A stretch of DNA of 64,000 bases from Hyphomonas sp. (GTDB taxonomy: Bacteria > Pseudomonadota > Alphaproteobacteria > Caulobacterales > Hyphomonadaceae). The translations under genes and the position numbers were made by a program. Positions 1 to 64,000 of this stretch are shown in pieces (position 1 is the first letter of the stretch; the number at the start of each line of letters is the position of its first letter). The notes under the pieces are model-generated. The model was not told the origin of the DNA. It searched no databases and worked only from the letters and a program-made list of their open reading frames with translations. Location of the stretch: the NCBI GenBank assembly GCA_002700305.1, contig PACZ01000011.1:1-64000 (forward strand), written 5' to 3'.

Positions 1-624
1 CACTTCGAGCAGGCTCATGTCCTTCTCGGTGAACGCCTTGTAGAGGATCGGGAACAGTTTCATCCCGTCCTTGGCCGCGTCCTTCGTCAGTTTCAGCGCC
101 TTGTTGAGTTTCTTCGAGTCGGCATCGGTGACGCCCGTCTCCGGGTCGATCGGCAGCGTCAGGATCTTCTCGGGCGTCTCTTCCGCGACCGCCTCGATAT
201 CCATGCCGCCCTCGGTCGACACCACAAAGGCCGGACGGCCGACGGTGCGGTCGATCAGGATCGAGAGATAGAGTTCACGGTCGATAACGGCGCCGTCCTC
301 GATATAGAGGCGGTTGACCTGCTTGCCGGCCGGGCCGGTCTGTGCGGTGACGAGGTGATGGCCAAGCATCTGCTTGGCATAGGTCATCACGTCTTCCTTG
401 CTGAAGGCGAGGCGGACACCGCCCTTTTCGCCGGCTTCGGGCTCCACGAACTTGCCCTTGCCGCGGCCACCTGCGTGGATCTGCGATTTAACGACCCAGA
501 GCGGGCCCGGGAGTGTGTCGACAGCTTTCTGGACATCGTCCAGAGACAGGACGGGAACGCCGTCCGCGACCGGCGCACCGAAAGATTTCAGCACGGCTTT
601 GGCCTGGTATTCGTGGATGTTCAT
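1..624 (-). CDS. sucC: Succinyl-CoA synthetase (ADP-forming) beta subunit, 5' part only
   Basis: The first 208 codons of the ATP-grasp subunit that, with SucD, interconverts succinyl-CoA and succinate with substrate-level phosphorylation in the TCA cycle. The protein begins MNIHEYQAK, the family's typical opening, and carries the glycine-rich nucleotide-binding stretch HAGGRGKGKF near residue 48. The gene reads off the left edge of the window, so about half is missing; sucD would be expected just beyond (not seen). The start ATG at 624 is the only reasonable one because it gives the canonical N terminus. A promoter-like element lies 70-95 bases upstream. Identification is very secure. Confidence 0.97.
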   Translation of the reverse strand, partial: MNIHEYQAKAVLKSFGAPVADGVPVLSLDDVQKAVDTLPGPLWVVKSQIHAGGRGKGKFVEPEAGEKGGVRLAFSKEDVMTYAKQMLGHHLVTAQTGPAGKQVNRLYIEDGAVIDRELYLSILIDRTVGRPAFVVSTEGGMDIEAVAEETPEKILTLPIDPETGVTDADSKKLNKALKLTKDAAKDGMKLFPILYKAFTEKDMSLLEV

Positions 625-690
625 TCTGTGCTCTTGCCTTGTTTGCCTGGCCCGCCCCGGCAGGTTCCCTGCCCCAGCGTGGTGGGGGGC

Positions 691-718
691 TGTATAACAG
701 GCCTGCGCCACGCGGCAA
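691..718 (-). promoter_or_regulatory. Probable sigma-70 type promoter of sucC
   Basis: On the minus strand TTGCCG is followed after 16 bases by TATACA, a good match to housekeeping -35/-10 elements. It lies in the gap between the upstream MFS gene and sucC and predicts a leader of about 60 bases. Inferred from sequence only. Confidence 0.5.
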
Positions 719-729
719 CCAGCTGGGTA

Positions 730-2082
730 CTAAACTTTGGACTTAGGGCTGTCTTCCATATCCGCCGGGGAATCCGGTCGCTCTTCCCCGTCTGCGTCTT
801 CCCCGGTTTCCGGTTCTGCTTTGTCGGGCGCATCCGACATACGCGGATCGAGCTTCACGCTGGCCAGCGGCGTCGGCAGGACGGGGCTCCATTCGGCCAG
901 CTTGTCTTCGATCGCGACAGGTTTGGAGCGCACGCGCAGCACCATGATGACCGTCAGCGCGATCAGCAGGATTCCCGCCAGGCCGAACAGGCCAAGCTCG
1001 CCCACCGCCCTCATGGCAAAGCCCGAAAGCAGCGGCCCGATGATGGAGCCGCCGGCCCAGACGAACAGCAAGCCTGACATAACCTGTGGAATGAGCACCT
1101 TCGGCGTCCGGTCGATCGCGTGCGCCACACACAGGCTGTAGAAGGACAGCGCCCCGGCGCCCCAGACGCCGAGCGCGATGATCACGGAAACTTCACTGAT
1201 CCGCGTCCCGAAAATGGCGATGAACAGCGCTGCGAGCGCCGACATGCCGCCAAGGCCGGCGATCACGAGGCGGCGTTCGATCCGGTCGGACAGGCGCCCG
1301 GCCGGCCATTGCAGCAGGAGACCGCCCATCCAGGCCGCAGCACTGGCGATGGCGGCCGCCCCGGTGCCCCCTCCCCCGAGCTTGAAGCTTTCGAAATAGA
1401 TCGGCAGCAGCGACTGGGTGCCCGTGTTCACCGTGCCCGCAATCAGCGCCCCCAGCACAGCTGCCGGGGCGAGCTGGTAGAGCGCTTTCAGCGGCATGGA
1501 CCGGCGCTCCGGAATGACCGGCTGTTCGCGGCGCGTCAGGCAGACCGGCACCAGCGCCAATGTCAGGAACAGCGCCGCCCAGGTATAGGCCCGCGTGTCC
1601 AGCGGCGAGAGGCCTGCCACGAAGAACGGACCGATCATCAGGGAGAGCTTTGCGCCCGTGTGATAAATGCCCATCACATTGCCGCGGGACTTGTCCGGCA
1701 CGACGCTGCCGAGCCAGCTTTCAATACTGGTGAAGCTGAGCGAGAGCGACACGCCCATGATCACCCGGACCGGCGCCCAGAACAGCGCATCATGCACCAG
1801 CGACAGCGACAGAACGCTGACCGCATTCATCGCGGAGGCTGCGGCGAACAGGCGGATATGTCCGAACGTCGCCAGTGCCCGGGGCGACATCCAGGCCCCC
1901 AGCATGAAGCCGGCCGCATACAGCGCCGCGATCAGACCGATGGCCTGGGGCGGCGTGCCCATGGCTTCAAGACCGAGAGGAGTCAGCACGCTGATCAACC
2001 CGCCGGCGATCTGAAGGATCATCACGGCGATGATGAGAACGATCACGTTACGCGTGTCGGACATCGAGGGACTGAGCGGCAT
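730..2082 (-). CDS. MFS transporter, YcaD-like
   Basis: A 450-residue integral membrane protein with the hydrophobic pattern of about twelve helices expected for the major facilitator superfamily. The segment SFTSIESWL (around residue 120) followed by a basic, glycine-containing loop resembles the YcaD-like group of MFS permeases, whose substrates are mostly unknown. After the last helix there is an acidic, proline-rich cytoplasmic tail of about 50 residues (many E, D, P), longer than usual. The start follows the stop of the PhoD-like gene by only five bases with an AGG-rich ribosome site overlapping that stop, so the two are probably co-translated. The substrate cannot be told from sequence. 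Confidence 0.8.
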   Translation of the reverse strand: MPLSPSMSDTRNVIVLIIAVMILQIAGGLISVLTPLGLEAMGTPPQAIGLIAALYAAGFMLGAWMSPRALATFGHIRLFAAASAMNAVSVLSLSLVHDALFWAPVRVIMGVSLSLSFTSIESWLGSVVPDKSRGNVMGIYHTGAKLSLMIGPFFVAGLSPLDTRAYTWAALFLTLALVPVCLTRREQPVIPERRSMPLKALYQLAPAAVLGALIAGTVNTGTQSLLPIYFESFKLGGGGTGAAAIASAAAWMGGLLLQWPAGRLSDRIERRLVIAGLGGMSALAALFIAIFGTRISEVSVIIALGVWGAGALSFYSLCVAHAIDRTPKVLIPQVMSGLLFVWAGGSIIGPLLSGFAMRAVGELGLFGLAGILLIALTVIMVLRVRSKPVAIEDKLAEWSPVLPTPLASVKLDPRMSDAPDKAEPETGEDADGEERPDSPADMEDSPKSKV

Positions 2083-2087
2083 TCTGC

Positions 2088-3254
2088 CTACCTGAATTTG
2101 TCGGTTGCTTCCTCGACAGTTGAACCGTCACTGGCGTGGATTGCGAGCGTCACCGTACCCTCAGTCCAGTTAATATCCAGTGATCCGAAATTCTCCTTGG
2201 CATAACCCGCCCCGATCTGGTCGGCGTCCATCTCGTCCGTCGTATCCCTGTAGGATTTGTTGAACGAGGACGCGGTCAGCTCATAGGCCGGGTAAGGCAG
2301 CACATCGTCTGCCCGGTATAGAAAACCTGTGTGCCGGTCGCCGGACACGAACACGACGCCTTGCGCGCCCGTCTCGCGGATCAGGCTGTAGAGCCGGTCC
2401 CGCTCTGCCGGCAGGCGCGACCAGGCCTCCCAGCCATGCGCGTTTGAAATCACCTGCACCGAAGAGACGATCAGGCGAAGGTCGGCCGGCTTCTGCAGCT
2501 CATTCTCCAGCCAGGTCCACTGGTCGTTGCCCAGCATGTCCTGATTGGGATCGCTGGACGGCATGTAACGTTCCTGGCCCTTCACACTGGAATCGTCGGT
2601 ATCGGTCAGGTCAGACCGGAAGAAGCGCGTGTCCAGCATGATGATCTGGGTGCGCTGCCCTTCCGGGCCGAAACTGCGGGCATAATAGGTGCCGGGCCAG
2701 GCGCCGACATCCTTGTTCGCGAGGCCCCAGAAGCGCTCATGGATCCGCTCCGACAGGCGGCGGAACGCGAAATGTTTGCCGCCATCGTTCAGGCCATAAT
2801 CGTGATCGTCCCAAGCCACCATCATCGGATGGGCCTTGCGCACGGCCTGGAAATCCGGCCGCGCAGCAAGATCGGCAAAGCTCTCGCGCAGTTCGGTCAG
2901 GTCGGCATCGCCGGTGCGATAGGACAGCCCGTCGGTATCGCCGTAGACATTGTCTCCGATCATCAGGAACATGTCGGCCGGCGTGGCCGCGACCGAGCGC
3001 AGGGTTTCATTGTCGCCCTGCTCCTCGTCGAGACAGGAGCCGACCAGGATACGGCTGATGGCCTGGTCTGAGGGCGGCAGAGGCAAGCCGGGGGGCGCCT
3101 CGGGGTAATAGTCATCCGGCAGTGCGCGATAATACGCTTCCAGCGCCTCTTCGGCACTTTGAGGTGCGCGCGTAATCCCCGGAATGGAAATCGGTCCCGG
3201 CGCCTGGCAGGCGGCAAGACCGATCAATGATACCAATAAGGCTGCCCTCTTCAT
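2088..3254 (-). CDS. PhoD-like metallophosphatase, predicted lipoprotein
   Basis: A 388-residue protein with a lipoprotein signal peptide (lipobox LAAC, acylated Cys16), so it probably sits in the envelope facing the periplasm. Metallophosphoesterase motifs of the alkaline phosphatase D family are visible: GSC at 72, GDNVYGD at 100-106, WDDHDYG at 148-154 and SGDRHTG near 305. PhoD enzymes are Ca/Fe phosphodiesterases that release phosphate from phosphodiesters. This protein is shorter than Bacillus PhoD and more like the compact phosphodiesterase branch, so the true substrate is open. It heads a two-gene unit with the MFS permease downstream. Confidence 0.87.
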   Translation of the reverse strand: MKRAALLVSLIGLAACQAPGPISIPGITRAPQSAEEALEAYYRALPDDYYPEAPPGLPLPPSDQAISRILVGSCLDEEQGDNETLRSVAATPADMFLMIGDNVYGDTDGLSYRTGDADLTELRESFADLAARPDFQAVRKAHPMMVAWDDHDYGLNDGGKHFAFRRLSERIHERFWGLANKDVGAWPGTYYARSFGPEGQRTQIIMLDTRFFRSDLTDTDDSSVKGQERYMPSSDPNQDMLGNDQWTWLENELQKPADLRLIVSSVQVISNAHGWEAWSRLPAERDRLYSLIRETGAQGVVFVSGDRHTGFLYRADDVLPYPAYELTASSFNKSYRDTTDEMDADQIGAGYAKENFGSLDINWTEGTVTLAIHASDGSTVEEATDKFR

Positions 3255-3323
3255 CTCCCGCTCTCTTTTCTGGTTACACCTTCGTGTAGCGGCCTTTCGG
3301 CGGAGCGGTAAGGGCCTACACCG

Positions 3324-3869
3324 TCACACCGCGAAGAAAATCGACCAGAGCATGCGTCCCGGCAGGAAGGTGAACAGGCCGGCGATCAGGAGGCCGCCCA
3401 CGAACATGTTGGTCATATCCTTCGAATGCTTGCGGATATTCTTGCGCCGCGCGACCGCGATGCCCATCGGCAAGCCGATAACGGTCCAGGCCGAGAGGCC
3501 GTGGATGAAGCTGAAATTCGCTCCGTTCAGCCCCGTGATGAAGAAAGAGCTGACCGCCGTCACTGCCATCGCCGCGACCCAGGTGTAGCCAAGCTTGCGA
3601 TGCAAGCCTGACCCTTTCACCCCGCGCAGCAGCACGACCCCGATGGCAAAGGCCGTCACCGCGCCCAGCACGTGAAGCTTGATCACGAAACTGGCCTGAA
3701 GGAAGGGGGTGACATCGATCCGGAAACGGACCGGCGGATTGCCGGCCGAATTCAGGATCATCCAGCTGACCACCCCATAGGCGATGGCCGCAATGAGCAG
3801 CAGGGTCGTCATGCGGCCTGGCCGTCTGGGCAGGACGAAGCGGCGGAAAGTCTGGGCGAGATCAGTCAT
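3324..3869 (-). CDS. DUF2306 family membrane protein
   Basis: A 181-residue protein with four clear hydrophobic helices (about residues 20-40, 60-85, 95-115 and 150-175). The loop GSGLHRKLGYTWVAAM and the following helix match the DUF2306 family of small bacterial membrane proteins, whose histidines recall heme-binding membrane domains. No function is established. It lies between the PhoD-like gene and a DUF2141 gene, all on the same strand and facing away from a LytTR regulator, which suggests a shared envelope-related control (inference). Confidence 0.72.
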   Translation of the reverse strand: MTDLAQTFRRFVLPRRPGRMTTLLLIAAIAYGVVSWMILNSAGNPPVRFRIDVTPFLQASFVIKLHVLGAVTAFAIGVVLLRGVKGSGLHRKLGYTWVAAMAVTAVSSFFITGLNGANFSFIHGLSAWTVIGLPMGIAVARRKNIRKHSKDMTNMFVGGLLIAGLFTFLPGRMLWSIFFAV

Positions 3870-3904
3870 GGTGGAGGCTCCCGGTCTGGCGTGGGGTCTG
3901 TGAG

Positions 3905-4336
3905 TTACTGAAGCGTGATGGTCTGCACGGTGCCGGCCTCGGTAAGTTCGAAGCCTGCCTTGTCGAATTTGGGCGGCCCCATCCGGGCCGGTGCATCATT
4001 GGAGAACCCGTAGGGCTCGGTCGGGATGCGCCACATGCCGAGGTTCAGCTCGCCATTCTCGTCGACATCCTGATAGACCTTGATGCCATACGCGCCCGGT
4101 TCGAGGCCGGTGAAGACCAGTTCCGTGCCGTCTGCGACGGGGGCGATCCTGCTGGCAGCGACTTCATTCGTGTCCCAGCCATCGGCGCCGAACACGGCGA
4201 CATGGAATGTGCCGGTCGCCGCTTCCACGCCCTCGATGCGGACGGTCAGGTCAGCGGCAGCAGCCTGTCCGGCAATCCCGACGGCGAGTGCGGGGGCCAG
4301 CGCGGCGGCGATAATGGATTTCAGAATGTGTTTCAT
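3905..4336 (-). CDS. DUF2141 domain secreted protein
   Basis: A 143-residue protein with a cleavable signal peptide (hydrophobic stretch ending AGQAAA near residue 27). The mature part has the DUF2141 layout, a small beta-rich domain with the conserved ELVFTGLEPGAYGIKVYQDVDENGELN-type turn (positions about 75-105 of the mature region). The function of the family is unknown; it is exported. An open frame extends further upstream, but the signal peptide fixes the start at 4336. It is divergent from the LytTR gene across 176 bases containing direct repeats. Confidence 0.8.
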   Translation of the reverse strand: MKHILKSIIAAALAPALAVGIAGQAAAADLTVRIEGVEAATGTFHVAVFGADGWDTNEVAASRIAPVADGTELVFTGLEPGAYGIKVYQDVDENGELNLGMWRIPTEPYGFSNDAPARMGPPKFDKAGFELTEAGTVQTITLQ

Positions 4337-4459
4337 TAGGTGTCTCCTCGTCTGGGTGCCGGACCCGGCTTGCTGAGGCCCTGTCCGGCGGTCGATGAGG
4401 AGAGAGTGCGCGGGCCCTGCCACCCCTGCCATGCGAACTACGCGGAGAGGCTGGAATCC

Positions 4460-4501
4460 TTCGCGAAATGCGGCCAGAACGGTTCGCGAAGCGCGAAATG
4501 C
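4460..4501. promoter_or_regulatory. Direct repeats, possible LytTR binding site
   Basis: TTCGCGAA occurs at 4460-4467 and again at 4483-4490, a period of 23 bases, about two helical turns. CGCGAAATGC also occurs twice, at 4462-4471 and 4492-4501. LytTR proteins typically bind pairs of short direct repeats about two turns apart, and this site sits just upstream of the LytTR gene and in front of the divergent DUF2141 gene. Function is inferred. Confidence 0.4.
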
Positions 4502-4512
4502 AAGGAGCAGAC

Positions 4513-5253
4513 ATGCCCGATTACCTGAAGAACCGGCTGCGGGATGCAGCGGTGATCCTCGGGATCTCGGCGCTGCTCACCTTTTTTGGTGTCTACGACC
4601 AGGACTCGCCCGTCTGGGTCCGGTTTCTGATGTGGGTGATCACCTGCACGGTGGGTGTTGCCACATCCGAATTCGTCGTCCCGGCGATTTTCGATCGGGA
4701 ACTCGTGGGCAAGCTGGTGCCGGTTCAGGTGGCGGTGATGGCGGCGCTCATCTCCGTGCCGGTGCTGGCCTCGCTTTACCTCTATATGGGCGCCTTCGGC
4801 ATCTGGATGCCGGTCCATCTCCTGCCGATGCAGTACCTGTATGTTTTCGCCATGTCGGTGGTCCTGACCGTGGCTGGTTACCTTGTCGCAAAAGCCCGGA
4901 CTCCGGCGGCGGCCGGACAGCCTGACCCTGTCGATGCGCGGCAGCGCTTCCTGGACCGGCTGCCGGTCAAGTTCCGTCGGGCCGAGCTCTGGGCCGTGTC
5001 ATCGGAAGACCATTACCTGCGGGTCTACACCAATCTCGGCGAGGAGCTGATCCTGATGCGGCTGGCCGATGCCGTGCGCGAACTGGACGGCGCCGCGGGC
5101 GTGCAGGTGCACCGGTCCTGGTGGGTGGCAAAGGATGGCGTCAGCGAGACGCGGCGCGACAATGGCAAGCTGGTGCTGGTTCTGAAGAATGGCACCGATG
5201 TACCGGTCTCGCGCACCTATCAGGCCGCCGCAAAAGACGCCGGGCTCGCCTAG
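4513..5253 (+). CDS. Membrane-anchored LytTR family transcriptional regulator
   Basis: A 246-residue protein with about four N-terminal transmembrane helices (residues 10-125) and a C-terminal LytTR DNA-binding domain (about 145-245). The domain is recognisable from LWAVSSEDHYLRVYT, the central QVHRSWWVAK and the final PVSRTY segment. Such one-component regulators sense membrane or extracellular cues without a receiver domain. The start at 4513 is preferred over upstream ATGs because AAGGAG lies five bases before it. It probably controls itself and/or the DUF2141-DUF2306 genes on the other strand (inference from position and repeats). Its stop converges with the HNH gene 10 bases away. Confidence 0.88.
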   Translation: MPDYLKNRLRDAAVILGISALLTFFGVYDQDSPVWVRFLMWVITCTVGVATSEFVVPAIFDRELVGKLVPVQVAVMAALISVPVLASLYLYMGAFGIWMPVHLLPMQYLYVFAMSVVLTVAGYLVAKARTPAAAGQPDPVDARQRFLDRLPVKFRRAELWAVSSEDHYLRVYTNLGEELILMRLADAVRELDGAAGVQVHRSWWVAKDGVSETRRDNGKLVLVLKNGTDVPVSRTYQAAAKDAGLA

Positions 5254-5263
5254 TCTTTTCTGC

Positions 5264-5539
5264 CTAGTCTTTCCGGAGAGGCGGGCGGACATTGCCCATG
5301 CCCTTCACCTTGTTGCAGCGCGCATGCGCCAGCTGCAGGTTGTCCGCCGTATCCGGCCCGCCGCGGGCAACAGCGATGATATGGTCATAAGTCGGACGCT
5401 GGTGTTTCCAGAGCGTGGAATGGGCCAGATCGAACCGGTTGGAGGGCATCGACTGGCCGCACAGGGCGCAGCGCCCTTCCTGGGCTTCCCACAAGGCCTT
5501 GAACAGCGGCGTCTCGGTCGGGGCGTAGGGCTGGCTCAT
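5264..5539 (-). CDS. Small HNH endonuclease-like protein
   Basis: A 91-residue protein with the zinc-binding pair CALCG (residues 25-29) and an HNH core: DH in [12 protein letters not shown] (about 50-61), the N of DNLQLAH and the second half CNKVKG. These are the DH, N and C-x-x features of small stand-alone HNH nucleases such as McrA-like proteins. It is the last gene of the yggT-yggU-folD operon, and its ATG overlaps the folD TGA (ATGA). No partner methylase or phage gene is nearby, so a housekeeping DNA role is more likely than restriction, though neither is shown. Confidence 0.82.
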
Positions 5540-6423
5540 CCGATTTCCGGTGTCTGCCAGCCGCGCCGGGCGCAGGCGGCATAGAGCGTGTTCACCAGCA
5601 GGCAGGCCCGCGTCATCAGGCCCACCCCGCCCGGCACCGGCGTGATGTACCCGGCGACCTCGGCGCAGCTGTCATAGTCTGCATCGCCGACTAGGCGGGT
5701 CTTGCCCTCCCCCTTCTCCGGGGCGTCGATCCGGTTGATGCCGACATCGATGACCATGGCGCCGGGCTTCAGCCAGTCGCCTTTCACCATTTGCGGGCGC
5801 CCCACCGCCGGCACGAGAATGTCGGCCTCGCGGCACACCGCCGGCAGGTCTTTCGTGCGCGAATGGGCGATGGTGACGGTACAGTTCTCGGCCAGGAAGA
5901 GAAGCGCCGCCGGCTTGCCGACCAGGATGGAGCGTCCGATCACCACGACATGCTTGCCGGAGAGGTCGTCGCCGAGGGCGCGCTTCGCCATGATCACGCA
6001 GCCGGACGGCGTGCAGGACCGCAGCCCCGGCTTGCCCAGCGACAGGCGCCCGGCGGACACTTCGGTCAGGCCGTCGACATCCTTGGACGGGTCGATCCGC
6101 TCGATCGCGGCATCGGCGTCGAGCCCCTTCGACAGCGGCAGTTGCAGCAGGATACCGTCGACAGCGTCATCTGCGTTCAGGCTGGCGATCAGGGTTTCGA
6201 CTTCTTCCTGCGTCGCCGTCGCCGGAAGGCGATGGTGCACCGAGACCATGCCGGCCTCCTCGGTGTCCTTCAGCTTGCCGCGGACATAGACTTCGCTGGC
6301 CGGATCTTCGCCGACCAGGATCACCGCAAGGCACGGCTTCACCGGCAGCTTCGCCACTTCGGCAGCCACTTTGGCCCGCACGTCGGCAGCAATGTCTTTT
6401 CCACTGATCCGGATGGCGGTCAT
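5536..6423 (-). CDS. folD: Bifunctional methylenetetrahydrofolate dehydrogenase / methenyl-THF cyclohydrolase
   Basis: A 295-residue cytosolic enzyme that oxidises 5,10-methylene-THF with NADP and hydrolyses the methenyl form to 10-formyl-THF in one-carbon metabolism. The catalytic lysine region [15 protein letters not shown], the QLPLSKGLD and DVDGLT segments, the nucleotide-binding [13 protein letters not shown] and the C-terminal [11 protein letters not shown] are all present. The middle of the NADP loop reads SILVG rather than the common SNIVG. Upstream in-frame sequence lacks family resemblance, so the start is taken at 6423, where its ATG overlaps the yggU TGA. Confidence 0.97.
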
Positions 6424-6701
6424 GTGTCGTCCCCGCTTAAGCGAGCCGCGAGCTCCGGCGGCCCATCTATTTCGAGGCCTTTTAGCCGAGTCTTGCCGCC
6501 TGTCACGACTCTGACCGCAGACTTGGGCAGGCCAAGCCACTTGGCGACCAGTTTCTGGACAGCACTATTCGCCTTGCCGTCCTCCGGCACCGCGCGCACC
6601 CGCACTTTCAGGAATTTCCGCCCGGCATCGTCTTCCGCCCAGTCCTCGATCCGGTCGGCCGAGGCCTTGGGCTGAACGCGGACGGTGAGGCGATGCAGCA
6701 A
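6420..6701 (-). CDS. yggU: DUF167 / YggU family protein
   Basis: A 93-residue protein matching the YggU fold: [15 protein letters not shown] at the N terminus, then [16 protein letters not shown] and a basic region [12 protein letters not shown]. The biochemical role of the family is not established. The start codon is TTG at 6701, preceded by GAGG five bases away; no ATG fits the conserved N terminus. It begins seven bases after the yggT stop and ends overlapping folD, so the three are translationally linked. The yggT-yggU order is common in proteobacteria. Confidence 0.9.
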
Positions 6702-6708
6702 TCCGGCC

Positions 6709-7029
6709 TCAGTATCCGATAGAAGGCGCCGTCATGTTGATGATCGTGGGCAGCAGCCAGTCCTTGGTGAACATGATGCCCAGCGCCAGCAGGAAGACCG
6801 AGAGGTCCAGCTGTCCAAGCGGCGGCACATAGCGCTGGATCGGGCGCAGCATGGGCAGCATCACGCTGTCCAGCGCATACTGGATCTGCCGGACGGTCTG
6901 GTTGCGCATCGACACGACGCCGAAGGCGACCAGCCAGCTCATGATGACATAAGCGAAGATCAGGAACAGGAGCAGCGTGAGAAGCGGGCTCAGGAAATAG
7001 ATATAGATCGCCACAAGAAGGGAATGCAT
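6709..7029 (-). CDS. yggT: YggT family membrane protein
   Basis: A 106-residue inner-membrane protein with two hydrophobic blocks (residues 5-35 and 70-95) separated by the family signature LDSVMLPMLRPIQRYVPPLGQLDLS. YggT proteins have been tied to osmotic stress tolerance and, in some lineages, division or thylakoid organisation; the role here is unknown. A longer in-frame extension exists, but the conserved start MHSLL at 7029 is preferred. First gene of the yggT-yggU-folD-HNH unit. Confidence 0.88.
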   Translation of the reverse strand: MHSLLVAIYIYFLSPLLTLLLFLIFAYVIMSWLVAFGVVSMRNQTVRQIQYALDSVMLPMLRPIQRYVPPLGQLDLSVFLLALGIMFTKDWLLPTIINMTAPSIGY

Positions 7030-7216
7030 GCGCGGGGTCCGTGGTTTCAGCCAGGGTTTCGGCCAGGGTTTGTTCGTCCTTAAACTGGTGTGCCCCTTCC
7101 CTGCAAGCCAGCCCCTGTCGCAGTGCCCTCTCGCAAGGAAAGGGTTTGGCAAGCCGCGCAGGGCGTTCTAGCGTCATCCGGTTCGGGGCAGGATCAGCGG
7201 GAGGCACAGACGGCGG

Positions 7217-8470
7217 GTGACGGAATACATGGACTCCGATACCCCGCTTTTGCCGCTCACCCGGTTCCAGAAGCTGATGATCGCCCTCGGCACCGTGTCC
7301 ATGGGCGCAGGCATGACGATCAATTTCGTGGTCGTCGCCCCCCTCGCCCGCGAGGCCGGGCTGACCGAAATCGAGATTGCCGGCATCCTCACCTTTTCGT
7401 CGGTGCTCTACACGATCTTCACCCCGATCTGGGGCCGGATCGCCGACCGGGTCGGACGCAAGCGCGTCATGGTGTTTTCGCTGACCGCCATGGGCCTCGC
7501 CAACATGGCCTTCCTGTTTGCGCTGAGCGCGGCGCTGGCGGGCCTCGTTACCGGCATCGCCGCCTTCGCCCTGCTGGCCTTTGTCAGGACATGGTTCGGC
7601 TTCCTCGCCCCCGGCCTTCAGCCTGCGGCGATGGCGGCCATGACGGACGCCACCACGCCCGCCAACCGTGCCGGCGGCCTCGGCATGCTGGGCGCCGCGA
7701 TGAGCCTCGGCTCGATCCTCGGTCCGGCCGGCGCCGCCGTACTCGCCCGGGTCGGGGCGCTGGCGCCGCTCTGGGGCACGATCGTCTTCAACCTGGTTGT
7801 CGCGGTCCTGATCGCCGTGGCCCTGCCGCCGACCCGGCCCCTGCCGCACCATCACGACCGGCCGCCCTCGCTGTCGATGCGCGACCCGCGGGTCTTCCCG
7901 CACCTGGTGTTCCTGTTCGTCTATTTCGTCGCTGTCGGCATGATCCAGCAGACCATCGGCTGGTTCATCGCAGACCGGTACGAATTCACCGACACCGCCG
8001 CCCAGACCGCCAAACAGGCCGTCGTGCTTTACACCGGCCTGACCATGGCGTGCACATCGGTCGCCATCATCATTGTCCAGTTCGGCTATGTCTCCCGGCG
8101 CAGCCCGGACCCGCGCCGTATCCTGCCCATCGGACTGGGCCTGCTGGCGGTCGGCTATATTTCCGCTGACCTCTTCCACCCCTTCTGGATGGTGATGGTC
8201 AGCTTCCTGATTGTCGGGATCGGCGCAGCGCTGGCCGTGCCGTCGGCCAATGCCCTCGGCAGTCTTTCGGTCGGCCGCTCCGAACAGGCGGGGGCTGCGG
8301 CGCTGCTCGCCTCTGCCCCGCCTGCCGGATTTGTCGTCGGGCCCCTGCTCGGCTCGATCCTCTACATGACCAATCCCAGCCTGCCCTTCATGGCCTCAGC
8401 CGCCGTCTTCTGCATACTGAGCGTCTACGCCGTTCTGGTCACCGGACGCAAGCCTCTCAGTCCGGGGTGA
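7217..8470 (+). CDS. MFS transporter (DHA1/TetA-like)
   Basis: A 417-residue membrane protein with twelve predicted helices. The motif-A loop GRIADRVGRKRVMVF after helix 2 (about residues 72-86) and the proline/glycine-rich helix 5 GSILGPAGAAV identify a drug/proton-antiporter-type MFS exporter. The central cytoplasmic loop is histidine-rich (PLPHHHDRPP). Start is either GTG at 7217, 12 bases after GGGAGG, or ATG at 7229 with no good ribosome site; the difference is four residues. It stands alone, divergent from yggT and convergent with a VOC gene. No local regulator hints at its substrate. Confidence 0.85.
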   Translation: MTEYMDSDTPLLPLTRFQKLMIALGTVSMGAGMTINFVVVAPLAREAGLTEIEIAGILTFSSVLYTIFTPIWGRIADRVGRKRVMVFSLTAMGLANMAFLFALSAALAGLVTGIAAFALLAFVRTWFGFLAPGLQPAAMAAMTDATTPANRAGGLGMLGAAMSLGSILGPAGAAVLARVGALAPLWGTIVFNLVVAVLIAVALPPTRPLPHHHDRPPSLSMRDPRVFPHLVFLFVYFVAVGMIQQTIGWFIADRYEFTDTAAQTAKQAVVLYTGLTMACTSVAIIIVQFGYVSRRSPDPRRILPIGLGLLAVGYISADLFHPFWMVMVSFLIVGIGAALAVPSANALGSLSVGRSEQAGAAALLASAPPAGFVVGPLLGSILYMTNPSLPFMASAAVFCILSVYAVLVTGRKPLSPG

Positions 8471-8485
8471 CCGGCCCGCCCGGCC

Positions 8486-8854
8486 TCAGCCGGAGAAGAA
8501 TGCGTTCAGCTTGTTGCCGTCGAGATCGCGGAAATATCCGGCATAGAAATTCTCAAAGCGCTGGCCCGGCGCGCCCTCATCCGTGCCGCCATTGGCGATG
8601 GCGATTTCGTAGATCCGGTCGACCTGTTCCTTGCTCTTGGCTGCCAGCGCCACCATCGTGCCATTGCCGACCGTCGCGGGGTTCTTGTCCCATGGAAGGG
8701 TCAGGCCGATGCCTGCCGCGCCGCCGGGCTCGCCCCAGGCGATGAATTGCGGGTCTTCCATCATCCGCCCGATGCCCATTTCTTTTGCGATGGCATCATA
8801 GAACTTCGCGCCGCGCGCCAGGTCCTTCGTGCCGAGGGTTACATATCCAATCAT
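8486..8854 (-). CDS. VOC superfamily (glyoxalase/bleomycin-resistance fold) protein
   Basis: A 122-residue protein with the paired beta-alpha-beta-beta-beta layout of VOC proteins: MIGYVTLGTKDLARGAKFYD at the start and FYAGYFRDLDGNKLNAFF at the end, where an aspartate/asparagine loop precedes the last strand. Metal-ligand positions are incomplete (no early His/Glu pair is obvious), so it may bind a small molecule rather than catalyse. The start at 8854 gives the canonical MIGYV opening. The family is too broad for a substrate call. Confidence 0.85.
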   Translation of the reverse strand: MIGYVTLGTKDLARGAKFYDAIAKEMGIGRMMEDPQFIAWGEPGGAAGIGLTLPWDKNPATVGNGTMVALAAKSKEQVDRIYEIAIANGGTDEGAPGQRFENFYAGYFRDLDGNKLNAFFSG

Positions 8855-8929
8855 GCTCCAGCCTCCTTGCTTGGGCTTGGAACATAACGTGAACATTGGT
8901 TTCCGGCAAGCCAAAAGCTTGTGGAATGC

Positions 8930-9682
8930 CTATCGCGGGAAGCTGCCTGTGCAGACGCCTTCGGCCTGCCCCGGTGTACCGAAGCTCAGCGTCTCGAAAC
9001 TCAGCGCATCGTCGCTCAGAACCACCGTGCCGTCCGGCACAATGTCTTCCGGAATCTGGTTGCCGCTTTCGACGTCCAGATGGATCGCGCCCGTCTCCAG
9101 GTCATAGGTATAGGTGCCCCAGTAATCCTTGTAGACTTCGAACGGCGTCCAGGTGACGGAGAAGTCGCCGCCACCCGTAAACACCAGTTCCTGAATGGCG
9201 CTGCTGGCCGGACAGTTTTCCCCGCCCTGCCGCCAGGTGCCGACCAGCGGATTGTCTGCCGCGCGGAACACTTCCACCGGCCCGGTGAGGCCATGGCTCC
9301 GATAAGAACCACTCAGCAGGACACGCGTGCCGGCCTCGACATCCTCGCCGATCGTCGCAATGGCGAGACCGTCCGCCTCACGACTGAACGTGGCCGCGCC
9401 TTCGGGATAGACGCTGAGCTCATCCAGACAGCCGGGCGGCAGGTCATTGTAGGCACCCGGCATGTCCGTCCAGTACGGGGTCAGGGCGATCTTGTCGCCG
9501 GGCTCTGCGGAGCGGGGCTGCATCCAGAAGAAATAGGCCCGGTCGCCGATGTCCGGACAGGCCTCGCCCGACAGCGTTGCCTGCGCGGCATCGGCATCTG
9601 CGCCGCCGACTGCGTCGCTGCCAGCGCTCTGACAGGCCGCAAGCGCGAGCGCGAGGCCGGCGCACAGTGTCTGGATTTTCAT
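8930..9682 (-). CDS. Hypothetical lipoprotein
   Basis: A 250-residue protein with a signal peptide and lipobox ALAAC (Cys17), so it is a predicted lipoprotein. The mature region starts with small residues (SAGSDAVGGADADAA) and has two Cys pairs that could form disulfides. The C-terminal half (NPLVGTWRQGGENCP onwards) looks like a lipocalin-like beta-barrel repeat, with alternating hydrophobic strands and the GTWR turn seen in small secreted barrels. I do not recognise a characterised family. It is codirectional with the SDR upstream (36 bases apart) and may share its transcript. Confidence 0.7.
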   Translation of the reverse strand: MKIQTLCAGLALALAACQSAGSDAVGGADADAAQATLSGEACPDIGDRAYFFWMQPRSAEPGDKIALTPYWTDMPGAYNDLPPGCLDELSVYPEGAATFSREADGLAIATIGEDVEAGTRVLLSGSYRSHGLTGPVEVFRAADNPLVGTWRQGGENCPASSAIQELVFTGGGDFSVTWTPFEVYKDYWGTYTYDLETGAIHLDVESGNQIPEDIVPDGTVVLSDDALSFETLSFGTPGQAEGVCTGSFPR

Positions 9683-9718
9683 TCGGACATCCCCCCTCTT
9701 CCTGAGTCGGGGGCCAGC

Positions 9719-10495
9719 CTACATCGCGGAAATGCCGCCATCCACCTTCAGCTCGATGCCGGTGACGAGTTTCGACTCGTCGGAGGCAAGATAGAGCACG
9801 GCATAGGCGATGTCGTCCGGCTCGCCGACCTTGCCGAGCGGGATCTGGCGGCCGAGCTTGGCGAGGGCTTCTTCCTCGCCGAACATTTCCTTGGTGCGGT
9901 CCAGGATCGGCGTGTTGATGAAGACCGGGTGCACCGAGTTGCAGCGGATCTGGCCGCCGGTCGACTTGGCGCAATGCAGGGCGATGGACTTTGAAATATG
10001 CCGAACCGCCGCCTTGGCCGTGTTGTAGGAAACATAGTTTCCACTCGCGATGATGCCCGCGATGGACGAGATGTTGATGATCGAGCCGAGCCCATGGTCG
10101 CGCATCATCGGGATGGCGTATTTGCAGCCGAGGAAGATCGAATCCACGTCCACGGTCTGGACGTGTTTGAAGGTCTCGTAGCTCTCGTCCTCGACCGAAC
10201 CGAGCGAACCGATCCCGGCATTGTTGACCAGCACGTTCAGGCCGCCCATCGCCTCATAGGCACTCTTCAGGACTTCCTGCCAGCGCTCGCCATCGGTCAC
10301 GTCATGCTGCCAGGCAAAGGCCGTGCCGGCACCGTGTTCTTCATTGATGGAGGCCGCGACGGCTTCGGCGCCCGCGCCATTGATGTCGGTCACGGTGACC
10401 TTGGCGCCTTCGCGCGCGAACATGCGGGCGGTCGCTTCACCCAGCCCTTGCGCGCCGCCGGTGATGAATGCCATTTTGCCTGAAACCCGTCCCAT
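9719..10495 (-). CDS. SDR family NAD(P)-dependent oxidoreductase (classical)
   Basis: A 258-residue Rossmann enzyme. The cofactor loop TGGAQGLG (13-20), NNAG near 91, the catalytic serine in NISSIAG and the YNTAK active-site tetrad segment (near 157-161) are all intact. Asp in TVTDI at the end of beta-2 suggests NAD rather than NADP preference. Overall similarity is to the cyclopentanol/3-alpha-hydroxysteroid dehydrogenase-like branch with the PVFINTPIL substrate loop. Substrate unknown. Transcribed before the lipoprotein gene. Confidence 0.9.
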   Translation of the reverse strand: MGRVSGKMAFITGGAQGLGEATARMFAREGAKVTVTDINGAGAEAVAASINEEHGAGTAFAWQHDVTDGERWQEVLKSAYEAMGGLNVLVNNAGIGSLGSVEDESYETFKHVQTVDVDSIFLGCKYAIPMMRDHGLGSIINISSIAGIIASGNYVSYNTAKAAVRHISKSIALHCAKSTGGQIRCNSVHPVFINTPILDRTKEMFGEEEALAKLGRQIPLGKVGEPDDIAYAVLYLASDESKLVTGIELKVDGGISAM

Positions 10496-10602
10496 GCCGG
10501 TATCCTCCTGTTTTCTGCAGCCAGTTTTTCTGGCCGCAGCTAACAGGTCGCGGGCGGCCCCGCCAAGATGGTCCTAGGGGAAACCGGGAAAATCCCGCCG
10601 GC

Positions 10603-11388
10603 TCAGTCGGAAAAAAGCAGCGCGCGGATCAGAACGCTGTTCAGCAGGGTCGCGTCTTTCAGGCCAGCAGGCGGCAGCGTCCAGTGCCGGGCATTCAGCC
10701 GCACATTTTCCGCGCCTTTATGCGCCAGGACGACCGGACCGTCATAGCCGCGGCAGAGGCTGAGCCCCTGCTCCGGATCGGTCCCGTCATGCGCGACCAG
10801 GACCAGGCTGGCAGGCGGCAGCCCGTCCAGGGTGGCGTCACCGTTCGGCTCTGCCGTCCAGAGCAGCCTGTATCCGCATGTCTGGGCCGCAGCCTCGATG
10901 GCGGCGCGGTCGGCTTCACTGCCGCCGACAAGGCCGATACGCGCCGGAAAGCGATCCGCATAAAGCATGCGGGCGCGCCCGAAAATGGCTTTGACGTCTC
11001 CCCGGCCAAGACAGGTGATCCGCGCCACTTCCCGGAAATCGAACTCTTCGAGCAGGCACAGGAGGATCACGCGGCGCTCCAGCGGGCTCAGCTTCTGCCA
11101 TCGGCCAAGGCCTTCAAACAGCGACTCGGCGCCCGGCGGTGTCTTGCGCAGGGTTGCGTCCAGAATCTCGAACAACAGGACCAGATTGGTGCTGCGGGCG
11201 GAGGAGACCTCGTCCAGCACGTCTTCCAGCGCTTCCGACAGGACACCATCGCCCAGTCCCTGGCTGCCGCACGCAAAAGCCGCATAGCGCCGGAGCCGGT
11301 CCAGATTGGTCTCGTAGGGTTGTTCCCAGATCATCTGCGTCTCATAGCGCGCTTTGGACAGACAGTATGTCACCTGACCCAGTGACAC
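10603..11388 (-). CDS. PhyR-like anti-anti-sigma regulator with degenerate receiver domain
   Basis: A 261-residue protein from GTG 11388 (243 from ATG 11334). Residues about 25-150 look like the sigma-factor-like region of PhyR, including the LDRLRRYAAFACGSQ opening and a region-4-like helix-turn-helix (LSPLERRVILLCLLEEF). Residues about 152-261 have receiver-domain length and hydrophobic spacing, but the acidic pair at strand 1 is replaced by VGGSEAD, the phospho-acceptor aspartate position reads VAHDG out of register, and the lysine of the usual KP motif is missing (TLPPA). PhyR normally sequesters NepR to free EcfG in the alphaproteobacterial general stress response. No nepR or ecfG lies nearby, so this is an orphan paralogue. 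The family call is by eye. Confidence 0.62.
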   Translation of the reverse strand: MSLGQVTYCLSKARYETQMIWEQPYETNLDRLRRYAAFACGSQGLGDGVLSEALEDVLDEVSSARSTNLVLLFEILDATLRKTPPGAESLFEGLGRWQKLSPLERRVILLCLLEEFDFREVARITCLGRGDVKAIFGRARMLYADRFPARIGLVGGSEADRAAIEAAAQTCGYRLLWTAEPNGDATLDGLPPASLVLVAHDGTDPEQGLSLCRGYDGPVVLAHKGAENVRLNARHWTLPPAGLKDATLLNSVLIRALLFSD

Positions 11389-11529
11389 CGGTCCTGCCCT
11401 GTCTGTGCATGTGCACCTGACAATACTACATAATATATCTGATTTTGTATAGAATAAGTAGAACTACATATCCGCGAGAGTTGCAAAGCGGTAGCGAGGC
11501 CCCTGCGGCAAGCGGGGATTCCCTGCCGG

Positions 11530-11826
11530 TCAGGCCAGCCGGGCCGCCATCGCGTCCATGTACCCGGCAAGTTCCAGGTCCCGCGTCGTTACACCGTCCG
11601 CGTCATGCGTGGTCAGCACGACCTCGACCCGGTTGTAGACATTCGACCATTCAGGATGGTGATCCATCTGCTCGGCCTTCAGGGCGACGGCGCTCATGAA
11701 GGCGAAGGCCTGCTTGAAATCGTCGAAGCGGAATGTGCGGGTGATCTCGTCGCGCTCGCCCTCTCCCTTCGTCCAGCCCTTGAGGGCCAGCACGGCCGCG
11801 TCGGCACCGATCGTCTTGGTCATCAT
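11530..11826 (-). CDS. phhB: 4a-hydroxytetrahydrobiopterin (pterin-4a-carbinolamine) dehydratase
   Basis: A 98-residue protein containing the family signature AEQMDHHPEWSNVYNRV with the catalytic histidines, followed by TTHDADGVTTRDLELA. The enzyme dehydrates 4a-hydroxy-tetrahydropterin for cofactor recycling in phenylalanine hydroxylation; related proteins also act in molybdopterin and folate metabolism. Full family length. Two ATG codons in tandem follow the stop codon of the upstream lipoprotein gene with no gap. No phenylalanine hydroxylase gene is in the window. Confidence 0.94.
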   Translation of the reverse strand: MMTKTIGADAAVLALKGWTKGEGERDEITRTFRFDDFKQAFAFMSAVALKAEQMDHHPEWSNVYNRVEVVLTTHDADGVTTRDLELAGYMDAMAARLA

Positions 11827-12423
11827 CTATTCCTCTGCATCCTGGCCCAGCACGAAATATACCCAGCGCCCGTCCTCGGTGATCGCGGTGCGCATGCCCG
11901 GATAGCCTTTCCCGGCCCGAATCTCCGCGATCCCGTCATCGCCGACCAGATCCTGCAACCGTTTGCGGTCGCGGAAGGAGAGTTTCTCCGGGATCAGGTC
12001 CTCGGCATTCTTCGCGGCAAGGTCTGGCCAGACATACCATTTCACCCCGTCGACCTCGCGCACGCCCACGGGCAGCTCCATCAGCGCCCGCAGCTGGCGG
12101 TTCGGATCGACGCCGATCCGGCGCATCAGGTCCCAATAGGCGCGGTGATCCTGGCCGCCGAGGTTCGAGACAAAGCCCTCATTCCGCCCCGCCAGCCGCG
12201 ACAGGCCAGACAGCGAGCCGCGCTTTGCATAGCCCAGCATCTCGTCCCGCGTGGCCGCGACGGCGTCCGGAATCTCGACCGGCTCAGGCGCCTGCGGATC
12301 CTGCGACAGGGATTCCGGCGGATAGACCGGCTCCTCTGGCGGCGGCGAACAGGCCGCGCCCAGCAAAAGTCCGGCCGCCAGGGCCCCACGAAGAGCAGAC
12401 ACGCCCAGCCTAGACCACGTCAT
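11827..12423 (-). CDS. Hypothetical lipoprotein
   Basis: A 198-residue protein with an N-terminal hydrophobic segment and lipobox LGAAC (Cys25), then a proline/glutamate-rich linker (PPPEEPVYPPES) typical of envelope lipoproteins. The remainder is a compact mixed domain ending in GYPGMRTAITEDGRWVYFV, plausibly an extracellular ligand or assembly domain. I do not recognise it. Its start overlaps the 3' end of the HAD gene by 14 bases and its stop abuts phhB, so all three appear co-transcribed. Signal peptide evidence is good; function unknown. Confidence 0.72.
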   Translation of the reverse strand: MTWSRLGVSALRGALAAGLLLGAACSPPPEEPVYPPESLSQDPQAPEPVEIPDAVAATRDEMLGYAKRGSLSGLSRLAGRNEGFVSNLGGQDHRAYWDLMRRIGVDPNRQLRALMELPVGVREVDGVKWYVWPDLAAKNAEDLIPEKLSFRDRKRLQDLVGDDGIAEIRAGKGYPGMRTAITEDGRWVYFVLGQDAEE

Positions 12424-13060
12424 ATCCCGTCGCCGATTTGAGATCTTCGAGCAGCTGGTCTTCGCCCAGCACCTTGATCGTGGTCATGCCCATGGCGCGG
12501 GCCGGTTTCAGATTGATGCCGAGATCGTCGAGATAGACGCAGTCTTCCGGCGCCACATCCAGCGCCTCGCACATCAGCTTGTAGATCTGCGGGTCCGGCT
12601 TGCGGATGCCGATCTTGGAGCTTTCGATCAGATGGTCGAACTGATCGAACACATGCGCCAGCTGGGCAGCCTTTTCTGCGTCATTCGTCATCGAGGCGCC
12701 CTTGCCGATCGGCGCATTGTTCGTGATGCAGCCGACCTTGCCGTGCTGCTTGCAGACCTTCAGCGCGTCCACGACGCGCGGGCGCAGGCTGCCGGACAGA
12801 AGCTTCAGCACGTCGGCGCCCGGCACTTCATGGCCCAGCGCCTTCGACTCTTCCCGGAACAGGCTGTCGAATTCCTCGCCGCTTACCTTGCTCTGTTCGA
12901 GCTTGGCCCAGGCATTATCCAGCGGATTGGTGGCGTTGACGGTCCGGATGAAGTTCCGGGGCAGCCCCTGCTCGGCTTCATAGCGGGCGAATGCATCGAA
13001 GGGTGAGGAGGTAAAAACGCCCCCGAAATCCCAGATCACGGCCTTGAAAGTCTTTGTCAT
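12410..13060 (-). CDS. HAD-IA family hydrolase
   Basis: A 216-residue haloacid dehalogenase-superfamily hydrolase. Motif I is VIWDFGGVF with a single catalytic aspartate (the usual D-x-D second acid is Gly); motif II is TNNAP near 115; the motif III lysine is in SSKIGIRKPDP; motif IV is YLDDLGINLKPA. The DxGGV form and KPDPQIY resemble the phosphatase module of epoxide-hydrolase and ACAD10-type proteins. It probably dephosphorylates a small metabolite. First gene of HAD-lipoprotein-phhB, divergent from the SDR gene. Confidence 0.9.
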   Translation of the reverse strand: MTKTFKAVIWDFGGVFTSSPFDAFARYEAEQGLPRNFIRTVNATNPLDNAWAKLEQSKVSGEEFDSLFREESKALGHEVPGADVLKLLSGSLRPRVVDALKVCKQHGKVGCITNNAPIGKGASMTNDAEKAAQLAHVFDQFDHLIESSKIGIRKPDPQIYKLMCEALDVAPEDCVYLDDLGINLKPARAMGMTTIKVLGEDQLLEDLKSATGYDVV

Positions 13061-13173
13061 GCGAGACGTCTAGCCGCGCCTGCAGGAACTTTCAAACCTT
13101 GAAGATTGCCGGGCCGCTCTTAGGGTGGCGCCAGAACAACAAACAGACGCGACAATCGAAGGAGAAACGACTG

Positions 13174-14091
13174 ATGGGCGTGCTTGAAGGCAAAGTGGTG
13201 CTGGTCACCGGCGGCGGGAACGGGATCGGCAAGGAAACGGCGCTGCTCGCCGCGAAAGAAGGCGCGAAAGTCGTGGTCAACGACCTTGGCGGCGGCCTCT
13301 CCGGCGGTGATGAGGGCGATGCCGGCCCGGCCGAGAAAGTGGCCGCCGAAATCCGCGCAGCCGGCGGCGAAGCGGTGTCGAACTCCGAGAGCGTCACCGA
13401 CATGAAAGCCGTCGAAGGCATGGTCGAACAGGCGAAAGACACGTTCGGCGCCCTCGACGCCATCATCAATCCGGCCGGCATCCTGCGGGACACGATGTTC
13501 CACAAGATGAGCGAAAGCGACTGGGACGCCGTGATCGACGTCCACCTGCGCGGCAGCTTCAACGTCACCCGCGCCGCCGTGGAACTCTTCCGCGAGCAGG
13601 AAAAGGGCGCGTTCGTGCTTTTCACCTCCACCTCCGGCCTGATCGGCAATATCGGCCAGGCGAACTATGCTGCCGCCAAGATGGGCATTGTCGGCCTCTC
13701 CCGCATCGTTGCCATGGAAGGCGCGCGCAAGAATGTCCGCTCCAATGTCATCGCGCCCTTCGCCTGGACGCGCATGATCGCCTCTATCCCGGTGAAGGAC
13801 GAGGCCGGCGCCCAGCGCGTCGAGCGCATGAAGAACGGCATGCGGGCCGACCAGGTTGCCCAGCTCGCCGTCGCCCTCTGCGCCGACAAGGCGAAAGACG
13901 TCTCTGGCCAGATCTTCGGCGTGCGCGGCAATGAAGTCGTCCTGTTCGACCAGCCCCGCCCGGTGAAATCCGTCGCCCGCCTGGAAGGCTGGAACCCGGA
14001 GACCCTGCTCGACCAGTGCATGCCGGCCATGCAGGCCGACTTCACCGACCTCGGCGCCACGGCCAGCGTCTTTCCATACGACCCGATCTGA
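13174..14091 (+). CDS. SDR family oxidoreductase, hydroxyacyl-CoA dehydrogenase-like
   Basis: A 305-residue short-chain dehydrogenase. TGGGNGIG (12-19) binds the cofactor; an extended loop GGGLSGGDEGDAGPAEK after beta-2, the NPAG variant of the usual NNAG, TSTSG with the catalytic serine and YAAAK with Tyr/Lys follow. The GGGLSG insertion and the tail beyond 260 are features of the dehydrogenase unit of peroxisomal-type multifunctional beta-oxidation enzymes and related quinone-oxidoreductase-like SDRs. The start at 13174 is fixed by AAGGAG eight bases upstream; the longer frame is ignored. A terminator hairpin follows at 14121. Confidence 0.88.
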   Translation: MGVLEGKVVLVTGGGNGIGKETALLAAKEGAKVVVNDLGGGLSGGDEGDAGPAEKVAAEIRAAGGEAVSNSESVTDMKAVEGMVEQAKDTFGALDAIINPAGILRDTMFHKMSESDWDAVIDVHLRGSFNVTRAAVELFREQEKGAFVLFTSTSGLIGNIGQANYAAAKMGIVGLSRIVAMEGARKNVRSNVIAPFAWTRMIASIPVKDEAGAQRVERMKNGMRADQVAQLAVALCADKAKDVSGQIFGVRGNEVVLFDQPRPVKSVARLEGWNPETLLDQCMPAMQADFTDLGATASVFPYDPI

Positions 14092-14120
14092 TCCGGCGAT
14101 CCGATCCGATCATTCCTGCG

Positions 14121-14149
14121 CGCCCCGGACCTGGCTTCCGGGGCGTTTG
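14121..14149 (+). terminator. Intrinsic terminator after the SDR gene
   Basis: CGCCCCGGA (14121-14129) pairs perfectly with TCCGGGGCG (14137-14145) around a 7-base loop, followed by a short TTTG run. It lies 30 bases after the SDR stop codon. The U-tract is weak, so some read-through is possible. Confidence 0.55.
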
Positions 14150-14177
14150 CACATCTGGTCCATTATAGTCCGGTATA

Positions 14178-14207
14178 GTCATGACTGGTCATGCGTGGTC
14201 ATGGCGT
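14178..14207. repeat. Three tandem GTCATG decamers
   Basis: GTCATGACTG, GTCATGCGTG and GTCATGGCGT follow each other with a 10-base period. Further TCATG and CATGG words flank them. This could be slippage-derived or a phased protein-binding site; nothing distinguishes the two. Confidence 0.5.
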
Positions 14208-14246
14208 AGACGGATCTAATCCTCCGCCAGTCATGCGAACGCATGG

Positions 14247-14294
14247 CCACGTCATCCCGGAATTTGCGCAGCGAATATCCGGGATGACACGTGG
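14247..14294. repeat. REP-like palindromic element
   Basis: A near-complete inverted repeat of about 48 bases: GTCATCCCGGA (14251-14261) pairs with TCCGGGATGAC (14278-14288), extended outward by CCAC and GTGG. The central 16 bases (ATTTGC...GCGAAT) are themselves almost self-complementary. CATCCCGGA/TCCGGGATG cores are common in dispersed alphaproteobacterial intergenic palindromes (known in general terms). Copy number here cannot be judged. Confidence 0.65.
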
Positions 14295-14395
14295 CGGGAA
14301 CTTATCCACCACAAGAACCACCCCATCCTGTTGTAACCATTGCCGCCAATAGAAACTTATCCGACACCTCCGTGTCCGGATGTATACTGCGCGCC

Positions 14396-14782
14396 ATGTC
14401 ACTCTTTCACCCACCCGCCTGGTTCCCCTCGCAGCTCACCTTCCTCTGGCCCATCATCTGGGTCCAGGTGCTGATGCTGCGCGCGCAGATCCGGGCCGCC
14501 TATGGGCGGGGTGTGGTGTATCGCTGGAGCGTGACGCCGAACTTGCGCGTCTACCTGGTCCGCATCGACTGGATGCCCGGACAGAAGACTGAGCACGCGA
14601 TCCTGAAACCTGCCGCACACGCCTCTGGCCGTCTCGCCGCCGCGTGCGACGGGCGGATGGCTGTGCCGGAACACCTGCGCACGCTGCCCGCAATCCCCAC
14701 GCCCTCGCTCGGGCAAACGCAACGTGTTCGCTTGTCTTCACAAGACTGCGCGAAATGCGACTTGCCCCTGCCGGAAACCTGA
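14396..14782 (+). CDS. Small hypothetical protein
   Basis: A 128-codon frame beginning MSLFHPPAWFPSQL with one hydrophobic segment (LTFLWPIIWVQVLMLRAQI, about 13-31) followed by a basic, aromatic region (GRGVVYRWSVTPNLRVYL). The tail contains a CAKC pair near the C terminus. It looks like a small inner-membrane-associated protein; I do not recognise a named family. There is no Shine-Dalgarno before the ATG at 14396, but a -10-like TATACT at 14383-14388 would put transcription start at or next to the ATG, hinting at a leaderless message. The longer upstream frame crosses the palindromic element and is not used. Moderately supported. Confidence 0.5.
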   Translation: MSLFHPPAWFPSQLTFLWPIIWVQVLMLRAQIRAAYGRGVVYRWSVTPNLRVYLVRIDWMPGQKTEHAILKPAAHASGRLAAACDGRMAVPEHLRTLPAIPTPSLGQTQRVRLSSQDCAKCDLPLPET

Positions 14783-14850
14783 CCCCGAACCTGGCCTGAA
14801 AACTCAGCTCACCCACAAAGCGCCTTCACGGGCGTCGCATGTGCTGGCGC

Positions 14851-15951
14851 CTATTCCGGCTCCAGTGGCTTCGGGCGCAGATCGGCCGGACCGGAATTCG
14901 TCTCTACATCCGGATCTGCGCTGTCCGGCGCCGGAGCGGGATCTTCAGCAGGCACAGGGGCGGGCGCGGGCGGTGTCTCCTGCTCGCGGAACCGGTCCTC
15001 GGCATCCTGAAGGAAACTGTCGAACTCATCCGGCGTCTCCGTCACCGCCTCATCCTGCGCGTCGTCAGTCCCCTCTTCCGGAGGTGGCGGCAGGTCCGGC
15101 AGGGAGGGCCGGGCGGCCGGGGTTTCAGGCTGCACATCCGGACGGGTCTCCTGCGGCGCGGCAGGCGCCGGCTCTGCCGGACGTTTCGGTGCAGAGCGGC
15201 GCACCGCCTGCCCGTCCAGCACGCAGGAAGCGAGGCCTTCAGAGCGGACCACCCGCATGCGCGCCTGCAGCGTGCTCGCGCGCTTCGACACATAGGGCCC
15301 CGGCGGATCGAGCCGCCATTTGTTCGGGCTCGGCAGCACGGCGGCCAGCAGCGCGGCTTCCCGCTCTGTCAGGTCCGCGGCCGACTTGCCGAACCAGGCG
15401 CGCGCCGCCGCTTCAGCCCCGAATATCCCGTCGCCCCATTCGGCGACGTTCAGATAGGCTTCCATCACCCGGCGCTTGCCCCACATGCCGTCGATAAAGG
15501 TGGCGAGCCAGGCTTCGACGCCCTTGCGGGCAAAGCCGCCGCCATTCCACAGGAAGACATTCTTCGCCGTCTGCTGGGTAATGGTGGAGGCCCCGCGCAG
15601 GCCCTTGCCCTTCTGGTAGTCGCTGATCGCTTTCTCAATGGCGTCCCGGTCAACACCGCTATGCTGGCAGAAGCGCGTATCCTCCGCCGCGATCACGGCA
15701 AGGACCAGATTGGGAGAAATATCGTCGATGGAGACCAGGTTGCGCTTGATCTGCTCGCCGCCAATCGCGCGCTGCGTCATCAGCACCGTGCCGGGAACCG
15801 GCGCTGCCTTCAGCACGAGGGCATAGATATGCACGCCCACGAACAGGCCGAGCGCGAATTTCAGCGCCCAGCCCAGATAGGTCATCAGGCTGCGTCCCTG
15901 AGACTTTTCTGGCGGCTTTGCTGGCAGCTTTCCCGGCGGCTTCTTCTTCAT
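14851..15951 (-). CDS. mtgA: Monofunctional peptidoglycan glycosyltransferase with long acidic tail
   Basis: A 366-residue membrane-anchored GT51 enzyme that polymerises lipid II into glycan strands. After one transmembrane helix (about 25-45) come the family motifs [14 protein letters not shown] with the catalytic Glu, [12 protein letters not shown], and [17 protein letters not shown] with the second conserved Glu region. The catalytic part ends near residue 230. About 135 more residues follow, rich in Pro, Glu, Asp and Ala, absent from ordinary MtgA (about 240 residues). The ATG at 15951 overlaps the queG TGA (ATGA), which favours it over an ATG five codons upstream. Confidence 0.93.
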
Positions 15952-17081
15952 GCGCCTCTGTTCCATTCCCTCAGCACATCGGGGTCAGTTTCCCCGGGCA
16001 CGTTCTGCGCCCGCGCGAAAGAGAACCGCTCCGCGTCCAGTTGCAAGAGGGCCCACGCAGCCGCCCCGCGCACCAGCGCGGATTCGTCTGTCACGAGATC
16101 CTCAAGCTGCGGAACGAACCGCACCGCACCGGAGTTCCCAATCGCGATGCAGACATTGCGCACAAAGCGGTCCCGCCCAATGCGTTTGATGGGCGAGCCG
16201 GAGAAGACTTCGCGGAAGGCGGCATCGTCGAGCGCGGCGAGTTCATCGAGGCCCGGCAGTTTCAGCTCGGCCCGCGCATGGAAGGCCGCCTCGCGGGCTG
16301 CGCTGGCGAACTTGTTCCACGGGCAGACGGCGAGACAATCATCGCAGCCATAGATCCGGTTGCCCATCGCCGCGCGGAACTCTTCCGGGACCGGGCCCTT
16401 GTGCTCGATGGTGAGGTACGAAATGCACCGCCGCGCATCGAGCTGGTATGGCGCGGGGAAAGCCTTGGTCGGGCAGATGTCGAGACAGTTCCGGCAGCTG
16501 CCGCAATGGTCTGTCTCCGGCGTATCGGGGGGAAGCTCCGCATCGGTCAGCATCACGCCGAGGAAGAACCATGACCCCAGCTCCCGGCTGACAAGGTTTG
16601 TGTGCTTGCCCTGCCAACCAAGCCCGGCCTTCGCCGCCAGCGGTTTTTCCATCAGCGGCGCGGTATCGACAAAGACTTTCACCTCCGCGCCGGTCTTCGC
16701 CACGAATTCCCGGGCGAGCTGTTTCAGGCGGGATTTCAGCGTATCGTGATAGTCCCTCCCCCGCGCATAGACGGAGATGTTCCCCGCCTCGCGCTGCTGG
16801 AGCGTCCCCATCGGATCATGGTCCGGGCCATAATTCAGGGCGACGGTGATGGCCGACCTTGCGCCCGCCCACATGGAAACCGGCGTGCGCCGCCGTTCCA
16901 GCGTCGTCTCCATCCACTCCATCGTGCCGTGATGGCCGGCCTCGACGAACGCCTCCAGCCGTTCAGACGCCGCCCAGGCTTCATCGGCCCGTGCAATCCC
17001 GACCGCATCGAAACCGAGCGTCAGGGCGTGCTGTCTGGCAAATTCGGCGCGGCCCGCCGGGTCAAAAATCAAGGTCGGCAT
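15948..17081 (-). CDS. queG: Epoxyqueuosine reductase
   Basis: A 377-residue cobalamin- and 4Fe-4S-dependent enzyme catalysing the last step of queuosine tRNA modification, reduction of epoxyqueuosine to queuosine. Two ferredoxin-type cluster motifs are visible, [12 protein letters not shown] and [10 protein letters not shown], together with [12 protein letters not shown] between them, followed by HEAT-like repeats ([23 protein letters not shown]) at the C terminus. The start ATG at 17081 gives the usual MPTLIF-type opening; the first codons overlap the end of the GST gene by 20 bases. It precedes and overlaps mtgA. Confidence 0.96.
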
Positions 17082-17736
17082 AGTGCGGCGAAGGTCGCAC
17101 GGCAGCCAGCCGGTCGGCAAGCAGCGGACGGAAGCTCGGCCGCGATTTCAGCCGCGCATACCAAGTGCGCAGGTCCGGCACGGCGGCCCATTCCACATCA
17201 CCGAAATAATCGCAGGCCGAAAGGTGCGCCGCGGCCGCAAGGTCGGCCAGCGTCAGGTCCCGCCCGGCAATGAAACCATGTGTCTCGACCAGCGCGTTCA
17301 GGAAGGTCAGCCGCCCGCGCAGCGTGTGCGCGCCCCGGCGGAGTTTTTCGGAATCCGGCTGGCGGTCGCGCCGGACCCACTGCATCACCCGCTCGGTCAG
17401 AAGCTTGTCGGTGACCTCCTCGAAGCCCTCCTCGACCCAGGCCCAGAGGCGCCGCGCTTCGGCCCGCTGGCCGGGATGCAGCGGCAGCAAATGCTGGCCT
17501 TCAACCGATTCCTCGAGGAATTCGCAGATTGCCCGCGTCCCCACCGCCACGATGCGGCCGCCCGTCCCATCCTGTAGCAGCGCCGGGGCCACAGCGCCGG
17601 GGCCGAGCAGTTTCAGGTCCGGATGCGGCGACCAGGGCGCGGACTCCACAGTCTCAAATCCCAGCCCCTTCTCGGCGAGGCAGAGGCGGACCAGCCGTCC
17701 GGCCGGATCAAGGTTCCAGTGATAAAGTCTGATCAT
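17062..17736 (-). CDS. Glutathione S-transferase family protein
   Basis: A 224-residue protein with an N-terminal thioredoxin-like GST domain ([22 protein letters not shown], 1-80), in which the usual SER/CPF active-site positions are DPAGR, and an all-alpha C-terminal domain containing ISG-like [15 protein letters not shown] with the N-capping aspartate. Likely a cytosolic glutathione-dependent detoxification enzyme. ATG 17736 is preferred over a TTG nine bases upstream. First gene of the GST-queG-mtgA cluster. Confidence 0.88.
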
Positions 17737-17858
17737 GGGCTGCAAGCCCCCAGGCTGTCGTCACACGATAGTTAATCCAGAGGAGTAAAGAACGTCTATC
17801 CGAACGGAAAAAGCTGTGGTTCAAAAAAGGCCTGAATATTCACCAAAGAGATCCTCCC

Positions 17859-20588
17859 ATGAAATCCAGACTTGCGACCGCTCTCCTTGCAGGTGCCGCC
17901 TCTTTTGTCCTTTTTTCCGCCTGCAGCACGCCGGCTGATACCGAGATCGCCGCCGCGGAAGCGGCTATGCCAATGCAGGCGCCGGTGCTCCAGGCTGAAG
18001 CGCCGACCGGCCAGCTGCCTGAAGGTGTCCGCCCGACGGCCTACCGGCTGGACCTGGTCACCGACCCGAACGCAGCGAGCTTCACCGGGCATGAGGAAAT
18101 CGACCTGGCGCTCGAAAAACCCCACGCCCGCATCTGGATGCATGCGCTTGGCCCGGTCGTCTCCTCCGTAAAGGCCGTGCTGCCGGACGGGATGGAGATC
18201 GCCGCCACATTCACCGGGGATGAAGCCGCCGATGGCGTCTCCCGCATCGATTTTGCCGCGCCGCTTCCTGCCGGCCCGGCGACGCTCGTGATCGACTATG
18301 AAGCGCCCTACAATCTCAACCTCGCCGGGCTTTACAAGGTGGAACAGGCCGGCCTCCCCTATCTCGTCACGCAGATGGAGCCGATCGATGCCCGCCGCAT
18401 GTTCCCTTCCTTTGACGAGCCGCGCTTCAAGACCCCCTACACGCTGACGGTCACTGCGCCGGAAGGCATGGAAGTCGCCGCGAACGGCGCAGAAACCGGC
18501 TCCGAAGACCTCGGCAACGGCATGGTGCGCCACAGTTTTGCAACGACGCGTCCGATCCAGTCCTATCTCGTCGCCCTGATGGTCGGCCCCTATGACGAGG
18601 TGATCGCAGAGCCGATCCCGGCGACGGAAGTCCGGGCCGAGCCGGTGCCGCTGCGCGGGTTCGCGGCCGCCGGAAAAGGCGAGAAACTCGCCGATGCGCT
18701 CGACATCACGGATGAAATGGTCGAGTGGCAGGAAGCCTATTTCGACTATCCCTATCCTTATGGAAAACTCGACCTGATCGCCGCCGCAGACTTTGCCTAT
18801 GGCGCGATGGAGAATGCCGGCGCCATCGTCTACCGCGAAAGCGCCTTGCTGATCGACGACCGCACGTCGCTCGCCCGCCGGCGCGCCATCTTCAACACGC
18901 ATGCGCACGAGCTCGGCCACCAATGGTTCGGCAATCTCGTCACCCCGGCCTGGTGGAATGACATCTGGCTGAACGAAGCCTTCGCGACCTGGATCAGTTC
19001 CAAGACGATGAACGGTATCGATCCGGACGGGGAATGGGACCTGGCTCCGATCCAGTCCAGCCTGACGGCGATGCCGACCGACAGCCTTGCTTCGACCCGC
19101 CAGATCCGGAACCCGATCCGGACGAATGGCGACATCAATGATGCGTTCGACTCCATCACCTACCGCAAGGGCGGCAGCGTGCTGAACATGTTCGAGACCT
19201 ATCTGGGTGAGGACGCGTTCCGCAATGGCATGCGCCTGCACATGCGCCGCTTCGAGGATGGCGTGGCCACGGCCGAAGACTTCATGCAGAGCCTTGCCGA
19301 CGGGTCCGGCCAACCGGAGGTCGTGTCGTCTTTCACCTCCTTCATCGCCCAGCCGGGCATTCCATTCCTGGACGTGCAGGTCAGCTGCACCGGCGGGACG
19401 GGCGAACTGGCCATCACGCAAAGCCGCTACGCGCCGCTCGGCTCGGCCATCGACACTGAAGCCCAGACCTGGGAAATCCCCTTTGCGGCCCGCGTGCATG
19501 ATGCCTCCGGCGATCACATCATCCGGCAGATGCTGTCCGGCAAGTCCAGCACGATTACGCTGGACAGCTGCCCGGACTGGGTGATGCCGAATGCGGGCGG
19601 CGCCGGTTATTGGCGCTTTGTCACCGATGCCGGCAATGCCGCCGCGCTGCGCGATAACTATGCGTCTCTCAAGCCGGCCGAACAGATGATGCTGACCGAT
19701 TCCATCAATGCCGGCTTCAGCGCCGGCAAAGTCAGCGCCGCAGACATGGTGGCCGGACTGGAAGCCGCGACGACCGGATCGGCTCCCGCGATCAGCGCAT
19801 CGATCGACATGATCGGAACACTGAAAGCCTCGCTCGATGCGGACGGCAAGGTCGAACTGGCCGATTGGGTCGAAGCAAATTACGGCCCTGTCGGCGAATA
19901 TCTCTTCGACCGCCCGGCCACGGCCCTGACCACGTCGGAACGCCTCCTGGCGCCGAAGCTCTGGAACCTGCTGCTGAACGAGGGCAACCGGGCGGATGAC
20001 CGGGCCGCCTTCGCCGGGCAGGCAAAAGCCTATCTCGGCATCGGACAGGATGCGGACCCATCGGCCCTTGCCGCCGCAGACCTCGGCGCCGCGGTCGCCA
20101 TCGGCGTGAAGGATGAGGGACAGGCCTTCTATGAGGGCGCCCTTGCCTATGTTCTCGCGTCCCAGAACCAGACGGAACGGGCCACCATCCTGTCAGCCCT
20201 TGCCGGCAACGGGTCTGAAGCGATCGTGATGGATCTCTTCAAGCGCGCCCTCGGCGACGAGATCTCAGGCAATGAGCTCTACACGATCTATCACGCCTCG
20301 CTGGCCAATTCGGAAGTCCGCCCGGTAATCTGGCCGATGATGAAGACCAATTTTGCCTCCATCGTCGCGAAGATTCCGTCGATCCGTAAACCGCAGACCG
20401 CGAGCGTCACCGGCTATTTCTGCACCGCGGAAGACGTCGCGGATGCTAAAGCCTTCTTTGAGAGCCAGGCAGACCTGATCCCCGGCTATGAACGCTCCCT
20501 CAAGCAGGGCGTCGAGCGCGGCGAGCTGTGCAGCGCCGAGAAGGCGAGCACGGCCGACGAGATCAAAGCGGTCTTCTCGGAAGACTGA
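17859..20588 (+). CDS. M1 family aminopeptidase, predicted lipoprotein
   Basis: A 909-residue zinc metallopeptidase of the aminopeptidase N family. The zinc site HELGH (350-354) and Glu373 (H-E-x2-H-x18-E spacing) are intact, and the substrate-anchoring GAMENAG lies at 315-321. The C-terminal ERAP1-like helical domain covers roughly 560-909. A signal peptide with lipobox LFSAC (Cys22) indicates a lipid-anchored periplasmic or surface enzyme, unlike cytosolic PepN. It probably trims peptides for nutrition. Stands alone and converges with gdh on a strong terminator. Confidence 0.95.
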   Translation: MKSRLATALLAGAASFVLFSACSTPADTEIAAAEAAMPMQAPVLQAEAPTGQLPEGVRPTAYRLDLVTDPNAASFTGHEEIDLALEKPHARIWMHALGPVVSSVKAVLPDGMEIAATFTGDEAADGVSRIDFAAPLPAGPATLVIDYEAPYNLNLAGLYKVEQAGLPYLVTQMEPIDARRMFPSFDEPRFKTPYTLTVTAPEGMEVAANGAETGSEDLGNGMVRHSFATTRPIQSYLVALMVGPYDEVIAEPIPATEVRAEPVPLRGFAAAGKGEKLADALDITDEMVEWQEAYFDYPYPYGKLDLIAAADFAYGAMENAGAIVYRESALLIDDRTSLARRRAIFNTHAHELGHQWFGNLVTPAWWNDIWLNEAFATWISSKTMNGIDPDGEWDLAPIQSSLTAMPTDSLASTRQIRNPIRTNGDINDAFDSITYRKGGSVLNMFETYLGEDAFRNGMRLHMRRFEDGVATAEDFMQSLADGSGQPEVVSSFTSFIAQPGIPFLDVQVSCTGGTGELAITQSRYAPLGSAIDTEAQTWEIPFAARVHDASGDHIIRQMLSGKSSTITLDSCPDWVMPNAGGAGYWRFVTDAGNAAALRDNYASLKPAEQMMLTDSINAGFSAGKVSAADMVAGLEAATTGSAPAISASIDMIGTLKASLDADGKVELADWVEANYGPVGEYLFDRPATALTTSERLLAPKLWNLLLNEGNRADDRAAFAGQAKAYLGIGQDADPSALAAADLGAAVAIGVKDEGQAFYEGALAYVLASQNQTERATILSALAGNGSEAIVMDLFKRALGDEISGNELYTIYHASLANSEVRPVIWPMMKTNFASIVAKIPSIRKPQTASVTGYFCTAEDVADAKAFFESQADLIPGYERSLKQGVERGELCSAEKASTADEIKAVFSED

Positions 20589-20595
20589 TGAAACC

Positions 20596-20633
20596 GTCCC
20601 GCACCGGACATCCTCCGGTGCGGGACCATTTTT
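20596..20633 (+). terminator. Strong intrinsic terminator between the M1 peptidase and NAD-GDH genes
   Basis: GTCCCGCACCGG (20596-20607) pairs perfectly with CCGGTGCGGGAC (20615-20626) around a 7-base loop, followed by CATTTTTC. It directly follows the aminopeptidase stop and ends one base before the gdh stop. In the opposite direction GGTTTC follows, so it may also stop gdh transcripts. Confidence 0.9.
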
Positions 20634-23600
20634 CTAGCGTTTCATGAAGTGGCGTACCGCATCGGCGGCGAGCGCGAACTTCGCAAAGCTCCATGCCTTT
20701 TCCTTGCCGAGCTCGGCCAGCGTCGCCAGCATGTCGCGGCGGCCTTCCTGATGGTGGGAAAGCCAGGGCCCTGCCCCGCCGACAGCCAGCGCATCACGCG
20801 CTGCATCGGCCTGGGTCTGAACCAGTTCGACAATCAGGCGGCGGCCCGCGACACGGTCCCAGAAACCGGATTTGGCCAAGCCATCCAGCGCCGACACGCG
20901 AAGCCGGTCGAGGCGCAGCGCTTCCCCGATCTGGAAGAAGCATTCCCCCGCCTCCGGCACGGTCTTGCCGGTGGATCGGGCGAGATCGACAACCACGAGG
21001 CCCTGCGCGAACAGGCTCATGGCCGAGGCCCAGCGCGCCAGTTCCTCCGGTGCGCCGCGGCGCATCAGCGTACGCGTAGACCGTTCGATCTGCGCGGCCG
21101 GGAAATGCGTGTGAATATCCGCCAGCGCAGCCTTGAACTCATTCAGCGGCGCATGCGTGGCATCGACCAGGTCCTTCAGGGTGCCTTTCGGCATGGATGT
21201 AACGAACCAGGCCGCAGCTGCACTCATCGCCTGGGCCGCCAGCAGGCGCAGATCCGTCTGCACATCAGCATGGACCACATTGTCGAGCGCATCGACTTCC
21301 CGCTGGAAGCCATCGAAGTCCAGGACGACACGGGCCGCCTCCAGACCGCGGACAATGGCCGCCATATCGGTCGTGTCGGTCATCTCCCGCATACGGAAGA
21401 TCGTCACCGGCCCGCCCATGTCCAGTGACCGGTTGGCGAGGACCGTGGCGATGATCTCCCGCTTCAGGCGGTGGGCATCCATCGCCTCGCCAAAGGCATC
21501 GATCGGGCTCGGGAAGTAGGCCTTCAGGACATCCTCGAAGAAGGGATCATCCGGCAGGTCAGAGGCCACAAGGTCGTCGAACAGGGTGATCTTCGACCAG
21601 GCAAGCACCACGGCGAGTTCCGGGCGGGTCAGCCCTTGGCCCTGGTCGGCGCGCATTTTCATGTCACCGGGATCGGGCAGGACTTCCAGTTCGCGGTTCA
21701 GGACACCGCGGTCTTCCAGATGCACCATCAGCCGCTCAAGTGCCTCATGGTCCTGTTTCACGGTCGCTTCCGCCAGCGTCAGTGCCGCCGTCTGGTCGTA
21801 ATTGTGGCGCAGCACGTGTGCGGCAACATCATCGGTCATTTCGGCCAACAGGCTGTTGCGGTCCTCTTCCTTCAGATTTCCAAGCCGGATCGCATCTGCC
21901 GCGAGGATCTTGATATTCACTTCGTGGTCAGAGGAGTCGACGCCGGCTGAGTTATCGATGGCATCGGTGTTGATCCGCCCGCCCGCCAGAGCGAATTCGA
22001 TCCGGGCCGCCTGTGTCAGGCCGAGATTGGCGCCCTCCCCCACAACCCGGACGCGCAGCTTGTGCGCATCAACCCGGATCGCGTCATTGGCGCGGTCGCC
22101 CACATCGCCATGGGTTTCCCTGTCAGACTTCACATACGTGCCGATGCCGCCGAACCAGAGCAGATCTGCCTGCGTCTTCAGCAAGGCATGGATCAGCTGG
22201 TCGGGCGTGACCTCATCCGCGCTGAGGCCTGTCAGTGACTTGATCTCATCGCTCAGCCTGATCGACTTGGCAGACCGGGCAAACACGCCGCCGCCTTCAG
22301 AAATGAGGCTGGTATCATAATCTTCCCAGCTTGATTGCGGCAGGTCGAACAGGCGCTGGCGCTCGGCGAGGGTCTTCGCGGAATCGACCGGGTCCGGATC
22401 GACAAAGACATGCATATGGTTGAATGCCGCCACGAGGCGGATTTCGGGCGACAACAACATGCCGTTACCAAAGACATCACCGCTCATGTCGCCAACACCG
22501 ATCACGGTGAAAGGCTCTGTCTGGATGTCCTTGCCCATTTCCCGGAAATGGCGCTTGACCGCTTCCCACGCCCCGCGCGCGGTGATGCCCATCTTTTTGT
22601 GGTCGTACCCCGCCGACCCGCCGGAAGCGAATGCATCGCCCAGCCAGTGGCCTTTGGCGAGGCTGATCGCATTGGCGGTATCGGAGAAGGTGGCCGTGCC
22701 CTTGTCGGCGGCGACGACGAGGTACGGATCCTCTCCGTCCCAGATGACCGTGTCCGCCGGATGCACGACCTTGCCATCGACCAGATTGTCGGTCAGCTCC
22801 AGGAGTGCGGTGATGAATTCCTTATAGGCCTCACGTCCGGCCTCAAACCAGGCATTGCGGTCTGACCGGTCAGGCAATTGTTTCGGATAGAAGCCGCCTT
22901 TTGAGCCAACTGGCACGATCACGGCGTTCTTCACCTGTTGTGCTTTGACAAGGCCCAGCACTTCGGTGCGATAGTCGGCGGCGCGGTCAGACCAGCGCAG
23001 GCCGCCGCGGGCGACCGGGCCGAAGCGAAGGTGAACGCCTTCGACCTTCGGGCTGGACATGTAGATCTCGCGGAACGGTTTGGGTTCCGGGATTTCGCGC
23101 AGCACGCGGCTGGCGATCTTCAGGCTGACAAAACTGTGTGGCCCGCCATCGGCCGCGGTCTGGTAGAAATTGGTCCGCTGAACACCAAGGATCAGGTCTG
23201 TCAGACGGCGCAGGACCTGATCGTCTGCCAGCGCGGACACGTCCCGCAGGCTCGTCTCGATCCGGCCGCAAATCTCACGGCACGCCTCTTCCCGCTGGCG
23301 CAGACTGAGTTCCTTCGCCGGGTCGAAGCGGCAGGCGAAGAGCTCGATCAGCTGGCGCGTCAACTGCGGATAGCGGGCGAGCGCCGCCTCCTGGACATCC
23401 TGGGGCTGGTCCAGCCCGGTCTGCCGGCGATAGGCGCACAAGGTGCGGATCAGCGCCGCTTCGCGCCAGGTCGCACCAGCCGAAAGGATAAGCCGGTTGA
23501 ACCCGTCATTCTCCGCATACCCGCTCCAGACAGCCACGAACGCGTCTTCAAGACGCCGGGCTACTTCGTCGAGATCGATGGACGCCGCGTTTTCGGTGCG

Positions 23601-25361
23601 CATTGACAGGTCGTGGACCCAGTATACATCAGGCGCGTCGGGAACCGGGGTCTCGGCCGGGCGAATCGGATACCCGGTCTCGAAGGCCGCAAACAGTCCC
23701 ATTTTCTCGAAGACCGGCACGCAGCGCGATAGCGGGATCGATCCGTTCCGGGAGTAAATCTTCACCCGGATCTTGTCGGCATCCTCCTGCCCGGCCCGGT
23801 ATGCCCGCGCCACGATCGGCGCGCCGGAGCTGAGACGTGCCATCATGGCAACATCTCGCATTGCCTCTTCCGGCGTGAACGCCTCGCGATAGGCAGCGTT
23901 AAATGCGCCGATGAAAGTTCGGGCCCCTTCCGCGTCAGCCGGGTCGAGGTCGGCCTGCATCATGGCTTCGCGCAAGGCCTGGTCCCAGGTGCGGGCAAGA
24001 CGGGTAATTTCCGCCTCCAGTTCCTCGACATCCGGCTCCGGATGGCTTCGGTCAATGGCGATCTGGAAGTGAACGCGCGCCAGCGGCCCCGTGTCGAAAT
24101 AGGGCTGGAAACGGATCAAATGGCCATTATAGGCCCGCTCAAGCGTCTCTGTGATACGTTCACGGAGCGTGGTGTCGTAGGCCTCACGCGGCACGTACAC
24201 AATTGCGGAGGCGAAGCGGTCGAACTGATCGCGGCGCAGGAACAGTCGCGTCCGCGGCCGCCCGATCAGGTGCAGGGCCCCCATGATCATCGGGGCCAGC
24301 ACTTTCGAACCGGTCTGGAACAGCTCGTCGCGCGGCCAGGTTTCCAGGAGGTTCGCAATCGCTTTTTCGGTATGGCCGCCCGGCGTCGCACCGGAGGACG
24401 CGATCACCTTCAGCACACGGCGGCGGATGAACGGGATGGAGCGGGCCGTCTCGTCATAGGCCTCCGCGGTAAACAGGCCGAGGAACCGGACCTCGCCATT
24501 CACCCTGCCCTGCTCGTCATATTGCTTGACGCCCACATAATCGCACGCAACGCGGCGATGGATGCGGCTGATCAGGGTCGACTTGGCAACGATCAGGGGG
24601 AAAGGCTCCTCCAGGAGTTCGCCGATACCGGGGGTCAGCACCAGCGGCTCGGCATCGCGGGACAGGACGTTCAGATCCTCATCCCGCAGCAGGCCGAGAT
24701 TGCTGCCCTCGATCATGATCGGCTCTTCCGGCAGAACGCGGCCTTCGGCATCGGTTTCGAACCGGTATTCACGGCAGCCGAGGAAGACGAAATGGTTCTT
24801 GGTCAGCCATTCCAGGAATGCGACGGCCTCATGCGTATCAGCATGCCGGGGCTCTTCCAGAACGGACAGGCGGCGGATTTCCTCACGCATCCGCTCTTTC
24901 ATCGGCTTGAAGTCCGCAACCGCCTGGGCCGCATCCTTCAGCGTCCGGCGGGCGCCCTCCTCCAGCCGGGCCGCCTCACGCTCGGTCAGGCGCGGCAGAT
25001 GAATCTGGATGACCGAAATCATGCGCCCATCAGCCAGTCGCACAACCGGGTGGAACAGGGTGCGGACTTCAAATCCCTGGTCGGCACACTCCCCCAGCAG
25101 CGAATCGACCAGGAACGGCATGTCCGGACTGGCTGTTTCGAGAATGCTGCGGCCAAGTTTGCCAGACGCCCCCTCCGCATCGGCAAGGATACGGACCTTC
25201 TGCTCACCGGCCGGAAGCACTGAAGCCCAGCTCCACAAACCGCGGGCCAGTGTTTCAATATCGGCCGGTTCCAGGCCGCTCAGGTCTTCATTGCCTGACT
25301 CCAGCCGGACCTGCGTCAACACCTGATCAAGCGGATCGGCGGCGGCAGTCTGATTGTTCAT
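20634..25361 (-). CDS. gdh: NAD-specific glutamate dehydrogenase, large (180 kDa class)
   Basis: A 1575-residue catabolic enzyme converting glutamate to 2-oxoglutarate and ammonia with NAD. It has the architecture of the L_180 class known from Streptomyces, Caulobacter and Pseudomonas: a long N-terminal regulatory part with ACT-like segments (1-700), a catalytic core (about 700-1200) with PVGSKGGFYPKQLP containing the glutamate-binding lysine, GDMSGDVFGNG and GEGANLG, and a helical C-terminal domain. The length agrees with the class. The ATG at 25361 gives a typical polar N terminus. The upstream 359 bases carry a perfect palindrome and a structured RNA candidate. Confidence 0.97.
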   Translation of the reverse strand: MNNQTAAADPLDQVLTQVRLESGNEDLSGLEPADIETLARGLWSWASVLPAGEQKVRILADAEGASGKLGRSILETASPDMPFLVDSLLGECADQGFEVRTLFHPVVRLADGRMISVIQIHLPRLTEREAARLEEGARRTLKDAAQAVADFKPMKERMREEIRRLSVLEEPRHADTHEAVAFLEWLTKNHFVFLGCREYRFETDAEGRVLPEEPIMIEGSNLGLLRDEDLNVLSRDAEPLVLTPGIGELLEEPFPLIVAKSTLISRIHRRVACDYVGVKQYDEQGRVNGEVRFLGLFTAEAYDETARSIPFIRRRVLKVIASSGATPGGHTEKAIANLLETWPRDELFQTGSKVLAPMIMGALHLIGRPRTRLFLRRDQFDRFASAIVYVPREAYDTTLRERITETLERAYNGHLIRFQPYFDTGPLARVHFQIAIDRSHPEPDVEELEAEITRLARTWDQALREAMMQADLDPADAEGARTFIGAFNAAYREAFTPEEAMRDVAMMARLSSGAPIVARAYRAGQEDADKIRVKIYSRNGSIPLSRCVPVFEKMGLFAAFETGYPIRPAETPVPDAPDVYWVHDLSMRTENAASIDLDEVARRLEDAFVAVWSGYAENDGFNRLILSAGATWREAALIRTLCAYRRQTGLDQPQDVQEAALARYPQLTRQLIELFACRFDPAKELSLRQREEACREICGRIETSLRDVSALADDQVLRRLTDLILGVQRTNFYQTAADGGPHSFVSLKIASRVLREIPEPKPFREIYMSSPKVEGVHLRFGPVARGGLRWSDRAADYRTEVLGLVKAQQVKNAVIVPVGSKGGFYPKQLPDRSDRNAWFEAGREAYKEFITALLELTDNLVDGKVVHPADTVIWDGEDPYLVVAADKGTATFSDTANAISLAKGHWLGDAFASGGSAGYDHKKMGITARGAWEAVKRHFREMGKDIQTEPFTVIGVGDMSGDVFGNGMLLSPEIRLVAAFNHMHVFVDPDPVDSAKTLAERQRLFDLPQSSWEDYDTSLISEGGGVFARSAKSIRLSDEIKSLTGLSADEVTPDQLIHALLKTQADLLWFGGIGTYVKSDRETHGDVGDRANDAIRVDAHKLRVRVVGEGANLGLTQAARIEFALAGGRINTDAIDNSAGVDSSDHEVNIKILAADAIRLGNLKEEDRNSLLAEMTDDVAAHVLRHNYDQTAALTLAEATVKQDHEALERLMVHLEDRGVLNRELEVLPDPGDMKMRADQGQGLTRPELAVVLAWSKITLFDDLVASDLPDDPFFEDVLKAYFPSPIDAFGEAMDAHRLKREIIATVLANRSLDMGGPVTIFRMREMTDTTDMAAIVRGLEAARVVLDFDGFQREVDALDNVVHADVQTDLRLLAAQAMSAAAAWFVTSMPKGTLKDLVDATHAPLNEFKAALADIHTHFPAAQIERSTRTLMRRGAPEELARWASAMSLFAQGLVVVDLARSTGKTVPEAGECFFQIGEALRLDRLRVSALDGLAKSGFWDRVAGRRLIVELVQTQADAARDALAVGGAGPWLSHHQEGRRDMLATLAELGKEKAWSFAKFALAADAVRHFMKR

Positions 25362-25440
25362 GGAAATGACTCACACACAAAGAGGAAGGATTCGGTGTTG
25401 CTCCGGTCTAACGCGGGTCACCTATTCCTTCAACTTGGTG

Positions 25441-25454
25441 GTTTCAATTGAAAC
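25441..25454. promoter_or_regulatory. Perfect palindrome upstream of NAD-GDH, possible operator
   Basis: GTTTCAATTGAAAC is a perfect 14-base palindrome 87 bases upstream of the gdh start. On the minus strand its right half is followed directly by the candidate gdh -35 region. This is the size and symmetry of a dimeric repressor or activator site; the cognate protein is unknown. Confidence 0.45.
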
Positions 25455-25492
25455 TTTCGTGTTGCGCTGGCGAACAGCGAACATTTCTGCCC

Positions 25493-25535
25493 AAATAAAA
25501 CGGACCCGCCGAACGGGGACGTGTCCGGCGGGTCC
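25493..25535 (-). terminator. Intrinsic terminator upstream of gdh
   Basis: On the minus strand GGACCCGCC and GGCGGGTCC (plus-strand positions 25502-25510 and 25527-25535) pair perfectly around a 16-base loop and are followed by GTTTTATTT. It could end the AI-2E exporter transcript, a separate sRNA, or attenuate gdh. Confidence 0.75.
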
Positions 25536-25590
25536 TACAGGCCTTTGGTCCGCAGGCTGGGTGGGGGGACGCACGCGGAGGCCTGATCGC
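25493..25590 (-). ncRNA. Candidate structured RNA (sRNA or gdh leader attenuator)
   Basis: Transcribed leftwards, an AT-rich promoter-like segment precedes about 95 bases folding into two elements. Hairpin 1 pairs AGGCC-TCCGC with GCGGA-(bulge)-GGCCT and presents a 21-base loop with a C-rich core (CCCCCCACCC). It is followed by a GC-rich intrinsic terminator with a U-tract. The layout matches a free-standing sRNA with a C-rich loop able to bind Shine-Dalgarno sequences, or a transcription-attenuating leader, because gdh starts 132 bases downstream. No known Rfam family was recognised. Inferred from sequence only. Confidence 0.42.
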
Positions 25591-25720
25591 TTTATATCGT
25601 ATATTATGTCGGACATTTTATCCGCAAGAGCGGCAAATCAGTCCACTTGCAAATTCCTGAAATACTGAGAGCGTGAGTCGTTCAGATCGCGGTACAGTTG
25701 TGAATTGCCATGAATTGGTT

Positions 25721-26842
25721 TTAGGCTCCACCGTCTTGTGCAGCACCAACTGTAACTCGCTCTGGCTGAAGCCCTCCCTTGCCCTGCGGGTTGCCATCTG
25801 AGGACAACAGGATCGCGATCCAGCGCGTCGCTTCGGACTGCGCGAACAGCACCATCATCAGCACGGTCAGCGGGGCTGACAGGAACATGCCCGGAATGCC
25901 CCAGATCACGCCCCAGATGGCCAGCGCCAGCAACACGACCAACGACGACAGGTTGAGTGATTCTCCCATCATGCGCGGCTGGATGAAGTTCCCGATCGAG
26001 AACTGCCAGAAGCTGACAACCGCCAGGACCAGCCCGGCATAGATGTAGGTATCCTGCGGTGGCATGCCCGGAACCCAGGCCGGCATGCTGGGCTGCACCA
26101 GCGCGAAGAGCGGCGGCACCATCGCTGCAACGATCGATCCGACGGTCGGGATATAGTTCAGGACGAAAATCAGCGCTGACAAAAACAGCGCATTTTTCAC
26201 GCCGAGCACCAGCAGTGAACAATAGGTAAGCACCGTGATGAGGGCTGAAATCACGGTCTGCGTCCAGAGATAGCTTTCAATTCCCCGACGGGCCTCGTCC
26301 CCGACTGCCCGGACCTGGGCACGGGCTTCGGTTTCCGGGAACATGTTGTCGAGCTTCCGCGTCCAGCCGGATTGGGCAAGGAACAGGAAAGCGACATAGA
26401 TCAGGATCAGCACCACATCGCCCGACAGGTCTCCCGTCGCATTGGCAATCGTGGCGAAGAAACGCTGGCCGGTTTCGTTGAACAGCAATTCCTGCAAAGT
26501 CGGCGCCCCGGTCATGTGCACGACTTCATAGGCGTCGCTGATCAGGCCATTGATCTTGGTCTCATATTCCCCGGCATCGCGCCCGAACTCTGCGATGCCA
26601 TTCGCCATCAATCCGATGAAGCCGATGAAGCCGCTGAGCACCAGCAGGATCGCGATGACACGCGCATGCCCGATCTTCAGGAAACGTGTCCAGTTGTCGA
26701 TCATCGTGGCAAAGCCCTCGATGGTCAGGAACAGGAAAACGGCCAGCGCGAACGGCGCCAGTATGGCCCGCGTCCAGTACAGGAATGCGATGATCACACC
26801 TGTTGCGATGACCCAGATTCCGGTGGTGGCAGCGCGGCTCAT
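25721..26842 (-). CDS. AI-2E family transporter (PerM/TqsA-like)
   Basis: A 373-residue membrane protein with about seven to eight helices in the AI-2E exporter pattern: paired N-terminal helices (IWVIATGVIIAFLYW, then FALAVFLFLTIEGF), a long soluble helical middle (about 60-150), and the conserved C-terminal block LNYIPTVGSIVAAMVPP and GEIFNP-like QPRMMGESLNLSSLVVLLAL. Family members export signalling molecules or act as Na/H antiporters; the substrate is not predictable. ATG 26842 follows a GGGGGAA ribosome site and is preferred over an upstream frame start. Confidence 0.9.
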   Translation of the reverse strand: MSRAATTGIWVIATGVIIAFLYWTRAILAPFALAVFLFLTIEGFATMIDNWTRFLKIGHARVIAILLVLSGFIGFIGLMANGIAEFGRDAGEYETKINGLISDAYEVVHMTGAPTLQELLFNETGQRFFATIANATGDLSGDVVLILIYVAFLFLAQSGWTRKLDNMFPETEARAQVRAVGDEARRGIESYLWTQTVISALITVLTYCSLLVLGVKNALFLSALIFVLNYIPTVGSIVAAMVPPLFALVQPSMPAWVPGMPPQDTYIYAGLVLAVVSFWQFSIGNFIQPRMMGESLNLSSLVVLLALAIWGVIWGIPGMFLSAPLTVLMMVLFAQSEATRWIAILLSSDGNPQGKGGLQPERVTVGAAQDGGA

Positions 26843-27002
26843 TTCCGTTCCCCCTTGGCTTTGGCCAAGCGTGGCGCCAGCCCCGCCCGTCGTCAAGCAT
26901 CCGGCCGCTGCCCAGGTTCCGACTGGCCGGTTACACCCCGCCCCTTGCCGAATCCGGCGAATTCTCTAGCGTCCCGGCAGGAAATAAAGAGGCGGGGCAC
27001 CC

Positions 27003-28529
27003 ATGACAGATTCCATTTTCATCGGCGGCGCAGACGCGAACGGAACCGGCAAACCGGACGTCGCACAGGAACTGCTGCTGAAGATCGCCAACCGCCACGG
27101 CCTGGTCGCCGGCGCGACCGGTACAGGCAAGACCGTCACGCTGCAGATCCTCGCCCAGGGCTTTTCCGATGCCGGCGTTCCGGTCTTCTGCGCCGATGTG
27201 AAGGGCGACCTCTCCGGCATCTGCGTGCCCGGCAGCGAGAAGCATCCGCTGCACCCGAAGCTCGTCTCCCGTGCCGAAAAAATCGGCCTGGCGGACTATT
27301 CCTATGCCGGTGCGCCGACCATTTTCTGGGATCTGTTCGGAGAGAAAGGCCACCCTGTCCGCACAACCATTTCGGAAATGGGCCCGCTGCTGCTGTCACG
27401 CCTGATGGGGCTGACCGATGCGCAGGAAGGTGTGCTGAACATTGCCTTCGAATATGCCGACGACAACGGCCTCCTCCTGCTGGATCTCAAAGACCTGCGC
27501 AAACTGCTCGCCCATATGAGCGACAAGGAAATCCGCGACGAGCTGAGCAAGGAATACGGCAACATCGCCTCGGCCTCGCTGGGCGCCCTGCAGCGCAACC
27601 TGCTGGTCATGGAACGCGAAGGGGCCGAACACTTCTTCGGGGAGCCGGCTCTTGAACTGGCGGACATGATGCGAACCACCACCGATGGCCGGGGTGTTGT
27701 CAGCGTGCTGGATTCCACTCGCCTCATCAACAGCCCGAAACTCTATTCCACCTTCCTGCTCTGGCTTTTGTCGGAACTGTTCGAACAGCTGCCGGAAGTG
27801 GGCGACCCGGACAAACCCAAACTCGTCTTCTTCTTCGACGAAGCCCACCTTCTGTTTGACGACACGCCCTCCGCCCTGCTCCAGAAAATCGAACAGGTCG
27901 TGCGCCTGATCCGCTCCAAGGGCGTCGGTGTGTTCTTCGTGACGCAGAACCCGCGCGACCTGCCGGAAAGCGTGCTGGCGCAGCTCGGCAACCGGTTCCA
28001 GCATGCCCTGCGCGCCTACACGCCGGCTGAACGCAAAGGCGTGCGCGCGGCCGCGGATTCCTTCCGTCCGAACCCCGCTTTTGACACCGAAGAAGTGATT
28101 ACGACGCTCGGTGTGGGCGAAGCGCTGGTCTCGACACTCGACGCAAAGGGCGCACCGAGCATTGTTCAGCATACGGTGGTTCGTCCGCCCGCTTCACGGC
28201 TCGGCCCGGCCGAAGATACCGAGCGCAAGAAAGTGATGAACGAGAGCCCCGTCGCAGGCAAATATGAAGGCGTGGTCGACCGCGAGTCCGCCTACGAAAT
28301 CCTCGAAGCCAAGGAAGCCAAAGCCGCCAAGGAAGCAGAGCGTCTGGCCAAGGAGGAAGAAAAAGCGAAGGAAGAGCTGGAGAAGAAAAAGGCCCGGGCA
28401 AAGAAGACATCCAGCCGGTCCCGCCGCATGTCGCCTTTGCAGAAAGCCGGCAATCAGGCCGCGCGTTCGGCGGCCCGTGAATTCACGCGTTATATCCTGC
28501 GCGGCATTCTCGGCAGCATGAAGCGCTGA
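27003..28529 (+). CDS. HerA-like DUF853 ATPase (YjgR family)
   Basis: A 508-residue P-loop ATPase of the FtsK/HerA superfamily. Walker A GATGTGKT is at 37-44, Walker [13 protein letters not shown] is near 275, and the arginine-finger region [28 protein letters not shown] is present. The C-terminal 70 residues are a Lys/Glu/Ala-rich coiled coil ending in a basic SRSRR cluster and an amphipathic tail. The cellular role of DUF853 proteins is unresolved; a DNA- or membrane-linked translocase is likely. No NurA nuclease lies beside it, so it is not a canonical HerA-NurA pair. Confidence 0.92.
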
Positions 28530-28538
28530 CCGGGACGC

Positions 28539-29576
28539 CTAGTTCGGACGGGTGTTCGTCTCGGCGTCTTCCATCATGCCGTAATCGTCTTCATCCTCGT
28601 CCGTCATGTCTGCAGAGTCGTCATGGGATGAATGGAAGACCTGGCCTTCTTCATAGGTCTCGTCGACGGGCTGCTCTGCAAAAGCCTGCCCCTCATCCAC
28701 CACCTCATCCGTGGCGGCGAGTGCTGCGGCTTTTTTTGCGTCTTTCTCCGCCTCGGCAGCGGCGTCCTTCTCGGCTTTTTCAGCTGCCTTGGCAGCCTTG
28801 CGCGCTTCTTTCTCGGCTTGCTTGGCGGCTTTCTTCGCTGCCTTCTCCTCAGCCTTGCGCGCAGCCTCTTCCAGCTGCTCAGGTGTCTTGCGGCGGCCAA
28901 ACGGCGCGTGAACATCGGCCTTCCGGTCGTATTGCATGGAATAGTATTCGTGCGCGGTATGGGTCAGCGGCTTCGGCGTGAGGTGCAGGCCATAGGCCCG
29001 CAGGCGCTCAACCACTTCATCCCGCAGATACATGCCGGGCAGCGACTGCTGGGTGAAATTGTGCCCTTTCATCCAGTCACGGACATCCCAGGAACGGACA
29101 CGGCCCACTTCTGACGGCCGGGCGCCATTGTGCACTTCCCACATATAGAGCGTGGCGATGCCGTTGATCGTGGCATCCATCGCGTCGTCCAGCGAGTCGA
29201 CAGGATCACGGCCCTGCGCCAGCGCCGCGCGCAGCGCCATCTTGCGGGCTTCGAGTTCCTGATAAGTGTTGCCAATCACAGCCAGCGCATTGCGGTTGGC
29301 CCGGATCATGGAGGCATTCACGCCGTCCAGCTGCGGATGGCGGACCGGCAGCAGCAGGTCTGGCCCGGCCTGTTCAATGGCATGAACCTGGCCGAGTTCG
29401 GAGACAAAGCGCTGGAGATTGATCCGCAACTCATGGCTGACCCCGTCCAGGGCCGAAACAATGCCGGCCTGATGCTCTTCGCGCATGCGCCAGAGATGCC
29501 AGGCAACCAGCAGCCCCGCGGCGATCATCAGAGAGACCCCGCCGGTGATGAACGTGTAGAACTGCGATTCACTCAT
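28539..29576 (-). CDS. Membrane-anchored coiled-coil protein, hypothetical
   Basis: A 345-residue protein with one N-terminal transmembrane helix (FITGGVSLMIAAGLLVAWHLW, 9-30), a helical cytoplasmic domain to about 215, then an unusually regular Ala/Lys/Glu segment of about 60 residues (repeated EKAAKKAAKQAE-like words, 230-290), and an acidic C-terminal tail rich in Asp and Glu. The KA-rich stretch predicts a long single helix. I recognise no family. Its stop is 10 bases from that of the HerA-like ATPase, convergent. Function unknown. Confidence 0.72.
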   Translation of the reverse strand: MSESQFYTFITGGVSLMIAAGLLVAWHLWRMREEHQAGIVSALDGVSHELRINLQRFVSELGQVHAIEQAGPDLLLPVRHPQLDGVNASMIRANRNALAVIGNTYQELEARKMALRAALAQGRDPVDSLDDAMDATINGIATLYMWEVHNGARPSEVGRVRSWDVRDWMKGHNFTQQSLPGMYLRDEVVERLRAYGLHLTPKPLTHTAHEYYSMQYDRKADVHAPFGRRKTPEQLEEAARKAEEKAAKKAAKQAEKEARKAAKAAEKAEKDAAAEAEKDAKKAAALAATDEVVDEGQAFAEQPVDETYEEGQVFHSSHDDSADMTDEDEDDYGMMEDAETNTRPN

Positions 29577-29645
29577 TCTGAGCTCCCCTCCAATCAGCCC
29601 GAACGCACCAGCCCCGCGCCCGTTCAGGTTAATGGAACGGAAACC

Positions 29646-30524
29646 TTAGCCGCTGAGGGCCCGTCCCGCAATCACCTGCAACTTGTGGATCGTTTCCGGA
29701 TTCCGGGCGGCCTCCGCCGTAATCAGAGCGTAATCGAGGCAGGTATCGATCCCGTCCGGACTCGGCGTACGTTCCGTTCCGTTCAGACTTTCTGCCAGTT
29801 TTACAACGGCTTTCCGGCCGATTGCACTGTTGCGGGCCATGACTTCCAGCACATTGGTCACCGTGACCGCCTCTTCCTCTTCGCGCCAGCAATCATAATC
29901 CGTCACCATGCCCAGTACGGCATAAGGCAGCTCCGCTTCGCGGGCGAGCTTGGCCTCGGGCATCGCGGTCATGCCGATCACGTCGCAGCCCCACTGGCGA
30001 TAGAGTTTTGATTCGGCGAGCGACGAGAATTGCGGGCCTTCCATGGCGATATAGGTCCCGCCGCGATGGACCTTCGCCCCAACCGCTTCAGCCGCCTCCG
30101 CAGCCATCGCGCTGAACCGGGAGCAGACCGGGTGAGCCATGGAAACGTGCGCGACCATCCCGTCCCCGAAAAAGGTCTTGGCCCGCGCAAATGTGCGGTC
30201 AATGAACTGGTCTGCGGCCAGGAAATCTCCCGGTGCATACTGTTCCTGCAGGCTGCCGCAGGCGGAGATGGCCAGCACATCCGTGACCCCGGCCATTTTC
30301 AGCGCCGCGATGTTCGCCCGGTAAGGCACTTCGCTTGGCGACAAACGGTGGCCGCGGCCGTGGCGGGGAATGAAAACCAGATTCACATCGCCGATCCGCC
30401 CATGCACCAACGCATCGGAGGGCGCGCCCCAGGGCGTATCGACCGTCTTTTCATGCCGGTCTTCCAATCCATCGATTTCATACAGGCCGGAGCCGCCAAT
30501 GATGCCGAGGGTCCATTTGCTCAT
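29646..30524 (-). CDS. mtnP: S-methyl-5'-thioadenosine phosphorylase
   Basis: A 292-residue enzyme that phosphorolyses methylthioadenosine (polyamine/AdoMet salvage) to adenine and methylthioribose-1-phosphate. It starts LGIIGGSGLYEIDGL, and carries VFIPRHGRGHRLSPSEVPYRANI with the phosphate/sugar-site residues, the YIAMEGPQFSSLAES block and the purine-binding GMTAMPEAKLAREAE segment; the NN/DYD purine-site region reads VTDYDCW, typical of MTA specificity. Its ATG overlaps the GNAT stop (ATGA). Confidence 0.96.
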   Translation of the reverse strand: MSKWTLGIIGGSGLYEIDGLEDRHEKTVDTPWGAPSDALVHGRIGDVNLVFIPRHGRGHRLSPSEVPYRANIAALKMAGVTDVLAISACGSLQEQYAPGDFLAADQFIDRTFARAKTFFGDGMVAHVSMAHPVCSRFSAMAAEAAEAVGAKVHRGGTYIAMEGPQFSSLAESKLYRQWGCDVIGMTAMPEAKLAREAELPYAVLGMVTDYDCWREEEEAVTVTNVLEVMARNSAIGRKAVVKLAESLNGTERTPSPDGIDTCLDYALITAEAARNPETIHKLQVIAGRALSG

Positions 30525-31042
30525 GTGTTCGTCCTGAAGTGTTTGCGCATGCCGACGGGCGGCGGGGAACGCGGGTTGGGCGTGGTCAGTTCCACATCAT
30601 CCGCCAGCACGTAACCAAGACCGGCATAGAAGTCGACCAGCCTCACCTGGTCGTGACGGACCGCGAGCTGCGCGCCCTCTGCCCCGGCTTCGCGGCCGGC
30701 CGCTTCAAGGGCTTTCAGGATGACCTCTCCGAAACCGCGTTTGCGGTAGGCTTCCAGCACGCCGATCCGCTTGACCTCCATCCAGAGCCCCTGCCCTGAA
30801 GGCCCCGGCACAGGCACCCAGCGGCCGGACCCGATAGCCTCTGGCCCATCGAAGAGGATGGCGCCCCCGCCCTTCTCCAGCTGCGCGGCAACGGATTCGG
30901 GCGTTTCGGTGAAGACGGTCGATTCCTCTGACACCCGCCCGGTCCAGATCCGGCGTGTCAGCCTCTCGACGAGCGCACCTTCGGCCGGACCGGCCAGGCG
31001 GAGACTGATGCCGGACTTTCCGGCGTCAGCAGGCTCACTCAC
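30521..31042 (-). CDS. GNAT family N-acetyltransferase
   Basis: A 173-residue acetyltransferase. The acetyl-CoA-binding core LWMEVKRIGVLEAYRKRGFGEVILKALEAAGREAG has the Q/RxxGxG/A signature in the form RKRGFG, and DFYAGLGYVLADD matches motif B. The start is taken as GTG at 31042, which overlaps the stop of the preceding gene by eight bases; a longer frame would run deep into that gene. The substrate is unknown. It links the upstream membrane protein gene to mtnP in one operon. Confidence 0.87.
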   Translation of the reverse strand: MSEPADAGKSGISLRLAGPAEGALVERLTRRIWTGRVSEESTVFTETPESVAAQLEKGGGAILFDGPEAIGSGRWVPVPGPSGQGLWMEVKRIGVLEAYRKRGFGEVILKALEAAGREAGAEGAQLAVRHDQVRLVDFYAGLGYVLADDVELTTPNPRSPPPVGMRKHFRTNT

Positions 31043-31571
31043 AAACGGCCCTGACAATCGCTTTGGAGAAGTGGTCTTCGGTTCGCAGGAACTCCACGAA
31101 GCAGGTTCCATCTTCGGACGTGTGGATATGCGCTCCGATCGGGAATAGTCCCTCCTGGCCATTTATGGTCATGGTGTAGCCCTTGGTGGTCCGGTCGAGG
31201 TAGCTCATGCTCACCCGCTCGCCATTCCCCATCACGATGGTCTTGGTCTCTTTTGCGGGGATCGCGATGCCTTCATCCGTCAGCAGGACACCGTCCACAT
31301 TGGGCAATTCCAACCCTGCTGCCTTTTCGGCGACCTTGCGGCTGATCTGGTCTGCGCGGTTCAGCACGTCGACAGCATCGCCGGCCGAGGATGGGTCAAT
31401 ATCCTGTATTTTTTCAAGGTTTTCAGCGATGCGATCAAGCGATGACGCCATGCCCGAAAGGGATTTGGGAGACGTATCGCCCAGGGCAAACAGAACACCC
31501 AGGCCACCCACAAGGGCCCCGCCAATCGCCCCGGCAGCATTCGCAATACTCAAGAACTTACCTTCAGCCAT
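31035..31571 (-). CDS. Hypothetical membrane-anchored protein
   Basis: A 178-residue protein with a glycine-rich hydrophobic N terminus (ANAAGAIGGALVGGLGVLFAL, 9-29) that could be a signal anchor, then a soluble domain with a short helical repeat and a beta-rich end (TKGYTMTINGQEGLFPIG). I know no family. The start at 31571 follows GGAGGGAAAG, a strong ribosome site. First gene of the operon with GNAT and mtnP. Confidence 0.7.
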   Translation of the reverse strand: MAEGKFLSIANAAGAIGGALVGGLGVLFALGDTSPKSLSGMASSLDRIAENLEKIQDIDPSSAGDAVDVLNRADQISRKVAEKAAGLELPNVDGVLLTDEGIAIPAKETKTIVMGNGERVSMSYLDRTTKGYTMTINGQEGLFPIGAHIHTSEDGTCFVEFLRTEDHFSKAIVRAVCE

Positions 31572-31626
31572 CTTTCCCTCCACCTGAGGGCCGGAAAGAT
31601 AAGAGCGGAGATGCCGGGCCCGCAAG

Positions 31627-31655
31627 AAAAAAGCCCCGGAAAAACCGGGGCTTTT
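31627..31655 (-). terminator. Intrinsic terminator of the petABC operon
   Basis: AGCCCCGG (31632-31639) and CCGGGGCT (31645-31652) form a perfect stem with an A-rich loop; on the minus strand it is followed by a T-run of six. It lies 28 bases beyond the petC stop. TTTT on the other side makes it possibly bidirectional. Confidence 0.9.
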
Positions 31656-31682
31656 CTGATCTGACTGACTGGCGAGAGGCGC

Positions 31683-32624
31683 CTAGTGTTCGATCTTCCG
31701 CCAGATCTGCTTGTAGGAGAACCACAGCAGGACAGCGAGGATGAGGAGGTAGGCCATCACAGCCAGGCCGAGCGACTTGCGGTGCTCCTGCTTCGGCTCA
31801 CCGGCCCAGGCCAGGAACTGAGCGACGTCATAGGCCATCTGATCAACCGTTGCCTCGGTGCCGTCCATATACTCGACGCGGCCTTCGATCAGCTGCGGCG
31901 GCATGGCCAGGAAGCCACCTTTCGGCGGGTGACGCGGGTCACCGTCGAAGTTCGGCGTCGTGTCGCCGGCCATGTACGGGTTGTAGTACTGGCCAGGGTT
32001 CAGCTTCAGGAAGCCTTCGCCGTGCTCGCCGCCATGGCCGCCCATTTTCGACATGTCGACATAGGTTGCCGTCTCGCCGTCGACTTCACGCTCAACGAGC
32101 GCGTCGTCGTGCGGGTAGCCCGACAGGAGGTGGTAGACATAGCTGGCACCGCCATGGCGGGCCTTGGTGATGACCGACAGATCCGGCGGTGCTGCGCCGC
32201 CATTCGCTGCGCGGGCTGCTTCCACGTTCGCATACGGGCTGCGGAACGTGTCAGCAGGCGTGGCCGGACGAAAATCGAAATCGCCAACATCGTTCGGCGT
32301 CGGGCTCAGAATTTCGTTCTCGGCTGCCAGGGCTTTCACGAACGGGTTGTCGTTCGGGTTCGGATAGGCCGGATCGTAGAACGGACCGCCCGGCTCACCG
32401 AGGTTCCGGTAGCTCATCAGCTTCATCGAGTGACACGAAGAACAGACCTGATGATACACCTGATAACCGCGCTGCAGCGAGGCCTGGTCGAACTGGCCCG
32501 TCGGGCCTTCGAACGGCCAGCCGCCTTCAGGCGGGTGCGGGTGTTCCGCGCCGCCGGCGGCGTGTGCCGCGGCGGTGAAGATGAGTCCGGCCAGGCCGGC
32601 GGTGAGGAGTCGAAGCGCTTTCAT
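31683..32624 (-). CDS. petC: Ubiquinol-cytochrome c reductase, cytochrome c1 subunit
   Basis: A 313-residue electron carrier of the bc1 complex, periplasmic with a signal peptide (LIFTAAAHA cleavage near 22) and a C-terminal anchor helix (AYLLILAVLLWFSYK). The heme-binding CSSCH is near residue 61, and the axial-ligand region is probably GGFLAMPPQLIEG. Somewhat longer than common alphaproteobacterial c1 because of a Gly/His-rich insert around MGGHGGEHGEGF (about 200-212). It passes electrons from the Rieske protein to cytochrome c. Last gene of petABC. Confidence 0.96.
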   Translation of the reverse strand: MKALRLLTAGLAGLIFTAAAHAAGGAEHPHPPEGGWPFEGPTGQFDQASLQRGYQVYHQVCSSCHSMKLMSYRNLGEPGGPFYDPAYPNPNDNPFVKALAAENEILSPTPNDVGDFDFRPATPADTFRSPYANVEAARAANGGAAPPDLSVITKARHGGASYVYHLLSGYPHDDALVEREVDGETATYVDMSKMGGHGGEHGEGFLKLNPGQYYNPYMAGDTTPNFDGDPRHPPKGGFLAMPPQLIEGRVEYMDGTEATVDQMAYDVAQFLAWAGEPKQEHRKSLGLAVMAYLLILAVLLWFSYKQIWRKIEH

Positions 32625-32639
32625 GGTTCCCCTGGCTCC

Positions 32640-34100
32640 CTATTCCGCCGGAATGGCGGTCGCCGTCGACGCCTTGTGGCGTTTCAGGATCGATTTGTGG
32701 ATGGATTCCGGCACGTCTTTCGGCTTCTCGGTCAGGCCGATGAAGAACAGGACGATGAAGTAGCCGAAGTAGCAGAAGGTCAGGATCAGCGAGAGATGCT
32801 TGAACTGGAAGGTCGGTGCCGGCACGGCCGACAGCGACGGGCTGGCATCGGCCGGCAGCGTTTCCATGAAGCTTTTCGCGTCTTCATAGGCTTCACCGCC
32901 GCCTTTGTACTCGCTCGTCACTTCCGAACCGTTCTCGGAATAAGTGACAACCAGCGTCGGCGGGCCCTGAAGTGCCTTGATCACCGGATCCGTCGGCACG
33001 GACGCACCGCACCAGCCGAGCAGAATGCAGGTCGCCACGAAACCGAAGAAGAACTGCTTGGCCACCGGACGGTAGCGCATGGACTTCACTTTCGACGTGT
33101 CGAGCCATGGCAGCACGAACAGAACGGCGATCGCTGCGAACATGAAGATCACGCCGAGCAGCTTGGCCGGGATCGGGCCGAGGTCGAAGGTGATGGCACG
33201 CAGGATCGCGTAGAACGGCAGCAGGTACCATTCCGGCACGATGTGCGCAGGCGTCACCAGCGGGTTGGCTTCGATATAGTTGTCAGCGTGGCCCAGAACG
33301 TTCGGCGCGTAGAAGACGAACACCGCGAACATGATGAGGAAGATGACGATCGCGAAGGCGTCCTTCACCGTGTAGTACGGGTGGAACGGAACCGTTTCCT
33401 TCTCGACGTCCTGAACTTCAACACCGGTCGGGTTGTTGTTACCAGGCACGTGCAGCGCCCAGATGTGCAGGATCACGACAGCAGCAATCATGAACGGCAG
33501 CAGATAGTGCAGCGAGAAGAAGCGCTGCAGCGTCTGGTTACCGATCGACGGTCCACCAAGGATCCAGGTCTGCAGGCTTTCGCCGATCAGCGGGATCGCA
33601 CCGAACAGGCCGGTGATCACGTTGGCGCCGTGGAAGGACATCTGGCCCCATGGCAGCATGTAGCCAAGGAACGCCGTGGCCATCATCAGAAGATAGATCA
33701 CACAGCCGAGGATCCAGAGAATCTCGCGGGGCGCCTTGTACGATCCGTAATAGAGACCGCGGAACATGTGGATGTAGACCGCGAGGAAGAACATCGATGC
33801 GCCATTGGCGTGGATGTAACGCAGCAGCCAGCCATAAGGCACATCGCGCATGATGCGCTCAACCGAAGCAAAAGCGCCATCGACGCTGGCTTCGTAGTGC
33901 ATGGCCAGAATGATGCCTGTGATGATCTGCACAGCAAGGCAGACCGCCAGAATGCCGCCGAACGTGTACCAGTAGTTCAGGTTCTTCGGAGTCGGGAAAT
34001 TGATCGCCGTGTCCTGGGCAAACCGGATGATCGGCAGGCGCGAGTCGAGCCAGCGGGTAAACCCGTTGGTCGGGGTGTAGGAGGATTCGTGTCCGCTCAT
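32640..34100 (-). CDS. petB: Ubiquinol-cytochrome c reductase, cytochrome b subunit
   Basis: A 486-residue, eight-helix membrane subunit that carries hemes bL and bH and the Qo and Qi quinone sites. Characteristic segments are [42 protein letters not shown] and the Qo-site [15 protein letters not shown] periplasmic insert of about 55-60 residues lies between the seventh and eighth helices (371-435, nucleotides 32796-32990); in the usual protein this loop is about ten residues. The last helix and the tail ([13 protein letters not shown]) are otherwise normal, so it is an in-frame expansion rather than a frameshift. Confidence 0.97.
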
Positions 34101-34112
34101 GTCCTACCGTCC

Positions 34113-34685
34113 TTACAGCGAGATGTTGACCACGGTGTCCGACACATAGGTGTAGTTCGGAACCGGAAGATTGAGAGGCGCAGGGCCTTTGCGGATGCGG
34201 CCGGACGTATCGTATTCCGAACCGTGGCAAGGGCAGTACCAGCCGCCATATTCGCCAGTGTTGCCCTGAGCCGGCCCGACGGGCACACAGCCAAGGTGCG
34301 TACAGGCGCCTGACGTGATCAGGATGGCGCGGTTAAGCTCGCCGTTCTGCATCGGGCGCAGACGCTCGTCATCCGTCTCCGGGTCACGCAGGGATTTGAC
34401 GTCCACCGCTTCAGCGGCAGCAATCTCGGCCGGCGTACGGTGGCGGATGAAGAAGGGCTTGCCGCCGATGAGCACGCGAATTTCGCTGCCCAGCGGAATC
34501 TTGGAGATATCGACGTCCAGGGCCGATGCGGCCTTGGTATCTGCTGCCGGGTTCCACTGGTCGACAGCGACCCAGCCGAACATGGCAGCACCGCCGAAAG
34601 CTGCCGCTCCCGTCGCGATGTGGATAAAGTTACGGCGGTCCTCGTCAACAGCACCGCCGTGCTCAAGTGATGTCTGATCGGTCAC
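34113..34685 (-). CDS. petA: Ubiquinol-cytochrome c reductase, Rieske iron-sulfur subunit
   Basis: A 190-residue 2Fe-2S protein of the bc1 complex. The cluster ligands are in CTHLGCVPVG and CPCHGSEYD. An N-terminal Tat-type motif DRRNFIHIATG with a hydrophobic anchor (about 16-40) matches the membrane-tethered Rieske subunits exported folded. It heads petABC, 12 bases ahead of petB, and is divergent from hemF. Confidence 0.97.
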   Translation of the reverse strand: MTDQTSLEHGGAVDEDRRNFIHIATGAAAFGGAAMFGWVAVDQWNPAADTKAASALDVDISKIPLGSEIRVLIGGKPFFIRHRTPAEIAAAEAVDVKSLRDPETDDERLRPMQNGELNRAILITSGACTHLGCVPVGPAQGNTGEYGGWYCPCHGSEYDTSGRIRKGPAPLNLPVPNYTYVSDTVVNISL

Positions 34686-34813
34686 GCTTTTCCCGTCCTC
34701 AACAGGCAGAGTTCTGGCCCCGTATTACAGAACCCCGCCCCCTCGCACATTGCGGCAAGTGGGCGCGGGCCAGCCCCCTGAGATACACTGAAAAAGGGCG
34801 TTATCCTGACTTG

Positions 34814-34852
34814 AGCCCTGTGACAACAGGGGGCTTGCAAGCTGTGCAGCTT
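34814..34852. promoter_or_regulatory. Cluster of palindromes between petA and hemF
   Basis: CCCTGTGACAACAGGG (34816-34831, perfect inverted repeat with 4-base centre), GCTTGCAAGC (34833-34842, perfect) and AAGCTGTGCAGCTT (34839-34852, near perfect) overlap within 40 bases. This is the divergent control region of petABC and hemF. No match to a canonical FNR or RegA motif was evident. Confidence 0.4.
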
Positions 34853-34871
34853 AGGCCACAAGACAAATCCC

Positions 34872-35756
34872 ATGACGATCACCGATCCCGAAACCCAAAA
34901 ACAGCGCGCACGCGACTGGTTCCGTGCCCTCCAGGAAGACATCTGCAGCCGCTTCGAGGCCATCGAGCAAGCGGCTGAACCGCCCTTGTACCGGGGCGAT
35001 CCGGGCAAATTCGAGCTGACGGAATGGAAGCGCGGCGATGGCACCGAAGATCTGGGCGGCGGCCGGATGGGCCTGATGCGCGGCAAGGTCTTCGAGAAGG
35101 TCGGCGTCCACTTTTCCGAAGTTTTCGGTACGTTTTCAGAGGCTTTCGCTGCACAAATTCCCGGCGCGGACCAGTCCGGCGGGCGATTCTGGGCCTCTGG
35201 GCTCTCCCTGATTGCCCATCCGCGCAACCCGCATGTGCCGGCGGCCCACATGAACACCCGCATGCTGGTGACCAGCCAGAGCTGGTTCGGCGGCGGCGGG
35301 GATCTCAATCCCCTGCTGGACTACCAGCGCGACCAGGCCTTCGAAGATTCTGTGGAATTCCACGCCGCCATGAAAGCAGCCTGCGATGTCCACCCCGGCG
35401 CCGACCATGCGCTGATGAAGGAAACCTGCGACAATTATTTCCACCTTGCTCACCGGGATGAACCGCGCGGCACCGGGGGCATCTTCTATGACCGGTTCAA
35501 TACCGGCGACTGGGATGCGGATTTCGCCTTCACCCGGGAAGTCGGCATGCAGTTCGCGGACATCTATCCGAAACTGGTGCGCAAGCGGTTCCGTCAGGCC
35601 TGGAGCGAAGCCGAACGCGAGGAACAGCTGATCCAGCGCGGCCGATATGTGGAGTTCAACCTGCTTTATGACCGCGGCACGACCTTCGGCCTGAAGACCG
35701 GCGGCAATGTGACGAGCATTCTCTCTTCGATGCCGCCCGTCGTGAAGTGGCCCTGA
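34872..35756 (+). CDS. hemF: Oxygen-dependent coproporphyrinogen III oxidase
   Basis: A 294-residue cytosolic enzyme converting coproporphyrinogen III to protoporphyrinogen IX in heme synthesis, using O2. Family segments include [45 protein letters not shown] and [21 protein letters not shown]; the length is typical. Placed head-to-head with the bc1 operon, which needs heme; a shared control region is plausible. Confidence 0.96.
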
Positions 35757-35892
35757 CCGGCCAGTAACCGGCCTGTAAATCTGGCAGTCGCGCCTGATCC
35801 GCAGTCAGTCCCTCCACTCGGACGGGAAGGAATTCCCGCGCTTGGAGTACGCCGGAGACGTTTTCCTGTTTTCCAATATAATGAGAGGCCTG

Positions 35893-36390
35893 ATGGTGGA
35901 CGACAGCCGGGCCCCTCCCTGGGGCGCCAGCCTGGTGCTGGTGCTGGCGACGGCTATGGCCGGCGCTACGGGTGGAATTGTCACCCGGTCCGGCAAGCCG
36001 CTCTGGTATTCCAGCCTGCAAAAATCTGCCCTGACCCCGCCCGACTGGGTGTTCGGCGTTGTCTGGCCGGGTCTGTTTTCCCTGATGACGCTAAGCGCCC
36101 TCCTGGTGCTGTGGCGGGCGAAGAGCCTTCACGCAGCCAGCCGCCCCATGGGCATCTATTTTGCGATGCTGATGGTGAATGTCGGCTGGAGCCTGTTTTT
36201 CTTCGGGCTGAAACAGGTCGAGCTCTCGCTTGGCGTGCTGATGGCGCTCTGGCTGCTGATCCTGGCCATGATGGGCGAATTCGGGCGCATTTCGAAAGCC
36301 GCGGCCTGGCTCCAGCTGCCTTACCTGCTCTGGGTCAGCTTCGCAGGCTATCTGAACCTTTATATCTGGTCGGCTAATCCGGCTGGCTAA
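35893..36390 (+). CDS. tspO: TspO/MBR family tryptophan-rich sensory protein
   Basis: A 165-residue membrane protein with five helices. The signature KSALTPPDWVFGVVWP (tryptophan-rich loop 1) and the second-half blocks NVGWSLFFFGLKQVELS and YLLWVSFAGYLNLYIW match TspO, which binds porphyrins and in purple bacteria modulates heme/photosynthesis gene expression. Its position downstream of hemF agrees with a porphyrin-linked role. Start at 35893 is chosen because AGAGG lies four bases before it. Its 3' end overlaps the convergent CCA gene by 17 bases. Confidence 0.92.
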   Translation: MVDDSRAPPWGASLVLVLATAMAGATGGIVTRSGKPLWYSSLQKSALTPPDWVFGVVWPGLFSLMTLSALLVLWRAKSLHAASRPMGIYFAMLMVNVGWSLFFFGLKQVELSLGVLMALWLLILAMMGEFGRISKAAAWLQLPYLLWVSFAGYLNLYIWSANPAG

Positions 36391-37588
36391 GCCGGGCCAG
36401 CAGCGCCTCGCGCGGCAGGGTGAACCCCGAAGCGATCCAGGCTTCCTCCGCCTGCGCCAGCGCATTGCCGACAGCCGGGCCGGACAGGCCGGCGGCCAGA
36501 GCATCTTCCCCGCCAACCGGAAACGCCGGCCGGGTCCATCGCGCGGCGGAGGCCAGAACGAGTTTCAGGCTCTCCCCTGCCCCGCTTGCTGCTTCGATCA
36601 GCGCCCGGTCGCAGACCGCTTCGGTGCCATGGCGATAAAAAGCTTCGGCAAGGTCTGCCGGACTGAGCGTCCCGACATGGGCAAGCGCCGGGTCAGCCCA
36701 GGCCGCAAGCCGGTCCCGCTCTGCATTCGACAGGCGCAGGATCCGGCCGGCCTCGCGCACCTCCCTGAGGCGGCGGGGCAGCAGCGCCATCAGGCGCTGC
36801 ATCGGATCAGGCGCCAGGCCTTCCCCCTGCTCGGCCGAAACAAGCGCCGGCAGGGCGCCTGCCGAAGCCTCCGGAAGGATCGCCGCCAATACGCCGCTTT
36901 CTTCCATCGCCAGCATGGCGTCCGATGGGTCCGGTGCCTCGAGCAGCCGTTTCAGCTCTTTCCAGATCCGCTCGCGGGCGATCTTCGCCAGGCCATCCTT
37001 CTGTCTTGTACAGGCGGCAAGGCCTTCGGCATCGACATCGGCGCCATACCAGGCATTGAAGCGGAAGAAGCGCAGGATGCGCAAATAGTCTTCCTTCAGG
37101 CGCTGGTCGCCATCGCCAATGAAAATCACCCGGCCAGACAGCGCATCCTCGATGCTGCCCGGAACCACTTCATGCAATGTGCCGTCCGGCCCGGCATAGA
37201 TGGCATTCAGGCGGAAGTCGCGCCGCTGGGCATCCTCCGCCCAGTCTTCCGTAAAGGCGACGACAGCGCGGCGGCCATCAGTTTCCACATCCCGGCGCAG
37301 GCTGGTGATCTCGAAGGGCTCGCTGTCGATGATGGCGGTGACGGTGCCATGCTCGATCCCGGTCGGCAGGGCACGAATGCCTGCCGCCTTCATCGCCGTC
37401 ATCACATCTTCCGGCAGGATCTGCGTCGCGATGTCGATGTCGTCTGCCGGAATGCCGCGCAGCGTATTGCGCACGCAGCCGCCGACAAATCGCGAGCCAT
37501 CGGGGCGCGCCGCCTCCAGTGCCGCCATAACGGCTTGTGTGCCGGGCGCTTTCAGCCAGTCCGCATCGATCCGCTCAGTCTGTGCCAT
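36374..37588 (-). CDS. cca: CCA tRNA nucleotidyltransferase
   Basis: A 404-residue class-II nucleotidyltransferase that adds or repairs the 3' CCA of tRNA. The catalytic FVGGCVRN and DIDIAT (pair of metal-binding aspartates), the RRDFRLNAIY motif and the arginine-rich RILRFFRFNAWYG all occur in order. The usual GGxVRD is GGCVRN here, with Asn in place of Asp, which is common in this family. The start overlaps the DUF6111 gene by 14 bases. Last gene of the DUF1285-NUDIX-DUF6111-cca group. Confidence 0.95.
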   Translation of the reverse strand: MAQTERIDADWLKAPGTQAVMAALEAARPDGSRFVGGCVRNTLRGIPADDIDIATQILPEDVMTAMKAAGIRALPTGIEHGTVTAIIDSEPFEITSLRRDVETDGRRAVVAFTEDWAEDAQRRDFRLNAIYAGPDGTLHEVVPGSIEDALSGRVIFIGDGDQRLKEDYLRILRFFRFNAWYGADVDAEGLAACTRQKDGLAKIARERIWKELKRLLEAPDPSDAMLAMEESGVLAAILPEASAGALPALVSAEQGEGLAPDPMQRLMALLPRRLREVREAGRILRLSNAERDRLAAWADPALAHVGTLSPADLAEAFYRHGTEAVCDRALIEAASGAGESLKLVLASAARWTRPAFPVGGEDALAAGLSGPAVGNALAQAEEAWIASGFTLPREALLARLSQPD

Positions 37589-37940
37589 CGCCCGCGGTGT
37601 CCGTCCCGTCGGTGGGCAATTCGACCATGCCGCCGGGATCGTCACTTCCCGCCCGTCCGGCGTCCTTGAGATCGTGCTCACACGGGTAAAGCTCTCCCGG
37701 CACCAGCTTGCCGTCCACATAGCGGGTCGGCTTCTGGCACATTTCCGGTTCGCGCTTTTCCAGGAAGGTCATGGCGAAAAAGCCCACGACGGCCAGGCCG
37801 AGCCCGATCAGGAACAGCATGTTGACCGGCCATTGCCGCCGCCCCTCATGCTCGGCCGTCGTCGTGGCCAGCACATAGAGCCCGAACACCAGGAACGGGA
37901 TCGAGAAGAAAAAGAGTTCGAAGAGTATCCGTCCGGCCAA
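37575..37940 (-). CDS. DUF6111 family small membrane protein
   Basis: A 121-residue protein with two transmembrane helices (4-26 and 40-60) and a short cytoplasmic or periplasmic tail with two cysteines (MCQKPTRY and YPCEHD). The tail is polar, ending in a Thr/Gly/Asp-rich stretch. The layout and the gene order (NUDIX, this gene, cca) match the alphaproteobacterial DUF6111 proteins. Function unknown. Confidence 0.8.
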   Translation of the reverse strand: MAGRILFELFFFSIPFLVFGLYVLATTTAEHEGRRQWPVNMLFLIGLGLAVVGFFAMTFLEKREPEMCQKPTRYVDGKLVPGELYPCEHDLKDAGRAGSDDPGGMVELPTDGTDTAGDGTD

Positions 37941-38017
37941 TGTTCCGGTTCCTCGCTATTGATATTCCTCAAGATAGGCAGTTGCCGAAACCAGCGATAC
38001 CCTAAACAGACAAAGAC

Positions 38018-38653
38018 TTACGCTTCATAGAGCGTTTCATAGAGCCGCTGGATAATCCCGGCCGTCACGCCCCAGATACGGTAGCCATTGTGCGGCATCT
38101 CGTAATAGCGGCGCGGCTTGCCCCTGTAGACCGCCTCCCCCATCTTGTGATTGCGGGCATCCATCAGGAAATCGAGCGGCGTTTCGAACACGTCGGCCAC
38201 TTCGGTCGGGTCCGGCACCGGCTGGAAATCTGCCGGCAGCAGGCCCACGACCGGCGTGATGCGATAGCGCGTGCCGGTGACATAGGGTGCCCCCTTGCCC
38301 AGCACCTGCACATCCTCCGGCGCGACGCCGACTTCCTCTTCCGACTCGCGCAGGGCCGCGGCCACTTCATCAAGGTCGATCGGATCGATCTTGCCGCCGG
38401 GAAACGCCACCTGCCCGGCATGGTCGGCCATCGTCGTCGGCCGCACGGTGAGCAGCGCTGTCGGACCGGAAACGCGCGGGATCACGCCGACCAGCACGGC
38501 TGCGGGCCGGATGATCGCCACTTCTTCCGGCGACAGGAAATCCATGTCGCCCGTCTCCCCCAGCCGGCCATCTCCCACCGGCGGATCGAGCCGCGCTTCG
38601 ACGCGCGCAATGAAGTCTTCGAGACCTGACCAGGACATGATGTTCGACTTCAC
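38018..38653 (-). CDS. NUDIX hydrolase, CoA pyrophosphatase type
   Basis: A 211-residue enzyme with the Nudix box GKIDPIDLDEVAAALRESEE-EVG (Glu/Arg/Glu metal ligands present; near residues 83-105). The upstream block LTVRPTTMADHAGQVAFPGG is the UPF0035 feature shared with CoA pyrophosphatases (NudL-like), which split CoA and related compounds into 3',5'-ADP and phosphopantetheine. Start is the GTG at 38653 overlapping the DUF1285 TGA, or an ATG five codons later. Confidence 0.92.
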   Translation of the reverse strand: MKSNIMSWSGLEDFIARVEARLDPPVGDGRLGETGDMDFLSPEEVAIIRPAAVLVGVIPRVSGPTALLTVRPTTMADHAGQVAFPGGKIDPIDLDEVAAALRESEEEVGVAPEDVQVLGKGAPYVTGTRYRITPVVGLLPADFQPVPDPTEVADVFETPLDFLMDARNHKMGEAVYRGKPRRYYEMPHNGYRIWGVTAGIIQRLYETLYEA

Positions 38654-39237
38654 GCGGCTGACCCGATGGGAAAGAAAGCCCCCTGGCTCCAGACACCCAG
38701 TATGTCCGGATCGTCCGGCGATGGCTCGGCCAGGTCCACCAGTTCATAGAACACCGGCCGGGTCAGCTTCGCCTCCAGCTGCCCGCGCACAAGCACATAA
38801 GGCGCCGGTTCGCCGGTTTCCGGGTCGGTCTCGACGCGAATTGGCGCGTCCGGCCCGGCCAGCGGGATGTCGTCCAGATTTGTCAGGAAGGCGAGCGTCT
38901 GGTCCCGGCCCGGCTCGCCGACACGGTCCACCCGGACGGCCAGAAAGGGCGCATCCTCGACCTTCACGATCACTTTTTCATAGGGCGTCACCAGCCAGGT
39001 CTGCCCGTCTTCATCCTTGCGCAGGATGCGGGAAAACAGCTTCACCAGCCGCTCACGGTTAATGCGCGATCCGTCGTGCCACCAGCTGCCATCGGCGTGG
39101 ATTTCCATGCCGATATCGGCGCTGTGCTCCGGGTTCCAGAGATGCACAGGCGGCAGCTTTCCATCCAGCTTGCCCTCAGGCAGGATGTCTTTCAGCGTTT
39201 CTTCAAGGCTGATTGTGGTCGTTGAACTGGATGTCAC
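38650..39237 (-). CDS. DUF1285 domain protein
   Basis: A 195-residue protein matching the DUF1285 family: an N-terminal PPVHLWNPEHSADIGMEIHADGSWWHDG block, then RINRERLVKLFSRILRKDEDG and a beta-rich C-terminal region (FLTNLDDIPLAGPD). Structural homologues are small beta-rich folds; no activity is established. It is the first gene of the leftward operon and is divergent from moxR across 76 bases. This pairing is a familiar alphaproteobacterial arrangement. Confidence 0.9.
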   Translation of the reverse strand: MTSSSTTTISLEETLKDILPEGKLDGKLPPVHLWNPEHSADIGMEIHADGSWWHDGSRINRERLVKLFSRILRKDEDGQTWLVTPYEKVIVKVEDAPFLAVRVDRVGEPGRDQTLAFLTNLDDIPLAGPDAPIRVETDPETGEPAPYVLVRGQLEAKLTRPVFYELVDLAEPSPDDPDILGVWSQGAFFPIGSAA

Positions 39238-39313
39238 ACCTTCCTCCGCCTTGAAGAGGCCTTACAAATAGGTCTGATTGCACATGACGCAAACCCGGAG
39301 ACGCTTTTAGAAT

Positions 39314-40312
<999 letters not shown>

Positions 40313-40315
40313 TCA

Positions 40316-40690
40316 GTGCGCAGGCTACTGGGCTTTGGTTCAATTCTCGTATCCGCTGCCGCATGCTCAGGCGAGATAAATCCCCTGACAACGCAGGATG
40401 CTCAAGACTGTGCAATCGCCAAGATGAACACCATTGTCACCTACCAAATGATCATTCAGCAGGGACTGGACGATGATGGTGAAATCAAAAATCGAAGTCT
40501 TCCTAGGCTTGAAACTGAGATTAAGAGCTACATCGATGCACTGAAAGAGGTGGAAGCTCAATCGAGTGGATCCTTCTCAACACCGGATTTCCTTAAGACC
40601 CTATTCGACAAAATGGACGAACGCGAAAGCAGTTCAGAAGCTAATATTGCCAACGCATTTTATGCTTCAAACTGTGAGCTGCCACTATGA
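40316..40690 (+). CDS. Small AT-rich lipoprotein inside the moxR operon
   Basis: A 124-residue frame starting GTG at 40316, three bases after the moxR stop. Lipobox-like VSAAAC places Cys17 at the lipidation site. The mature part is helical with a short C-terminal cysteine (YASNCELPL). Base composition is near 46-47 percent GC by eye, against about 66 percent for the genes on both sides. Its stop overlaps the DUF58 ATG (ATGA), so it is translationally embedded. No family recognised; it breaks the usual MoxR-DUF58 adjacency. Confidence 0.7.
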   Translation: MRRLLGFGSILVSAAACSGEINPLTTQDAQDCAIAKMNTIVTYQMIIQQGLDDDGEIKNRSLPRLETEIKSYIDALKEVEAQSSGSFSTPDFLKTLFDKMDERESSSEANIANAFYASNCELPL

Positions 40691-41553
40691 CTCCCGCCGC
40701 CGATCTCCGCGCTGAAGCCGAAGCGCTTGCCCGCCAGCTGCCCGGCCTGAACTTCAAGGCCGAGGCCAGCGAAGCGGCGCATATCGGCTCGGCCGGACGC
40801 CGCCGCCCCGGCACGGGCGAGCATTTCTGGCAGTACCGCCGCTATGCGCAGGAAGACGCCGCCGAGCGGGTCGACTGGCGCCGTTCTGCCAAGGGCAACG
40901 AGCTCTTCGTCCGCGAGACTGAACTCGAAACCGCGCGCACGGTCCTCTTCTGGTGCGATGACAATCCCGGCTTCCGCTGGAAGGCCGACGGCGAGCTCCG
41001 CACCAAGGCGGAGGAAGCGACTGTCCTGATGCTGTCCCTCGCGATCATGCTGTCCAAGGATGGCGAACGCGTCGGCGCCCTCGGCGGCGGACGCGGCGCA
41101 AGTTTCGGCAAGCGCGCAGTCGACCGGCTGTCAGAGGAACTTGCCCGCGGCACCGGCGGCAATTTCCCTTCCCCGCCACGGTCCTCCGCCACGCTGATTG
41201 TCGCCTCTGACTTTTATGATCCCATCCCGGAATGGCAGGCACGGCTGGCCCCACTCGCAGGCAAATGCCCGGAAGGCATCCTGCTGGCCGTCTCTTCGCC
41301 TGTGGAGGTCGACTTCCCCTTCGAAGGCCGCGTGAAGCTGCGCCGGCCGGGGTCAGCCCTCTCCCGCATCTTCGGCCGGGCCGAAACGATCCGCGAGGAC
41401 TATCACCACCGCTTCGCCGCCCAGCGCGACGCGCTCAGCGAGCTGACGAACCGGATGGGCTGGCGCTTCGTCTCCCATGTCTCCGGCCAGCCCCTGCTGC
41501 AGAGCGCCGCGCGCCTGAAGGCCCAGCTTGAAAGTTTCGGAGCGAAGCTGTGA
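40687..41553 (+). CDS. DUF58 domain protein
   Basis: A 288-residue VWA-related protein of the DUF58 family, usually partner to MoxR. RRPGTGEHFWQYRRYAQEDAAERVDWRRSA is the typical conserved block near residues 35-65. It lacks the membrane helices of many DUF58 proteins and seems soluble. The C-terminal half is a degenerate VWA-like fold (ATLIVASDFYDPIPEW). It is stop-start linked to the next gene via a GTGA overlap. Confidence 0.9.
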   Translation: MTPAADLRAEAEALARQLPGLNFKAEASEAAHIGSAGRRRPGTGEHFWQYRRYAQEDAAERVDWRRSAKGNELFVRETELETARTVLFWCDDNPGFRWKADGELRTKAEEATVLMLSLAIMLSKDGERVGALGGGRGASFGKRAVDRLSEELARGTGGNFPSPPRSSATLIVASDFYDPIPEWQARLAPLAGKCPEGILLAVSSPVEVDFPFEGRVKLRRPGSALSRIFGRAETIREDYHHRFAAQRDALSELTNRMGWRFVSHVSGQPLLQSAARLKAQLESFGAKL

Positions 41554-44429
41554 CCGCGCTCGGCCCCTTCCTGTTCGGCGCGCCCTGGGCGCTCGCTGCC
41601 CTGATCGCCCTGCCGGTGATCTGGTGGATCCTGCGCGCGACGCCGCCCGCTCCAAAAGATATCGAGCTGCCCTCCCTGCGTATTCTCGAAGGGATGGAGC
41701 CCAAAGAGGAAACGCCGGCGCGCACGCCCTGGTGGGTCTGGCTGATCCGCACACTGGCGGTCACCGCTGCGATCCTCGGCCTCTCCCAACCGGTTTATGC
41801 CCCGGGTGCAAAGACAGACTCCATAGAAGGATCCGGCCCGCTCCTGATCGTGATGGACAATGGCTGGCCGTCCGCCCCGCGCTGGAGCGAACTGGTCAAT
41901 GCCGCAACCGCCACGCTCGATACCGGCAGCCGCGACATGCCGGTTCATCTGTTGCTGACCGCACCGCAGCAGTTGAACAATGATCCGTCCGAACGGCTCA
42001 CCACAACCGATGCCGCCAAGCGCATCTCGTCCCTCAGGCCGCAGCCCTGGGGCACCAGCCGGGAAGACGCCCTCGCCCGCCTGGACGCGTCCGGGCTGAA
42101 ACCGGCCCGCATCTTCTGGGCCAGTGACGGACTGGAAAATGCCGGCGGCCGCGCCTTTGCGGCAGACCTGTCCGCCCGCGCGCCGCTCACCGTCTTCGCC
42201 GCCCCGCCGCACACGCCGGCCGCGATCACGGGGCTGACCTCCGAAACAGACTCGGTCGCCGTCACGCTCCGCCGCGTGGACGCGAGCGGCGAGGAGCGCG
42301 CCTTTGTCTCGGCCCTGACGCTGGACGGCTCCGCCCTCGCCACAGCGGAGGCGACCTTCAGCGATGGGGAAACCGACGCCACGGCCAGCTTCACCATCCC
42401 CGCCGCCGCACTCGCCCGGATCGCCCGCTTCACCGTCACCGGCCGGCAGGGCGCAGGCACGGTCTGGCTGTGGGACTCCTCCGACCGGTCCCGGCGCGTC
42501 GGCCTCGTCGATGCCGGCGCCGCAGCCCAGCCGCTTCTCTCCGACATGCACTATGTCCGCAAGGCGCTGGAACCCTTCGCCTCGATCACCGAAGGCAGCG
42601 TGGAGACGCTGGTCGCCGAGTCGCCGGATGCAATCATCCTCGCTGATGTCGGTCAGATCCTGCCGGAGGACGAAAAGCGCCTCGCCGACTGGGTTGAGAA
42701 TGGCGGCGCGCTGATCCGCTTTGCCGGTCCGCGCCTTGCCGCGCAGGGCGACGACCTGCTGCCGGTGCCGCTCCGCCGGGCCTCCCGCGCCCTTGGCGGC
42801 GCCCTCGCCTGGGATGAGCCGCAGGCCCTCGCCCCCTTTGCAGAGTCTTCCCCTTTCGACGGCCTGACCGTGCCGCCGGATGTCCGGATTCCCCAACAGG
42901 TCCTCGCCCGTCCGGGGCCGGAGCTTTCCAGCCATACCTGGGCCCGGCTGGCCGATGGCTCGCCGCTTGTCACCGCCGATGCGCGCGGCAACGGCACGAT
43001 CATCCTCTTCCACATCACAGCCGGACCGGACTGGGCAAACCTTGCCTATTCCGATCTCTTCCCGCAGATGCTGCGCCGCTGCATCGCCGCTGGCCGGGGC
43101 GAGTCGGTCAATGACGAGGAAGGCGCCTATACGCCGAAACTGGTTCTGGACGGATACGGACGGCTTCAGTCGCCCGGTCCGGCCGCTGCGCCCCTCAAGG
43201 CTGCCGACTTCGCCGAGGCTGAACCGTCCGAAGCGCACCCGCCCGGACTTTACCAGGGCCCCGCCGGAACCCGCGCGCTGAATGCCGCCCGCAATGCAAA
43301 GCTTGAGCGGATTGCGGCCTGGCCGCCGGCCGCCCGCCTGCTCGGGGATGCGGAAGCCCGGGCGATGCGCCTGGCCGGTCCGCTGCTGAGCCTTGCTGCC
43401 CTCCTGCTCGCACTGGACCTGTTCGTCGCCCTCCTGGTCGCCGGACACCTGCCCCGGCTTGGCCGCAGGTCCGGCATGGCAGCGGTCTTGCTGCTCGCCG
43501 GCATGCTTGTCGTCCCGTCTCCTCACGCCAGCGCGCAGGAATACCAGTATCGTCTGATGCCGGACGGATCCTATCGCCGGGTACCTACCGGCCCGCAGAT
43601 CATTCCCCTTCCGCCCGGCGATGCCCCGCAATCGGATGTCGATGCGGCCCTCCGCATGCGGTTCGGCTATGTGAAGACACCGGATTTTGCCCTGAACGAG
43701 CGCGCCCGCGCCGGACTCTTCGGCCTCTCTACCACGCTGTTCAACCGCACCTCCGTCGAACCGGAAATGCCGGACGAGCTGGACCTCGAAACCAGTCCGC
43801 TGGAACTCTACCCGCTGATCTATTTTGCCGTGCCGCAAGGCGCCGCGCCGCTGTCGGAACGCGCCATCGCACGGCTCAATGCCTATCTCCGCTCTGGCGG
43901 CGCGTTGGTGATCGACACCCGCGATGGCGACACGCCCGGCTCGACCGAGATCACGCGCCTGGAAACGCTGCTCGAAGGGCTCGATGCCCCGCCGCTCCAG
44001 CCGGTGCCGGCCAATCATGTCCTGACCCGGTCCTTCTATCTGCTGGCTGACTTTCCCGGCCGGTATGCCGGCCGCCAATTGTGGATCGAACAGGCCGGCT
44101 CTGCTTCGGCACCGCGCGGGGATGGCGTATCCGGACTCTTCATTGGCGATGCCGACTGGATCTCCGCCTGGGCCGTCGATGAGCGGGGGCGCGACCTTTA
44201 CTCCGTCGACGGCGGCGAAGACCAGAGGGAAATGGCCCGGCGCTTCGGCGTCAATCTCGTCATGTATATCCTGACCGGAAGCTACAAGGACGACCAGGTT
44301 CACCTGCCTGCCCTTCTGGAGCGGCTCGGCGACGGGGAAGCAAGCTCCGGCGGGTTCGGCCCCAGCCCGCCCCGAAACAATCCCGCAAGAGATGAGCCGC
44401 AATTCCTGCCGAACGGGGTGCCGCAATGA
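41550..44429 (+). CDS. BatA-like N-terminal / DUF4159 C-terminal membrane protein
   Basis: A 959-residue protein starting at a GTG that overlaps the DUF58 stop. Residues 1-80 are the aerotolerance-regulator (BatA) N-terminal double helix (FGAPWALAALIALPVIWWIL). A VWA-like region follows with a degenerate metal site (VMDNGW in place of D-x-S-x-S). A hydrophobic block near 605-660 precedes the DUF4159 domain (about 670-910), in which YVKTPDFALNERARAG and RSGGALVIDTRDGD are typical. It likely acts as a membrane scaffold recruited by MoxR-type ATPase. Confidence 0.88.
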   Translation: MTALGPFLFGAPWALAALIALPVIWWILRATPPAPKDIELPSLRILEGMEPKEETPARTPWWVWLIRTLAVTAAILGLSQPVYAPGAKTDSIEGSGPLLIVMDNGWPSAPRWSELVNAATATLDTGSRDMPVHLLLTAPQQLNNDPSERLTTTDAAKRISSLRPQPWGTSREDALARLDASGLKPARIFWASDGLENAGGRAFAADLSARAPLTVFAAPPHTPAAITGLTSETDSVAVTLRRVDASGEERAFVSALTLDGSALATAEATFSDGETDATASFTIPAAALARIARFTVTGRQGAGTVWLWDSSDRSRRVGLVDAGAAAQPLLSDMHYVRKALEPFASITEGSVETLVAESPDAIILADVGQILPEDEKRLADWVENGGALIRFAGPRLAAQGDDLLPVPLRRASRALGGALAWDEPQALAPFAESSPFDGLTVPPDVRIPQQVLARPGPELSSHTWARLADGSPLVTADARGNGTIILFHITAGPDWANLAYSDLFPQMLRRCIAAGRGESVNDEEGAYTPKLVLDGYGRLQSPGPAAAPLKAADFAEAEPSEAHPPGLYQGPAGTRALNAARNAKLERIAAWPPAARLLGDAEARAMRLAGPLLSLAALLLALDLFVALLVAGHLPRLGRRSGMAAVLLLAGMLVVPSPHASAQEYQYRLMPDGSYRRVPTGPQIIPLPPGDAPQSDVDAALRMRFGYVKTPDFALNERARAGLFGLSTTLFNRTSVEPEMPDELDLETSPLELYPLIYFAVPQGAAPLSERAIARLNAYLRSGGALVIDTRDGDTPGSTEITRLETLLEGLDAPPLQPVPANHVLTRSFYLLADFPGRYAGRQLWIEQAGSASAPRGDGVSGLFIGDADWISAWAVDERGRDLYSVDGGEDQREMARRFGVNLVMYILTGSYKDDQVHLPALLERLGDGEASSGGFGPSPPRNNPARDEPQFLPNGVPQ

Positions 44430-46465
44430 TCGAAGCCGTCCGCATCGGGTTCGACCCCTTTCCTGGCTGGCCCCTTTTGTGGGTCCTCGTGGCGATCACT
44501 GCGCTGGCCTGGCTCGCTTACATCTTCCTGCGCGGCCGCGCCTGGCTGACGCGCGGCCTGGGCCTGACACTGCTCACCGCTGCGCTCTCCAATCCGAGCC
44601 TTGTGCACGAAGAACGCGAGCCCCTTCCCTCGGTTGCAGCGGTGGTGCTGGACCGGTCGGAGAGTATGGAGATCGGCGACCGTGAAGCTGCGGCGCGCAA
44701 GGCCTATGAGGACGTTCAGGCGAAGCTGGCAGAGGATCCGAGCCTTGAGGTCCGCGTGCTCGAAAGTGATCCGAACGATGATGGTACGCATCTCTACAGC
44801 GCGCTGGAAGGCCTGATGGCCGATGTGCCGCGCGACCGGATTGCGGGCGCCATCCTGATTACCGACGGCCAGCTGCACGATGTGCCCAGAGACCCGGACG
44901 CCGAAGGCGTGATCGGGCCGGTTCATGGCCTGATCGTCGGCGATCCCGACCGGGGCGACCGGCGCGTCGAACTGGTCGAGGCGCCGAGCTTCGGCATTGT
45001 CGGCGAAACGGCCGACCTGATCGTCCGGGCCGACGACCCCGATGGCGGAGAGATCGATCTCGACGTCTCCGTCAATGGCGGCATCCCGCAGCGCGTCCGG
45101 GTTGTGGCCGGAGAACCGACCCCGTTGCCGATCGAGATCGAGCGGCGGGGAGAAAACATCGTCGTCGTCGAGGCCCCACCCGGCCGGCAGGAGCTGACGA
45201 TGGCGAACAACCGCACGGCTGCGAGCCTCGCCGGCGTGCGGGACCGGCTGCGTGTCCTTCTGGTGACCGGCAAGCCAAACCAGGCCGGCCGGACCTGGCG
45301 GGACCTTCTAAAATCCGACCCTTCGGTCGACCTCGTTCACTTCACCATCCTGCGCCCGCCCTACAAGACCGACAGCGCCTCCGAGGACGAGCTGGCGCTG
45401 ATCGCCTTCCCGACGGAGGAATTGTTCGAGGCCAAACTGAAAGAGTTCGACCTCATCATCTTCGACCAGTATGAGCGCCGGGGCGTCATCACGCAGACTT
45501 ATCTCGCCAATATGGCGCGCTATGTGACCGATGGCGGCGCGTTGCTGATTGCGGCAGGTGAGGATTTCGCCGGGCCGGCCAGCCTCGCCCGCTCTCCGCT
45601 CGCCTCTGTCCTGCCGGCCTCGCCGACCGGCGTGGTCCGCACAGGGGAATTCGTTCCCGCCCTGACGGAAGCCGGCAAGCGCCACGCGGTGACTGCGCCG
45701 CTGGACGGCCGCAAATGGGGCGGCTGGATGCGCTATATCGAGTCGACGGCAGAAACCGGCGACACGGTTCTGGCGGCGCCGGATGGCCGCCCGCTGCTCG
45801 TCCTGGACCGGGTCGACCAGGGCCGGGTCGGCATGCTGATGTCCGACCAGATCTGGCTCTGGGCCCGCGGCTATGATGGCGGCGGCCCGTTCTCCGAACT
45901 GATCCGCCGGGTTGTTCACTGGCTGATGAAGGAGCCGGAACTGGAAGAGCGCCGGCTGAAACTCACCGCCGAGGGCGACACCGCCCGCGTGGAGCTGCGC
46001 ACCCTGATGGACACCGCCCCGCCCCTGCAGATCGAAACGCCGGAGGGCGATACGATCGAACCGGCCTGGACGGAGACCGGCCCCGGCCAGTTCACCGCCG
46101 AGGCCCCGATCGGCCAGCTCGGCCTTTACCGCGCCCGGGCGGGCGGTCTGGAGACGGTCGCCCTGAACGGGCCGGCCAATCCGAAGGAATATGCCGACCT
46201 TCAGTCCACCATCAAAGTCCTGCAACCGCTGGCCCGCGCCACGGGCGGCGGCGTGTTCCGCCTGAACGCCGACGGCTCCGGCCTGCCGGACATCCGCCGC
46301 TCGGGCGCGCGCGGGTCGTCCGCAGGCGGCAACTGGCTGGGCCTGCGCGAACGCGGCGCCTATGCGGTGCGCTCATCTTCCAGCCAGGCCCTGCTGCCAG
46401 GGATTCTGGCGGCGGCACTTCTCGTGATTTTCCTCCTGCTGGCCTGGCGCCGGGAGGGAAGATAG
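44426..46465 (+). CDS. VWA-like membrane protein of the MoxR operon
   Basis: A 679-residue membrane protein with N-terminal helices (15-60), an intact MIDAS-like D76-R-S-E-S80 in VLDRSESME, a large periplasmic or extracytoplasmic middle with a class-I glutamine-amidotransferase-like Rossmann section (VLLVTGKPNQAGRTW; LIAAGEDFAGP), and a final transmembrane helix (LLPGILAAALLVIFLLLAW). Such proteins stand next to MoxR/DUF58/DUF4159 in alphaproteobacteria; function unassigned. Its start overlaps the DUF4159 stop. Confidence 0.82.
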   Translation: MIEAVRIGFDPFPGWPLLWVLVAITALAWLAYIFLRGRAWLTRGLGLTLLTAALSNPSLVHEEREPLPSVAAVVLDRSESMEIGDREAAARKAYEDVQAKLAEDPSLEVRVLESDPNDDGTHLYSALEGLMADVPRDRIAGAILITDGQLHDVPRDPDAEGVIGPVHGLIVGDPDRGDRRVELVEAPSFGIVGETADLIVRADDPDGGEIDLDVSVNGGIPQRVRVVAGEPTPLPIEIERRGENIVVVEAPPGRQELTMANNRTAASLAGVRDRLRVLLVTGKPNQAGRTWRDLLKSDPSVDLVHFTILRPPYKTDSASEDELALIAFPTEELFEAKLKEFDLIIFDQYERRGVITQTYLANMARYVTDGGALLIAAGEDFAGPASLARSPLASVLPASPTGVVRTGEFVPALTEAGKRHAVTAPLDGRKWGGWMRYIESTAETGDTVLAAPDGRPLLVLDRVDQGRVGMLMSDQIWLWARGYDGGGPFSELIRRVVHWLMKEPELEERRLKLTAEGDTARVELRTLMDTAPPLQIETPEGDTIEPAWTETGPGQFTAEAPIGQLGLYRARAGGLETVALNGPANPKEYADLQSTIKVLQPLARATGGGVFRLNADGSGLPDIRRSGARGSSAGGNWLGLRERGAYAVRSSSSQALLPGILAAALLVIFLLLAWRREGR

Positions 46466-46489
46466 TTTCTCAGTCTGAGGGGACGCAGA

Positions 46490-47389
46490 ATGAAACTGAT
46501 CAAGACACTGATCCTGGCCCTGTTCTCAGGCGGCTTCGGAATGCTGGCAGTGGCACAGGATGCCGCTTGCCCGGAAGGGGCGGCGACGAAGTTGTACCAG
46601 ATCGCCGGCGCAGCGGGGCAGACCGCCGATCCGGGCCAGCTGAATGTCGCCTATTCCAACGCGGTCCAGCTGACCCAGTTTTGCCCGAAAGACCCGTTCG
46701 TGCAGTTCTTTGCGGCACATACTTTCGCGCAGGTCGCCGGCCGCATCCAGGACCCACCAAGCCGCTTGCAGGCCCTCAGCGATGCGACGGCAGCGCTGTT
46801 CAGGTACGAGAAGCTCGGCACCGCAGACTTTGGCGGGCCTGTCTTCAAATCCGGCCTGACCTGGGAGGATGGCAGCGAGGCGGTGGTCGACACGTCCGCC
46901 AGCGGAAAACAGTTGCTGACAGAGATCATCGTGCCGCAGGTTGTGGAGCTGGAAGCGCGCGCCCAGTTCCACCCATTCATTTCAGGCAAGGGCCGGACAC
47001 AGGACGCCGCCTGCCCCTACAGAACACCCGGATGGGCTGAAGCGGAGGCTGCCGGATACGCTCCCGGTTTCGAAACCATCGCCCCATACTTCCTGGAGAA
47101 TGGGGCCAGCCCGAACCCGATGGGCGCTGTCGAGCGGATGGAATGGCTGATTACGGCCTGTCCGGAGGCTGAGGAAGGCGTGAGCTTCCAGCTGGGTTTT
47201 CTGTGGGTCCAGGCGGCCGACTGGTATGAATACAGCGACGATGGGGAGGGTGTCAGTGACGCCGCTGGCCGTGCGATCACCTGGCTCACCAGATCCAAGG
47301 AATTGATTGAAGCGCGCGGGGGCCCGGCGTCTGCTCTGGCGAGCACGAACCGGCTGCTGGCGGATATGAAGGCCCTTCACGACGATTGA
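46490..47389 (+). CDS. Secreted hypothetical protein
   Basis: A 299-residue protein with a cleavable signal peptide (MKLIKTLILALFSGG..., cleavage likely after AVA near 22) and four to six cysteines in mature positions (ACPEG, FCPKD, DAACPYR, TACPE) that suggest disulfides. The helical mature domain starts CPEGAATKLYQIAGAAGQ and could be a TPR-like solenoid. No family recognised. It lies 24 bases behind the VWA gene on the same strand and may be the last gene of that operon. Confidence 0.7.
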   Translation: MKLIKTLILALFSGGFGMLAVAQDAACPEGAATKLYQIAGAAGQTADPGQLNVAYSNAVQLTQFCPKDPFVQFFAAHTFAQVAGRIQDPPSRLQALSDATAALFRYEKLGTADFGGPVFKSGLTWEDGSEAVVDTSASGKQLLTEIIVPQVVELEARAQFHPFISGKGRTQDAACPYRTPGWAEAEAAGYAPGFETIAPYFLENGASPNPMGAVERMEWLITACPEAEEGVSFQLGFLWVQAADWYEYSDDGEGVSDAAGRAITWLTRSKELIEARGGPASALASTNRLLADMKALHDD

Positions 47390-47410
47390 TCTTTCGCCCA
47401 GCACCTCTGC

Positions 47411-47435
47411 CCGCAGGTGCGCGTACGCACTGCGG
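47411..47435. terminator. Hairpin between convergent genes
   Basis: CCGCA-(G)-GTGCG pairs with CGCAC-TGCGG around CGTA, one bulged base. It sits in the 71-base gap between two convergent genes. There is no clear U-tract, so its efficiency as an intrinsic terminator is doubtful. Confidence 0.4.
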
Positions 47436-47460
47436 CAGGCCTGTGGGTTTCCCCGGAAAG

Positions 47461-48105
47461 TCAGCTTGTGTCGGGACCGGAAAGCGGGCGGACCGGAACA
47501 GGCCAGTCTGCCAGCGCTGAGTTGACCTGAAGCCGGATCGCCCCGGCAAGCAGGGCGAGGTCCGGACGCAGCCGGTGGCGCCCTGCAATCGGCAGGCAAT
47601 AGGGCCTCACGTCGCCGCGCGTTTTCATCCGCTCGATCAGGCGGGCCATGCGGCGCGCAGCGGCGTCGGGCTTTTTTATGACTTTCAGCAGGCCCGCCGC
47701 CCGGCGCAAGAGCGGCATGGCGAGGACAGGGCCTGTCCGGCGCGCTGTTGCCAGCGCGCTGATTTCCCCCGGCGCTCTGGACGGCGGTGGCATCAATGCC
47801 ATCCGGTATTGCGGCGGCAGGTGCGCGCGGAAACTGGCGGTGACATCCTCCACACCTTCCGGCAGGGGCGCAGCCGGACGCGCGGCGCGCGGCCGGACGG
47901 GGGCAAGGTCCAGCGTCATGGCCAGCAACAGGATCAGCCTGCGGAGGAGTGTCTCGATCACTTTCAGCTTTGCCCGCACCCGTGCGTGCAGCGTGCGGGT
48001 GATGGTTTCCGGCTGCAGGTGCAGATTGGCGTCGCCCAGCGTGTCGAGCAGGTCGTTGCGCAGGCCTGTGAAGCCTTGTTCGAGAAGAGCGGTCTGGTCA
48101 TCCAT
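47461..48105 (-). CDS. Hypothetical basic protein
   Basis: A 214-residue, arginine-rich cytosolic protein with no signal peptide. One hydrophobic segment (LKVIETLLRRLILLLAMTLDL, about 48-68) may be a membrane-associated helix, and the C-terminal half is basic and proline-containing. I see no conserved motif. It is downstream of emrB on the same strand (103 bases apart) but shows no evident link to it. Real coding is supported by the codon bias and absence of a better frame on either strand. Confidence 0.62.
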   Translation of the reverse strand: MDDQTALLEQGFTGLRNDLLDTLGDANLHLQPETITRTLHARVRAKLKVIETLLRRLILLLAMTLDLAPVRPRAARPAAPLPEGVEDVTASFRAHLPPQYRMALMPPPSRAPGEISALATARRTGPVLAMPLLRRAAGLLKVIKKPDAAARRMARLIERMKTRGDVRPYCLPIAGRHRLRPDLALLAGAIRLQVNSALADWPVPVRPLSGPDTS

Positions 48106-48208
48106 GCGTCAGAGGATGGTCGAAACGCCTCTCCGGTTGGATAGCGGCGCCGGTTTCCCTGCCCCGGCCCAATACATGCGGCCCCTGCCCTGTTGGAGAG
48201 ACGCCGGC

Positions 48209-49897
48209 CTATGCCGCTTCCGGATTGACCGCCATACGGGCCACCGGCGGCGCCGGGCCTTGCAGCTTCGGTTTCGGCATCAGGAACAGGGCGCAGAAAA
48301 CCAGCACGAACCAGATGGCGACGACATGGAAACAGTCACGGAACGCCAGAACCTGCGCTTCCGCCGACACCTGCCGCGCGATCACGCCAAACGCATTCTG
48401 GAAGGCCGGCAGTGTCGCCATGCCGGAGCGTTCCAGTTCCTGCGCATAAAGGGCATGCTGGTAGAGCATTTCGGGATTGCCCTCGTTCAAGGCGGCCGAC
48501 AAGTGTTCGCCATGGAAGATCAGCCGCCGCTGCAGGAGAATGGCCAGCAGGTTGACCCCGAAGGCCCCGCCAACCTGCATCAGGAAAGAAACCCCGCCCG
48601 TGGCCGAGGCCAAAAGATGCGGTGGGGAAGCCCGCACGGCGGTCGTATTTGCCGGCGGCATGCAGAAGCTGATGCCGACACGCGACAGGAAGATCCAGCC
48701 GACCAGCACCCAGTAAGGTGTCAGCGCCGTGACGCCGGCCAGCAGATAGGCGGCGGCGGCAAAACTGAGAATGCCGAACCCCAGAAGGTATCGGGCGTCC
48801 ATCCTGTCCGTCAGCCGCCCGGCAATGGGAAACCCGACGACCATGGCCAGGCCCGCCGGGATCATCATCACGCCTGCCGCGGTCGGCGAATAATGCTGCA
48901 CCATCTGGACAAAAAGCGGGATCAGGTAAGTCGACGAATAAATGGCGATGCCGGTGGCGGAAATGATCAGCCCGGCCGACCAGAATTGCCGGTAGGTGAA
49001 AATGGCCGGATTGAGCGCCGGAAACGGATGGCGCAATTCCCACATCACAAAGCTGACCCCGCTGATCAGGCCGATCGCAAACTTCAGATAGGTGATGTCG
49101 GAATCCCAGCCATCCCGGTTCGCCCCGGCAAAGGCCGACAGCAGGCTGACAACCGCCAGGGTCAGCAGGCCGAGGCCCTGCCAGTCCAGCGGCGGCCGGG
49201 TCCGGACATTCGGGTCCTCCCCCGAAGGCATGAGGAATGGTGCGACGCTGAGAGCCACGAAGGCGAGCGGCAGGGTGGCAATGAAGACCAGCCGCCAGCT
49301 GGCAAGATCCACTGCGATGCCGCCAAGCGCCGGGCCGAAAGCGGGCGCCAGCACGACGCCGATAGAGAAAATGCCCATCGCCGTGCCGCGCTGATTGTCC
49401 GGAAAGGTCTGGAAGATCAGGAACATCGACATGGGCTGCAACAGGCCGGCCGAGATGCCCTGCAGGGCGCGGGACAGGATCAGCATTTCCAGCGAGGTCG
49501 ACACCGCCCCCAGAAGCGATCCGACAATGAACAGGCACATGCCCGCCACATAGGTCGCCCGCGGCCCGTAGGTGTGCATCGCCCAGGCATTGGCCAGCAT
49601 CGCGATCGTCGACGAGGCAAGGAAGGCGGTGGACATCCATTGCGCCTGATCCTGGCCGAGGCCGAACGCGCCGATAATGGCCGGCAGCGCGACATTGATC
49701 GTGGTCGCCGCCAGCATCGTGGCGAGCGAGCCTGTCAGCATCGCCCCCAGAAGCATCCAGCGGTATTGCGGGCCGAACTGGGCAAAGCGCCGCCGGACGG
49801 CAGAGCCCGCCATGGCAGGAATTTCATGGGCAGGAATGTCGTGCGCCTGGCTGTCACCGGCCGGCTGGGGTCCGGAAGCGGCCGCCGTACTGCTCAT
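48209..49897 (-). CDS. emrB: DHA2-type MFS multidrug exporter, EmrB-like
   Basis: A 562-residue exporter with 14 hydrophobic segments. The motifs WMSTAFLASSTIAMLANAW (helix 2) and GPALGGIAVDLASWRLVF (helix 5, motif C region) are those of the EmrB/QacA family that expels drugs driven by proton entry. It is preceded by its membrane-fusion partner, with the ATG overlapping the emrA TGA (ATGA). An outer-membrane TolC-like channel is not in the window. Confidence 0.93.
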   Translation of the reverse strand: MSSTAAASGPQPAGDSQAHDIPAHEIPAMAGSAVRRRFAQFGPQYRWMLLGAMLTGSLATMLAATTINVALPAIIGAFGLGQDQAQWMSTAFLASSTIAMLANAWAMHTYGPRATYVAGMCLFIVGSLLGAVSTSLEMLILSRALQGISAGLLQPMSMFLIFQTFPDNQRGTAMGIFSIGVVLAPAFGPALGGIAVDLASWRLVFIATLPLAFVALSVAPFLMPSGEDPNVRTRPPLDWQGLGLLTLAVVSLLSAFAGANRDGWDSDITYLKFAIGLISGVSFVMWELRHPFPALNPAIFTYRQFWSAGLIISATGIAIYSSTYLIPLFVQMVQHYSPTAAGVMMIPAGLAMVVGFPIAGRLTDRMDARYLLGFGILSFAAAAYLLAGVTALTPYWVLVGWIFLSRVGISFCMPPANTTAVRASPPHLLASATGGVSFLMQVGGAFGVNLLAILLQRRLIFHGEHLSAALNEGNPEMLYQHALYAQELERSGMATLPAFQNAFGVIARQVSAEAQVLAFRDCFHVVAIWFVLVFCALFLMPKPKLQGPAPPVARMAVNPEAA

Positions 49898-51060
49898 GCC
49901 GCAGTTTTGGACGGCTGCTTGCGGATGCGGACGGTGACCATGGTGCCCGGCCGCAGGCGCAGGCCCGGATCGTCGAGATCGATCCGGACGGTGATCCGCT
50001 GCGTGATCTTGGTAAAGACGCCATTGGCGTTCGGGTTCGGCATCAGCGCCGACTCGGCCAGGGTCGCATTGTGGATTCTTGTGACGGTGCCGGTGATCTT
50101 CGTGCCGGGATGGCTGTCGGCCTTCACGCGGACATCGGCGCCCGTCTCGATCTTGCGGATGTCGGTCTCCTTGATGTTCGCCGACACCCAGACCGCATCC
50201 GGATCATGCATCAGCGCCACGCGGAAGCCCCGCAACGAATGCTCGCCCGTGTCATAGAACAATTCGTCGACCACCCCGTCGACCGGCGCGCGGATCGTGT
50301 GCTGCTCCACCACGACGCGCTGGGCATCGACGCGGGCTTCGGCCTGTTGCAGCGAGGCGCGCAGGACGCCGAGGTCCAGCTCGATGAGGCGGACTTCCTC
50401 GCCCTGAATGGAGGCTGTGCGCTGTTCGGCGCGGGCGCTGTCACGGTCCGCTTCGGCCCGCAGCAGACCCTGGCGCGCCGTGTCGAGGGCATTGCGCGAC
50501 TGATCCAGCGCGCTTTGCGGCACGAGGCCCCGGTCGAACAGGCCCTGCGTGCGGTCATAGTCGCGCTGGGCGGTTTCGAGGTTGGAGCGCGCCGCTTCCA
50601 CCGAGGCAGAAGCCGATTGCGTGCCGGCGCGCCGGGCGGCGACTTCACTGCCGGCCTTGGAGGAGGCGAGCCCGATCCTGGCCTCCTCGCGGGCAATTTC
50701 GGCCCGCAGCCGGTTCGCCTGGGCCTCATACTCGGCCAGCGTATAGGCCGCCTCACGGTCGTCGATCGTGTAGAGGACGTCGCCTGCCTTCACCGTGTCG
50801 CCCACCGAGACACGCTGCGAGGTGATCTTGCCGGAAATGTCGGTCGAGACGGCGATCATGTCCGCCGCAATGCGGGCATCGGAGGTCGACACATAGGCCG
50901 CCCGGTCCGCCATGAAACGGAAAAGTCCCAATAAAACCAACAGGCCCAGCCCGATCGCGAGACCCAGGCGCACGCGCGGATTGCGCAAATGCGCCCTCAG
51001 CGGCGTGCGCGTCGGCTGGAGAGTTTCGACCTCCGGCGTAACCTGTGTGTTTCCGTCCAT
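49894..51060 (-). CDS. emrA: HlyD/EmrA family membrane fusion protein
   Basis: A 388-residue periplasmic adaptor with one N-terminal membrane helix (LGLAIGLGLLVLLGLFRF, about 33-50), a biotinyl-lipoyl half (VGDTVKAGDVLYTID), a long alpha-helical hairpin, and the second lipoyl half (HTIRAPVDGVVDEL) plus a beta-barrel. It connects EmrB to an outer-membrane channel. ATG 51060 gives a short cytoplasmic leader before the helix; upstream frame is spurious. Confidence 0.92.
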   Translation of the reverse strand: MDGNTQVTPEVETLQPTRTPLRAHLRNPRVRLGLAIGLGLLVLLGLFRFMADRAAYVSTSDARIAADMIAVSTDISGKITSQRVSVGDTVKAGDVLYTIDDREAAYTLAEYEAQANRLRAEIAREEARIGLASSKAGSEVAARRAGTQSASASVEAARSNLETAQRDYDRTQGLFDRGLVPQSALDQSRNALDTARQGLLRAEADRDSARAEQRTASIQGEEVRLIELDLGVLRASLQQAEARVDAQRVVVEQHTIRAPVDGVVDELFYDTGEHSLRGFRVALMHDPDAVWVSANIKETDIRKIETGADVRVKADSHPGTKITGTVTRIHNATLAESALMPNPNANGVFTKITQRITVRIDLDDPGLRLRPGTMVTVRIRKQPSKTAA

Positions 51061-51255
51061 GCCTCTTGCCGGGCCATTCGGCCCTGTCCGTTTCGCTCCC
51101 TCGCGGCCCTTGTGGACGGATTGTGCTCCGTCTCTGTATTCCGCATTACACATTTATCAGGGCATAACCCTAAGGCAGGCAAGCCCCCTTCTTGCCCTCA
51201 CCCCCTGGCGTCTGATTAGCTGCCGCCAGATCAGACCAATCCGGGAGCCCGCCAG

Positions 51256-52302
51256 ATGCCGTTCGACCACCCCCTGCCCCCCTTGCCCGATCAGCCGGAG
51301 GGCGTCGCCTGGCCGACACAGGCCTGGCCCGAAGGCAGCCCGGCGCCGGGCACCGACACGGCAAGGCTGAACAGCCTGCTGGACCGCGCCTTCGCAGACC
51401 CGGCGCCGGAGACAATGGGCGAGACCCACGCCTTCCTCGCCGTACAGGGCGGCAAGCTCGTGGCGGAGCGCTACTGGCGGGACTATACACCCGGCAGCAC
51501 TTTCCCGTCCTGGTCCGAAGCCAAGTCGATCACCCAGGCGCTGGTCGGCATTCTTGTGCGCGAGGGCAAGATCGACATCCACGCCCCGGCCGATGTACCG
51601 GAATGGCAGACTACGGATGACCCGCGGCAGGCCATCACGCTGGACATGCTGCTGCGCATGTCGAGCGGCCTGAAATTCGTGGAAGACTATGTACCGGGCT
51701 CTGTCTCCGACGTGATCGAGATGCTGTTCGGCAGCGGACAGCTGGATGTGGCGGCCTATGCCGCAAGCCAGCCGCTGGAGCATGATCCGGACACGTTCTG
51801 GAGCTATTCGAGCGGCACGACCAACATCGTCGCCCGCTGCGCCGCCCGGGCGCTCGGCGGTGATGCAGACGCGTTCCGCGAGTTCATGTTCCGGGAACTG
51901 TTCTCCCCCATCGGCATGCGCTCCCCTCTTCCGAAGTTCGACGCCGCGGGCACCTTTATCGGTTCCTCCTTCTGCTATTGCACCGCGCGGGACTTTGCCC
52001 GTTTCGGCCTGCTCTATCTGCGCGGCGGTGTCTGGGATGGCACCCGCATCCTGCCGGACGGCTGGGCCGACTTTGCCCGCACACCGACCCCGGCGGTGCC
52101 GGAGACCGAAACGCTCGGCTATGGCGCCCACTGGTGGCTGGGCATGGCAGGCCCCGGCAGCTTCTCCTGCAATGGCTATGAAGGTCAGTACACGGTCCTC
52201 GTGCCGGAGAAGGACCTGATCCTCGTCCGCCACGGCAAATCCCCGCTGGAAGCGAAGGACGAAGTCCAGGCCTGGCTCGCCGACGTGGCGGACTGTTTCT
52301 GA
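51256..52302 (+). CDS. Serine hydrolase, class C beta-lactamase / esterase family
   Basis: A 348-residue enzyme of the beta-lactamase/transpeptidase fold. The nucleophile motif S87-E-A-K90 (SxxK), the YSSGTTN motif (Y-x-S/N) and an HGK-like RHGKS element near the C terminus are visible. There is no signal peptide, so it may be cytosolic; esterases and peptidases of this group are more likely than antibiotic-degrading enzymes. Divergent from emrA; no operon partner. Confidence 0.88.
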   Translation: MPFDHPLPPLPDQPEGVAWPTQAWPEGSPAPGTDTARLNSLLDRAFADPAPETMGETHAFLAVQGGKLVAERYWRDYTPGSTFPSWSEAKSITQALVGILVREGKIDIHAPADVPEWQTTDDPRQAITLDMLLRMSSGLKFVEDYVPGSVSDVIEMLFGSGQLDVAAYAASQPLEHDPDTFWSYSSGTTNIVARCAARALGGDADAFREFMFRELFSPIGMRSPLPKFDAAGTFIGSSFCYCTARDFARFGLLYLRGGVWDGTRILPDGWADFARTPTPAVPETETLGYGAHWWLGMAGPGSFSCNGYEGQYTVLVPEKDLILVRHGKSPLEAKDEVQAWLADVADCF

Positions 52303-52337
52303 AATCACTTCCGTAAGCCCGGCAAACCGGACTATGC

Positions 52338-52357
52338 TCCTCCCCATAAAGGGAGGA
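52338..52357 (+). promoter_or_regulatory. Hairpin that could mask the ribosome site of the MAPEG gene
   Basis: TCCTCCC (52338-52344) is exactly complementary to GGGAGGA (52351-52357), the Shine-Dalgarno eight bases before the ATG at 52365. A -10-like TATGCT at 52333 would, however, put the transcript start near 52344 and leave out part of the stem. Confidence 0.4.
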
Positions 52358-52364
52358 CTGATCG

Positions 52365-52757
52365 ATGACATCCATGCAAGCGGCCGTGCTTTATGCCGGT
52401 CTATTCTGCCTGCTCATGCTGCTGCTGAAGGCGAATGTCGGGCGGGTGCGGACCAAGCACAAGGTCGGCTTTGGCGACGGCGGCAATGAAGCGATGCAGC
52501 GCAGCCTGCGGGTTCAGGGCAATGCGGTGGAAGATGTGCCGGTCGTTCTGCTCGGCCTGATCGGGCTCGGCGCACTGGCCGCCCCCGCCCTGCTGATCCA
52601 CGGCCTTGGCGCGAGCTTCCTGATCGGACGGGTCCTGCACGCCATCGGGCTTGGCGGCTCATCCGGCGGCAGTTTCGGGCGCAGCGTCGGCACGCTGATC
52701 ACGGCACTGGTCATGCTGGTCACGACCGGCGCCTGCATCTGGTACGCGGTCGCTTAA
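52365..52757 (+). CDS. MAPEG family membrane protein
   Basis: A 130-residue protein with four helices and the family block NEAMQRSLRVQGNAVEDVPVVLL (about 42-65), in which RVQGNAVE is typical of MAPEG proteins. Eukaryotic members are glutathione-dependent membrane enzymes; bacterial ones are poorly characterised. Its ribosome site GGGAGGA can pair with an upstream sequence. Overlaps the 3' end of the convergent GNAT gene by four bases. Confidence 0.87.
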   Translation: MTSMQAAVLYAGLFCLLMLLLKANVGRVRTKHKVGFGDGGNEAMQRSLRVQGNAVEDVPVVLLGLIGLGALAAPALLIHGLGASFLIGRVLHAIGLGGSSGGSFGRSVGTLITALVMLVTTGACIWYAVA

Positions 52758-53245
52758 GGCGCGGTGACAAGGCCAGACAGCTTGCTGGCATCCCCGGCGA
52801 GGTCTTTCACCATGACGCGCGCCTGGTCCTGCGGGCCGGGAAACAGCAGCTGGTTCTTCGGCGTGACGGTAAATCCGATCTCGCCGAAATAGGACGGCGC
52901 GCCGATCAGGATGGCCGCGGGCCAGCCAGCATTTTTTCCGGCCTCCAGCGCCTCGCCCGTCACGGTCAGGCCAAGGCGGCTGCCGCGGTGCGAGGGGGCA
53001 ACAGCGACCGGCCCGTAGAACAGCGCCCGGTCGCGGGCGGGCCCGACAACCAGAGGCCAGACACGGCAGACGGCGATCACCTGCCCGTCCAGCACGGCGA
53101 CGCGATTGATCTCCGGCAAGGAATGCGAGTATTCGCGCAACCGCTCAGCCGTCTTGGCAAAGTGACCGGGGCCGAAGGTGCGGTCGAAGAGGTCTTCGAT
53201 CGCCCCGGCGTGCAGATCTGGATTTTCGGGCACAATCTGAAGCAT
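52754..53245 (-). CDS. GNAT family N-acetyltransferase
   Basis: A 163-residue protein, YhbS-like. The acetyl-CoA loop is FYGPVAVAPSHRGSRLGLTVTGEAL (HRGSRLG), and the C-terminal region GAPSYFGEIGFTVTPKNQLLFPGP matches the last strand of that subfamily. Substrate unknown. Convergent overlap with the MAPEG gene; the upstream redoxin gene is on the same strand, 60 bases away. Confidence 0.87.
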   Translation of the reverse strand: MLQIVPENPDLHAGAIEDLFDRTFGPGHFAKTAERLREYSHSLPEINRVAVLDGQVIAVCRVWPLVVGPARDRALFYGPVAVAPSHRGSRLGLTVTGEALEAGKNAGWPAAILIGAPSYFGEIGFTVTPKNQLLFPGPQDQARVMVKDLAGDASKLSGLVTAP

Positions 53246-53305
53246 GACGCGCGCCTTTAGGGCTGTGCGCCCTGTGGATCAATGGGGCAATTGCGCTTGG
53301 CGCGC

Positions 53306-53956
53306 CTAATATTTCACCGAGCAGCCATAAGGCTTGGTCGCGTTGACGCCGACCGGTTCGCCCGCTGTGAGGCTGCTCAGGGCTTCGCGCACATAATTGG
53401 TGGCGGTGGAGATATCGGCCACATTGGCCGACGCGAGAGAGTCGATCGCGCCCTGATAGACGACCCGGCCTTGCGGGCCGATGACGAACATGTGCGGCGT
53501 GGTCTTGGCCTTGTAGAGGCGGCCCAGCGTGCCATCCGGATCCAGCAGGATATGGGCCGGCGCCGCATGATGCTCCTCCGTCCACTGATTTGCTGTCTCC
53601 GCATCGACATGGCCCTGCATGCCCGGCGCCGACGAGATCACCGTCAGCCAGACCGTGCCATCGGCGGCCGCATCCGCCTGCAGGCCCTGCATGTTGCCGG
53701 GCGGCTGGGCATAGTGCTTGCGCACGAAGGGGCAGCCTTCATTGGTCCATTCGATCACGACGGTGCGGCCGGAAAAGTCCGACAGGGAGACCTCTTCGCC
53801 ATGGGTGTCCGTGGCCGTGAAGTCAGGTGCCGGCTGGCCAACCGGAAGCCCGGTTTCAGCGCGTGCTGTAGAGGCAATCAGGGCGCCCGCGGTCAGGGCG
53901 ACTGCGGCCGCCATACCGGCAGCCAGCGACAGGTTCCGCTGGTTGAGATTGATCAT
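53306..53956 (-). CDS. Secreted thioredoxin-fold redoxin
   Basis: A 216-residue protein with a signal peptide (LSLAAGMAAAVALTAGALIAS) and a redoxin domain beginning GQPAPDFTATDTHGEEVSLSDFSGRTV. The active site has a single cysteine in ECPF-like NEGCPFVRKHY, and another near the end (YGCSVKY), as in the CPFV/YGC group of periplasmic redoxins. It is probably reduced by the DsbD-like protein encoded next door. Downstream of dsbD on the same strand. Confidence 0.88.
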   Translation of the reverse strand: MINLNQRNLSLAAGMAAAVALTAGALIASTARAETGLPVGQPAPDFTATDTHGEEVSLSDFSGRTVVIEWTNEGCPFVRKHYAQPPGNMQGLQADAAADGTVWLTVISSAPGMQGHVDAETANQWTEEHHAAPAHILLDPDGTLGRLYKAKTTPHMFVIGPQGRVVYQGAIDSLASANVADISTATNYVREALSSLTAGEPVGVNATKPYGCSVKY

Positions 53957-53989
53957 GCGTCTCTCGTGTTCGCGCGTTTACCGCCTGGT

Positions 53990-56083
53990 TCAGGGATTGA
54001 CCGGCAGGCTGGTGACAAGGCCCGGATTGAGAATCTCGGGCAGGACCTGCGGCGTCTCCGAACCGGCAGGATACCACAGATACATCGGAACGCCTGCGCG
54101 CTGATGCCGCGCCAGTTCGGCGGCGATGGCCGGGTCCTTGCGGGTAAAGTCTGCCACCAGGAAGGCGACGTCATTCGCCTCGAAAAATTCGTGGACGGGT
54201 TTGGATTTCAGCGTCGTCGCCTTGTTCACCTGGCAGGTGGCGCACCAGCTGGCGGTGAAGTCGACGAAGACCGGGCGGCCCTCGGCGATCATCGACTGGA
54301 CTTCGCCGGCGCTCCACGTCCCGGCTTCATATTTCGCGGCGTAGGCGGAGGAGCCGCCAATGGCCGGGGCTGGTGCCATGGCCCGTTCGGTCACGCCATA
54401 GACGGCCAGCGCCAGCGTCACGGCGGCGAGGATGCGCGGCAGGCGGGTCTCGCGTTGCCACAGCCAGGCGGCAAAGGCGATGGCAACCGCGCCCGCTGCG
54501 GTCCACGCCACGGCGCCGGACCCGGCCAGATCGCCCAGCACCTTGGCCAGCCAGGCCGCGGTCAGGAACATCGGGAAAGCGAAGAATTGCTTCAGCGTGT
54601 CCATCCACTTTCCGGGGCGCGGCAGCAGCCGGTAAAGGTTCGGCACGAAGCTCAGCACAAGGAAAGGCAGCGCCAGGCCAAAGCCCATGGCGAGGAAGAA
54701 AGCGAACACGACCGGCGCGGAATGCCCCATCACCGCGCCGAGGCCGACGCCCAGGAACGGGCCGACACAGGGCGAGCCGACAACAGCCGCCAGAACACCC
54801 GTGAAGAAGGCGCCGGCATCCCCGCCCCTGTCTGCCAGACCGGAGCCCAGATTCTGGAGCGAGGTGCCCAGCTCGAACATGCCCATCAGCCAGAGGCCAA
54901 CCGCGAACATGACGAGGACGAGGATCGCCACAACCGGCGCGCTCTGCAGCTGGAAGCCCAGCGTGATCGGCCCGGTCGCCGCCCGCAGGGCCACAATGAC
55001 CGCCGCCAGCACCGCGAAGGAGATCAGCACGCCGGCCGTATACCAGATGCCGTGACGGCGCACTTCCCCGGCCTGGCCGCTGGAAACGGCCGACACCATG
55101 CCGAACGCCTTCATCGACAGAACCGGCAGCACGCAGGGCATGAGGTTCAGGACGAGGCCACCGAGAATGGCCAGCAGGATCAGTTTCCACGCCGCCACTT
55201 CCAGGCCGGGCATGCCGCCGGCCGGGCCGAGGCCGCTCGTATCCGGCAGAGGCGCGCCTTCAGCAGCGCTGATGCGGTAGCCGGTACGCCCGCCACCGTC
55301 CTGCTCGATGACGATGACGCCTTCGAGCGGCTTCGACACGGCCGTGATGTCCGCCGCGCTGAGCGACAGGGTGGCCCCGTGGCGGCCGAGCTCCACCGGC
55401 TGGCTCGCCGGGTGCAGGATGTCATGGCCATAGGGGAAGAAGCGGATCGACCGGACCTTGCCGAAGCCGCCATCCATGCGGAGGCTCAGCGACCAGTCGA
55501 GGTTCTTCTTGAGGACGCGCGCCTCCCCCGGAAACGGTACGTCGCTTTTCGCGATCCATTTGCCGATCAGTTCGCCATTGCGGATGTTTTCCGCGGCCTG
55601 GTCAGTTTCCAGCGTCAGCTTCACATGCGCCTGCTCCGGCACGCAGGTGTCTTCGCAGATCAGATAGTCGGCGATAACGTCCAGCGTCACCGGCCCCATG
55701 GCATTGTCGGGAATGGTGATCGGGAATGGCAGGACGACCTGATGGTCATAGCCATAGTCCATGATCTCGCCTTCCACGACCGGCAGCAGGTGCGGCACCG
55801 GCCAGACGATGTCCCCCACGGCACCGGGGCGGATGTCGCTGGCGGGCTGGACCAGCACCTGGGGCGGCAGGCCCGCATCCCCGGCATTGCGCCAGTAGAC
55901 GTGCCAGCCATCGTCGAGATCCATTTTCAGCGCGGCATAGACGGTCTCGCCCGGCAGGGCGGCATCGCGCTCGGAGATCAGTTCAACCCGCGCATGGCCC
56001 GCATCGACAGGCGCAGCAGCGGCGGCCGGAAGGAAGACAAACAGGGCGCTGAACAGGGCAGCCAGGCAGGCGGAAAACTTCAT
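53990..56083 (-). CDS. DsbD/ScsB-like thiol:disulfide interchange protein
   Basis: A 697-residue protein: signal peptide (ALFSALFVFLPAAAA), an N-terminal immunoglobulin-like domain with ICEDTCVPEQ (redox-active pair), eight membrane helices (about 300-540) and a C-terminal thioredoxin domain with WCATC. Such proteins carry electrons from cytosolic thioredoxin to periplasmic partners. ATG 56083 is preferred because it gives the signal peptide; an upstream frame adds unsupported residues. The secreted redoxin encoded downstream is the likely client. Confidence 0.93.
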   Translation of the reverse strand: MKFSACLAALFSALFVFLPAAAAAPVDAGHARVELISERDAALPGETVYAALKMDLDDGWHVYWRNAGDAGLPPQVLVQPASDIRPGAVGDIVWPVPHLLPVVEGEIMDYGYDHQVVLPFPITIPDNAMGPVTLDVIADYLICEDTCVPEQAHVKLTLETDQAAENIRNGELIGKWIAKSDVPFPGEARVLKKNLDWSLSLRMDGGFGKVRSIRFFPYGHDILHPASQPVELGRHGATLSLSAADITAVSKPLEGVIVIEQDGGGRTGYRISAAEGAPLPDTSGLGPAGGMPGLEVAAWKLILLAILGGLVLNLMPCVLPVLSMKAFGMVSAVSSGQAGEVRRHGIWYTAGVLISFAVLAAVIVALRAATGPITLGFQLQSAPVVAILVLVMFAVGLWLMGMFELGTSLQNLGSGLADRGGDAGAFFTGVLAAVVGSPCVGPFLGVGLGAVMGHSAPVVFAFFLAMGFGLALPFLVLSFVPNLYRLLPRPGKWMDTLKQFFAFPMFLTAAWLAKVLGDLAGSGAVAWTAAGAVAIAFAAWLWQRETRLPRILAAVTLALAVYGVTERAMAPAPAIGGSSAYAAKYEAGTWSAGEVQSMIAEGRPVFVDFTASWCATCQVNKATTLKSKPVHEFFEANDVAFLVADFTRKDPAIAAELARHQRAGVPMYLWYPAGSETPQVLPEILNPGLVTSLPVNP

Positions 56084-56185
56084 CGGGCAGGTCCGGTTTC
56101 TTGGAGTTGCCGCCCATATGCCCGCAAATGTCTTACGAAAGAAGGGCCTCGCGGAAGCGTGAAGGCAGTTCATGCCCCTCCCCTG

Positions 56186-56217
56186 CAAGAAAAAAGGCGG
56201 CCCCGGAAGGCCGCCTT
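56186..56217 (-). terminator. Intrinsic terminator after sapC
   Basis: AAGGCGGCC (56194-56202) pairs with GGCCGCCTT (56209-56217); on the minus strand the stem is followed by TTTTTTCTTG. It lies 26 bases beyond the sapC stop. Confidence 0.88.
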
Positions 56218-56243
56218 CAATCTTGTTGCGCAATGTGTACCGA

Positions 56244-57044
56244 TCAGACGTTGGCCGGCTGCGGGTTCGGCGACACCGGAATGCGCATGGCGCGCTGGAT
56301 GACGCGCTGCCAGTTCAGCAGCGACACCATGTGCGCATAGACAGCACCGATGGCGCCATTGTTCTTCAGTTCCATGAACTTGTCGTCCGGAAGCGCATTG
56401 AAGCGCTCTTCGGAGATCGCCCAATAGTCAGCGATTTTCTGCGGCGGGCCGGCTTCGGTGCCGTCCGGATTGCGCGGCTGGAAGGTGACCGTCTTTTGCT
56501 CGAACAGGTCGAGATCGCGGATCATCTTCACGAAATCGGATGTTGCCCGGCGCTGACGCTCGAATTCCTTACAGAATTCAATCGCATCATTGGTGAACTT
56601 GGTCGGCTGGCCATTCTCGAAGAAAGGCACTTCCGGCTGGTTGGTCACCATCGGGGCCTGGCGGTCGACGCAGAGGATCAGGCGATCGGAATTATCATCC
56701 GAGGCGAAGACGAATGGATAACGGCGGGCAAAGGCCGGCACGTAATAGTCTTCCACGATACGGCCATCTTCGCCGACATAGAGGTTCTGGCCCTGGCGGA
56801 TGCCCATGACGGCAACCGGCGTGCGGTCATCACCGACAAAGATCACCGGGAAAGAACTGGCGCACAGGCCGAATTCCGTGACGGTCACCGGGATGGCGTG
56901 CGCTTCGCGCATGAAGCCGAACGGCTGGTCGATCTGCTTGACGCCGAGACCGGCATGTTCTTCCGGAGACAGCGGCTGCGGCTGCTTGTAGAAAAGGACC
57001 TGACCTGTAAGGGCCGGTTGGCCTGCTGCGGGAGGCGTGTTCAC
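56244..57044 (-). CDS. SapC family protein
   Basis: A 266-residue protein with the SapC family layout: an N-terminal block LNPEEHAGL-like (PLSPEEHAGLGVKQID), the conserved VTEFGLCASSFPVIF, and the C-terminal block around WAISEERFNALPDDKFMELKNNGAIGAVYAH. SapC was named from the Campylobacter surface-array export locus; in alphaproteobacteria such proteins often appear beside TonB receptors and tryptophan halogenases, neither of which is here. It stands alone. Confidence 0.9.
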   Translation of the reverse strand: MNTPPAAGQPALTGQVLFYKQPQPLSPEEHAGLGVKQIDQPFGFMREAHAIPVTVTEFGLCASSFPVIFVGDDRTPVAVMGIRQGQNLYVGEDGRIVEDYYVPAFARRYPFVFASDDNSDRLILCVDRQAPMVTNQPEVPFFENGQPTKFTNDAIEFCKEFERQRRATSDFVKMIRDLDLFEQKTVTFQPRNPDGTEAGPPQKIADYWAISEERFNALPDDKFMELKNNGAIGAVYAHMVSLLNWQRVIQRAMRIPVSPNPQPANV

Positions 57045-57153
57045 GTGTGTCTCTCCGATCTGGGATAATTGGGCGTTTGCCTACCGGAAATAAACACTGG
57101 CTACAACTCCCGAACCAGCGTGAACTGCAGTGAGAGCGAAGTAAAAAACTGTC

Positions 57154-59034
57154 ATGAAATCCACGTCTGACACGCGTTTTCTGATCCGCCGCCGCAGCGT
57201 GCTTGCCGGGCTCGCCGCCGGAGCCTCTCTCGCGGCCTGCGGTCCGCAGGTCGATGATGCCGGCACGCCCCGGCGCATCGCCCGCGAAGTGGACCAGACG
57301 CTGCAATCGATTGCGATGACGGAACTGGCCGCCGATCCGGAACTCGCCACGCGGCTCGGCCTGTCCGAAGACGCCGTCGGCTACCCGTTCAACCGCTATC
57401 TGACGGACCGGTCGCAGGCGGCCTATGAGCGGCGGCGGGTCAGCCGGCTGGAAATCCTGGAAGTCCTGGCTGCCACCCCCCGCCCTGCCGAGGGCAGCCC
57501 GCAGGCCCGCCACCTCGATACGGTCACTGCCGCCTATGAGACCGCCGAATCCCTGTTCGTCGCCGGTCACGGCCAGACGGGTCTGGGTGTCTCCTATCCC
57601 TATGTCATGGATCATATGCGCGGCGCCTATATCGACGTGCCGGACCTTCTGAGCCGGGCCCACCCGGTGCGGTCTGCCGCCGAGGCGCGTGCCTATGTCG
57701 ACCGGCTCGCCCAGTTTGCAGACGCGATGGAAGATGAGCGCCGGCGCCTTGAAGCCGATGCCCGGTCCGGCATTGTGCCGCCCGACTTCATCCTGGGCCG
57801 CATGCGCGACGTCGCGCTGAAATTTGCCGAAGGCCCGGCCGACACGCATGTCCTGATCACAACCCTGGAAAGCCAGCTGTCCGGACCGGAAGACATCAGC
57901 CTTGAAGAGGCCGAGGACATCCTGACCCGCGCGAAACGCATTGTCGGACAGGAGATCCAGCCGGCCTACCTTCACCTTGCCGACGCGTTCACCGCGCTGC
58001 AGGCCGATGCGCCCTCGCAGCCCGGCGTGTGGCAGCAGGCCGATGGCGACGCCTATTACACTTCCGCCCTGCAGGCCTACACCGATCAGGGCATCTCCGC
58101 CGAAGACCTGCACGTGCTGGGCCTCAGCGAAGTGGACCGGCTGACGGCGGAACTGGAGCTCGCCCTGTTCGAAGCGGGCCTGACCGAAGGCAGCGCAGCG
58201 GAGCGTCTGACGCTGCTCTCGGCAGAGCCGGACCAGATCTTCGATGCAACGCCGGAGGGCCGCGCTGCCCTGCTGGCCCTGATGCAGACTTATCTCGACC
58301 GGGCTGAAGCCGCCCTGCCCGGCATCGTCTCGACCGTGCCGCGCACGAAAGTCGCCCTGCGCGCCGTGCCGGAATTCCTGGAAGCTTCTGCCCCGGCGGC
58401 CTTCTATTCCGCCGCCCCGGCCAACGGCACCGCGCCCGGCCTGTTCGAGATCAACCTCGCCGACATGACCGACTGGCCGGCCTTTACGCTGGCAACGCTG
58501 GTCTTCCACGAGACGGTTCCGGGACACCATCTCGAAAGCGCGCTGACGGCAGAAAAAGCCCACCTGCCGCTGATCCGGCAGATGATCTGGAACGTGGCTT
58601 ATGGCGAGGGCTGGGGTGTCTATGCCGAGACCTTGGCGGACGATGTCGGACTATACCATGACGATCCGCTGGCCAGGGTTGGCTATCTCCAGTCCATGCT
58701 GTTCCGGGCGGCGCGCCTCGTCGCCGACACCGGCATCCACCGCATGCAGTGGAGCCGGCAGGACGCGATCGACTATCTCGTGACCGTGACCGGCCAGCCG
58801 GAAGGCCAGATGGCGCAGGAGGTGGACCGCTACACGGTCTGGCCCGGCCAGGCGGCGGCCTACTGGATCGGCCGCAAGCGGATTCTGGACCTGCGCGAAC
58901 GGGCCGAGCGCGTGCTGGGGCCGGATTTCGATTTCGTCGAGTTCCACGACACGATCCTGACCGGGGGCCCGCGGCCCCTCTCGATTCTCGAGGAAGACAT
59001 CGCGCGCTGGTACACGGCGAAGATCCGCAAATAG
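57154..59034 (+). CDS. DUF885 family peptidase-like lipoprotein
   Basis: A 626-residue protein of the DUF885 family, which resembles zinc metallopeptidases. The core motif is FHETVPGHHLESAL (around residue 450-463). The N terminus combines a Tat-like twin arginine RRRSVLAG with a lipobox LAAC (Cys29), so it is likely an exported lipoprotein. A second conserved block YGEGWGVYAETLADDVG follows. Substrate unknown, perhaps peptides. 104 bases ahead of the VWA lipoprotein gene. Confidence 0.9.
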   Translation: MKSTSDTRFLIRRRSVLAGLAAGASLAACGPQVDDAGTPRRIAREVDQTLQSIAMTELAADPELATRLGLSEDAVGYPFNRYLTDRSQAAYERRRVSRLEILEVLAATPRPAEGSPQARHLDTVTAAYETAESLFVAGHGQTGLGVSYPYVMDHMRGAYIDVPDLLSRAHPVRSAAEARAYVDRLAQFADAMEDERRRLEADARSGIVPPDFILGRMRDVALKFAEGPADTHVLITTLESQLSGPEDISLEEAEDILTRAKRIVGQEIQPAYLHLADAFTALQADAPSQPGVWQQADGDAYYTSALQAYTDQGISAEDLHVLGLSEVDRLTAELELALFEAGLTEGSAAERLTLLSAEPDQIFDATPEGRAALLALMQTYLDRAEAALPGIVSTVPRTKVALRAVPEFLEASAPAAFYSAAPANGTAPGLFEINLADMTDWPAFTLATLVFHETVPGHHLESALTAEKAHLPLIRQMIWNVAYGEGWGVYAETLADDVGLYHDDPLARVGYLQSMLFRAARLVADTGIHRMQWSRQDAIDYLVTVTGQPEGQMAQEVDRYTVWPGQAAAYWIGRKRILDLRERAERVLGPDFDFVEFHDTILTGGPRPLSILEEDIARWYTAKIRK

Positions 59035-59138
59035 GCCCGGAAATTCCGGCTTCTGCCCGAATTGTCCCAACACCGCCTAATTCCCGCCACGACCACCTTG
59101 CCATTCTGTCATGATCGAGACGCAGGTGGAGGACAATC

Positions 59139-60839
59139 ATGCGCAACAGAACTTTGGGACTGGTGATGGCAAGTGTGGCAGCGGCAGCGCTGCTCACAGG
59201 ATGCGCCAATGAAACAGGCGGCAGTGCGACCGAGATTGCTCAAACGCCGCCACCGCCGCCCGCGCCCCCACCCCCGCCGCCAAGCGTGGCGCAAGCCGAG
59301 CAGAGAGTGGCCATGACCGGCGCCAAAAGCGCAGGTGATTATGCCGCCGCCCCGCCCCCGCCTGCGATGATGGCGCCGGAACCGGAATTTCGAGACAAGT
59401 ATGAAGATGTCGATCCAAACCCGGTGAAACTGGTCAGCGAGGAGCCGGTTTCCACCTTCTCCATCGATGTCGACACAGCCTCCTACGCCAATGTGCGCCG
59501 TTTCCTGAAACAGGGCGTGCTGCCGCCGAAGGATGCCGTGCGCATCGAGGAAATGATCAATTATTTCGACTATACCTATCCGCAGCCGGAAGCGGGCGCG
59601 GATCCCTTCGCCACCTATGTGACGATTGCCCCTTCCCCCTTCGCGGAAGGACGCCAGCTGATGCAGATCGGCATTCAGGGCCGCGACATCGACCGCGACG
59701 CCCGCCCGCCGGTGAATCTGACGCTGCTGGTGGATGTCTCCGGCTCCATGCATTCGGAAGACAAGCTGCCGCTGGCCAAGCAGGCCCTGAAGCTGATGCT
59801 GGAAGAAATGGACCCGGACGACACGATCTCCATCGCGGTCTATGCGGGTGCGGCCGGCGAAGTGCTGGAGCCGACCCCGGTCAGCGACAAGCGCAAGATC
59901 TACGCCGCCCTTGAAAACCTGCGCGCCGGCGGCTCGACCGCGGGCGGCGAAGGCCTACGGCTTGCCTATTCGCTGGCCGAACAGGGCCTGAAGGAAGACG
60001 CCGTGAACCGCGTCATGCTGCTGACCGATGGCGACTTCAATGTCGGCATCACCGACTCCGAACAGCTGGAAGACTTCGTGTCGCGCAAACGCGAAAGCGG
60101 CATCTACCTCTCTGTCCTCGGCTTCGGGCGCGGCAACTACAATGATGCGCTGATGCAGAAGATCGCCCAGACGGGCAACGGCACGGCGGCCTATGTCGAT
60201 ACGCTCAGCGAAGCGCGCAAAGTGCTGGCGGACGATCTCGGCGGAAACCTGTTCCCGATTGCCGACGATGTGAAAATCCAGGTCGAGTTCAATCCGGCCC
60301 GCGTCGCCGAATATCGCCTGATCGGCTACGAGACCCGCATGCTCGACCGGGCGGACTTCAACAATGACAAGGTGGATGCGGGCGACATCGGCGCAGGCGC
60401 CAGCGTGACCGCGATCTACGACATCACCCCTGTCGGGTCGGCCGCCGCCCAGATCGATCCGCTGCGCTATGGCGATGCCGCCAATGCCAGCGACCGGAAG
60501 TCCGGCGAATATGCCTTCGTAAAACTGCGCTACAAGCCGCCGGGCGAGCCGGACTCCATCCTGCTGACCCATGCCGTAACCGACACCGACACGGCAGACA
60601 GCCTGGAAGCCGCCCCGCAATGGGTGCGCTTTGCGACGGCTGTGGCCGGGTTCGGGGAAATGCTGCGCGGCGGCGAGGATCTCGGCAGCGGCTTTGGCTG
60701 GGAAGAGATCCGCAATCTCGCGGCAGGCGCCAAAGGCGAGGATGAATTCGGCTACCGCGCGGAATTCATCGAGCTGACCCGCCTGGCGGAAACCGCTGAG
60801 GCGCAGGCGGCGCTGAACCGGCCTGCGCCTGAACAGTAA
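59139..60839 (+). CDS. VWA-domain lipoprotein (YfbK-like)
   Basis: A 566-residue protein with lipobox LTGC (Cys22) and a proline-rich linker (TPPPPPAPPPPPPS). A YfbK-type N-terminal block (FSIDVDTASYANVRRFL) leads into a von Willebrand A domain with intact MIDAS DVSGS at 199-203, T and D residues following. The C-terminal DUF3520-like region ends the protein. Lipid-anchored VWA proteins of this type bind surface or matrix partners. The likely target is unknown; it converges on the putative SOS gene. Confidence 0.9.
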   Translation: MRNRTLGLVMASVAAAALLTGCANETGGSATEIAQTPPPPPAPPPPPPSVAQAEQRVAMTGAKSAGDYAAAPPPPAMMAPEPEFRDKYEDVDPNPVKLVSEEPVSTFSIDVDTASYANVRRFLKQGVLPPKDAVRIEEMINYFDYTYPQPEAGADPFATYVTIAPSPFAEGRQLMQIGIQGRDIDRDARPPVNLTLLVDVSGSMHSEDKLPLAKQALKLMLEEMDPDDTISIAVYAGAAGEVLEPTPVSDKRKIYAALENLRAGGSTAGGEGLRLAYSLAEQGLKEDAVNRVMLLTDGDFNVGITDSEQLEDFVSRKRESGIYLSVLGFGRGNYNDALMQKIAQTGNGTAAYVDTLSEARKVLADDLGGNLFPIADDVKIQVEFNPARVAEYRLIGYETRMLDRADFNNDKVDAGDIGAGASVTAIYDITPVGSAAAQIDPLRYGDAANASDRKSGEYAFVKLRYKPPGEPDSILLTHAVTDTDTADSLEAAPQWVRFATAVAGFGEMLRGGEDLGSGFGWEEIRNLAAGAKGEDEFGYRAEFIELTRLAETAEAQAALNRPAPEQ

Positions 60840-60845
60840 GGGAAA

Positions 60846-61220
60846 TCAGGCAGCGAGGCCGGTGGCCGCCGGTACTCGCTGCGATTCCTTCGCTTCCGGA
60901 ACCTCGCGCGGATTGAGGCAAACCGGGCTGAAACCCTCCTCGATGTCGGCGACCATGCATTTGCGTTCGCGGGCGTCGAATTCGAGGGCCAGGAACACGG
61001 CCGTCGCGCCGTAGCGTTCCGCCTCCGCCAGGGCCCAGATCGGCTGCAGGTCATGCGGCCGTCCGGTCAGTTCCATCACGCGGATGATGCGCCAGCCGAA
61101 CGAATCGGGGGCTGCGAAGATGACGGCGCCCGGGCTGCGGGCCCATGCGGCGTCTTTTGGAACACGCTGGAAGTCCCATGCCTTGCCAGAGCGTCCCCGA
61201 AAACTGACTGAGATGTTCAT
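60846..61220 (-). CDS. Hypothetical protein, predicted LexA-controlled
   Basis: A 124-residue soluble protein beginning MNISVSFRGRSGKAWDF. A short acidic/hydrophobic alternation (GATAVFLALEFDARERK) suggests a mixed alpha/beta fold. No family recognised. ATG 61220 follows GGAG by seven bases; an ATG two codons earlier and a TTG further up are alternatives. Three GTTC-N7-GTTC sequences just upstream match the alphaproteobacterial LexA box, one overlapping the start region, so it is a candidate SOS-response gene. It converges with the VWA gene, six bases apart. Confidence 0.68.
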   Translation of the reverse strand: MNISVSFRGRSGKAWDFQRVPKDAAWARSPGAVIFAAPDSFGWRIIRVMELTGRPHDLQPIWALAEAERYGATAVFLALEFDARERKCMVADIEEGFSPVCLNPREVPEAKESQRVPAATGLAA

Positions 61221-61271
61221 GTTCATGCTCCGTTCCAATGAGCATGTTCCTATCTTGTTCTCATCTTGTTC
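61221..61271. promoter_or_regulatory. Triple LexA-type box
   Basis: GTTC words at 61221, 61232, 61246, 61257 and 61268 make three GTTC-N7-GTTC direct repeats: 61221-61235, and two overlapping ones, 61246-61260 and 61257-61271. GTTC-N7-GTTC is the established LexA recognition form in Alphaproteobacteria. A -35-like TTGCGA with a spacer of 17 bases to TAGGAA would put the overlapping pair inside the promoter (minus strand), as expected for repression. Confidence 0.72.
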
Positions 61272-61317
61272 GCAAGAAGTTTTTAGTAAACAAAGGGTTA
61301 ACGCCGCGCCTGTGGAA

Positions 61318-61653
61318 TTACTTCACGATGGTGAAGCGCTTGCGGTCGAAAACCCGTAATACCTGCTGCAGGTCCCGCCCCCGGCGCAGAACCTGTCCGG
61401 CCTGTCCGTACACCACATACTGGCCCTGCATATTGGCGAGATGGGGCTGTTTCTCGATCCGCCAGGTCGGATTTTCGGCGTGGCGGCGGAAGATGGCGAA
61501 GATGGCGTGGTCCTTGTGCATGCCGATCGCATAGTCGCGCGCCTCGCCTGCCATGACCAACCGTCCGTAGACGTCGAGAATCGGACGCATCTCGGTTTTG
61601 TGGAAAGCGATTCGCGGCTCGCTCTGGGCCCGGCGGGAAGGAAATTCGCTCAT
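61318..61653 (-). CDS. DUF2794 domain protein
   Basis: A 111-residue protein with the DUF2794 family features: IAFHKTEMRPILDVYGRLVMAGEARDYAIG, then HAIFAIFRRHAENPTWRIEKQP and the ending DLQQVLRVFDRKRF. The family is almost confined to Alphaproteobacteria and has no known function. It is the only gene on this strand before the LexA-box region, and its stop is 97 bases from the next start. Confidence 0.9.
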   Translation of the reverse strand: MSEFPSRRAQSEPRIAFHKTEMRPILDVYGRLVMAGEARDYAIGMHKDHAIFAIFRRHAENPTWRIEKQPHLANMQGQYVVYGQAGQVLRRGRDLQQVLRVFDRKRFTIVK

Positions 61654-61927
61654 TTTCTTTGTTTGTTACTCCCCTGTAATGCGAATTGGGGGCGGGAAAG
61701 CTCGCCTAAACGTCTTTTAATCTGATTTCGGGGGGAAACAGCAGGAATTGGGGCAATCCCGCCACCTTTCGGTCTTGCTTGCGCCCCCGCACACAGCCAT
61801 CTTTGTCTTGTCGGACGGAGGTGACCATCACGCACCCCGGACCCATCAGCCCCCCCAGCCCCCTGGGGCGCTTGATCAACTTCCGTCCGACACACTTCCT
61901 CAAAAACAGACTGCAAGCCGTCTCCGC
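61654..61927. other. Short gene-free gap
   Basis: 274 bases between the COQ9 stop and the DUF2794 start (both on the minus strand). It holds a CCCCAG/CTGGGG hairpin (61853-61868) without a clear U-tract, and two short minus-strand frames that look non-coding. Nothing else was seen. Confidence 0.5.
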
Positions 61928-62575
61928 CTAGCTGCGCGCGCCTGGCGCCTTTCCGCTATTGGGCCCTTTTGACCCGATGGCGTCAAGAAGCGGCCCGAGG
62001 ATCTTTCCGGCCGTGCGGCCCGCGCCCGACACCTGGGCAAGACGGCGGGCGATATAGTCGTCCAGATCTGCCTCGGACGGGTTGTCCAGCCAGTACAGCA
62101 CGATGGGCGGCAGCACCGCGGTGAGCAGCCCCCGCTTGGAATAGCGGTTATAATCCTCTGCCGTATCGCCTGCGGCGTCCCAGATGAAATCGGCCACGGC
62201 CCAGCCTCGCTGCAGCGCAGGCCCGGCATTCCACGGGACCATGCCGCGCGAAACCGCCCGGCGGACGGCTTCCCTGTGGGGCTCCAGCGCCTTCAGCCAG
62301 GCCAGCACGCCCGCTTTCACCTTGTCGGGCACGCGCATGCCCGAGAGATCCTGTGCAGCAAGGTCTGCCTTTGCCGCCTCCCCTGCTTCCTCGAAGAAGC
62401 CGTCGATCAGGTCGATCACGCCGCGCGGGGCTGCAAGGGCCTGTTCACCCTGATCAAGCCCGGCCTGCCTGGCCGCTCGGGCGGCTGCAGCCTCCGTCCA
62501 GCCGTCAAAAGCGACCTCTGGCAGCAGCGTTTCCAGCCAGCGGCGGCGAAGTTTTCGGGAAGGTGTGACAGTCAT
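61928..62575 (-). CDS. COQ9 family protein
   Basis: A 215-residue protein of the COQ9 family, which binds lipid or ubiquinone precursors and supports ubiquinone synthesis. The N-terminal RRWLETLLPEVAFDGWTEAA block and the C-terminal RRLAQVSGAGRTAGKI segment are typical of the bacterial form, which is TetR-like in fold. ATG 62575 is chosen because GGAG is seven bases upstream. Head-to-head with rpsU. Confidence 0.92.
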   Translation of the reverse strand: MTVTPSRKLRRRWLETLLPEVAFDGWTEAAAARAARQAGLDQGEQALAAPRGVIDLIDGFFEEAGEAAKADLAAQDLSGMRVPDKVKAGVLAWLKALEPHREAVRRAVSRGMVPWNAGPALQRGWAVADFIWDAAGDTAEDYNRYSKRGLLTAVLPPIVLYWLDNPSEADLDDYIARRLAQVSGAGRTAGKILGPLLDAIGSKGPNSGKAPGARS

Positions 62576-62601
62576 GACTGAACTCCATAGCAAAGGGGGG
62601 C

Positions 62602-62631
62602 TTGGCCAAATCCCTTTTCACGTGATATAGC
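62602..62631 (+). promoter_or_regulatory. Probable promoter of rpsU
   Basis: TTGGCC (62602-62607) and TATAGC (62626-62631) are separated by 18 bases, giving a leader of about 55 bases with a GGGGCGACGCCCC stem. Inferred. Confidence 0.45.
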
Positions 62632-62691
62632 GCCCGCTTTCCGGCCTGTCTGGCCGACACAAAGTCACAATCGGGGCGACGCCCCCAGCCA

Positions 62692-62913
62692 ATGGAGAGT
62701 ACCATCGTACAGATCGTCGTCCGCGATAACAATGTCGAGCAAGCCCTGCGCGCGCTGAAGAAGAAGATGCAGCGTGAAGGCCTGTTCCGCGAAATGAAGG
62801 CCCGCCAGCATTTCGAGAAGCCGTCCGAGAAGAAAGCCCGCCAGCGCGCAGAGGCCGTCCGCCGCGCCCGCAAACTGGCCCGCAAGCGCGCCCAGCGCGA
62901 AGGCATCATCTAG
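62692..62913 (+). CDS. rpsU: 30S ribosomal protein S21
   Basis: A 73-residue basic ribosomal protein with the S21 core [21 protein letters not shown] and [20 protein letters not shown]. It opens with [14 protein letters not shown], whereas typical alphaproteobacterial S21 starts directly at MVQI or MQI. The putative Shine-Dalgarno GGAGAG lies inside the first codons and is six bases from an ATC that would align with the usual first residue, so the real start is uncertain. A terminator follows. Confidence 0.97.
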
Positions 62914-62935
62914 GCTGCCTCTTATCGCAAGATAA

Positions 62936-62975
62936 TCAAAACCCCGTCAGAGCGATCTGGCGGGGTTTTTGTTTT
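62936..62975 (+). terminator. Intrinsic terminator of rpsU
   Basis: AAACCCCG...CAGA pairs with TCTG...CGGGGTTT (62938-62968), one unpaired base on each side and a 4-base loop, followed by TTTTGTTTT. Strong; possibly bidirectional because the reverse side carries TTTTGATT. Confidence 0.92.
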
Positions 62976-62990
62976 CGGCAAACTTTCTAC

Positions 62991-63521
62991 TTAGTCCTTT
63001 GCCGGTGCCAACTCGCGATATCGCACAACTTCGGACAAGTAGAGTTTCGCAGCCTGCTCTTCGCTCATGCCGTCTTCAACCGCTTGGCGGTAAGACTGCG
63101 AACCAGCCCAATCCCGTTCCGCCATTCGGTAGGCGTATGGTCCCACGCAGGAGTCGCGCCTGAAGTCATCAAGAAAAGCATCGCATCGTTGCTTCAGCAG
63201 GTCATTTTCATCCAATGACTTTTGGTCTGAACACACCGCCAGCGGTCTTGCGGCGACCTGAACTGCCTTATCGAATTCTATGCAGGCTTCACGGTCAAAA
63301 GGCAGGCCCTTGGGGGCACATTGCGGGTCGATCCGATTGCACTCCGAGGATGTGCAAATGAACCGTGAGGGTATCTGGCACTGTTTTGCTGCCGCTGCCG
63401 CAGATGCCAACGCATCCGCATTCCCCTCGAATACAGACAATCCTCCAGCGTTTGACACCGGATGTGCGCAAGCACAGCAAATAACCGCCAGAAAGATAGA
63501 AACGCGCACCGCAAACCTCAT
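62991..63521 (-). CDS. Cysteine-rich secreted or lipid-anchored hypothetical protein
   Basis: A 176-residue protein with a hydrophobic leader ending FLAVICCACAHP, compatible with a lipobox (Cys16-18). The mature part has about seven cysteines in C-x6-C-type pairs (QCQIPSRFICTSSECNRIDPQCAP) and a helical C-terminal region. GC content (about 50 percent by eye) is clearly lower than that of its neighbours. No family recognised. A GTTAC-AAA-GTAAC palindrome occupies the place where a ribosome site would be expected. Confidence 0.68.
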   Translation of the reverse strand: MRFAVRVSIFLAVICCACAHPVSNAGGLSVFEGNADALASAAAAAKQCQIPSRFICTSSECNRIDPQCAPKGLPFDREACIEFDKAVQVAARPLAVCSDQKSLDENDLLKQRCDAFLDDFRRDSCVGPYAYRMAERDWAGSQSYRQAVEDGMSEEQAAKLYLSEVVRYRELAPAKD

Positions 63522-63522
63522 A

Positions 63523-63535
63523 GTTACAAAGTAAC
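63523..63535. promoter_or_regulatory. 13-base palindrome adjacent to a start codon
   Basis: GTTAC (63523-63527), AAA, GTAAC (63531-63535): a perfect inverted repeat with a 3-base centre, starting one base after the ATG of the gene at 62991-63521 (minus strand). It could be an operator or a local RNA hairpin. Confidence 0.35.
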
Positions 63536-63671
63536 AAATGAGGCGCTTGTTGGAGTTCTGTCAATCTCTCGGCATCGGCGTCACATAAAGAGGATCAAAC
63601 GTCAGAGACTAAACCGCCTTCGTCCCGAACATGCCCTTCAGCATTTTTCCGAGGTCGCCGCCCCACTCGCC

Positions 63672-64000
63672 TCAATCGCCCCCGCGGGCGCTGAGCTGTC
63701 GGGACCGGATCACGAGGTAGATTGCGAAGGCCGGGGCGACGCCGGGGATGATGGAGAGCGGGATCGCGACCCAGCCGTGCCTTATGCCCAGCGAGCTCCT
63801 TTCGTAGAGCACCCAGACCATCAGGATAACGGCGCAGAGAATCGTGTCCAGCGAATAGCCCGAAGCAAACGGATTGACGAAGCCCGCCGCGAAAGCGCCG
63901 GCAATATCCCCGCTCTCGATCAGGGCCGGGACCACAATCACGCCGAAGGCAATTGTGAAGGCCGCCCCCACAAGGAGGACGGACGCCTCAAAAGTCGTTT
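63672..64000 (-). CDS. DUF2834-like small membrane protein, 5' end outside window
   Basis: At least 109 codons with three hydrophobic segments (AAFTIAFGVIVVPALI; TILCAVILMVWVLY; VAIPLSIIPGVAPAFAIYLVIR). The helix-loop pattern and YERSSLGIRHGW loop recall DUF2834 proteins of unknown function. The frame remains open to the right edge, so the true start is beyond the window; GTG 63971 is an alternative internal start. The frame downstream of its TGA continues open for about 20 codons. Confidence 0.62.
   Translation of the reverse strand, partial: TTFEASVLLVGAAFTIAFGVIVVPALIESGDIAGAFAAGFVNPFASGYSLDTILCAVILMVWVLYERSSLGIRHGWVAIPLSIIPGVAPAFAIYLVIRSRQLSARGGD

Follow-up and report, generated by a model that had tools for sequence, protein, structure and literature searches.

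Three LexA-type boxes precede a conserved Hyphomonas gene for a predicted degenerate relative of small GIY-YIG domain proteins

The comparisons presented below suggest that a 124-residue protein conserved within the Hyphomonadaceae is, fairly probably in our judgement, a LexA-repressed, damage-induced and non-catalytic effector derived from a GIY-YIG domain, and one that is probably cleared by ClpXP. We identify LexA-type sites upstream of the gene and their conservation among orthologues, trace the homology of the protein to small GIY-YIG domain proteins, and describe the loss of the catalytic residues together with a conserved -AA end; from these we infer LexA binding, induction, proteolysis and a function in binding. 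Since synthesis would be confined to damage, clearance would probably be fast and the cutting residues are lost, a transient regulator that acts by binding appears to be the simplest reading. Counted against it are 13 of 105 family genomes without the gene, the poor spacer of one of the boxes, the lack of a consensus promoter, empty direct family searches, a same-genome paralogue whose matches fall below cut-offs and a second structure model with UvrC missing from the matches listed. If the reading is correct, a conserved multi-box gene is added to the SOS response whose product is a disarmed relative of an excision-repair nuclease with a putative destruction tag; a pseudo-nuclease would thus have been recruited as a damage-response regulator, and its relatives would allow the loss of catalysis to be traced.

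The window (the whole 64-kb stretch of Hyphomonas DNA that was analysed) carries the following features.

60846..61220, minus strand: target gene, 124 aa, predicted to encode a degenerate GIY-YIG-derived domain (about residues 4-100) and a C-terminal tail; from the ORF, its translation, orthologues, homology and the structure model
60849..60914, minus strand: disordered tail (residues 103-124, pLDDT <50) with a Leu-Ala-Ala end; candidate ClpXP degron
61221..61235, minus strand: start-proximal LexA-type box C, GAACGGAGCATGAAC, at -15 to -1; rank 37 of 100 genome sites
61228..61231, minus strand: Shine-Dalgarno-like GGAG within the box C spacer, 7 nt before the ATG
61246..61260, minus strand: LexA-type box B, GAACAAGATAGGAAC, at -40; rank 13 of 100 genome sites
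61257..61271, minus strand: LexA-type box A, GAACAAGATGAGAAC, at -51, counted from the start codon; 12th among the 100 genome sites
61270..61275, minus strand: possible -35 element TTGCGA, overlapping box A, from the sequence

The three GTTC-N7-GTTC direct repeats proposed in the initial annotation were recovered at 61221-61235, 61246-61260 and 61257-61271 by a pattern scan of the window, with half-sites starting at 61221, 61232, 61246, 61257 and 61268. In total the strict pattern occurs five times on the two strands, the two matches beyond the trio lying at 8880 and 24307; shuffled versions of the window (n=100) gave a mean of 1.51 matches, and five were reached in 3 of the 100. Boxes A and B, which have one half-site in common in an 11-bp register, read GAACAAGATGAGAACAAGATAGGAAC along the gene (-51 to -26) and have the LexA-type spacers AAGATGA and AAGATAG. 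Box C has a weak spacer score (23.5% of random spacers equal it) and is nevertheless the best conserved of the three boxes across the family; the Shine-Dalgarno-like word is present in 88 orthologues. A further GTTC at 61215, which had been counted towards the density of the site, does not belong to it: it covers the second codon together with the final part of the start codon, and among 92 orthologues it occurs only in close relatives.

The gene starts with the ATG at 61220-61218 (minus strand) and, as had been claimed, is the sole plausible target of the boxes: the same-strand upstream neighbour, a DUF2794 gene (Pfam E 3.6e-32), stops at 61318, and the downstream neighbour, a VWA-domain gene, is convergent with the target gene. 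Plus-strand ORFs running across the boxes were considered as alternative targets and rejected, being mechanical ORFs that overlap DUF2794 or the target gene. TTGC is found within -70 to -26 in 76 of 91 orthologues, and a spaced -10-like word accompanies it in only 46 of the 91; as a promoter scan of the target region also found no sigma-70 consensus promoter, the placement of the promoter is putative.

We suggest that in the undamaged cell LexA would sit on the tandem half-sites, thereby covering both promoter region and ribosome-binding site and keeping the gene silent, and that DNA damage, through cleavage of LexA, would turn it on. The three half-sites spaced 11 bp apart might accommodate one dimer in either of two registers. 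The product would act by binding and not by cutting, its likeliest role being to modulate, transiently, either repair or a replication/division checkpoint, and the Leu-Ala-Ala tail, resembling the cell's own ssrA tag, would then allow its quick removal by ClpXP.

The description of the protein as belonging to an unknown family held for direct searches, with no match in Pfam (with or without the first Met), NCBIfam or PHROGs, and gives way in profile comparisons, which link it with the small GIY-YIG (UvrC/Cho-type) proteins. Run against 299 genomes sampled across the order, its own family included, a profile built from 46 orthologues found matches in 115; among 385 genomes sampled across the class it matched in four, of which two are Hyphomonas. 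Altogether 20 of the distant matches were read, 11 from another family of the order (here f3) and nine others. In hhalign comparisons the window-family profile matched the f3 relatives at 98.8%, with the whole domain aligned, and GIY-YIG-like relatives, with signatures such as GIYMF...LYVGQT, at 98.7%. One of these GIY-YIG-like relatives matches Pfam GIY-YIG with E 0.0014, below the curated cut-off, and with a profile made from five of them the first five PDB matches are all GIY-YIG chains of UvrC (best E 0.012). PDB searches gave an unconvincing best E of 0.095 with the window-family profile, and no useful match with the f3 profile.

A paralogue in the same genome (C11:178474-178779, L261) has intact GIY-YIG words, lies about 6 kb from recA (C11:171525-172310) and lacks a strict LexA-type box. 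In NCBIfam it matches UvrC (1.1e-5) and Cho (1.8e-5), both below the full-length cut-offs, in Pfam GIY-YIG (0.033), below the curated cut-off, and in the PDB UvrC (0.0038). Compared with a four-member set that includes this paralogue, and that was gathered with the f3 profile and not the window-family profile, the window-family profile reached 94.5% and a score of 48, against at most a score of 18 and 2.0% for column-shuffled controls (n=60) and 0.2% for DUF2794 and a reversed set.

The AlphaFold2 model is confident in its core (block means of 81-92 for residues 1-100), where the predicted order is strand-strand-helix-strand-helix. With Foldseek, this model found the UvrC GIY-YIG domain at probability 0.82, the highest among the matches listed, but with E 0.38; for a second model, built for a relative in a different genus, UvrC was not among the matches listed. 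In a viral fold library no match had an E under 0.001, a phage GIY-YIG protein standing highest (0.41) among the matches listed. Considering that the structure match appears in one of two models, and weakly, the GIY-YIG assignment rests on the profile chain. A phage or defence origin was rejected, the window protein having no match in PHROGs or PADLOC.

On sequence grounds we regard the window protein as a degenerate relative of the small GIY-YIG domain proteins and not as a GIY-YIG nuclease. It is homologous through intermediates to the UvrC N-terminal domain and Cho, with a predicted core that may be similar; in contrast to these, the words GIY and YIG are missing from it, as are the catalytic Arg, His and Glu, and it has a putative degron. 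Nor does it appear to be a member of either family, as it has no NCBIfam match to them and consists of a single 124-aa domain, lacking the additional domains that UvrC has.

For what the product may do there are two rival readings of similar weight, modulation of repair and a role at a checkpoint. We entertain as a tentative possibility that the dead GIY-YIG domain modulates excision repair, competing with or assisting UvrC, or the intact paralogue, at damaged DNA or UvrB; its closest solved relatives, reached via intermediates, are UvrC GIY-YIG domains, the paralogue matches both UvrC and Cho, and LexA-type boxes lie at uvrB and uvrA in the same genome. The link to UvrC is, however, a remote one, and the profile chain speaks of fold ancestry and not of a partner.

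SulA is a small, short-lived division inhibitor of the SOS response under LexA control. Somewhat doubtful, to our mind, is the related suggestion that the window protein is itself an SOS checkpoint protein, stopping division or replication as SulA and SidA do, its GIY-YIG ancestry being irrelevant to its role. Tight multi-box control and a putative degron would suit a protein that has to be removed after repair; in Caulobacter, SidA is described as an SOS-induced division inhibitor (PMC4211646), and ClpXP is reported to remove SocB, a replication inhibitor raised by damage (PMC8973945). By functional analogy the window protein resembles the SulA/SidA-type inhibitors in being small, apparently LexA-controlled and expected to be short-lived (for SidA, PMC4211646). 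Against the suggestion, no sequence similarity to known inhibitors was found in the family libraries (Pfam, NCBIfam and PHROGs), SidA is described as a 29-residue inner-membrane protein, unlike the 124-aa window protein (PMC4211646), and in 17 loci read by mechanical ORFs no partner gene running in the same direction was conspicuous.

The C-terminal tail bears on how long such an effector would persist. An unstructured tail with an Ala-Ala end, as in ssrA-like ClpXP substrates, is present, and the genome's own tmRNA tag, ANDNFAEGELMAA, ends ELMAA. The -AA end is found in 88 of 91 full-length orthologues (L117, cut by a contig end, was omitted from the C-terminus and residue counts), and the other three end Val-Ala. 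It might instead serve as a motif for binding, or simply follow from termini rich in alanine, a view to which we give a low probability: among 157 control ORFs from the neighbouring DNA, each of at least 200 aa, 8 likewise have the AA end, and, besides the three Val-Ala ends, five orthologues end RAA; but that control frequency is about 5%, the stretch from the domain to the C-terminal end varies in length and sequence while the end itself is kept, and the tmRNA tag shares the final MAA. We therefore return to the degron as the preferred reading of the tail; the protein is probably cleared by ClpXP and short-lived, as far as can be predicted from its sequence.

At the catalytic positions the window protein has V33, R47, D57, I61 and V90 in the joint alignment. 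Across the 91 orthologues the GIY tyrosine is replaced by A, V or I in every case, the YIG tyrosine by R or K in 88, the catalytic Arg by D, N or A in all and the catalytic His by a hydrophobic residue in all, so that the catalytic Tyr, Arg and His are kept in none (0/91). The six residues listed for the Glu position account for 89 of 91 orthologues, and the residues listed for the Asn position account for 71 of 91; Glu and Asn, respectively, are not among them. The protein is thus predicted to be probably non-catalytic. That it retains enzyme activity, as a nuclease whose active site has been rearranged, could be argued from the newly invariant residues F7, G9, G12, F17, W26, G31, R44, G53, A67, R69, G71, R86 and G96; in view of the replacements just described, and of how few acidic metal ligands the newly invariant residues offer, we think it improbable.

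All 11 f3 relatives that were read end in AA, have two LexA-type boxes each within 150 nt upstream, and retain the Tyr, Arg, His, Glu and Asn, with F-[LI]-S replacing YIG. They may represent an intermediate stage, one in which LexA-type boxes and the -AA end are in place and the catalytic residues are still present. Of the nine other distant relatives eight are without a box and one (L250) has a box at -108; four relatives from the family f2 (L245-L248) have none. In the tree, the window family forms one group (support 100/100) and f3 another (100/99), and the union of the two is neither supported nor rejected (p-AU 0.444), so that one recruitment to LexA followed by loss of catalysis, and two separate recruitments, both fit. 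It is quite possible, though we put it at somewhat below even, that the Hyphomonadaceae as a whole have SOS-induced, fast-cleared pseudo-nucleases, in which a UvrC/Cho-type domain, recruited to multi-box LexA control and deprived of its active site, has turned into a damage-response switch for excision repair or a checkpoint.

Orthologues were found in 92 of 105 family genomes and in nine of ten genera. Eight of the 13 genomes without the gene belong to one genus, g3 (94-100% complete); the others are one Hyphomonas (94% complete) and four genomes from genera g2, g8 and g10 (73-97%). By protein, the named relatives are mostly Hyphomonas and Henriciella, the nearest being H. jannaschiana VP2 with 99% protein identity.

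Conservation of the boxes before orthologues, which the initial annotation had proposed as a check, was evident on scanning these genomes. Among the 91 orthologues with at least 80 nt upstream, GAAC-N7-GAAC stands at the ribosome-binding site in 90, with the box start required at -22 to -9; the single miss is L136, where the box starts at -9 of the assigned start and overruns it. L137, with 4 nt upstream, was omitted from this count, and the starts of L138 and L139 were shifted upstream by 36 and 12 nt, respectively, to in-frame ATGs. Control windows taken from the same loci (80 nt, both strands, mostly coding DNA) had a box in one of 5433 cases, a comparison in which the orthologues are not independent of one another. 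The 41 Hyphomonas orthologues have three boxes in 23 cases, two in 17 and one in a single case; outside Hyphomonas a single strict box is found in 49 of 50, with a further GAACN7GAA[CT] higher up in 43 of 50. The start-proximal box varies, reading GAACggagcatGAAC at -15 or GAACacaaggaGAAC at -18 to -21. Considering that the half-sites are constant while the spacer and the distance vary, we argue for selection beyond shared ancestry.

In the 3.52-Mb genome (G000) one LexA was found (Pfam LexA_DNA_bind), with the box GAACACATGTAGAAC just upstream of its gene. The strict pattern matches 100 times in this genome, compared with 62 times for a backwards-read control, and is therefore weak evidence by itself. 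Sites also lie before imuA, comM, recN, uvrB, uvrA/ssb, mmcB, dinB and lexA, the SOS gene names having been read from translations in the 20 site regions covered; upstream of recA only GAACAAACATGGTAC is found, which misses the strict pattern. In a spacer matrix built from eight SOS-gene sites and used to rank all 100 genome sites, boxes A and B outrank the lexA box (rank 15). When the training sites were left out in turn, lexA, mmcB and dinB ranked only 27, 24 and 40, so that with three of the eight ranking low the matrix serves as a guide and not as a test. That the boxes are there by chance or for another regulator, as might be thought of a pattern so common that many of its genome matches are due to chance, is extremely improbable, given that the difference between orthologues and control windows speaks against a chance origin, that the spacers resemble those at SOS genes and that the form equals the Caulobacter LexA box (PMC12700426, PMC9578287).

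The candidacy of the gene for the SOS response, raised initially from the boxes alone, thus gains from their conservation before the orthologues, from a lexA gene with a box of its own and from like boxes at SOS-type genes, and it remains a candidacy; membership of the gene in the LexA (SOS) regulon of Hyphomonas is supported at the level of sequence. The box form had been recognized correctly: GTTCN7GTTC is given as the LexA operator in Caulobacter crescentus (PMC12700426, PMC9578287), and the present genome likewise has lexA and boxes of this kind at repair genes. A single box is reported for about 97% of the SOS promoters in Caulobacter (PMC12700426), in contrast to the window gene with its three boxes in two blocks, one over the ribosome-binding site. 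The gene family is not among the genes named for the Caulobacter regulon in the main-text passages of these papers (PMC12700426, PMC9578287); a Caulobacter relative may be under LexA control. Caulobacterales genes named GIY-YIG, with an undefined role, are reported under XRE-type repressors rather than LexA, and are set apart from the present gene by description. Judged by titles and the starts of abstracts, we found no literature on a LexA-controlled GIY-YIG-like protein in the Hyphomonadaceae, nor, judged by title, on the SOS output of Hyphomonas and its kin, which appears to be little studied.

Further LexA-type boxes in this genome lie near other ORFs, any names again being read from translations. 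Strong boxes at G000:C55:3652 (L070) and G000:C17:78725 (L062), which rank 3 and 5 of 100, lie near ORFs whose translations resemble a radical-SAM repair-type protein and a photolyase. The box GAACAATACAAGAAC at G000:C26:581-595 (L065) lies about 180 nt before a likely AAA-ATPase ORF, which is followed by another large ORF, and GAACATAACAAGAAC at G000:C31:30274-30288 (L067) precedes an 84-aa ORF for which Pfam gave no significant match. A second small SOS-type gene, G000:C14:13449-13769 (L268; box region L072), encodes a protein of 107 aa that ends DFAVAA and has no match in Pfam or NCBIfam; upstream lies an inverted pair of LexA-type boxes, GTTCCGTTTTGGTTC and GAACAAAAATGGAAC, at -140 and -120. 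Its orthologues occur in 18 of 105 family genomes, all of the same genus as the window genome; 12 loci were taken from these 18 genomes and 10 retained after a filter, and all 10 keep both boxes and the AA end.
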